34,818 bases of DNA from Microcaldota archaeon (GTDB taxonomy: Archaea > Micrarchaeota > Micrarchaeia > Micrarchaeales > Micrarchaeaceae), in NCBI GenBank assembly GCA_021791535.1, contig JAJYWI010000002.1:1-34818 (forward strand), written 5' to 3'. Shown one piece after another: positions 1-34,818 of the stretch; position 1 is the first letter of the stretch; each line of letters starts with the position of its first letter. The notes under the pieces are model-generated. The model worked only from the letters and a program-made list of their open reading frames with translations, searched no databases and was not told the origin of the DNA. The position numbers and the translations under genes were made by a program.

Positions 1-1
1 A

Positions 2-181
2 TACCTAAGAATGCTGCTCAGAAGCGAGGAACAGGATAAGCTAGGAGAGAACGCCGAACAGATCAGTGCAACAATAAGCGATGGGGTGGGCGACCTCAAG
101 AACAAAATCGGATTGGCGCGCGCACTGCCGTACGAGAGCGAAAAAGAAATAATGGAAAGGATTAAATCTCAGTTCGATTAG
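2..181 (+). CDS. C-terminal fragment of a CDS starting upstream of the window, hypothetical
   Basis: Open frame from position 2 to TAG at 179-181 (...ALPYESEKEIMERIKSQFD*); start lies outside the window. Confidence 0.5.
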   Translation, partial: YLRMLLRSEEQDKLGENAEQISATISDGVGDLKNKIGLARALPYESEKEIMERIKSQFD

Positions 182-189
182 ATGATACG

Positions 190-411
190 ATGCCAACTGT
201 ATACGCTGACAGAGAGTACGGGCCTCTGCCTAAGACAAGGGAGCCTCCTACAGTGTACGATATCAGGGACGTTCATCTGCCGACAGGGGGGCCTATAGGA
301 GAGGACGACTTTGGGGATGAAGTGGAAGGCTCTGGAAGTAGGCCGTGCGGCTGCGACGACTGCTTGAAGGACCGAGAGCTGGAGTTCCTACTGCGCAACG
401 GCATGGTGTGA
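190..411 (+). CDS. Small hypothetical protein with CxCxxC motif
   Basis: 73-aa ORF, ends RPCGCDDCLKDRELEFLLRNGMV. Confidence 0.5.
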   Translation: MPTVYADREYGPLPKTREPPTVYDIRDVHLPTGGPIGEDDFGDEVEGSGSRPCGCDDCLKDRELEFLLRNGMV

Positions 412-414
412 CTT

Positions 415-720
415 TTACTCGATGCCGTCCAGCACTATCCTCTTGCTGAACGGTCCGCGCTCCTGCGCTTTCTTTTTCCTAATGTCTTCCAGCCTCGCGA
501 AGGGTATACCCTTGGCCTCGCATATCGCATAGATCACCTCCAGCGTGTCGGCGAGCTCTTCCACTCTGCCGCTAGCGTAGAACTCGGCGGATTCCTCCTT
601 CAGCTTCTCCCTGAGCCTTTTCTCGTACTCTTCTGGCTCCGCGACGTGCGTTATAGCCCTCTTCCCGCCTTTTGCGATTATCTCCGGTATCCTGTCCCTG
701 ACCAGCTTATCGAATTTCAT
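415..720 (-). CDS. MazG-like / phosphoribosyl-ATP pyrophosphohydrolase-like NTP pyrophosphatase
   Basis: MKFDKLVRDRIPEII...LKEESAEFY...EELADTLEVIYAI, characteristic of the house-cleaning MazG-like family. Confidence 0.8.
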   Translation of the reverse strand: MKFDKLVRDRIPEIIAKGGKRAITHVAEPEEYEKRLREKLKEESAEFYASGRVEELADTLEVIYAICEAKGIPFARLEDIRKKKAQERGPFSKRIVLDGIE

Positions 721-724
721 ATTA

Positions 725-853
725 TCACTTCTTCAATTTCTTAATATGGCGGAGTTGCTTGTCCTTGCGACCCTGACGAAGCTCAGCCCATACAGCAAGC
801 TTCTTTGCGATAGCCTCCGGTTCTACCTGCACGACCCTAAGCTCTATCTCCAT
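725..853 (-). CDS. Small hypothetical protein (42 aa if started at MEIEL)
   Basis: ORF 725..970; internal ATG at 851-853 chosen because a TATA-like tattttTAAG lies about 40 nt upstream on the minus strand and this avoids overlap with the divergent GNAT gene. Confidence 0.4.
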   Translation of the reverse strand: MEIELRVVQVEPEAIAKKLAVWAELRQGRKDKQLRHIKKLKK

Positions 854-955
854 TGCCACGAGCTTACCCCTCTTACTATTTGGGGCGAGGCTTAAAAATA
901 CAACGGCATTCCAGTAGCTAATAAATATCTGAGAAATAGCATTGTCTGTGGTACT

Positions 956-1495
956 ATGTTCGGTTACCATTCACCTGCGGATACCGCGACGGTTGCTCCC
1001 ACGAGGGAGAGGAGACCCACACCGGACGTGAAGGTCGAGCCTTGCACCAGGTCTGGACTAAAGGAGGTGCTTGCTCTTGTGGAGTCATCACTGAAGGCAC
1101 AGCACCCTAGGATCAGCGATTGGATAAAGGAGCACAGAGGCGAGTTTTGCAAACCTATCAGGCCGATATGGGTAGCCATGCAGGATGGGGAGCTTGCCGG
1201 GGTGCTGATAGCCAGGATGGATGAGACAAAGGATGCAAAGTGCAGCTTGCTTTTTGTCAGTGAGAATTTCAAGAAGGATCTGCTCCGCACCGAGCTGCTG
1301 CGCAAATTCGAGCAGTCAGCTTCTTTGCTCGGCAAGAGCACAGTGCACGTTCTCATCTATGCAGATGAAGAGAACGAGATCGGTTTCTTCAGGAGCCATG
1401 GCTATCAGGTTGCGAATCCAGAGCTGTACAATCCAGCAGAGAACCCTGATAGAATCAGGGTACTGATGGTAAAAAGACCGCTCCTTAGAACCTGA
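956..1495 (+). CDS. GNAT-family N-acetyltransferase-like protein
   Basis: 179 aa; IWVAMQDGELAGVLIARMD ... ENEIGFFRSHGYQ pattern; TATA-like ctaataaatatc about 35 nt upstream. Confidence 0.65.
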   Translation: MFGYHSPADTATVAPTRERRPTPDVKVEPCTRSGLKEVLALVESSLKAQHPRISDWIKEHRGEFCKPIRPIWVAMQDGELAGVLIARMDETKDAKCSLLFVSENFKKDLLRTELLRKFEQSASLLGKSTVHVLIYADEENEIGFFRSHGYQVANPELYNPAENPDRIRVLMVKRPLLRT

Positions 1496-1497
1496 GA

Positions 1498-1569
1498 TGG
1501 ACTCTGCGGGAATCGAACCCGCAACCTTCCGCTTGCAAAGCGGACGCTCTACCATTGAGCCAAGAGCCC
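1498..1569 (-). tRNA. tRNA-Ala (TGC)
   Basis: Reverse complement GGGCTCTTGGCTCAATGGTAGAGCGTCCGCTTTGCAAGCGGAAGGTTGCGGGTTCGATTCCCGCAGAGTCCA folds as a cloverleaf, loop TTTGCAA. Confidence 0.93.
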
Positions 1570-1606
1570 ACATAATCAATTTGTAAGGTCCTTTTTTAAG
1601 ACTTAT

Positions 1607-1954
1607 CTAGCGCCTTCTCCTTCCACCGGATTTTCCCCTTCTCGCGCCAGCATTGCGCTGCGGCTTAGCCCTTTTTGGACTGCGTCGCGCCGGCTTCTGC
1701 CGCTGGGCGGTACGCCTTGACACCTCACCGGCGAGCTTCTCAACATCGAGTATCGCCCTGCTCCTCTCCCTATCAGCGCTTATCCTGCCGAGCATCTCAT
1801 CTACAACAGCATCAGGCACCGTTTCTGAATCCCTGGCTGAATTCGAGATCAGCGCATTCTCCATGTCGCTGCTTTTCAGCATCTGGTTTATAGACTTGAG
1901 CATGTGTATCTGCGCTATCTCCTTTGAGTTCTTGCCAGGTTTAGCTTTAGCCAT
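1607..1954 (-). CDS. Hypothetical protein with strongly basic C-terminal tail
   Basis: MAKAKPGKNSKEIAQIHMLKSINQML...RRTAQRQKPARRSPKRAKPQRNAGARRGKSGGRRRR; alternative start at 1975. Confidence 0.55.
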   Translation of the reverse strand: MAKAKPGKNSKEIAQIHMLKSINQMLKSSDMENALISNSARDSETVPDAVVDEMLGRISADRERSRAILDVEKLAGEVSRRTAQRQKPARRSPKRAKPQRNAGARRGKSGGRRRR

Positions 1955-2041
1955 CCGGATTGCGCCCCACAACATTTGGCTATCGCTTACGTCGTTTGTC
2001 TATTTATGCTTTTGCTACGCATACGATACTCGTAGAAAAGC

Positions 2042-3361
2042 TCAGATGTCATACGATTCCTTTATCAGTGGCACTTTGGCGTTCCACTTTTTGGATGCGT
2101 ACTCCATGAGGTCCCTCGATTTGGAGAGCTCGCCATGCACGATGAACACGTTGCGCAGCCCCTTCACCTTGCCCATCAGGCTTTCGAGCTGCGGCCTGTC
2201 TGCGTGAGCTGATAGATGGAATGTATTGATATCCATGCGCACCTGGAGCTCGTTGCCGTTCAGGTTAATCGCCTTTGCCCCGTCCTGGAGCGCCCTTCCC
2301 ATCGTCCCTATGGCCTGGTAGCCTACAATGAGCATCTTGTTCTGCTGCTCCCTGGCCATCTTCGAGAGATAGAACAGCACAGGGCCTCCGGTAAGCATCC
2401 CGCTTGTTGTGACGATTATGGCGGCTTCCTTCTCGCTTGCTACCCTGTTCCTCTGGCTCTTCGACTCTACCGGCTTGAAGTTTGGGCTCTTGAACGGGTC
2501 GTAGTCGCTCATTAGTATCTTGCTCTGTATCTCCTTCCTGCACGAAAGCACGTTGTGCCTGTAGATCCTCATTACCTTGTTTATCATGCCGTCCACGTAT
2601 ATTGGCACCTTCTGCAGCACACCGGAATTGATGTAGTCGTCGAGCAGGAAGAGGACCTCCTGCGCCCTGCCCACTGCGAAGCTAGGCACTATGACCTTGC
2701 CCCCTCTTTTTATTGTGTCGTTTATGCTAGCCAGCATCTCCCTGGTCACATTCCTTTCTGGCGGGAATACATCCTTTCTGGCGCCGTAGGTGCTCTCCGT
2801 TATCAGGGTGTCGCCCCTGAGGCCCTTCACATCCGCCCCGTCGAGCAGCCTGGTCTTCGTAAGGTTTATGTCACCCGTATATACTACCCTGTTCCTGCCA
2901 TCGCTCACCTCTATCAGGGAACTGCCTATTATGTGCCCTGCAGGTATGAACTTCACTGTGAGGTCCCTGAATCTGAATTCCTTGTGGTACTCCACTATCT
3001 TCGCATGCCTTGACTGCTCCTGCAGCCCCTTCTTTGTCACATCCGTCGGGTTGGATAGCCTTATGTAGTCGCTTATCATCACGTTCGACACATCTACCGT
3101 AGGCTTCGTCCCGAAGTAGTTCCCCTTGAAGCCAGCCGAATATATGTGCGGCAGGAACCCGACGTGGTCGAGGTGGGCGTGCGACAGGAATATCCCGTCT
3201 ATCGACCGTAGCTGGTCGCCGCTGATCTGCGGGTACTCAATCTTCTCGCCGAGCTTGACGCCTGAATCAAGTATCACGCTCGTGTCCTTTGTGCTGAGCA
3301 TTATACAGCTTCTACCGACCTCGCCAGCTCCGCCAAAAAATGAGATCTTCATCGTAAACAC
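2042..3361 (-). CDS. Beta-CASP metallo-beta-lactamase ribonuclease (archaeal CPSF2-like)
   Basis: GGAGEVGRSCI, SHAHLDHVG, AGHIIGSS, YTGDIN, TSGMLTGGPVL, FHLSAHADRP motifs. Confidence 0.9.
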   Translation of the reverse strand: MFTMKISFFGGAGEVGRSCIMLSTKDTSVILDSGVKLGEKIEYPQISGDQLRSIDGIFLSHAHLDHVGFLPHIYSAGFKGNYFGTKPTVDVSNVMISDYIRLSNPTDVTKKGLQEQSRHAKIVEYHKEFRFRDLTVKFIPAGHIIGSSLIEVSDGRNRVVYTGDINLTKTRLLDGADVKGLRGDTLITESTYGARKDVFPPERNVTREMLASINDTIKRGGKVIVPSFAVGRAQEVLFLLDDYINSGVLQKVPIYVDGMINKVMRIYRHNVLSCRKEIQSKILMSDYDPFKSPNFKPVESKSQRNRVASEKEAAIIVTTSGMLTGGPVLFYLSKMAREQQNKMLIVGYQAIGTMGRALQDGAKAINLNGNELQVRMDINTFHLSAHADRPQLESLMGKVKGLRNVFIVHGELSKSRDLMEYASKKWNAKVPLIKESYDI

Positions 3362-4086
3362 TATGAACCTGCAGGCGGCTTTTGCGCCTTGGTGTCCCTC
3401 TTCTTTATTATGACGATGTCCTCGAGGTTGACCTCCTGCTGCTTATGCACTGGCTTGCGCTCGCCCTGCTGCTGCGCAGCTCTCGGCCTCCGCCTCTGTA
3501 TGCCTAGCGCTTTCCTCACTGCCGAGTACAGCTCGTCGAGTTTCGTGTCTGTCTCGGTTATCGACTTTATGAGATCGTTGAGTGCGCTTTGATAGGCATC
3601 TATGTCCTTGCTGACCAGGCTCATCTTCCTCTTGAGCCTCTCTGATTTGAGAGCCACCTCTATCTGCGCGTTGACCTCGCTTACCTTCCTGGCTACGCTC
3701 TTCTCCTGTGCTAGCGAGAGCGACTCGGTCGATATCTTGAACTCCATCGCGTGCCTGAGCCTCTTGAGCTTTGCGAGCGACTCGGCGCCCTGGCCCTCGC
3801 CCCTCTTTTTCTCCATTTCAGATAGCTTTGCAATAGCTTCCTGCTCACTCTTCTTGTAGTTCAGCCTGTACTGGCTCTCCCTCATCTTCGCCATCTGCAC
3901 CGCCCTCTGCTTCTTGAGCAGCTCTATCTGCTTGCTTAGCTCCTGCACTTTCGGGTCTGTAGAGCTCTTCATCATGTTGTTGAGCGTGCTGCCGCTCTGC
4001 TGCCTCTGGTTTGATTCGCCCTGTTGCGTGTTTACTACATTATTCTCATTTTCTTCCAGCGAATCGCCTTTGCGCTGCTTCATCAA
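3361..4086 (-). CDS. Coiled-coil hypothetical protein
   Basis: 241 aa, charged heptad-rich sequence with Q/N-rich N-terminus; 3' neighbour of the GT4 gene, overlapping it by 41 nt. Confidence 0.6.
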   Translation of the reverse strand: MMKQRKGDSLEENENNVVNTQQGESNQRQQSGSTLNNMMKSSTDPKVQELSKQIELLKKQRAVQMAKMRESQYRLNYKKSEQEAIAKLSEMEKKRGEGQGAESLAKLKRLRHAMEFKISTESLSLAQEKSVARKVSEVNAQIEVALKSERLKRKMSLVSKDIDAYQSALNDLIKSITETDTKLDELYSAVRKALGIQRRRPRAAQQQGERKPVHKQQEVNLEDIVIIKKRDTKAQKPPAGS

Positions 4087-5257
4087 TCAAGTATGAGGAA
4101 CCGTTGCCTGAGATTACATCTTTGTATACATTTAATAACGTATCTGTGGCGTTCCTTATCGAGTAGAGCTCGGCAGTCTTGACCGTTTCCTTGTAGGCCT
4201 TTCTGTGCCCAAGCACCTTCTCTATCTTTCTCGCTAGAGAGAGCGCGTCTCCTGCCGTGAACGTCTCACCGTTGCGCCCGCTCTTTATTATCTCCTTTAT
4301 CGCAAGGCGGCTAGGCCCGATTATCGGCTTGCCGGAGGCTAGCGCCTCGAGGAGCACTATCCCCTGAGTCTCGAACGTAGACGCAGTGCAGAGCACGTCT
4401 GCGGCTGCATAATACTTTGGCAGCTCCTCCTGGCTTACAAAGCCGGTGAACCTCACATTCTCCTTCAGCTTGTAATCTATGGCCATGTGCTGGTAGTAGT
4501 GTGCTGCTGGCCCAGTTCCTACGAACACGAACCGGATGTCTGGCCTATCCAGCATGCGCGCAGCCTTGAGTATCACGTCTATCCTCTTCTCGCGACTCAT
4601 CCTGCCGACATAAAGCACGATCTTTTGCTTCCCGCCGTCGGTCATTCTTTTCCTGATGGCAATGCCGCTGTTCCTTGGATTGAACCTCCTCGTGTCTACG
4701 CCGTTAGGCACAGTCACGGTGTTGGTGATATTGTGCATGTTAAGTATCTTCTCTGTCGACCTGCTCGGCGCTATCGTCAGGTTGCATCTCCTGAAGAAGA
4801 ACCTTGCATATGGCCATGCGGTCCTCATCATTACACGCTGCGCTATCTGCGATCCAGCATACTGCTCCACTACGCTCTTGTGCGTGAAGAAGGTGTGGAA
4901 GGTGCCTACTATAGGTATCTTGTTTACCCTAGCCATCGCCAGCGCCGATAGTCCCATCATGAATGGGGTATGCGCGTGTACTATGTCAGGCTTTATGCTG
5001 TTGAGCTTTTGCGAGGTGAGGAATGGGAAGAGCGCGAGCCTGTACTGGGGATACGCCTTGAACCTCACCCCATGCACTGCATAGACGTTCTTGCCTATCT
5101 CTGTCATCGGCTTCGCGATGCTGTGGCCGCTAGTGAATACATAGACCTTGTGGCCCCTCCTTTCGAGCTCCTCCTTGGCGTTGAGTATCGAAGCGACTAC
5201 GCCGTCGACAGCCGGCAGGTATGTGTCGGTGTAGAACGCTATCTTCAAAGAATCCAT
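4046..5257 (-). CDS. GT4-family glycosyltransferase
   Basis: MDSLKIAFYTDTYLPAVDGVVASI..., YVGRMSREKRIDVIL, TFETQGIVLLEALASGKPII. Confidence 0.9.
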   Translation of the reverse strand: MDSLKIAFYTDTYLPAVDGVVASILNAKEELERRGHKVYVFTSGHSIAKPMTEIGKNVYAVHGVRFKAYPQYRLALFPFLTSQKLNSIKPDIVHAHTPFMMGLSALAMARVNKIPIVGTFHTFFTHKSVVEQYAGSQIAQRVMMRTAWPYARFFFRRCNLTIAPSRSTEKILNMHNITNTVTVPNGVDTRRFNPRNSGIAIRKRMTDGGKQKIVLYVGRMSREKRIDVILKAARMLDRPDIRFVFVGTGPAAHYYQHMAIDYKLKENVRFTGFVSQEELPKYYAAADVLCTASTFETQGIVLLEALASGKPIIGPSRLAIKEIIKSGRNGETFTAGDALSLARKIEKVLGHRKAYKETVKTAELYSIRNATDTLLNVYKDVISGNGSSYLIDEAAQRRFAGRK

Positions 5258-5279
5258 GCAAAACCCTGTACTGGAACCG

Positions 5280-5675
5280 TTACTCTATGATTATGGCCTC
5301 CCCACCTGCGGCCTTTATCTTCTCCATCGCAGCCTTGGAAAACTTCGATGCCCTTATCTTTATAGGCGAGCTCAGCGTGCCGTTGCTCAGCACTTTGTAG
5401 TTGCGCAGCTCTATTTCGCTCTTGCCTGCGGACATGCTGCTCACCTGCATCAAGTTAATCTCATCAAGCCTGCTGCGTTTCCATGGGTGGAAGCCATGCT
5501 TGTGCATCTCGTCCCTCGCCTTCGATGTCATGTACGTGAACTTGTGCTTCCTCGCCCCCGCACGGCCGACGCCTCCGCGGTCTCCTTTGCCCCTTGCGTT
5601 CTTTATGTTGCCAACGCCCCAGCGCCTCGAGCCAAGGTACTTGCGGCTGCGTTTCTGCTTTCTTACTACCATCAC
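5280..5675 (-). CDS. rpl15: 50S ribosomal protein uL15
   Basis: RKQKRSRKYLGSRRWGVGNIKNARGKGDRGGVGRAGARKHKFTY; C-terminal ...MEKIKAAGGEAIIIE. Confidence 0.85.
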   Translation of the reverse strand: MMVVRKQKRSRKYLGSRRWGVGNIKNARGKGDRGGVGRAGARKHKFTYMTSKARDEMHKHGFHPWKRSRLDEINLMQVSSMSAGKSEIELRNYKVLSNGTLSSPIKIRASKFSKAAMEKIKAAGGEAIIIE

Positions 5676-6136
5676 TTCACCATTCTCCGGATAAGCCCGT
5701 TTATCGCCGGGCCCATGTAGCCTAGCGCTCCTCCCTGCTTGACCGTCCGCTTTATGCTCCTGTAGCCACGTCTGGGCGGGTGCAGCCTGATTGGCAGGCT
5801 CTTCTTAAGCTCCTTCATGTCATACTTGCCTTCGAGTATCTCCTTCGGGTCAGCCTTTATGCCGGAGCTCTTTATCAGCCTGCCGAGCGACTGCTCGTCC
5901 ACTTCACCATAGGTTATGTAGCTGCTGCACTCGTCTATCATTCCTTTATAGGAATCATTCATCTTTATCAGCACGCAGTTGTTCACCCTCTTCAGCCTGA
6001 GCCTGTTTAGCGTCTCCGCTATTTCGTGCCTCACGTTGACGCGCCCGCGCACTCGGATTGCTGCGATTATCTTGTTGTCTAACTCACTTGGCATAAAAAC
6101 ACGACCTGCTGCAATGCCTTGCAGTATATACCGCAA
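5672..6136 (-). CDS. rpl30: 50S ribosomal protein uL30 (start perhaps at the internal MPSELDNK)
   Basis: IIAAIRVRGRVNVRHEIAETLNRLRLKRVNNCVLI...LHPPRRGYRSIKRTVKQGGALGYMG. Confidence 0.88.
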   Translation of the reverse strand: MRYILQGIAAGRVFMPSELDNKIIAAIRVRGRVNVRHEIAETLNRLRLKRVNNCVLIKMNDSYKGMIDECSSYITYGEVDEQSLGRLIKSSGIKADPKEILEGKYDMKELKKSLPIRLHPPRRGYRSIKRTVKQGGALGYMGPAINGLIRRMVK

Positions 6137-6157
6137 AGAGTATTTTAAAGGTATCTT

Positions 6158-6769
6158 TTACCTCTTGCCAATTTCAAGCAGCCCTATGTACATCAGTATC
6201 ATGCCGATTATGCCGATGAAGATCATCAGCACCGCGCCGACTTGCACCAGCGAGTTGTCGTACTGCGCTCCAACCCTGTAGAACGATATGATGAGGAGCA
6301 GGCCTCCCACAAGCCCTACCACTGCTCCTATTATGGCAGGTATAAATCCGGATACCGTCCACGGGTTTGCTGGGCTGAGGGCAAAGTACGCTGCTATGAT
6401 TGTGATGACGCCAGCAGTTGCGAGAACCAGCCCGGATAGGCTCAACGTGGTGCCGAGCACCCCTGTCTTATACTTGCTGTTTGAATTCGACATTATGCGG
6501 AAGCCAGTACGCATGTTGAGCAGAGCATAAAAGCCAAGCCCGGCGCATACAGCAATCAGCGAGGCAAATGCTGCTGCGGTGATTGCGACAGCCGCAGATT
6601 TGCCAAAGCTGTGCCCGGTTGTGGAGCTAGAGACTGCGGCAATGAAGATGAAAATGTAAAAAAGTACAATTGCGGCTATGCCTATTATTCCGCTAATTAT
6701 GCTCACAAGTACGCCGGTGCGCAACTTCTCTACCCCGGAATCTATTATGGCCATGCTGCTCCGTATCAA
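6158..6769 (-). CDS. DUF973-like polytopic membrane protein
   Basis: Multiple hydrophobic helices; GVEKLRTGVLVSIISGIIGI; similar layout to the adjacent ORF. Confidence 0.6.
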   Translation of the reverse strand: MIRSSMAIIDSGVEKLRTGVLVSIISGIIGIAAIVLFYIFIFIAAVSSSTTGHSFGKSAAVAITAAAFASLIAVCAGLGFYALLNMRTGFRIMSNSNSKYKTGVLGTTLSLSGLVLATAGVITIIAAYFALSPANPWTVSGFIPAIIGAVVGLVGGLLLIISFYRVGAQYDNSLVQVGAVLMIFIGIIGMILMYIGLLEIGKR

Positions 6770-7413
6770 GAGCGCCCTGGCTGGCTCGGAGGTACGCTAA
6801 CCTGCTGCTTTTGGCGAAGTGCACTACCAAGCCCGACGTACAGGAGTATCACGCCGATGACTGCGAAGAGTATGTAGAAAATTGCTCCGACCTTTATCGC
6901 TGTGTTGTTGTACTCTGAGCCTATCCTGAAGAAGGCTACCACAAGCATTATCACACCTACAAAGGAAAGTATAGCTCCAACAGCATACAGCCCCGCGCTT
7001 GCAAATGTGCCGGCGATGCCGGTTCCGAGCGCCGCGATGGCTGAGGTTGATGACGTGGAGGCAGCGGCTACAAGTGATGAGATAAACAGGCCGGCAGCTA
7101 TTATGAAGAATATTGCGCCTATCATCTGCAGCAGCGCGCCAATCTTGCCAAGGCCGTACTTGCTGTTTGCGCTAGCCAATATGGAGAATCCAGATCTCAT
7201 ATAAATAAGTGTAATGATGGAAATAACGAATCCGGCTATGAATAGACCCAAGTAGAGCATTATGGTCGAGGGATGCGAGCCTCCCAACGCAGCTGTTGAC
7301 GATACTACCTGAGAGAATCCAGCGACGTATCCGATGATTATGAGTATGAACGCTACGAAATAGATCAGCATTGCTGTCCGCAGCTTCCTTATGCCATCGC
7401 TTACATCAGCCAC
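6766..7413 (-). CDS. DUF973-like polytopic membrane protein (tandem paralogue)
   Basis: GIRKLRTAMLIYFVAFILIIIGY...; same layout as 6158-6769; ATGA overlap. Confidence 0.6.
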   Translation of the reverse strand: MADVSDGIRKLRTAMLIYFVAFILIIIGYVAGFSQVVSSTAALGGSHPSTIMLYLGLFIAGFVISIITLIYMRSGFSILASANSKYGLGKIGALLQMIGAIFFIIAAGLFISSLVAAASTSSTSAIAALGTGIAGTFASAGLYAVGAILSFVGVIMLVVAFFRIGSEYNNTAIKVGAIFYILFAVIGVILLYVGLGSALRQKQQVSVPPSQPGRS

Positions 7414-7551
7414 ATCTTACCTATCAATAGAAATCTATAAAAAGGCTTTTTCAGCGGAGCTGGCCTGCGACAAACAAAACTTCCGCTAGTCATTGATTTG
7501 GCTCACCTTTTTAAGCTAGCATATTGGTCTTTACACGGCACCGGTGATGAT

Positions 7552-7857
7552 GTGTACTACAGCGAGCATGCGAGGGTGAAGAGGATTGAGAGACTTCTCG
7601 AGAAACTAGCGTACATATCCGTAGCGCTGGACTTCGTGATCGCGCTTGCATCATTCCTGGTGATAAGAAGAGTATCAATCTCCGAGATAATGCTTACGAT
7701 AAGCAGCGACCTTATAATGATAGAGATGGGCGTGATAGTAGTGCTGTTCGTCACGCTTATGGCGATAAAGCATTATGGGGGCATAGTCGCAGCGCTGGAG
7801 CAGGCAAGGTTCAGGAGCAGGCATGCGAAAGCAAGCACAGGATTTGGCGTGAGGTAA
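7552..7857 (+). CDS. Small membrane protein, hypothetical
   Basis: ORF 7498..7857 opens at TTG; GTG at 7552 preferred because TATA-like tttttaag is at about 7508-7515; two predicted TM segments. Confidence 0.5.
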   Translation: MYYSEHARVKRIERLLEKLAYISVALDFVIALASFLVIRRVSISEIMLTISSDLIMIEMGVIVVLFVTLMAIKHYGGIVAALEQARFRSRHAKASTGFGVR

Positions 7858-7995
7858 TCTGTTTGTTCTGGGCATATTGCGGATGTTTTACCGGTTCCGC
7901 TGAAATGGCGTGAGTTTTCCCTCCAACTTTGATAAACAGAGCTGCACGAAAGATTCTTATTCTGCTAAGATTGAATAGCTACCCGTTGGGATTTA

Positions 7996-8325
7996 ATGAT
8001 GTCAGATGCGAGAGCTGTACAAACAGTGTCTAGGGAGGAGAGGATAACCGAGCTCGTAGTGAGATTCCACAGCATGGCCGGTGACCCAGAGCAAAGACCC
8101 AGGCTGCACACATACTTCTACGTACTTGACATAGACCACTCTGTGCCTGGCTTCGCCATAATGCACGGCACAAAGCCTGTCAGCGATGATGACCTTGCCC
8201 ACGTGAGGGATGCGCTTGGAATGGCGGATGATGATACTCTGGATAGGCTCTACTCCGCTACAAGCATTCCAACTCAGGTCGGCATACGCTCCGAAGGACC
8301 TGCGAAAAGAGCAAGCCAGGCGTGA
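7996..8325 (+). CDS. Hypothetical protein
   Basis: 109-aa ORF starting ATGATG, ends 2 nt from the convergent EndoQ stop. Confidence 0.5.
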   Translation: MMSDARAVQTVSREERITELVVRFHSMAGDPEQRPRLHTYFYVLDIDHSVPGFAIMHGTKPVSDDDLAHVRDALGMADDDTLDRLYSATSIPTQVGIRSEGPAKRASQA

Positions 8326-8326
8326 G

Positions 8327-9595
8327 CTAGAGCACCTTCTGCTTCCAGCCCTGCAGTCCCTTTTTTTGTTTGTCCCTGTTGAGCAGGTCTATTTTCCCGA
8401 ATACGCCGGCATAGCCTGGCTCTATTGTTATGTCGCCCTTTCTCATGTTTTCGACCGCCTTGCCCATATCTTCGCCGAAGCCCTCTGATATCCTATCTGC
8501 GCTTACATCGACGAGTATGCTGTACTCCGTGCCCAGTTTCGACATCATCTCCAGGTAGGTTTTGGTGACAGCGACGCTTGTGGGAGCTTTCCTGTTGACA
8601 TAGGCTATTATCTCGCGCAGTGGCACCGTCTTTACGTAAGGGACACGGTTGCTTGGGGAGTAGTCGGAATCGCGGTCGGCGAGGTTGTTTATCCTGTGCA
8701 GGACGCCTACAACAATCTTGCCGCCGCACACCGGGCACCTGGTTATCGACTTCTGCTTGTCCGGGTCTATAGACACCATGCACGGTCTGTGGCCGTCGAA
8801 GTGGTACTTGCCCTCTTCCGGGAAGAACTCTACCGTCTTCTCAAACGTTTTCTTGTCCTTTTCCTTGATTGCTCTTATTAGCCAGTCATAGGAAAGATTG
8901 CCAAGATTAAAGACGTTCATCTCTCGTCCTATCTTTTGTAGTGAATGCATGTCGCTGTTCGAAAGCAGGGAGTACTTGTCAAGCGCTGACAATCGCCAAT
9001 TCATTTCTGGGGATGACGATAACCCGGTCTCTAATGCAAATATGTTCTTCTCCTGGTCCTCATATGCCTCTTTCATGGAGTCAACTCCCGAGAGTGCTCC
9101 AAACACACCGAAGTACGGCGTCCACGCATGCGCAGGGAAGACGAATGTTCTATTATCTGACTTTAGCAGCTCATCCACAAGCTCTGCGGCTGACATAGAC
9201 ACCTGGGGGCGACCATCAGACATGAGGTCGCCGCGCTTCGATAAACGCTCGTTTATTGCATCGACGGCGTCGAAGCTCGGTGCCAGTATGCAGTGGTGTA
9301 TCCTTCTCTGCCTCTCGCCTTGGCCGAACACCGTAGAGACCTCGCTGCCAAGGATAAATCTTACCCCGCTACTTGAGCCTTTCATCTTGAAGAGGCCAGG
9401 CTCAGCTGGTTCCAGCGTGCTCTTCAGCTCCTTAAGCCATAGCGGATGGGTGAAGTCGCCAGTGCTTATAAGATTGATGCCTTTCTGCACAGCAGTTTCC
9501 TCTATACCCTGCAGGTTAATCGCGTCGCTGCACGCCATTGCGAACCTTGAGTGTATGTGAAGGTCAGATATTATTTTCACTGCTACCACTTTCAC
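8327..9595 (-). CDS. Endonuclease Q (PHP-domain, zinc-finger; cleaves at deaminated bases)
   Basis: [48 protein letters not shown], and [22 protein letters not shown] motifs. Confidence 0.88.
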
Positions 9596-10050
9596 AACGA
9601 ACTGCCGTACATTGCCAGCGCCTTCAGGGCGATGCTCCTCGCATCCGGCAGCGTATCCAGCTCTTTTATCTCATCCGCGGTAAACCACCTTGCTTCATCG
9701 CTTTCCTTTTTGGCGCTTATCGATCCTCCCTTTACTCTTGCGATATAGACAAGGTCAAAGTGTATGTGGTGGCTCCCCGTCTTGTATTGAATGTCTTCGT
9801 AGACTATGGTGAATGGCGTGCCGATCGTATGCGCTGCGACATCCTTGTGCTTGATGGGATCGTCATAAAGCAGCTCTACATCTAGCCCTGTCTCCTCCTT
9901 CGTCTCGCGGCGTGCGGCTTCATCCGGGAATTCGCCTTCCTCAACATGGCCTCCCGGCGGCAGCCACGCTCCAATCTTGGAGTGGTTGAGCAGGAGCAAC
10001 TTGCCTTTATCTATCACCAGGCAGGCTGCAACTATGCACCTCTTTGTCAT
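9592..10050 (-). CDS. NUDIX hydrolase
   Basis: Nudix box [24 protein letters not shown]. Confidence 0.9.
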
Positions 10051-10054
10051 ATAA

Positions 10055-10714
10055 TCACATGCTCTTCATTACACCGTTTCTGGGGCATAAATCATTCAAT
10101 GCGCATTTGCTGCACATCGGGACAGGCGCTTTGCACACCGCCCTGCCGTGGAACTTTATCACGTACGCGATCTTGCCCCAATCCTTCTTGTCTACAAGTT
10201 TCATAAGGTCCGCCTCTATCGCATCAGGCTTCTGGCTCGCGGTGAGGCCAAGCCTGTATGAAACGCGGACCACATGCGTGTCTGCCGGTATGCCCTCAGC
10301 AATGCCGAACGCATTTATCAGTATCGTGTTTGCTGACTTTCTTCCTATGCCTGGCAGCTCGACAAGCTTGTCGAGGTCGCTTGGGACCTTGCCGTTGTAC
10401 TTAATCTCCAGCTCCTTGCACGCGTTTATTATGCTCTTCACCTTGTTGGCGGCGAAGAGTATGCCGTGTATGTGCTTGAGGATGTCTTCCGGCTTAGCTG
10501 ATGCGTAGTCCTTCGCAGTTCTATAGTGCTTGAATATCTCCTTGGTGCACGCGTTTACAGTCTCGTCCTTCGACCTTGCAGCGAGGATTATCGCGACCAT
10601 CATTTCGAGAGGATTAGAGAAGTTGAGTATCTCCTTAGCATTAGGATATTCCTTCTTCAGGACGCCTATCGCTTTCTGGGCGCTCGCCATGTCAAGAAGC
10701 TTCGCCCCGGCCAT
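10055..10714 (-). CDS. nth: Endonuclease III
   Basis: Hh[14 protein letters not shown]...[14 protein letters not shown] and FeS loop C-x6-C-x2-C-x5-C ([17 protein letters not shown]). Confidence 0.93.
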
Positions 10715-10764
10715 AAGGCTATTAGGGGTTATAAATATTAAGCAATATCTTACTTAGCGATAGG

Positions 10765-11409
10765 ATGGGTGGAGCCGAAAAAAGCATTGCATTAGTGCTG
10801 CGCAGGCTGAAGAGGAGGTATCCTGACGAGATGCGCACTTCGCTCAGCCATTCTAACCCGTGGGAGCTACTGGTCGCGACGATTCTTTCTGCTCAAACGA
10901 CTGACGCGCAGGTAGACAGGGTAACACCGAGGCTGTTCAAGAGGTACCCGAATCCCAATAGCATTGCAAGACTGAGGCCCTCGCAGCTATACCCGTATAC
11001 AAGGAGCGTAAACATCTACAGGAACAAGTCAAGGAACATCATTAAGGCGGCCAGGATGATCCAGGAGGATTTTAGCGGCAAAGTCCCCGATACTCTGGAG
11101 AAGTTAACGATGCTTCCTGGCGTTGGCAGAAAGACGGCAAACGTGGTGATGGCGAATGCATTCGGCAAGAGCGAGGGCATAGCGATAGACACCCATTGCA
11201 TAACCGTGGCAAACAGGCTCTTCTTATATAGGACGAAAGACGCGAAGAGGATAGAGGAGCGCATGATGAGGGTGGTGCCGAAAGGCGACTGGGGCAACGT
11301 GACCCATCTTTTCATAGCGCTCGGCAGGGATGTGTGCACAGCAAGGAATAAGTATTGTGAAAGATGTATTTTGAATGATGTCTGCCCTTCAAGCGCGGTG
11401 AAGAAATGA
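10765..11409 (+). CDS. nth: Endonuclease III, second paralogue
   Basis: LPGVGRKTANVVMANAFG...IDTHCITVANRL and CTARNKYCERCILNDVC FeS loop. Confidence 0.93.
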   Translation: MGGAEKSIALVLRRLKRRYPDEMRTSLSHSNPWELLVATILSAQTTDAQVDRVTPRLFKRYPNPNSIARLRPSQLYPYTRSVNIYRNKSRNIIKAARMIQEDFSGKVPDTLEKLTMLPGVGRKTANVVMANAFGKSEGIAIDTHCITVANRLFLYRTKDAKRIEERMMRVVPKGDWGNVTHLFIALGRDVCTARNKYCERCILNDVCPSSAVKK

Positions 11410-11828
11410 AGAAGGTATTATTTATTTGTAAGATGAATGCAGGAAGGAGCCAGATTGCGGAGGGTTTCCTTGAAAATCTAACTAAGAAGTATAAAGCACT
11501 AAGCGCTGGTGTGGATGTTGCAAGAGAAGGTAAAGATGGGAAGCCGCTTCCAAGTATAGTACTTGAAGTAATGCAGGAACTTGGCTATGACTTGTCAAAT
11601 CATAGAAGGAAACAGGTAACTCCGGAAATGATAAAAGAAGCAGGTAGGGTTATTATTATTCTTCAAAAACCCGAAATAGAGAACTATGTCCCTGACTACA
11701 TTAAAAACTCCCCAAAGGCGGAATATTGGGATATAGAGGATATGGCCGGAAGGGACAAAGACTTCTTTATAGAAAAGAGAAATGAAATAAGAAAATGCGT
11801 CGAAGCTCTAATAAAAGGCTCAGGGTGA
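11406..11828 (+). CDS. Low-molecular-weight protein tyrosine phosphatase / ArsC-fold protein
   Basis: P-loop CKMNAGRS (CX5R); WDIEDMAG C-terminal region; ATGA overlap with nth. Confidence 0.8.
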   Translation: MKKVLFICKMNAGRSQIAEGFLENLTKKYKALSAGVDVAREGKDGKPLPSIVLEVMQELGYDLSNHRRKQVTPEMIKEAGRVIIILQKPEIENYVPDYIKNSPKAEYWDIEDMAGRDKDFFIEKRNEIRKCVEALIKGSG

Positions 11829-11831
11829 ATA

Positions 11832-12497
11832 ATGTTAGCAGCACTGTACAGCGGTGGCAAGGACTCGACCCTTGCGATCCACAGGATGCACGGCATTGGG
11901 AAGGACGTTGAGCTGCTCATATCTCTGATATCGAAGAACAGCTTCAGCTACATGTTGCAGAGGGTGAATGTGGAATGGTCGAGATTGCAGGCTGAAGCGA
12001 TGGACATAAAACAGGTATTCTGGGATACTGAAGGGATCAAGGAGAAGGAGCTTGAGGACATAGAGAATGCGCTGAGGGAGAATGGAGTTACGGAGCTGGT
12101 GACTGGTGCAGTAGCAAGCTCCTACCAGAGGGACAGGATAAACAGGATATGTGGGAGGCTGGGCATAAAGCACCATGCTCCGCTATGGGGCATGGACCCG
12201 GTGAAGGAGCTTGATGAGCTTTCTGCTAACTTCAACGTGATAATAACCCAGGTTGCTGCTGAGGGCTTTGACGAGAGCCTGCTGGGCGCCAGGCTGGACG
12301 GCAGCATGATAGAGCGCCTCAAGGTGATAAACCAGAAGTATCGTGTCAACATGTCATTCGAGGGCGGAGAGGCTGAATCGTATGTGCTCGACGCGCCTCT
12401 CTTCAGGAAAAGGATAGAGATTAAAAAGGCGAGAAAGGAATTAGAAGGTACGGTAGGAAGATACATAATAGATGACGCTGTACTTGTAAGGAAATAG
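11832..12497 (+). CDS. Dph6-like diphthine-ammonia ligase / ATP-PPase (DUF71)
   Basis: ALYSGGKDSTLAIHRM PP-loop; GAVASSYQRDRINRICGRLGI; LWGMDPVKELDEL; NMSFEGGEAESYVLDAPLF. Confidence 0.9.
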   Translation: MLAALYSGGKDSTLAIHRMHGIGKDVELLISLISKNSFSYMLQRVNVEWSRLQAEAMDIKQVFWDTEGIKEKELEDIENALRENGVTELVTGAVASSYQRDRINRICGRLGIKHHAPLWGMDPVKELDELSANFNVIITQVAAEGFDESLLGARLDGSMIERLKVINQKYRVNMSFEGGEAESYVLDAPLFRKRIEIKKARKELEGTVGRYIIDDAVLVRK

Positions 12498-12572
12498 GGG
12501 CCTGTCGTCCAACGGTCAAGACGCTAGCCTTACACGCTTGAGACTGGAGTTCGACTCTCCACAGGCCCACCA
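12498..12572 (+). tRNA. tRNA-Val (TAC) with encoded CCA
   Basis: GGGCCTG...CTTACAC loop...TGGAGTTCGACTCTCCA-CAGGCCC-A-CCA; acceptor perfectly paired; starts right after the Dph6 TAG. Confidence 0.88.
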
Positions 12573-12586
12573 TCCAAGGGAGTACA

Positions 12587-13097
12587 ATGATAAACTTCAA
12601 ATGCAAGAAATTCTACATAGAAACAAAGAGAGTGAAACTGCCGAACGGGCAGGCGGGTGAGTTCAGCACCCTGATTAAGAGGCATGGGTCAAACGTAATA
12701 CCGATTATGGGCGACGGCACTATCCTATTGGCGTTGCAGTACAGGCCTTCTGTAAAAAAAATGGGTGTATCAGCTTACAGGGGGGAAGGTGGAGGTGGAC
12801 GAGACACCAAAGCAGAATGCAATGAAGGAACTTGAGGAAGAACTAGGATACAAGGCGAAGACAATGAAACTTATAGGAAAATTCTATTCTGCGCCGCACA
12901 TCAGCAATGACCTGCAGTACATCTTCCTCGCCACAGGGCTTAAGAAAATCAGAAAGCGCCTCGAGTATGGAGAGAACATAAGAACAAGACGCATGTAGAT
13001 TGAAACCGCGCTAAGGATGGTATACGGAGGAAAAATAGAGGGCGGGATTACTGCGGCTGCACTGTTGATGCTACCGAGCTATTTAAGAAACAGGTGA
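12587..13097 (+). pseudogene. NUDIX hydrolase pseudogene (ADP-ribose pyrophosphatase-like): frameshift at A8 tract plus in-frame TAG
   Basis: Frame 1 ...ILLALQYRPSVKK | frame 2 (W)VYQLTGGKVEVDETPKQNAMKELEEELGY...TRRM* | same frame after TAG: IETALRMVYGGKIEGGITAAALLMLPSYLRNR*. Confidence 0.75.
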
Positions 13098-13107
13098 AGT
13101 AGTGTTA

Positions 13108-13908
13108 TCAGACCTCTATCCTTTGCAGATCCTCAGATATAATCAGTTCACCCTTGAAGTTCTGCCTTACGGCTTCGGTTATGGCTTCCTCGCTATCGTT
13201 ATCGAACATGTGTACCAGCACTAGTTTTTTTACCCCAGACTTGGCTGCGACCAACCCGCATTCGAACGCAGAAAGGTGGTTGGGCCTGGGCCCGGCTTTG
13301 TACATCCATACTGGTACCGACATCTCAAAAAGACCGACATCCGCATTCCGTGCCAGCTTTACAAATCTTTCGTCATAACCGCAATCCCCTGTGTAGACTA
13401 TGCTTTTCCCATCGGCTTCCACCCTGAATGCGGAGGCGCTCCAGTACTGCGGAACGTGGGTTACCTCCGTGCCCTTTATCACCACATCGTCAAAGGTCCT
13501 CTCGTTGTCCTGATATTCCGCTATCTTTATCTCGTACGGTTCGGCCCTCTCGGGGAACATTATTTTCCTTAGGGCTTCATAATGGTCGGTAAACCCTTTG
13601 TAGCCGTGCAGGTAAAGGGGCTTTGTTCTCCTACGCTCTTGCCATCCTTCGCCACTAACGTCATAGCCATCGACAAGCATGCTCTGCATTAGGGGTATGA
13701 GATTCCCAAGGTGATCTCCGTGGGCGTGTGTGATTAATATATGATCTAACTTCTGCACATCCTGGCCTGTTTTGAGTATGTTGACGGGCACGCCTGATCC
13801 TGCATCCAAGAGCAATGATTTACCGGAATTGGTTTTCACCAGGTGTGATGCGCTCCTGCGTTTTTCGCGCATTATGGCAGATCCTGAACCGAGTATTGTT
13901 ATTTCCAT
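13108..13908 (-). CDS. MBL-fold metallohydrolase (RNase Z-like)
   Basis: MEITILGSGSA, LLLDAGSG, ITHAHGDHLGNLIP, YTGDCGYDE, NHLSAFE, LVLVHMF motifs. Confidence 0.88.
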   Translation of the reverse strand: MEITILGSGSAIMREKRRSASHLVKTNSGKSLLLDAGSGVPVNILKTGQDVQKLDHILITHAHGDHLGNLIPLMQSMLVDGYDVSGEGWQERRRTKPLYLHGYKGFTDHYEALRKIMFPERAEPYEIKIAEYQDNERTFDDVVIKGTEVTHVPQYWSASAFRVEADGKSIVYTGDCGYDERFVKLARNADVGLFEMSVPVWMYKAGPRPNHLSAFECGLVAAKSGVKKLVLVHMFDNDSEEAITEAVRQNFKGELIISEDLQRIEV

Positions 13909-13928
13909 CAGTACCCATCATCAATACA

Positions 13929-13938
13929 TTTATAAAAA
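13929..13938 (+). promoter_or_regulatory. TATA box of sodN
   Basis: TTTATAAAAA about 30 nt upstream of ATG 13967, consistent with a near-leaderless archaeal promoter. Confidence 0.5.
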
Positions 13939-13966
13939 TGCTTTGCCAAAATACTACCGTGGTGGG

Positions 13967-14461
13967 ATGTACGGAATAATGGAGGCTCTAGACAATGTGC
14001 TACATTTCGAGACTGCCGAGGCGCACTGCGACATACCATGCGGGATATATGATCCTCACCTAGCGCAGGTTGCAGCCCATACCGTTGTCAGGATGGACAT
14101 GCTGATCGCTGACCTGGCGAAAAGCAACGACATGACACCGGATGGGAGGAACAAGATGATCAGGTATACGATGATAAAGGAGCAGCATGCCGAGCTCTGC
14201 AAGCACGAGGTGCGCATCATATGGGGGGACTATTTCAAGCCAGAGCATGCGCAAGCAAACCCTGAGCTGCACACGCTAGTGTGGGATATCATGAAGGCGG
14301 CGTCGAAGGCGAAGCAGGGCACGAGCATGGCTGATGCGGAGGCGCTGCTCGAAAAGGTAAACCGTTTCGCTGAGATATTCTGGAAGACCAAGAACATACA
14401 GACAGCGAGGGTGAAGGCGCCGTACCCCACTGAAAAGGACATTGTGGTGCCGAAGCTATAG
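13967..14461 (+). CDS. sodN: Nickel-containing superoxide dismutase precursor (start 13967, or ATG 13979)
   Basis: Nickel hook HCDIPCGIYDP after a short leader MYGIMEALDNVLHFETAEA; remainder matches the four-helix NiSOD pattern (KNDMTPDGRNKMIRYTMIKEQHAELCKHEVRIIWGDYFKPEH). Confidence 0.92.
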   Translation: MYGIMEALDNVLHFETAEAHCDIPCGIYDPHLAQVAAHTVVRMDMLIADLAKSNDMTPDGRNKMIRYTMIKEQHAELCKHEVRIIWGDYFKPEHAQANPELHTLVWDIMKAASKAKQGTSMADAEALLEKVNRFAEIFWKTKNIQTARVKAPYPTEKDIVVPKL

Positions 14462-14462
14462 C

Positions 14463-14759
14463 ATGCCGGTAAAGATATTCAGGGTAAGGGATAGCAGCAT
14501 GAGGCCGTCGCTGAGCGACGGCGACTACGTTGTCGTCAGCCTGCTCCATTACATTTTCTCGCACCCGAAACCAAGGGATATGGTGGTACTCAAGCACCCG
14601 AAAAAGGACCTTTTCATAGTGAAGCGCATCGAGCGGGAGACTCCGTACGGCTATTTCGTCCTTGGCGACAATACGACCCTGAGCGAGGACAGCAGGGCTT
14701 TCGACACCGTTGATAAGAGCTCTATAGTCGGGAAGGTAATCTCAGTAATCAGGCGCTAG
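14463..14759 (+). CDS. sodX: S26 signal-peptidase-like NiSOD maturation protease
   Basis: VRDSSMRPSLSDGDYVVV (Ser) ... LFIVKRI (Lys) ... GYFVLGDNTTLSEDSR; 1 nt after sodN. Confidence 0.88.
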   Translation: MPVKIFRVRDSSMRPSLSDGDYVVVSLLHYIFSHPKPRDMVVLKHPKKDLFIVKRIERETPYGYFVLGDNTTLSEDSRAFDTVDKSSIVGKVISVIRR

Positions 14760-14793
14760 CGCTGTTTTTTATTCCTTAATTTGATATAGTATT

Positions 14794-15564
14794 GTGCAGA
14801 GCGCAGATGACGTGCTGGACAGTTTCGCCGGCATGATAACCAGGGAGCAGGCATCCGCCATAGCTAACGGCGGCGACCTGCAGTCCAATTCTGACAGGTG
14901 CATAAGCGTTGAGGGGGTCCTTGAGTTCATCAAGGCTGTGCGCGGCGCAAAGGAGAGCGCTGACGCTGCAAAGATCTACACGGTCAATCTAGAAGACATC
15001 GTGTACAGGATATTCAACGAGGTAGGGGATTCATCTAGGAGGACGGTCACACTGGGCCGCGAAGGCAGCACGATAAACATCGCCGTATCTGACAGGCTCT
15101 CCTCGGCCATCGACGAGCGCGGCTTCGAGCGCGGCGACCTTGTGTCTGTGATAGGCGCATCGCTCGACATACTCAGGGAGAGGCTTGTCGGCACCAAAAG
15201 CACCACGATCGTAAGGATGCGCAGGTCGCGCTCTGGGGTTACCGACTTCTCAACGCTTAAGGACGGCGACAGGAACATAGACATCATAGGGAGGGTGGCC
15301 GAGCTAGGCCAGCTCCGCAGCGTAAGCAGGCTTGGCGGCGGCAGCGTCGCAGCTGCAGACTGCAGGATCAGCGGCCGGGAAGGATCCGCGGAAGTCACGC
15401 TTTGGGGATCAAACGCGCTGCTCACCAGGAACATGCATGTCGGCGATTTCATAAAGATAGAGTTCTGCAGCGTGCGCAGCACCGAGCCGAAGCTGCAGGT
15501 AAACGCCAACGAGCTCTCCAGGGTACTGATACACAGAGACCTCTCTGCCAGGTTCACTGGCTAG
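14794..15564 (+). CDS. OB-fold ssDNA-binding / RPA-like protein
   Basis: DRNIDIIGRVAELGQLRSV...GGSVAAADCRISGREGSAEVTLWGSNALLTRNMHVGDFIKIEFC; GTG start. Confidence 0.7.
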   Translation: MQSADDVLDSFAGMITREQASAIANGGDLQSNSDRCISVEGVLEFIKAVRGAKESADAAKIYTVNLEDIVYRIFNEVGDSSRRTVTLGREGSTINIAVSDRLSSAIDERGFERGDLVSVIGASLDILRERLVGTKSTTIVRMRRSRSGVTDFSTLKDGDRNIDIIGRVAELGQLRSVSRLGGGSVAAADCRISGREGSAEVTLWGSNALLTRNMHVGDFIKIEFCSVRSTEPKLQVNANELSRVLIHRDLSARFTG

Positions 15565-18326
15565 CGCTCCCCATACTTGGAATAGAACGAGAGGTATTGC
15601 GAGACTACGTCCTCAGGCGCTGAGGGCTTTACCTTCTGTATCACAGCCATTAGATCCGCCTCCTCTATCTTCACCTCCTTGCCCTCCTTCACAGTCCTGT
15701 CCAGCATCATGGTCTTGACCTCCCTGCAGACATGGTAGATGTCAGCGCCGGTAAACCCTGTCGTCTCTTCTGCAAGCGCATCGTAATCGATGCTGCCCAC
15801 AGGCACCCCTTTCAGGAATAGCTTGAACATCTGCGCCCTCTGGCTCTTGGATGGCGGCTTGACGAACACAAGCTTGTCTAGCCTGCCAGGCCTTAAGGCA
15901 GCCGCGTCTATCGCATCAGGCCTGTTCGTCGTGCCTATCACCACAACGTTGCCCATTTCGCTTATCCCGTCAAGCTCCCTGAGCATCTCGCTGGTTATCT
16001 GCGCGGAGTACTCGCTTGCCATTCCCCTCTTGAGCAGCATCTCCTCGACCTCATCGAGCAGTATTATGGACGGGGCGTTCTCCTTGGCTCTATTGAACAC
16101 CTCCTTTATCGTTGCTGTAGCCCTCTCGACCCCCTGGTCAGAGAGTTCTGCTCCGTTGAGCTCGAGCATTGTTATCCCTTCCATCTCGCTCTTTATCGCG
16201 CGCAGCAGCATAGTTTTGCCTGTTCCTGGAGGGCCGAATATCAGTATGCCATTGACGCTCTTTATGCCGTATTTCTTGACCAACTCCGGGTGGACTAGCG
16301 GCGTCTCTATCGCATCCATGATGACCTTCTTCGCATCCTCCAGCCCTATCACCTCTCTCATCGAGGTTGCCGTGCTACTCGCCTCTTCGCCCGTCTGGCC
16401 GTACGCGCTGCGCTCAAAGTCCAGCCTGAACTTCTGGTACTGCTCTATCTGGGCTAGCGACACCGACGGCTTTGTGGCATTTATCCTGTCAATCAGGTCC
16501 TCCTCTGTTATCTGCAGTATAGTGTGCTTTGCTGCGGCCTCCTGCGATACCCTCTGCGCTACTGTCTCGCACAGGACCTTTATGTCTGCGCCTGTGAAGC
16601 GCTCAGTTTCCTCTGCCAGCTTGTCCAAGCTAACGTCGTTAGCCATAGGCAGATGGCGAAGGAAGAGGTCGAATATCTGCACCCTTGCGTTGAAATCTGG
16701 AGGCGGCAGGTATATTATCTTGTCGAACCTGCCAGGCCTCATCATCGCCGGGTCTATCAGGTTGGGAGCGTTCGTGGCTCCTACCATTATGACATTGTTG
16801 GTCTTCTGGAAGCCGTCCATCTCGACCAGAAGCTGCGAGACCGCCTGCCTGGATGCCTCATTCATACCATCACCGCGTCTCTGCGCTATCGAGTCTATCT
16901 CATCGAAGAAGAGGACGCACGGGGCGTTCTTCTTTGCGATGGTGAATATGTTGGATATTGCGCGCTCGGTCTCGCCTGGAAACGACGATATGAGGTTGGG
17001 CGCCTTTACATAGAAGAACCCGGCGTGTATCTCGTTGGCGAGGGCTCTCATCATCAGGGTCTTTCCGGTGCCTGGCGGTCCGAAGAACAGTATGCCTTTC
17101 GCAGGCTTAACGTTATACGCCTTGGATATCGCACGCTCCTCGATCGGGGCCAGCACAGCTTCGGTCAACTCCCGCTTTGTGGCGGCGTAGTTGGCTATGT
17201 TATCGAACGTCTCGTTGACGTTGCCGGCCTCTAGGTCCTCGAATGCCTCGCCGAACTTCATCCTTAGGTCCTGCTTCCTTATTTCGAGTGATTTTGTCAC
17301 ATTCACGCCGCTGGACTCCAGCAGGTAGACAGATAGTAGCGCGGCGGCAAAGCTTACAGCCAGTAGGTAATAGGGCAACGACAGTTTTGCTGCGTACGCA
17401 AGCGCTATCGCTATTATCGGGTATCCGAGCCCTATTATGCTGGCGTGGGTCCCCTTGTACTTTGACCTGCTTGCGACCGCAACGCCATCTATGCCGAACA
17501 CGATTATAGCTAGTATTACCATCTGCGCGAGGTAGTACTGCGGCATAATCCCGAGGGTGGCTACGATAGACCCTGCTATTTCAGACGTTGCTGAGATCAC
17601 AGCGCCGCTGGTGAAGAGAGCTGCTGCCTGGCTAGAGCCGTGCACGAACGTCATGACGTTAAGCCCAGGCTTTGACGGGACCACGTACTGGCTGAGCGAT
17701 GCAGGCACAGTTGCAGCATGCGCCGCGGTTGCACTGTATATGATGTATGAGCTGTTCTGCAAACCGGTCACCCCGGATATGAAGACGATTGCGAGTACGA
17801 ACAGGACTGACATTATCACAGCTCGCTTATACCCTATCCTCAGGACACCGATTATCATCAGTGGTATCGTCAGCAGGAGGCCTATCTGGGAGAACGAGAA
17901 CGCTATTATCGCATAGAGGAAAAGCAGCGGCTTGTGGTACATATAGCCGTATATCAGCGAGCCTGCCGCTATCAGAAGGTAGAACCATGCCAGGCCTGGC
18001 GTCTGGTATACCACCATCGGCATCAGAAGTATTATCAGCAGTATAAGGCCAGGGAAGGGTTTCCTAGCAGTAACGAAGAATATCACTGCGGCTAGAGGGA
18101 TCAATATCACAAGCGGATAGAATCTGAGGGCTACCGCAGCGCCGAGGAACGTCAATAAGGCGAGTATCCCGTCAGAGAAGCCTGGCTCGCGTATAAGGCC
18201 TGCGATCCTGTCTGAGAGGCCGTAGAAAACTACGTTATGCATGTGCTTATTCCGCACGCGGGAGATTGCGGCCTTTGCCTCGACATCGTAGTACCTCCTC
18301 TGCCTCGCCTTATTCTGAACTGGCAT
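15561..18326 (-). CDS. Membrane-anchored double AAA+ ATPase, Cdc48/VCP-like
   Basis: Two Walker A ([28 protein letters not shown]), two Walker B (VLFFDEIDS; IILLDEVEE), MRPGRFDK and LRPGRLDK; about 300-aa polytopic hydrophobic N-terminus. Confidence 0.92.
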   Translation of the reverse strand: MPVQNKARQRRYYDVEAKAAISRVRNKHMHNVVFYGLSDRIAGLIREPGFSDGILALLTFLGAAVALRFYPLVILIPLAAVIFFVTARKPFPGLILLIILLMPMVVYQTPGLAWFYLLIAAGSLIYGYMYHKPLLFLYAIIAFSFSQIGLLLTIPLMIIGVLRIGYKRAVIMSVLFVLAIVFISGVTGLQNSSYIIYSATAAHAATVPASLSQYVVPSKPGLNVMTFVHGSSQAAALFTSGAVISATSEIAGSIVATLGIMPQYYLAQMVILAIIVFGIDGVAVASRSKYKGTHASIIGLGYPIIAIALAYAAKLSLPYYLLAVSFAAALLSVYLLESSGVNVTKSLEIRKQDLRMKFGEAFEDLEAGNVNETFDNIANYAATKRELTEAVLAPIEERAISKAYNVKPAKGILFFGPPGTGKTLMMRALANEIHAGFFYVKAPNLISSFPGETERAISNIFTIAKKNAPCVLFFDEIDSIAQRRGDGMNEASRQAVSQLLVEMDGFQKTNNVIMVGATNAPNLIDPAMMRPGRFDKIIYLPPPDFNARVQIFDLFLRHLPMANDVSLDKLAEETERFTGADIKVLCETVAQRVSQEAAAKHTILQITEEDLIDRINATKPSVSLAQIEQYQKFRLDFERSAYGQTGEEASSTATSMREVIGLEDAKKVIMDAIETPLVHPELVKKYGIKSVNGILIFGPPGTGKTMLLRAIKSEMEGITMLELNGAELSDQGVERATATIKEVFNRAKENAPSIILLDEVEEMLLKRGMASEYSAQITSEMLRELDGISEMGNVVVIGTTNRPDAIDAAALRPGRLDKLVFVKPPSKSQRAQMFKLFLKGVPVGSIDYDALAEETTGFTGADIYHVCREVKTMMLDRTVKEGKEVKIEEADLMAVIQKVKPSAPEDVVSQYLSFYSKYGER

Positions 18327-18442
18327 ATTAACAGACCACCCTACCCAGGGTAATATACGCGCCTCTCATTTTTATACATTCAGTGGTCATCTCTCTATAA
18401 ACAAAGGCAATTTATTAATATTGCGGAGCTTAAATCATATTG

Positions 18443-18530
18443 CCCGTTGTAGCTCAATGGCAGAGCGGCCGCCTGTAGTATGTGAAATGAAGAAAGCGGC
18501 AGGTTGGGCGTTCGACTCGCTCCAACGGGA
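18443..18530 (+). tRNA. tRNA-Tyr (GTA) with 16-nt intron (18479..18494)
   Basis: CCCGTTG/CAACGGG acceptor (archaeal Tyr C1-G72), anticodon stem GCCGC/GCGGC; loop CTGTAG + tatgtgaaatgaagaa + A, insertion at canonical 37/38. Confidence 0.88.
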
Positions 18531-18542
18531 TTTGTGGTATTC

Positions 18543-18959
18543 ATGGAAGACTGCATCTTCTGCAAAGTTGCGAAGGGTGAGACGCCATCCTTCAAGATAT
18601 ACGAGGACAGCAGGTACGTCGCTATATTGGACTTATATCCAAGCATGATGGGGCAGACGCTAGTGATCCCGAAGATGCACGTTGACAGCTACATATTCAG
18701 GATGAGCGACAAGCAGATTGCGGACTTCATGTCCACAGTTAAGAGAGTTGCAAGGCTGCTGGAGAAGGGCCTTGGGGTGGAAAGGGTTGGCATGATATTC
18801 GAGGGGACAGAGATTAATCATCTTCATGCGAAGCTCTATCCCCTAGACGTCTCAAACTCCAGGATCGGCCCAGTATACATATCCCCGAAGCCGCAAGGAA
18901 GGGCGAGCGACGACTACCTTAAGGAGCTGGCGGAGAGGATAAAAAGAGCCAAAGGCTAA
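18543..18959 (+). CDS. HIT-family hydrolase
   Basis: MEDCIFCKVAKGETPSFKIYED..., GQTLVIPKMHVDSY, INHLHAKLYPLD (HxHxK variant). Confidence 0.88.
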   Translation: MEDCIFCKVAKGETPSFKIYEDSRYVAILDLYPSMMGQTLVIPKMHVDSYIFRMSDKQIADFMSTVKRVARLLEKGLGVERVGMIFEGTEINHLHAKLYPLDVSNSRIGPVYISPKPQGRASDDYLKELAERIKRAKG

Positions 18960-19002
18960 CACCACACCATTTCTAATTTGTTTGCCTCCTAAGCTACTAT
19001 GC

Positions 19003-19075
19003 GCCTTGGTAGTGTAGTGGTCTAGCATACGACCCTGTCACGGTTGTGACCCGGGTTCGAATCCCGGCCAAGGCG
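19003..19075 (+). tRNA. tRNA-Asp (GTC)
   Basis: GCCTTGG...CTGTCAC loop...CCGGGTTCGAATCCCGG CCAAGGC G. Confidence 0.93.
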
Positions 19076-19076
19076 T
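19050..19076 (+). repeat. Direct repeat copy 1 (att-like), 3' part of tRNA-Asp
   Basis: cccgggttcgaatcccggccaaggcgt, 27/27 identical to 19767-19793. Confidence 0.95.
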
Positions 19077-19149
19077 ATTCTGCTCACGCCATAGTCACGT
19101 ATAGAAAAGCATATATATCAATATAAACATAATATTAATAGTGATATAA

Positions 19150-19383
19150 ATGGCAAAGCTAATAGCTGTTAATGAAGAGGTCTATACAAAATTAAAGAGG
19201 CTCAAGGGAAGCCGTTCGTTTTCCACACTGCTAGATGGGCTTATAGAAAAGAAATCTGGTGACATAAAGAGGTATTTTGGGGTATGGAGAGATAGAGACG
19301 ACCTTGACAAATTGGAAGCAGAGATTACAGCAAATAGAAAAACAGCCGGATTAAAGAGGAGAAAGTACCTGGCTGGTGTTTAA
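19150..19383 (+). CDS. vapB: VapB-type antitoxin (COG1753/DUF217-like)
   Basis: MAKLIAVNEEVYTKLKRLKGSRSFSTLLDGLIEKKSGDIKRYFGVW; abuts PIN-domain toxin. Confidence 0.85.
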   Translation: MAKLIAVNEEVYTKLKRLKGSRSFSTLLDGLIEKKSGDIKRYFGVWRDRDDLDKLEAEITANRKTAGLKRRKYLAGV

Positions 19384-19755
19384 TTGGCGATCATTGACAC
19401 AAACGTAGTTATAGAGTATCTTAGGGGGAATGCCAAGATAGCAAAAATTGTCGACTCGAATTTTGAGAGCGGTGGAATCAGCATAACGACCATTACAAGG
19501 TACGAACTTCTGCAGAGAGCAAATAAGGACCAGTCTGTCCTCTCTTTCATCTCTGAAATAAATGTGTATGGTTTTGACAAACGGGCATCGGATAAAGCGG
19601 CAGAAGTATGGCATAGATTGAAAGCAAAAGGTAAAGTGGTTGATGACGTTGATCTCTTTATAGCGAGCATAGCGCTAAGCAATGGCGAGAAACTGATAAC
19701 GCTTGACAACGGCTTCAGGCACATAGAAGGAGACATTGAGATTGTTAAGGGATGA
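19384..19755 (+). CDS. vapC: VapC-type PIN-domain toxin
   Basis: IIDTNVVIEYLRG ... TRYELLQRA ... VDDVDLFIASIALSNGEKLITLDNGFRHI; TTG start adjoining vapB stop. Confidence 0.9.
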   Translation: MAIIDTNVVIEYLRGNAKIAKIVDSNFESGGISITTITRYELLQRANKDQSVLSFISEINVYGFDKRASDKAAEVWHRLKAKGKVVDDVDLFIASIALSNGEKLITLDNGFRHIEGDIEIVKG

Positions 19756-19766
19756 TCTAACTGCTT

Positions 19767-19793
19767 CCCGGGTTCGAATCCCGGCCAAGGCGT
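19767..19793 (+). repeat. Direct repeat copy 2 (att-like), displaced 3' end of tRNA-Asp
   Basis: cccgggttcgaatcccggccaaggcgt, perfect copy of 19050-19076. Confidence 0.95.
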
Positions 19794-19794
19794 T

Positions 19795-21048
19795 TTAATC
19801 TATGTTTATCGTGTCCCCCACTTTCGGAGCAACCGCAGTGAAGCCCTCATCGCTCAGGTCGTTCGCCAGCGCTTTTGCATTATCCTCGCTTCCATGCACG
19901 CACACTACGGTGTTCGGCGAGCTCTCCTTGGCGTACCTGTGCAGGTCTGCCCTGTCTGCATGCGCGGAAAGGTCGTGAAAGCTCACTGGCGTCGTTATCT
20001 TTGTCTTCTCCCCGTCAAGCATTATGTAGCCGTGGTCGATCAGCATCTTTCCGTTCGTACCCTCGACCTGGTACCCTGTCAGGAATATGTGAGAGTTGTT
20101 GTTGAGCCTGGTTATGTAGTCGAGCACAGGCCCTCCGTTGAGCATGCCTGCGGTAGTGACTATTATTGACGGCCCGTTCAGCGCCTCCTTCCTTGCGCCC
20201 CTCTCCTCTATCCAAGTGGTCTCGCTTATCGCGTTCTCCAGTACCTCCCTGTTCTTTATGAACCTAGGATGGTTCATCACTATCGAGGTCGCTTTCCTCG
20301 CCATGCCGTCTATGTATGTGGATGGCGTAAGGCCATTCTCATACAGTATCGCAAGTATCTCTTGGCTCCTGCCTACGGCAAAAACTGGCACCAGCGCGTT
20401 TCCTCCATTGTCCAGTGTCTCCTTTATCTTATCTATCATCTCCTTTATAACCTTGTTTCTGTCGGGGTGGTCCTTGGTCGCATACGTCGATTCCATTATC
20501 AGCACGTCGCTCTTCACGACCTCTGCGCCTTTGTGCAGCGTCTGCTCGCGCATTTTGAAATCACCGGTGTAGACGACCCTCTTGTTCCCTTTTGAGTGGG
20601 GCTTTTCAACCAGAGTTATGGAGCTGCCGCTTATGTGGCCTGCATCGTACAGCGATATGTCAAAGCCGCCGAGCCTAGCTTGGGTATGGTAATCGAGGCT
20701 TACGTACTTGCTGATCATGCTGCGTATCTGCCTCTTGTGGAAGAAGGTCTTGCTGTGCTGCTTCTTGGCTATGTTGAGCGCATCATCGAGCAGCAATGCG
20801 GACAGGTCCATCGTAGGCATGGTGCCGAAGGCCGGTATGCTCATGTCGTTGTATATTGCCGCGGTGAAACCGCTGTGGTCGAGGTGGGCGTGGCTTATCA
20901 CGAGCGCGTCCATCTTCGGCAGCGCTATAGGATATTCGGTGTGGTGGTCTATCTTTACCCCGAAATCCAGCATTATGCTGCGCTCGTCCTTCAACATTAT
21001 CGCGGACCTTCCTACCTCTTGAGCTCCGCCGAGTAGCCTTAGTTGCAT
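19795..21048 (-). CDS. Beta-CASP metallo-beta-lactamase ribonuclease, second paralogue
   Basis: MQLRLLGGAQEVGRSAIML, SHAHLDHSGF, AGHISGSS, YTGDFK, TTAGMLNGGPVL, FHDLSAHADR; start set at ATG 21048 rather than the longer ORF. Confidence 0.9.
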   Translation of the reverse strand: MQLRLLGGAQEVGRSAIMLKDERSIMLDFGVKIDHHTEYPIALPKMDALVISHAHLDHSGFTAAIYNDMSIPAFGTMPTMDLSALLLDDALNIAKKQHSKTFFHKRQIRSMISKYVSLDYHTQARLGGFDISLYDAGHISGSSITLVEKPHSKGNKRVVYTGDFKMREQTLHKGAEVVKSDVLIMESTYATKDHPDRNKVIKEMIDKIKETLDNGGNALVPVFAVGRSQEILAILYENGLTPSTYIDGMARKATSIVMNHPRFIKNREVLENAISETTWIEERGARKEALNGPSIIVTTAGMLNGGPVLDYITRLNNNSHIFLTGYQVEGTNGKMLIDHGYIMLDGEKTKITTPVSFHDLSAHADRADLHRYAKESSPNTVVCVHGSEDNAKALANDLSDEGFTAVAPKVGDTINID

Positions 21049-21145
21049 CGCATTCCTCAGAACAAGAAGTGCGCGTTCTCTATTCAGAATGCCCGGTGAA
21101 CTTATATAAAGATTCGCATCCATATAGAGCAATTGGATTGTTTGC

Positions 21146-21916
21146 ATGGCCGATGAACCAAATTTTCTGGATCTTGTATCGCTCAGCAAGATTACTCCTG
21201 ACCTGGTCGTTGAGAAGTTCGGTGGCAGGATAAACTCGTCATTCTTTGATGGATCGAACATACTCGGCACTTTGAGGCTGAAAGGCCTCATAGATTTCAC
21301 TGCGAATTTCCCAGGGCAGAGCGTGATAACGATAACTGACCAGGGAAAGCAGCTGCTTAAGGAGGCGAATGAGAAAGCGGCGTTGCCATTCGACAGCGTA
21401 GACCTTGCGATATTGCAGCAGCTTCAGGCTGGCAAGCGGTCGTATCTCGACATAGGCAATGCCGTCAACCTGAGGCCCAAGGACCTTGCGATGCACCTCT
21501 ACAAGATGGGTATCCAGCAGTTCGCGGCATACGACATAAAGAACGGCGTTCTTGATGTGATGCTCACAGAGAAGGGGATGATCCAGGCAAAGGCTGGCGT
21601 GCCGCAACCTGGACAGCAAAAGCCAGCGGAAGCGCAGCAGCCTGCAACGCAGCAACAGGCGCAGCAACCTACTGGCCAGCCTCAGCAGCCACAGCCTCAG
21701 GCGCAGCAACCTACTGGCCAGCCTCAGCAGCCACAGCCTCAGGCGCAGCAGGCGCCAACTGCGGAGCAGATTGCAGGCAGCATGTCGATGGAGGACATAG
21801 AAAAGCAGATAAAGTCCTCCAAACGCGCTAGGAACATGAAGATTGCGATAGTGGTCATAGTCCTGATAGTGGCCATATTCGTTGTGCTTTACCTGAAAGG
21901 ATCAATACACGTCTAG
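21146..21916 (+). CDS. Winged-helix-like protein with PQ-rich linker and C-terminal TM anchor
   Basis: N-terminal helical domain, AQQPTGQPQQPQPQ repeats, C-terminal MKIAIVVIVLIVAIFVVLYL. Confidence 0.65.
   Translation: MADEPNFLDLVSLSKITPDLVVEKFGGRINSSFFDGSNILGTLRLKGLIDFTANFPGQSVITITDQGKQLLKEANEKAALPFDSVDLAILQQLQAGKRSYLDIGNAVNLRPKDLAMHLYKMGIQQFAAYDIKNGVLDVMLTEKGMIQAKAGVPQPGQQKPAEAQQPATQQQAQQPTGQPQQPQPQAQQPTGQPQQPQPQAQQAPTAEQIAGSMSMEDIEKQIKSSKRARNMKIAIVVIVLIVAIFVVLYLKGSIHV
21659..21742 (+). repeat. Two perfect 42-bp tandem repeats
   Basis: gcgcagcaacctactggccagcctcagcagccacagcctcag x2 (21659-21700, 21701-21742), followed by partial gcgcagca. Confidence 0.95.
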
Positions 21917-21936
21917 TAGGGGCAGGTAGTGAATAA

Positions 21937-22551
21937 ATGCTGGTTGATTATTACGTGGCGAAGGGCATACTTGACAGGTATGGCATAAGAAGCGTAAGAA
22001 GCAGGTATGCGAAAGGCGTTGATGACGCAGTCTCGTTCTGGGACGGCAAGAACCCAATAGTGCTTAAGGCTCTGTCGCAGAAGGCGCTGCACAAGTCGAA
22101 GAGCGGGCTTGTGGCTGTTGATTTGGATAGCGAATCTGGCATACGAAATGCGTTTAGGATGCTGCAGAGGAAGGCGGCTAGGCTCGGGCCATACAATATA
22201 ATAGCGCAGCAGATGGTTAAGAACGGCATCGAGATAATAATAGGAGGGAATACGGATCCGCAGTTCGGCAAGATGGTGCTGCTAGGCCTTGGCGGCATCT
22301 ACGTGGAGACGTTCAGGGATTTCGCGCTTAGGCTCTGCCCGATAACTAGACGCGATGCAGAATCGATGGTAGCGCAGCTGAAGTCCAGCGGAGTGATAGC
22401 GCCTGACGAGAAGTCCAAGCGCATGATAACTGATCTGCTCCTCAAGGCGTCTAGGATGTTCGAAAACACGAAGATCGCCGAGCTTGACCTCAACCCGGTG
22501 ATACTCCACGATGGCACGTACGATGCAGTCGACCTCAGAATGCTGAAGTGA
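21937..22551 (+). CDS. ADP-forming acetyl/acyl-CoA synthetase beta subunit (ATP-grasp)
   Basis: IVLKALSQKALHKSKSGLVAVDL...GIEIIIGGNTDPQFGKMVLLGLGGIYVE...AELDLNPVIL. Confidence 0.9.
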   Translation: MLVDYYVAKGILDRYGIRSVRSRYAKGVDDAVSFWDGKNPIVLKALSQKALHKSKSGLVAVDLDSESGIRNAFRMLQRKAARLGPYNIIAQQMVKNGIEIIIGGNTDPQFGKMVLLGLGGIYVETFRDFALRLCPITRRDAESMVAQLKSSGVIAPDEKSKRMITDLLLKASRMFENTKIAELDLNPVILHDGTYDAVDLRMLK

Positions 22552-22555
22552 TTTA

Positions 22556-23953
22556 TTGGCACGTAAAACCTTGTATGCTGACATCGGCCCCATTATGGGG
22601 CCGCGGAGCGTGGCGGTCATAGGCGCCACGGAAAAGCCAGGGAAGGTCGGCAACGCAATAATGCAGAACTACATAGACGTCGGTTTCCAGGGGAGGGTCT
22701 ATCCGGTTAACATAAACGCTGAGGGGAAGATAATGGGCTTCGATGCGTACAAGAGCATACTTGACATCAAGAAAGAGATAGACCTTGCCGTAATAAGCGT
22801 ACCTGCAGAGGTTGTCCCGAAGGTGCTTGCGGAGTGCGGCAAAGCGAAGGCCAAGGGCGTTGTCATAGTGACAAGCGGCTTCGCCGAAGTCGGCAGGGAG
22901 GACCTGCAGGATAGGATAGTCTCCATATCAAAGAAGTACCACATGCCTGTTATAGGGCCGAACTGCCTTGGTGTCATGGACACCAGGGCGCGCAATGACA
23001 CGCTCTTCCTCCCTACCTCAAAGATAGATAGGCCAAAGATCGGCGGCGTGAGCTTCGTCTCGCAGAGCGGGTCCGTCGGCAGCTCTCTGCTTGACCTAAT
23101 AAGCGGTGAGGGCTTCGGCCTGGCCAGGTTCATATCATACGGTAATGCCGCTGTAGTAGATGAGGTCGACCTGCTCAATTACCTGGCGCACGATAAGGAG
23201 ACCAAGGTGATAATCTACTACATGGAGGGGGCGAAGCGCGGCAGGGAGTTCGTCGATGTGGCAAAGACAGCGACTAAGCTTAAGCCGGTCGTGATACTCA
23301 AGGGCGGGATGACCCCATCAGGGGCAAGCGCTGCTCATTCCCATACGGCTTCGCTGGCTGGGAGCACACAGGCTTACGAGGCCGTATTCAGGCAGTTCGG
23401 CTTTGTCGAGGCACGCACCCTGGAGGACTGCCTTTACTTCGCAAAGATATTCGATACACAGCCACTCACTACAGGCAACCGCATAGCAGTGCTGACCAAC
23501 GGCGGCGGGCACGGCGTCCTGGCCACAGATGCGCTGTACAACAACGGGCTAATCATGCCTGAGCTCAGCAAGGAGAACCAGAAGAGACTGCGCAAGGTCA
23601 TGCCAGGCATAGTCAACATCAGGCTCCCGCTCGATATAGGCGGCGACGCTGATGCGAGCAGGTTCGCTGCAGCACTTGACGCGCTTAGCGACGATAAGAA
23701 TGTTGACGCAATAATGGCGATAACGCTCTTCCAGACGCCTGGCGCTGACGAGAGCGTGGCAGACGCGATAGTCAACCATGCGGCGAAGAAACTGAAGCCG
23801 ATAGTGGCGGTCAGCACAGGCAGCACATACACGAAATCGCACGTATCGCTCATGGAGAACGGCGGCGTGCCTGTGTACGAATCCCCGGATGTGGCGGCTA
23901 AAGCGCTCGCTGCGCTTGTAAATTATTCGAGGTACAGGAAGGGGGCTGCCTGA
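22556..23953 (+). CDS. ADP-forming acetyl/acyl-CoA synthetase alpha subunit
   Basis: SVAVIGATEKPGKVGNAI, VIGPNCLGVMD, FVSQSGSVGSSLLDL, HSHTASLAGS; TTG start. Confidence 0.92.
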   Translation: MARKTLYADIGPIMGPRSVAVIGATEKPGKVGNAIMQNYIDVGFQGRVYPVNINAEGKIMGFDAYKSILDIKKEIDLAVISVPAEVVPKVLAECGKAKAKGVVIVTSGFAEVGREDLQDRIVSISKKYHMPVIGPNCLGVMDTRARNDTLFLPTSKIDRPKIGGVSFVSQSGSVGSSLLDLISGEGFGLARFISYGNAAVVDEVDLLNYLAHDKETKVIIYYMEGAKRGREFVDVAKTATKLKPVVILKGGMTPSGASAAHSHTASLAGSTQAYEAVFRQFGFVEARTLEDCLYFAKIFDTQPLTTGNRIAVLTNGGGHGVLATDALYNNGLIMPELSKENQKRLRKVMPGIVNIRLPLDIGGDADASRFAAALDALSDDKNVDAIMAITLFQTPGADESVADAIVNHAAKKLKPIVAVSTGSTYTKSHVSLMENGGVPVYESPDVAAKALAALVNYSRYRKGAA

Positions 23954-24316
23954 TCAGAAGATCTTGCCGCACCTTCTTAGCTCAGATAGAAACTTGATGC
24001 CCTTTTCGGTTATGCGCAGCTTTGGGTCGTGGAATCCGTTAACATCGACCGTTACAAAGAGTCCGTCATGGCCGACCTCCTCAGTAAGCAGGTCATCCGT
24101 ATCCCTCTTCATGCGGTGGTAGGCTATCATCTCTATGTCAGTCTCCTCCGGCGAAAGCGAAAGCTTTTCGGCTACGGCTCTTGTCAACGTCGCCCAAGTG
24201 ACTGGGCTGCCATTCCTCAACATCTCTTCAGCTGTGGAGAGCAGCTTGGTCTCGATCTCCTGGACTGAAAAAGGAGCTACGTGCTGCACGACGCCGCCGC
24301 GAAGTACGCTTGACAT
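23954..24316 (-). CDS. Hypothetical protein, possibly winged-helix
   Basis: 120 aa from ATG 24316; TATA-like cctataaatct on the minus strand about 35 nt upstream; C-terminal KLRITEKGIKFLSELRR. Confidence 0.55.
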   Translation of the reverse strand: MSSVLRGGVVQHVAPFSVQEIETKLLSTAEEMLRNGSPVTWATLTRAVAEKLSLSPEETDIEMIAYHRMKRDTDDLLTEEVGHDGLFVTVDVNGFHDPKLRITEKGIKFLSELRRCGKIF

Positions 24317-24470
24317 TTTATGCCGCCGTGAATCTAGCAATGCCAAGATTTATAGGGCTTTCGCGCACTACGGCGCTTGCGTGTGCAAAGATTTTAATAG
24401 GTTTTATGACAATCATAATCATCAGGCTCTATTTGTCTGCGGCGCCGTGGCGCCAAGCTAAGGAGATTGA

Positions 24471-24884
24471 ATGACAAATGCATTTGATGTTAAGGGCTCT
24501 GCCCTAGTCAGGCTAGCAGCCGAGAGGCTGAAGGGGCTGATGGCGAAGCCGTCTTATATCGATTATGTGAAGTCAGGCGCAAACAGGGAGAGGACGCCGA
24601 GTAGCCCAGACTTCTGGTATGTGAGGAGCGCGTCCATACTCAGGCAGGTATACATGAACGGGCCAATAGGCGTTGAGCGGCTCAGGACACGGTACGGCTC
24701 GAGGAAGGAGCACGTAGTCCACAGGAGGCACCACGTCAAGGCAGGCGGCAGCATAATAAGGGATGCATGCCAGTCTTTGGAGAAGCTCGAGTTTGTCAAG
24801 AACACAAAGGAGGGCAGGGTGATAACCCCTAAGGGAAGGTCGTTCCTGGACAAGCTCTCCAGAGAGGTAGAGGCATCTAAATAG
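24471..24884 (+). CDS. rps19e: 30S ribosomal protein eS19
   Basis: PSSPDFWYVRSASILRQVYMNGPIGVERLRTRYGSRKEHVVHRRHHVKAGGSIIRDACQSLEKLEFV. Confidence 0.95.
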   Translation: MTNAFDVKGSALVRLAAERLKGLMAKPSYIDYVKSGANRERTPSSPDFWYVRSASILRQVYMNGPIGVERLRTRYGSRKEHVVHRRHHVKAGGSIIRDACQSLEKLEFVKNTKEGRVITPKGRSFLDKLSREVEASK

Positions 24885-24891
24885 TGGTATC

Positions 24892-25200
24892 ATGGCTTAC
24901 GATGAAGATGAAGGAGACCAGAAAAGGGCTAACAGAAAGCTTGCAGCAGCAATAAAGAGCATGCAGATCGAGCAGCAGAAGAAGGAGCTGATGAAGCAGC
25001 TGCTCGACTCGAAGGCGTATGAACGCCTCATGAACATAAGGATCTCAAACCCAGAGCTTTACAGCCAGATGGTCAAAGTTGTCGTATCGCTTGCGCAGAC
25101 GAACAGGCTGCAGGGGAAGATGACTGAACCGCAGCTGCTTTCCATACTCGGGAAGGTGACGGTTAGGAAAGAGCCGACGATAAATTTCAAGAGGAAGTGA
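24892..25200 (+). CDS. PDCD5-family DNA-binding protein
   Basis: MQIEQQKKELMKQLLDSKAYERLMNIRISNPELYSQMVKVVVSLAQTNRLQGKMTE; conserved position after rps19e. Confidence 0.92.
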   Translation: MAYDEDEGDQKRANRKLAAAIKSMQIEQQKKELMKQLLDSKAYERLMNIRISNPELYSQMVKVVVSLAQTNRLQGKMTEPQLLSILGKVTVRKEPTINFKRK

Positions 25201-25204
25201 TGCT

Positions 25205-25366
25205 GTGTCGAAGAAATCGAATGTGAAGAAGCAGAGGCTTGGCAAAGCGTTGAAGAAATCGAGGAGGATTCCGCTCCTCACGGTAGTCAGGACCCACAGG
25301 AGGATACAGTCGAACATGTTCGCAAGGAACTGGCGCAGGACCAAGCTCGGCATAGAGGATGATTAG
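25205..25366 (+). CDS. rpl39e: 50S ribosomal protein eL39 (53 aa, GTG start)
   Basis: Translated by eye: MSKKSNVKKQRLGKALKKSRRIPLLTVVRTHRRIQSNMFARNWRRTKLGIEDD*; below the ORF-track length cutoff. Confidence 0.9.
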   Translation: MSKKSNVKKQRLGKALKKSRRIPLLTVVRTHRRIQSNMFARNWRRTKLGIEDD

Positions 25367-25684
25367 ATGGCTACACGTATGCTCCTGACGATAAACATGC
25401 GCAGGTACCTTGTCACGCAGCCCAGAAACAAGAGGAAGTACAAGGCGATAAGGTACCTCAGAGAGAGGATATCGCACTACACAAAGACAGACATAGATAA
25501 CGTGCTGCTCAGCCAGTCGCTGAACTCTGAGGTGCTAAAGAGGGTGGCGAAGAGCATGGCGCCCGTGAGGCTTACTGTCAAGATAGACAATGGAAAGGCG
25601 ACCGCGGAGCCGTTCTCGACGGAGAAGGAGCAGAAGAAGGAGGAGAAGAAAGAGGCGAACCAGCAGGAGAGCCAGAAGAAATGA
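25367..25684 (+). CDS. rpl31e: 50S ribosomal protein eL31 with charged C-terminal extension
   Basis: MRRYLVTQPRNKRKYKAIRYLRERISHYTKTDIDNVLLSQSLN; conserved order eL39-eL31-aIF6. Confidence 0.9.
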   Translation: MATRMLLTINMRRYLVTQPRNKRKYKAIRYLRERISHYTKTDIDNVLLSQSLNSEVLKRVAKSMAPVRLTVKIDNGKATAEPFSTEKEQKKEEKKEANQQESQKK

Positions 25685-26357
25685 GTTTTATGGAAGCTGC
25701 AAAGTGCCAGGTGAACGGCAGCGACTACATAGGGGCTTTTGCAACCACCACAGACAGATACACGTTCGTCCCTTTGGCATGCCGGCGAAGCTGATAGCAA
25801 TGATACGCGATGTTCTTAAGACCGAGTGCGTAAGCATAGGCATAAATGGCACAGACCTTATCGGTCTTTTCTCGAGGGCTAACTCCAATGGAATCCTCAT
25901 GTCCAACATAGCCAGCGCTGAGGACGTTGCTCTGATAAAGGGGCTTGGCCTCGGCATCAATGTCGGGATACTGGAGAGCAGCATAAACGCGATAGGGAAC
26001 GCGGTGCTAGCCAATGACCGCATAGCCATAGTCGATGTCGAATACGACGACGGCGAGGCGAAACAGATAGGCGATGTGCTTGGCGTCGAGGTAGTGAAAA
26101 ATGAGATAGGGGGCTTTAAGACAGTAGGTGCAACTAATATACTGACAAACGGCGGGTGCGTGATAAATAACAGGGGAAGCGACTCTGATAAGAGGATGCT
26201 AGACAAGATGACAGGCTTCGACTCCGTCAGGACGACAGCTAATACAGGGTCGCTTATCATAGGCCTGGCCTCGCTCGCGAATTCGAAAGGGTTGCTGGTC
26301 GGCAGCAACACAACAGGCTTTGAGATGGAGCGGATGCTCCAGGCGTTGGGGGATTGA
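25681..26357 (+). CDS. eif6: Translation initiation factor aIF6, split by a -1 frame change at 25770-25776
   Basis: Frame A 25681-25794: MSFMEAAKCQVNGSDYIGAFATTTDRYTFVP...; frame B from about 25774: FGMPAKLIAMIRDVLKTECVSIGINGTDLIGLFSRANSNGILMSNIAS... Confidence 0.85.
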
Positions 26358-26543
26358 ATGCGCAGCAAAATGCAAGCATATGTGGTAAGCGGCACCGTAG
26401 AGAAGGGGGTGCAGAGGAAGTTCAGCCTGCAGCTCAACGCAATGAGCGAGAGGCATGCGAGGGCGTTAGCGAAAAGCATACTAGGCAGCAGGCACAGGCT
26501 AAGGTCAACAGCGTACTCGATACTTGAGGTAAAGAAGGGTTGA
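26358..26543 (+). CDS. rplX: 50S ribosomal protein L18ae/LX
   Basis: MQAYVVSGTVEKGVQRKFSLQLNAMSERHARALAKSILGSRHRLRSTAYSILEVKKG; canonical position between aIF6 and prefoldin. Confidence 0.85.
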   Translation: MRSKMQAYVVSGTVEKGVQRKFSLQLNAMSERHARALAKSILGSRHRLRSTAYSILEVKKG

Positions 26544-26549
26544 TCCGTA

Positions 26550-26975
26550 ATGGCACAGCCTGAAAATCGCACGCGCGAGGAAGAGCTCTACACCTTAAGC
26601 TACATGCAGCAGCTCTACCAGAACCAGTACAATGCTATAGTAAGCGAGATAAACAGGGCCGTCCAGTACCTGAATGAGCTGGCAGCGCTGAGGAAGACCC
26701 TGGATGATTCCAATATGCTCAATGGCAAGGATGTGCTAGTCAGCCTTGGCGCTGGCGCATACATGAGCTCCACTGCAGGCAGGCTGGGATTTGTGCTCGT
26801 GGACATAGGTGCTGGCCATGTGGTAGAAAAGGACATAGACTCGGCAAAGGCTTTCGTGGACGATAGGGTGCAGAAATCCACCAAAACGTTCAACAACCTT
26901 GTCAAGAACAGGAATGAGCTGCGTGACGCAATCATTGACGTTGCACGCAGGATCGATACGCTGAATCACAGGTAA
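26550..26975 (+). CDS. pfdA: Prefoldin subunit alpha
   Basis: Coiled-coil flanking VLVSLGAGAYMSSTAGRLGFVLVDIGAGHVVEKDIDSA. Confidence 0.9.
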   Translation: MAQPENRTREEELYTLSYMQQLYQNQYNAIVSEINRAVQYLNELAALRKTLDDSNMLNGKDVLVSLGAGAYMSSTAGRLGFVLVDIGAGHVVEKDIDSAKAFVDDRVQKSTKTFNNLVKNRNELRDAIIDVARRIDTLNHR

Positions 26976-26980
26976 TTCGG

Positions 26981-28018
26981 ATGTTCGACGAATTGCGCAA
27001 GAGGATATCGAGCGCCGTAAAGGGATTCATAAAGAAGGAGGAGAAGGAGGCGGAACTGCCTGCTGAAACGATACCAGAAGGGCGCGGGATAACGAAAGAG
27101 CCGGTCCTGTCGGTGGATACGTCAGTCAGCACAAGGATCAAGGGCGCGTTAACCGGCAGCGTGAAGCTGAGCGACGATGAGGTGGAGAACTTCCTCAAGG
27201 AGCTAGAGGACTCGTTGCTGAAATCCGACGTGTCCTACAGCGCTACAGAGAGTTTCATAGCGATATTGAGGAAGAAGCTTGAAGCATCAAGGTTCAAGCC
27301 CAGGGAGATAGACGAGATGGTAACAAAGGAGGTACGCTCCTCGCTCCTCGAGATGCTCAAGGGATCGAAGCCGGGCATAGACCTGATAAAGTTCGTCAAG
27401 GAGAGGGCGGTGACAGGCGAGATACCTGTGAAGATACTCTTCCTTGGGCCTAACGGCACAGGAAAGACCACGACAATGGGGAAGATAGCGGCGGCGATGA
27501 AGAGGAACGGCATAGAGAGCGTGTTCTCCGCCAGCGACACGTTCCGTGCTGCCGCTATAGAGCAGACGGAGCATCACGCGAGGGCGATAGGCTCGCACGT
27601 GATAAAGAGCAAGTACGGTGCAGACCCAGCAAGTGTGGCGTTTGACGCAATAGCGTACGCGAAGGCGCACAAAATACCTGCTGTGCTGATAGACACTGCC
27701 GGCAGGCAGGAGACAAACAGGAACCTCATCAACGAGATGATGAAGATGGTGAAGGTTGCGAAGCCAGACATCACCGTATTCGTTGGCGAGAGCACCTCCG
27801 GCAACGCGCTCACGCCCCAGATCATGGAATTCTCGAAATACATGAAGATAGACGGGATAATACTGACAAAACTAGACTGCGATGCAAAGGGCGGCAACGC
27901 AGTGTCGATAGCGAGCACAACTGGCATACCGATACTGTTCTTCGGCGTCGGTGAATCGTACGATGCACTGGTCGGATACACCCCGGAGTTTGTGGTAGAC
28001 TCAATACTGCACAATTAG
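26981..28018 (+). CDS. ftsY: Signal recognition particle receptor FtsY
   Basis: FLGPNGTGKTTTMGKIA, SASDTFRAAAIEQ, LIDTAGRQETN, LTKLDCDAKGGNAVS, FFGVGESYDAL. Confidence 0.95.
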   Translation: MFDELRKRISSAVKGFIKKEEKEAELPAETIPEGRGITKEPVLSVDTSVSTRIKGALTGSVKLSDDEVENFLKELEDSLLKSDVSYSATESFIAILRKKLEASRFKPREIDEMVTKEVRSSLLEMLKGSKPGIDLIKFVKERAVTGEIPVKILFLGPNGTGKTTTMGKIAAAMKRNGIESVFSASDTFRAAAIEQTEHHARAIGSHVIKSKYGADPASVAFDAIAYAKAHKIPAVLIDTAGRQETNRNLINEMMKMVKVAKPDITVFVGESTSGNALTPQIMEFSKYMKIDGIILTKLDCDAKGGNAVSIASTTGIPILFFGVGESYDALVGYTPEFVVDSILHN

Positions 28019-28061
28019 TGAGCAATTTATAGCTTACCCTGCAATATAACTCAGTGGGCGA

Positions 28062-29378
28062 ATGAAAAGCTCGACTTACGATGTGGAGAGGAAGGTGCTC
28101 AAGAGGCTTGTCGGGGCTTTCGCAGGCGTAGACAACCCGAAAAGGAAAACCGACCTGATAATATACAATGCGAAGACGATAAGCCCGGACCTATCTGCGG
28201 ATGAGCTGAATGAGATCGTAAACGACATAAACGACCTGTCGCCTATAGACAGTTACCTCACCGATGAGAGAATAGAGGACGTGATGATAAACAACACCCG
28301 CAACGTATACGTATATGACGCTGAAGGAGGTCTAGCAAAGATAGATGCGCGCTTCGAAACGATGGAAAAGCTAGGGCTATTCATAGACAAGATAAAGCTG
28401 TACTCCACTAACGAGTCGGCGAACGGCAACATAATAGACGTGCACCTGCCATCAGGAAGCAGGTGCAACATAATCACTTCGCCTATCGGGTATGATGTGA
28501 CTATAAGGAACTTCAAGAAGCGCGCCCTGAGCATCATAGACCTGGTGAACTCTGGCGAGCTTGACTATCAGATGGCTGCCAGGCTCTGGTTCTATGTAGA
28601 CGGCTTCAGGGTAAGGCCGGCCAACCTGCTTATAGGGGGCATGCCTGCATCAGGGAAGACTACGCTGCTAAATGCGCTGTTCTCGTTCTTCAGGCCAGAG
28701 TCGAGGGTAGTTACGATGGAGGAGACGTACGAGCTCAACACCGAGACCCAGGAGAACTGCGTCAGGCTGGAGACAAGCGACGACATGCCGATGGTCGAGC
28801 TTGTGAAGAACTCGGTGAGGATGAGGCCGGATACAATTATAATAGGCGAAGTGCGCGGCGCAGAGGCGAAGGACATGATGACAGCAATGAACATAGGAAA
28901 GATAGTGCTTGGCACTATCCACGCGTCAACAGCGAGAGATGTGATAACAAGGCTGCAGAGCAAGCCCATGGACGTGCCGATGGAGCTCATACCTGCGATA
29001 GACGCTATAGTGATAACCTCCCAGGTGATAGAAAACAAGAAGCCGTTGAGGAAGGTGGTCCAGGTATCCGAGGTATCCGGGATAGAGACGAAGGTGCTAC
29101 TCTCAGACCTGTACAAATACGATTACAAGACGCACCAGGCCTCGGCGATACTGCCTAGCGTAACGTACAGGGATTCTATGGCGAGGCTCATTGGCGTTGC
29201 CCCGCAAGACATATACGAGGAGGAGAGGGTCAGGGGCAGCATACTCGCAGCTATGAACAAGATGGGCGTGAGGGATATAAGGAGCATAAACGAGACTGTG
29301 CGTTCGTATTATGACAACCCGCAGCTTACGCTGAACAAACTAGGCCTATCTAACATGCACGCGGTAATAGAAGTATGA
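28062..29378 (+). CDS. Type II/IV secretion / archaellum-pilus type ATPase (TadA/VirB11/FlaI superfamily)
   Basis: GGMPASGKTTLLNAL, VVTMEETYEL, IIIGEVRGAEAKDMMTAMNIG, GTIHASTARD. Confidence 0.9.
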   Translation: MKSSTYDVERKVLKRLVGAFAGVDNPKRKTDLIIYNAKTISPDLSADELNEIVNDINDLSPIDSYLTDERIEDVMINNTRNVYVYDAEGGLAKIDARFETMEKLGLFIDKIKLYSTNESANGNIIDVHLPSGSRCNIITSPIGYDVTIRNFKKRALSIIDLVNSGELDYQMAARLWFYVDGFRVRPANLLIGGMPASGKTTLLNALFSFFRPESRVVTMEETYELNTETQENCVRLETSDDMPMVELVKNSVRMRPDTIIIGEVRGAEAKDMMTAMNIGKIVLGTIHASTARDVITRLQSKPMDVPMELIPAIDAIVITSQVIENKKPLRKVVQVSEVSGIETKVLLSDLYKYDYKTHQASAILPSVTYRDSMARLIGVAPQDIYEEERVRGSILAAMNKMGVRDIRSINETVRSYYDNPQLTLNKLGLSNMHAVIEV

Positions 29379-30512
29379 TCAAGGGAGGAACCTCTTGGCC
29401 GCTATCTTCTCTCTTATGTAGTCTCCTACAAATGTCAGCTTCGGCCCCTGCAGCGTGTCCTGCTCGAGCTTCGTCTTGGTCTTTATGACCTTGTTGAGCT
29501 CTTCAACCCACGCTTTGTGCCTGTTTATCCATGGGTACTGCAGCATGTCCTGCGCCCTCTTTATGTCCACCTCCGAGGCCTTCATTGTCATCTTCTTAAG
29601 GAAGTCGTAGCGCTCTATGTCCTCCATAGTCACGCCGAGGAACTTTGCCTCTGGAGTCGCTATCTCCTTGCCCATGTAGGCGAGGTTTATGCTTCCGGTC
29701 TTTATCGTCCAGTATATGTACCACCCCCACGCGTCACAGTCGTTGAAGACGTAGATCGGGAGGCCTTTGTCCGCGAGCTTCCTTATAAGTCGGCGCGTGC
29801 CCCGCGCGGCCTGCCCCTGCGGCGATATGAGTATGCAGTTCTCCTTCTTCCAGAAGCCATCCTCGTTAAGCCTCTGCCAGACGGCGTCCTTCTCCACAAC
29901 AAGCACGTACTTCGCCCTCACATCAGTGAACTCTATCTCGTTGTCCACATCGCTCGGTATCGCCCATCCGCTCCTCCCCTGCTTTGCCGCATCTATAAGC
30001 TGGTGCTCCCCGCCGAACGTGTCGTGTATCTTCAGGTTGCCTGCTAGCACTCCCTTCCTATTAGCGTTAAGGTTGAGGTCCTCCCTCTTTACGCCGAGGG
30101 ACACCTCAAGATCCTCTATGAGAGGGTTCGATTCTGCCTGTTCGTTGAATATGTTCTCATCGACATCTTCCCCCAACGAGTACTTAAGCTGGTAAAAGAG
30201 CCCCCTTATTGACGTGTGCAGATTCTCGTTGATGAACTTGTAGCACTTCGACGCTATCGCGACCGTCTGCATGAACCGCTTCGCCTGGGCGACGTTCACG
30301 AAGTTGCGCTCCTCGGGATTCTTGCCGAGCATCAGCACCCCTGCCTTCTCGTCGTACTTAACGTTGGATCTCGACCTCGAGAGTGTGGTGAAGGTAGGGC
30401 TCTTGCCCTTTTCCACCTCTTCTAATATGCCCTTCCCGAAAACCTCGAGCTTCTTCTTCGCATCCGCATCTTTGCGTTCGCTCACTCTCTCACTTTCCGT
30501 TCGGCTGCTCAT
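29379..30512 (-). CDS. top6A: DNA topoisomerase VI subunit A
   Basis: [56 protein letters not shown]. Confidence 0.93.
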
Positions 30513-32430
30513 GCTTCCTGAGCTCCCTTATTATCTCGTCCTTGCGCTTGCTCTGCTTTATCGAGTATTTCATGACATCAGCCAGGGTTTTCACCGGCAC
30601 CACCTTTATCTTCCTCAGCCTCTCCTTAGCTATGTAGACGTCATCGCGGTTGCTCTGCGGTATTATCACGGTGCGCATGCCGGCGTTTATCGCCGCCTCT
30701 ATCTTGCTGGTCACGCCGCCTACAGGCAGCACCGCCCCCCTCACGGACAGGGATCCCGTCATTGCGACCGATTGGTCAACAGGCAGGTTTTCCATGGCGG
30801 AGATTATGCTTATCGCTACGGATATGCTTGCGCTGTCCCCCTCCACGCCTGCATACGACTGCAGGAACTGCACGTGCATGTCGTAGTTGGCGACGTCTTT
30901 GCCGATGTGCTTCTTTATTATCGCGCTCACGTTCTTCACAGCCTCGTTCGCTATCTTCCCGAGCTTGCCGGTAGGTATGAACTTGCCTTCAGCTCTGGAG
31001 CTTGCCGGCGTGACCTCGGCGACAAGGGGCAGCACTATGCCGGCTGACGTTATGGCCGACGATCCCATCACTGCCAGGCCATTCACCTTGCCAATGCTGA
31101 ACCCTCGGTTGGTGAAGACCTGATAGTCCTTAGTGTATTCTATTTCCTGCGTGACGGCTTGGGACTCTATTGAGCTTGAGAGCTTCTTCGCGTCTATCAC
31201 GTCCTGCCTGGTAACCAACTTCTGCTTCCTCTCCACAGCTAGGTCGCCGGCAGCCCTGACCATCCCGCCGAGGTCCCTGAGTATGAGAGTGAGCCTTTTC
31301 TTCCTGCCTGCGCGCCTGCGCGCCTCCTCTATTATCTCGTTAACTGCGTCTTTGTCGAAGTGCGGTATCTTGCCGTCCTTCTTCACCTCCTGGGCTATGA
31401 ATTGGAGCAGGGCCGTGCGGTTGCTGTCGTTATCCTCCATCGTAGACTCCATGTACACCTCATAGCCGTACCCGCGTATCCTGGAGCGCAATGCTGGATG
31501 CATCGCCTGTATGTCCTGCAGGTTTCCGGCAGCTACCAGTATGAAGTCGGTCGGGACAGGCTCGGTCTTCACAAGCGCTCCTGAACTCATCTCGCTCTGG
31601 CCGGTTATCGAATATTTCCTCTCCTGCATCGCAGTAAGGAGATCCTGCTGCGACTTCGGCTCCAGCCTTGACACCTCATCTATGAACAGGACTCCCTTGT
31701 TTGCCTTATGGACCGCGCCGCTCTCCACCCTAAGATGGGCAGGAGTACCTAGCCCACCAGACTGCAGCGGATCATGCCTGCAGTCCCCGAAAAGCGCGCC
31801 AGCTCTAGAACCTGTGGCGTCTATGAAAGGCGCGTGCTTATATCCTGTGTTGTCAACTATCAACTTAGGCTCATTGTAATCTGTTGCGCCAAGTATGCCT
31901 GCGCGGCGTGTTACGCTGCTCATGAACATCACCATGGCCCCGAATATCAGTATGCCGAGGATTAGGGCAGCAAGCACTATTATCTCGTATCCGGTTATGT
32001 AGCCGCTAAGCGACAGGCCGAACAGGACTATGACAAGGAGCAGTATTATCGGCGTTACAAGTGATGCCCCCTTGCCCATCATCATCCTGTTCTTCATCCG
32101 CTCTTTCTGCAGGATCTGCCTGCCCTGGCCGTCGCCGCCTTTCTGCCTCGCCTCTTCATTCGGATACGTCTTTACCGCCTTGATAAGCGGCATGTTCTCG
32201 TCGTTGACATTCTTGTAGACAAGTATGTCCTCGAGGTCTGCAGCCGGTAGCAGCTCGGCCATGGCTTGGGCTAGCATCGTTTTCCCGGTGCCTGGAGATC
32301 CGACTAGCAGCACGTTCCTTCGCTGTTTTGCCGCCTTCTTGATTATCTCTGTGGCAGTGCTTTGCCCGATTACCTGGTCGATTAGCTTTTCTGAGACCTT
32401 GACATCTGCAGTCGTCTTGAAGTTCTGCAT
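30490..32430 (-). CDS. lonB: Archaeal LonB membrane-anchored ATP-dependent protease
   Basis: [19 protein letters not shown], two TM segments inside the AAA domain, FIDEVSRL, protease [14 protein letters not shown] and Lys region. Confidence 0.93.
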
Positions 32431-32542
32431 CGATAATTACCAGTAGTATTATCTAGACAAACTATTAATATCCTCTGATTATCTTTGTGTCGGAAACGCA
32501 CGCAAAGCTTTTAATATCTGAAAGGTGCAATAGTAATCACAG

Positions 32543-32749
32543 GTGTCTGAAATAAAAGCGCGTGAACTACGTTCTCTGTCTGACAGCGCACTTAGAACCA
32601 AGCTAGGCGAGCTTGAGCTAGAGCTGAGCATAGAAAGGAGGAAAGTGGCATCGACAGGCGTAGCCAGCAAGGTGATCAAGGCGCGCGAGATTAGGAGGAC
32701 CATTGCGAGGATAAACACTATCCTGAACGAGAAGGGTGCAAAGAGCTAA
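32543..32749 (+). CDS. rpl29: 50S ribosomal protein uL29
   Basis: IKARELRSLSDSALRTKLGELELELSIERRKVASTGVASKVIKAREIRRTIARINTILNEK. Confidence 0.9.
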   Translation: MSEIKARELRSLSDSALRTKLGELELELSIERRKVASTGVASKVIKAREIRRTIARINTILNEKGAKS

Positions 32750-33054
32750 TGCCAGACGTATGCCCGAAATGCGGATTGCCCAAAGACATCTGTGTATGCT
32801 CGGTACTTGACCGCGAGACTGAGAGCAAGATACGGGTCTACACAAAGAAGGCGAAGTTCAACAGGATTGTGACAGTCATAGAAGGAATAAACAACGATGA
32901 GTTGGAGCGCGCCGAGAAGAACCTGAAGCGTTTGCTAGCCTGCGGCGGGACAAGCCGCGATGGCGTGGTAGAGCTGCAGGGCGACCATAAGGACACAACA
33001 AAGAAGGCTCTGATCGGGATGGGTTACAAGGAGGACATAATAGATGTCATCTGA
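32749..33054 (+). CDS. Translation initiation factor SUI1/aIF1
   Basis: CPKCGLPKDICVCSVLDRE...KAKFNRIVTVIEGIN...LKRLLACGGTSRDGVVELQGDH. Confidence 0.95.
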   Translation: MPDVCPKCGLPKDICVCSVLDRETESKIRVYTKKAKFNRIVTVIEGINNDELERAEKNLKRLLACGGTSRDGVVELQGDHKDTTKKALIGMGYKEDIIDVI

Positions 33055-33063
33055 GGTGCCCCC

Positions 33064-33723
33064 ATGGACGCCAGGGGGATAATTGATTCGATAGGCGATA
33101 TTTATGATAGGTTTGAGATACCGCCGAACCTGCAAATGCACATGTTCAGAGCTGCCGCGCTGGTGGAGCTTGTCTGTGACAACTGGAAGGGGCCGAGAAT
33201 AAACAAAGCGGACATAATATCCGTTTCGCTGATACACGACCTTGGCAACATAGTCAAGTTCGACCTGGAGACTTCAGCTGCCCTAAAGCTCTATTACGAC
33301 CAAACTGAAGAAGCGATTGGTAAGCTGCGGGAAGTGCGGGGCCGGACTATAGCGAAGTATGGCACTGATGACCACGCTGCAACTCAAATGATGGCAAAGG
33401 AGCTCGGCATAAACAAAAGGCTAATGTACCTCCTGACTTACGGTGGCCACGCCTTCACCGACACTGAGATAATTGTGCCTGACGACTGGGACGTCAAGAT
33501 ATACGCGTACGCAGATTTCAGGATAGGGCCTTTTGGTATAATGCCGTTAAAGGACAGGTTTGAAGAATTCAGGAGAAGGCAAGAGATACGGATAGAGAGG
33601 GGCGCGAAGAACTGGTCGTACGAGCACATTGATGCGATTGTGGCAGCCGGGTTTGCGCTTGAGAAAGAACTCCAGGCCAACGTCTCGTTGCGGCTTGATC
33701 AAGTGACATCCTCTCCCAACTAA
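33064..33723 (+). CDS. HD-domain phosphohydrolase-like protein
   Basis: MHMFRAAALVELV...ISVSLIHDLGNIVKFD...DDHAATQMMAKELG. Confidence 0.78.
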   Translation: MDARGIIDSIGDIYDRFEIPPNLQMHMFRAAALVELVCDNWKGPRINKADIISVSLIHDLGNIVKFDLETSAALKLYYDQTEEAIGKLREVRGRTIAKYGTDDHAATQMMAKELGINKRLMYLLTYGGHAFTDTEIIVPDDWDVKIYAYADFRIGPFGIMPLKDRFEEFRRRQEIRIERGAKNWSYEHIDAIVAAGFALEKELQANVSLRLDQVTSSPN

Positions 33724-33733
33724 AGGTTGGGAG
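33713..33733. repeat. Inverted repeat / right-end hairpin of the TnpB element
   Basis: CTCCCAAC-TAAAG-GTTGGGAG (8-bp perfect stem), 3' of tnpB, typical layout of IS200/IS605-type right ends and omega-RNA scaffolds. Confidence 0.7.
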
Positions 33734-33758
33734 CTTCCAGAGTGGCTATGATTGGTCG

Positions 33759-34811
33759 TCATGATGCCACCCGTATAGTTCCTGCTTCGTCGGCAACCGC
33801 CTCCCTTACGAAAGGTCTTACATCGTCTCCACAGGCTTGACTTCCCGAATGTCCTTCGGTAGCTCTATTGAGTATATTTATCGATGCGTTAATGTCCCTA
33901 TCTTTTGACATACCGCACTTCTCGCATAGGAATGCCCTCTGCGATATGGATATTTTCTGCACGTTCTTGCACTCACTGCACGTCATTGACGTATATTGGG
34001 GTTCCACTCCAACTGCCACGCAACCAGCGCTTTCAGCCTTGTATTGCAGAAGTTGTGTGAAGTTTCCCCATGAGGCTTCATTTATGGACTTTGCAAATCT
34101 ATGGTTCTTTACCATATTCGATATTTCCAGATCTTCGTATGCAATGAATGAGTATGAATTTATCAATTCGTGCGAAAGTTTGTGGAGCCTGTCCTGCCTT
34201 ATTCTTGCGATATATTCTGAATATTTGGCAAACTTTATTACCGCCGTCCTTCTGTTGTGCGAGCCTTTCTTCTTTCTTGAAACGCCCTTTTGCAGAATCT
34301 TTGCGTGTTTTCTCTGGTGCTTTGTTATTCTTGTATTCTGATGAATGGTATTATCTGAGAGCGCAGCATACTGCATTACCCCCAAATCCATTCCTACTTT
34401 TGGTTTATTGTTTGATACGAATGGTTTATCTTCCCGTTCGACTGCAATGGTGATATACCATTCCAGCGACTTTGTTTTCTTTATGGTAAGCGTCTTGATT
34501 GTTCCTTCTATTTCCCTGTGGTTCACGAAGTTTATCCTGCCTATCTTTGAGAGTTCAGCCTTTTTCTTTTCCATCTTGAAGCCATTGGTCTGGGGATATG
34601 TCAGCGAAGATACGAACTTCTTGTATCTTGGGAAGCCGACTTTTACGTTCTTTCCCTGCTTCTTTTCTTTGCACCTTCTGAAGAAGTGCATGTAAGCGTC
34701 TGATACTCTTTTTGAAACATTCTGGAGAACCTGCGAGTGCAGTTCTGCAAATTCTGGCCTTTCCTTCTTTATCTGCGTTATCCAGACATTCATTCTGTAT
34801 TCCGTAAGCAT
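33759..34811 (-). CDS. tnpB: TnpB (IS200/IS605-type RuvC nuclease, OrfB); true N-terminus probably beyond the window edge
   Basis: VGMDLGVMQYAAL (RuvC-I), IAYEDLEISNM (RuvC-II), CSECKNVQ...CEKCGMSKDRDINASINIL (zinc finger + RuvC-III). Confidence 0.93.
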   Translation of the reverse strand: MLTEYRMNVWITQIKKERPEFAELHSQVLQNVSKRVSDAYMHFFRRCKEKKQGKNVKVGFPRYKKFVSSLTYPQTNGFKMEKKKAELSKIGRINFVNHREIEGTIKTLTIKKTKSLEWYITIAVEREDKPFVSNNKPKVGMDLGVMQYAALSDNTIHQNTRITKHQRKHAKILQKGVSRKKKGSHNRRTAVIKFAKYSEYIARIRQDRLHKLSHELINSYSFIAYEDLEISNMVKNHRFAKSINEASWGNFTQLLQYKAESAGCVAVGVEPQYTSMTCSECKNVQKISISQRAFLCEKCGMSKDRDINASINILNRATEGHSGSQACGDDVRPFVREAVADEAGTIRVAS

Positions 34812-34818
34812 CTTTCCT

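Follow-up and report, generated by a model that had tools for sequence, protein, structure and literature searches.

An integrase-less vapBC cassette at the tRNA-Asp gene of a Micrarchaeota archaeon and related cassettes at tRNA genes of its order

Introduction

tRNA-targeted cassettes and additive flexible genomic islands are known from streamlined bacteria, namely Ca. Actinomarinales (PMC7771536) and, as fGI-2, Ca. Methylopumilus (PMC10872708). In Methylophilaceae, the additive islands span 330 bp to 42 kb and their repeats are the last 20 nt of tRNA-Lys (PMC10872708). Among archaea, the iMGEs of Thaumarchaeota integrate at tRNA 3' ends (PMC6563490), insertions at tRNA genes are described in Sulfolobus (PMC3718332), and toxin-antitoxin (TA) cassettes are numerous in archaeal integrons, which have IntI and attC (PMC9668308).

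Here we analyze a vapBC islet at the tRNA-Asp gene of a Micrarchaeota archaeon, located in a stretch of 34,818 nucleotides (contig JAJYWI010000002.1, assembly GCA_021791535.1), hereafter the window. With the additive islands the islet shares a small cassette at a tRNA gene that is closed by a tRNA fragment; those islands, however, are bacterial and carry mainly envelope, transport or unknown cargo (PMC7771536, PMC10872708), whereas here we deal with an archaeon, TA cargo, an empty site and, in many related cassettes, a structured right end. The archaeal tRNA elements likewise have a tRNA-derived direct repeat and count vapBC among their acquired cargo, yet they hold an integrase or its remnants together with plasmid or virus genes (PMC6563490, PMC3718332), while the islet is 690 bp long and contains vapBC only. 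Integrons and CALINs resemble it in their cassettes of one to few genes at a fixed dock, their frequent TA cargo and a recombinase encoded outside the cassette (PMC9668308, PMC11389934). The boundary here is nevertheless a tRNA 3' end and seemingly not attC, no integron integrase was identified, and the vapBC cassette apparently has a promoter of its own. Tycheposons and hitchers are also tRNA-linked and cargo-carrying, and some hitchers depend on a helper (PMC10872708, PMC11389934), but tycheposons measure 4–200 kb and possess a tyrosine recombinase; the islet is far smaller and has none. Finally, the encoded proteins are by sequence an ordinary type II VapBC pair (PF02697 and PF01850) with the same antitoxin-toxin order and the conserved acidic residues of the PIN domain. 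It is their setting that is unusual.

Results

The tRNA-Asp locus

The islet lies between two copies of the 27-mer CCCGGGTTCGAATCCCGGCCAAGGCGT, one forming the 3' end of an intact tRNA-Asp and the other starting 11 bp past the vapC stop and adjoining the stop codon of a beta-CASP ribonuclease gene (Table 1). Both copies are perfect, the window holds no further one at up to 3 mismatches, and a repeat search returns the same pair with a spacing of 717. Shuffles give an expectation of 0 for such a repeat, which rules out a chance repeat. A preliminary description of this DNA, made from the letters alone, had claimed the exact duplication with only vapBC inside, an AT-richer stretch between the copies and an islet devoid of integrase, and all three hold. 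Both genes score above their Pfam cut-offs, the GC content between the copies is 0.399 compared with 0.516 for the genome (vapBC 0.416 compared with 0.538 for the local flanks), vapB and vapC are the only genes between the repeats, and the integrase matches of the host are found elsewhere. The description had further spoken of a 717-bp islet; this figure is correct as the repeat spacing, whereas the inserted DNA amounts to 690 bp (19077-19766).

Table 1. Features of the tRNA-Asp locus in the window and of two further cassette loci in the host genome (G000).
Feature	Position	Strand	Evidence
HIT-family gene, left flank, also at the empty site	18543..18959	+	PF01230; synteny in G007, G001, G003, G006, G008
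tRNA-Asp(GTC), intact; its 3' 27 bp are the proximal attachment copy	19002..19076	+	ARAGORN; Rfam RF00005, 63 bits
Proximal 27-bp repeat: T arm, 3' acceptor strand, discriminator	19050..19076	+	exact match, 0 expected
Cassette leader: TATA-like stretch and ATATCA..TGATAT dyad	19077..19149	+	aligns from the tRNA end with G008, G046
vapB antitoxin gene, 77 aa	19150..19383	+	PF02697, 54.7 bits, cut-off 27.9
vapC toxin gene (PIN ribonuclease), 123 aa, TTG start	19384..19755	+	PF01850, 51.8 bits, cut-off 23.6
Distal 27-bp repeat, ancestral tRNA-Asp 3' end	19767..19793	+	exact match; junction common to G007, G008
beta-CASP ribonuclease gene, right flank, also at the empty site	19795..21300	-	PF10996, PF07521, PF16661
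Tandem tRNA-Asn cassettes: Zn-ribbon/PIN_2 unit, then DUF5680 cassette with R element	G000:C14:93270-95640		
tRNA-Lys, then 1.5-kb cassette: two ORFs, R element, partial tRNA-Lys	G000:C14:100034-101598		

In an alignment of VapC, residues D5, E41, D88 and D108 are invariant among four relatives. Neither VapB nor VapC has a PADLOC match as defence-system cargo. The limits given for the beta-CASP gene are those of its ORF, the conserved core of which begins at about residue 83; a beta-CASP homologue is encoded in 100 of 100 relatives.

Two observations concern the surroundings of the locus. The tRNA at 18443-18530 is called tRNA-Leu(TAG) without introns; once introns are permitted, the call becomes tRNA-Tyr(GTA), with an intron of 16 nt, and the tRNA at the corresponding place in the relative G210 (relatives are denoted by G and a number) is also called Tyr with an intron. 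By eye, two divergent adjacent ORFs, 10055-10714 (-) and 10765-11409 (+), are both endonuclease III (nth)-like.

Empty site and lateral transfer

The preliminary description had interpreted the second copy as a displaced tRNA end, left behind by integration at the tRNA 3' end, and had proposed to look for a relative in which tRNA-Asp is joined directly to the beta-CASP gene. We found this empty site in the congener G007 (93% completeness), where HIT, tRNA-Asp and beta-CASP follow each other, the beta-CASP 3' end being only a few bases away from the tRNA, and the junction reads ...CCAAGGCGTCCTCAATCTATGTTTAT. Past the distal copy, the DNA reads ...CCAAGGCGTTTTAATCTATGTTTAT in the window and ...CCAAGGCGTCTTCAATCTATGTTTAT in the congener G008, which is the same junction. 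Since both distal junctions match that of G007, the distal copy is the old tRNA end and the proximal copy arrived with the insert. Both the displaced end and the integration footprint postulated earlier are thereby supported. The distal copy lacks the tRNA 5' half. We also considered that it could be the functional 3' half of a split tRNA, which we set aside because an intact tRNA-Asp is present and the copy fits the empty-site junction.

An arrangement fixed in all relatives and following a vertical phylogeny had been named beforehand as the outcome that would speak against insertion. Among the eight congeners, the site is unoccupied in G007 and holds vapBC in two more, whereas the remaining five show different genes there or nothing that could be recognised; G001-G005 have other genes in the gap between tRNA-Asp and beta-CASP and no recognisable distal repeat. 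The vapBC unit is not vertically fixed, and its pattern is that of horizontal acquisition. Compared with G008, VapB is 97% and VapC 89% identical, while identity is 41% for the HIT protein, 56% for an AAA-ATPase and 67-69% for beta-CASP. Compared with G046, which belongs to another genus, VapB and VapC are both 88% identical and the AAA-ATPase 48.5%. Hence, with an identity far above that of the flanking proteins (41-69%), the pair has moved laterally. In G008 and G046, vapBC is also located at tRNA-Asp, and G006 holds a diverged version (VapC 63% identity).

Among 84,980 GTDB genomes, this VapC lineage (at least 62% identity) occurs in only three other archaeal genomes, each time at tRNA-Asp: WH2.bin153, FK_Sedi_B_Bin.309 and JOPF112 (records JAKABJ010000022.1, JAMCZL010000003.1 and JASHRX010000048.1), bins that are labelled Micrarchaeota or Marsarchaeota. 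A search of IMG/VR gave no viral carrier of the lineage.

tRNA-Asp as a hotspot in relatives

A second copy of the locus's own tRNA-Asp 3' end within 6 kb was present at 14 of 50 tRNA-Asp loci (the window and 49 relatives), a rate that is biased because many loci were fetched since a second copy had already been seen, so that the informative part is the one-sidedness: all 14 second ends share the strand of the tRNA and lie downstream of it; 89 kb of upstream DNA and the opposite strand contain none. Second tRNA pieces in three genomes were left out of this count, those of G016 and G039 being parts of an intact tRNA-Arg and that of G011 resembling another tRNA. The one-sided direction also bears on the idea that the repeat at our locus is an assembly artefact or a random repeat. 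The genomes are metagenome assemblies, assemblies break at repeats, and several of the related arrays do so (G008, G046, G210). We nonetheless hold this idea to be barely credible, as the 27-mer is perfect with 0 expected, G008 was assembled independently and has the same distal beta-CASP junction, and the direction is the same in 14 of 14 loci.

The cargo at tRNA-Asp differs among relatives, i.e. insertion at one tRNA has been repeated, as in additive islands. In G094, G095 and G097, a Fic protein is encoded by cassettes that have tRNA-Asp on one side and a second, almost complete tRNA-Asp on the other; these genomes represent two genera, the cassette DNA is 79-83% identical, and G095 has other neighbours. 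Further cargo comprises DUF2683 and a ParE/YafQ-type pair (G072), an alpha/beta hydrolase (G091), a P-loop/kinase-like protein (G008) and, by eye, VOC-like and EamA-like genes (G046). In G210, the tRNA-Asp cassettes encode an SDR-like protein, a 211-aa ORF and a ParE/YafQ-like pair and are accompanied by two tRNA ends and R elements (see below); if two contigs join at a shared R element, at least three cassettes stand in a row there. Another cassette array is found at tRNA-Val in G048. Arrays at one dock thus occur in these relatives and at the tRNA-Asn of the host, and the window locus holds one cassette.

By inspection of the cargo, toxin-type genes turn up repeatedly among the tRNA-Asp cassettes. 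In several TA cassettes the toxin gene ends 11-36 bp ahead of the tRNA piece, and such proximity would suit a vertically inherited, selected arrangement in which the distal piece acts as a processing signal or terminator of the vapBC transcript. We regard this as very improbable, since the lateral pattern contradicts it: the unit is patchy in the genus, there is an empty site, and vapBC identity lies far above that of the flanks.

Further cassettes in the host genome

Searching 702 of the 741 kb of the host genome (assembly about 93% complete, 40 tRNA genes called in the searched part) for orphan tRNA 3' ends revealed three, located downstream of the tRNA-Asp, tRNA-Asn and tRNA-Lys genes to which they correspond. 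The islet is one among many such cassettes in the host genome and its order, a fact overlooked by the preliminary description, although the search that it had suggested for other units flanked by tRNA ends was successful, with vapBC at tRNA-Asp in G008 and G046 and a unit with a PIN_2 toxin at the host tRNA-Asn.

This tRNA-Asn unit of 1471 bp contains a Zn-ribbon-like gene, an antitoxin-like ORF and the PIN_2 toxin and is closed by a tRNA-Asn end; like vapC in the window, the toxin gene stops shortly ahead of the tRNA piece. The DUF5680 cassette that follows it is 90% identical over 664 bp to a tRNA-Asn cassette in G050, a genome of another genus. This case of recent transfer at a matching tRNA is independent of the vapBC one. 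In G050 the cassette sits directly after tRNA-Asn and in the host beyond the PIN_2 unit; judging from the order in the host, newer cassettes seem to be inserted immediately beside the tRNA. The larger ORF of the tRNA-Lys cassette has no Pfam match.

Two of the host cassettes have a common left end, termed L element. It was considered as a general left-end element of the cassettes and rejected, as a search returned only these two and, in part, G050; given this confinement, we read it as cargo-specific leader DNA.

A structured right-end element

Many related cassettes end in an R element, which consists of a hairpin, often a second hairpin, and then a TATA-like box, 90-190 bp ahead of the distal tRNA end. 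We based a covariance model on eight copies; it matches in 14 of 100 relatives and, across the phylum, in 19 of 295 genomes, which all belong to one order. What follows R in most places is a tRNA 3' half (Lys, Asp, Glu, Asn and others). In an alignment of 26 copies (including L206:5846-5929), 92% of cells pair and both partners vary in 8 of 10 pairs, a level of pairing reached neither by shuffles nor by slid controls, with the qualification that the alignment was fitted to the model and favours structure somewhat. No Rfam family matches the region at or above its gathering score.

As a component of the window cassette or of integrase elements, R was tested and rejected: neither the window (E <= 5) nor any other TA cassette or integrase element tested contains it. 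The islet as it stands is therefore not in the R group. A TnpB-like (IS605-type) ORF of 350 aa, noticed by eye at 33759-34811 and extending to the right end of the window, prompted us to consider IS605-like hairpin ends; the variable loop of the R hairpin argues against a fixed cleavage motif.

In G008 and G046, at least one further gene and R lie between vapBC and the distal tRNA end. Past vapC, the window and G008 align over about 15 bases, after which the window sequence passes abruptly into the tRNA end. As these nearly identical vapBC pairs keep R further downstream, the window form seems to have lost its right part, and longer vapBC cassettes as in G008 and G046 were probably shortened to give the 690-bp form. 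In this compact form without the conserved right-end element, the islet may no longer be mobile.

Recombinases

Related tyrosine recombinases of about 400 aa are encoded directly after tRNA genes in the order (Asp, Asn, His, Glu, Thr, perhaps others), and PF00589 proteins directly follow tRNA-Asp in G018, G053, G070, G076 and G086. Two insertions stand in tandem at the tRNA-Asp of G018 (G018:C5:45000-64500). The first is a 0.84-kb cassette that closes with a tRNA end; after it comes an element of about 15 kb, which begins with an integrase, continues with virus- or plasmid-like genes and likewise closes with a tRNA end. This integrase element is a candidate helper for tRNA-Asp cassettes.

For the host, the preliminary description had suggested looking for a tyrosine recombinase at another tRNA, and the PF00589 search gave one complete integrase at tRNA-His, besides one fragment cut by a contig end (contig C10). 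The same search of the assembly (about 93% complete) returned neither a tRNA-Asp-specific integrase nor the integron integrase IntI. As the only complete host integrase is found at tRNA-His and relatives carry tRNA-Asp recombinases, a tRNA-Asp recombinase may plausibly have acted in trans.

Discussion

We consider it likely that the islet is a non-autonomous, horizontally acquired cassette that was inserted into the tRNA-Asp 3' end by site-specific recombination. This reading draws on the exact repeat, the empty site, lateral transfer at tRNA-Asp, the lack of an integrase in the islet, the hotspot, the tandem arrays and the tRNA-Asp recombinases of the order. Incoming DNA would have brought vapBC together with a copy of the tRNA-Asp 3' end. 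Recombination in the T-arm/acceptor region would then have let the incoming copy restore the tRNA, while the original end was pushed 717 bp downstream to the beta-CASP gene. The recombinase may have come from a transient virus or plasmid and acted in trans, and VapBC, by making loss costly (addiction), could have caused the cassette to persist.

The islet could also be the remnant of a larger autonomous virus or plasmid which had its own integrase and resided at tRNA-Asp, all of it having been deleted except vapBC and the attachment copies. Integrase elements do occupy tRNA-Asp in relatives, and the additional genes and R ahead of the distal end in G008 and G046, together with the window's match to G008 that breaks off shortly past vapC, would be in line with such a deletion. 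We still judge this origin unlikely: none of the vapBC cassettes in the four genomes that carry them contains an integrase, and small integrase-less cassettes with unrelated cargo recur at tRNA-Asp and at other tRNAs, which would need repeated deletions with intact ends. Altogether, there is evidence for both origins, between which the preliminary description had left the choice, as the recurrence of one-operon cassettes favours mobilisation in trans, and the longer cassettes of G008 and G046 suggest shortening.

Another explanation overlaps with that of a cassette mobilised in trans and differs from it by claiming dedicated machinery. Here, a tRNA-anchored, integron-like system would exist in which a structured right end and a tRNA 3' half are recognised by an undiscovered recombinase that inserts cassettes beside the tRNA. 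The arrays at tRNA-Asp in G210, at tRNA-Asn in the host (two cassettes) and at tRNA-Val in G048 are compatible with this, as is a covarying hairpin that is confined to one order and stands before the 3' halves of different tRNAs. No common recombinase emerges, however, since the R-positive genomes G004, G006, G050, G056 and G099 have no PF00589 match; R is missing from the window cassette and from other TA cassettes, and general tRNA integrases acting in trans would equally account for the arrays. We thus view a dedicated system as a minority possibility, although one worth some weight.

The same pair at the same tRNA in relatives, and similar cassettes at other tRNAs, make tRNA genes appear as gene-collecting docks in this group. 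More broadly, and only tentatively, we propose that this order of small-genome archaea uses tRNA docks for an integron-like traffic of integrase-less cassettes, many with R and a tRNA 3' half, which stand in tandem at the matching tRNA and pass between genera, with TA cassettes such as the islet as stabilisers. In the open-licence literature we found no paper on such cassettes in Micrarchaeota; hence the archaeal, TA-carrying and array-forming version looks new, while the kind itself has been published in bacteria.

In summary, our study indicates that a genome of about 0.74 Mb need not carry mobility genes to acquire new operons singly, the tRNA being rebuilt at each insertion and the recombinase presumably borrowed. 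Gene flow in uncultured archaea becomes traceable in metagenomes by means of a defined dock (tRNA-Asp), its unoccupied form in a relative and cassettes that are almost identical between genera. The R element is a conserved end element and a candidate recombination signal. The finding also offers a possible reason why type II TA pairs may accumulate beside archaeal tRNA genes.
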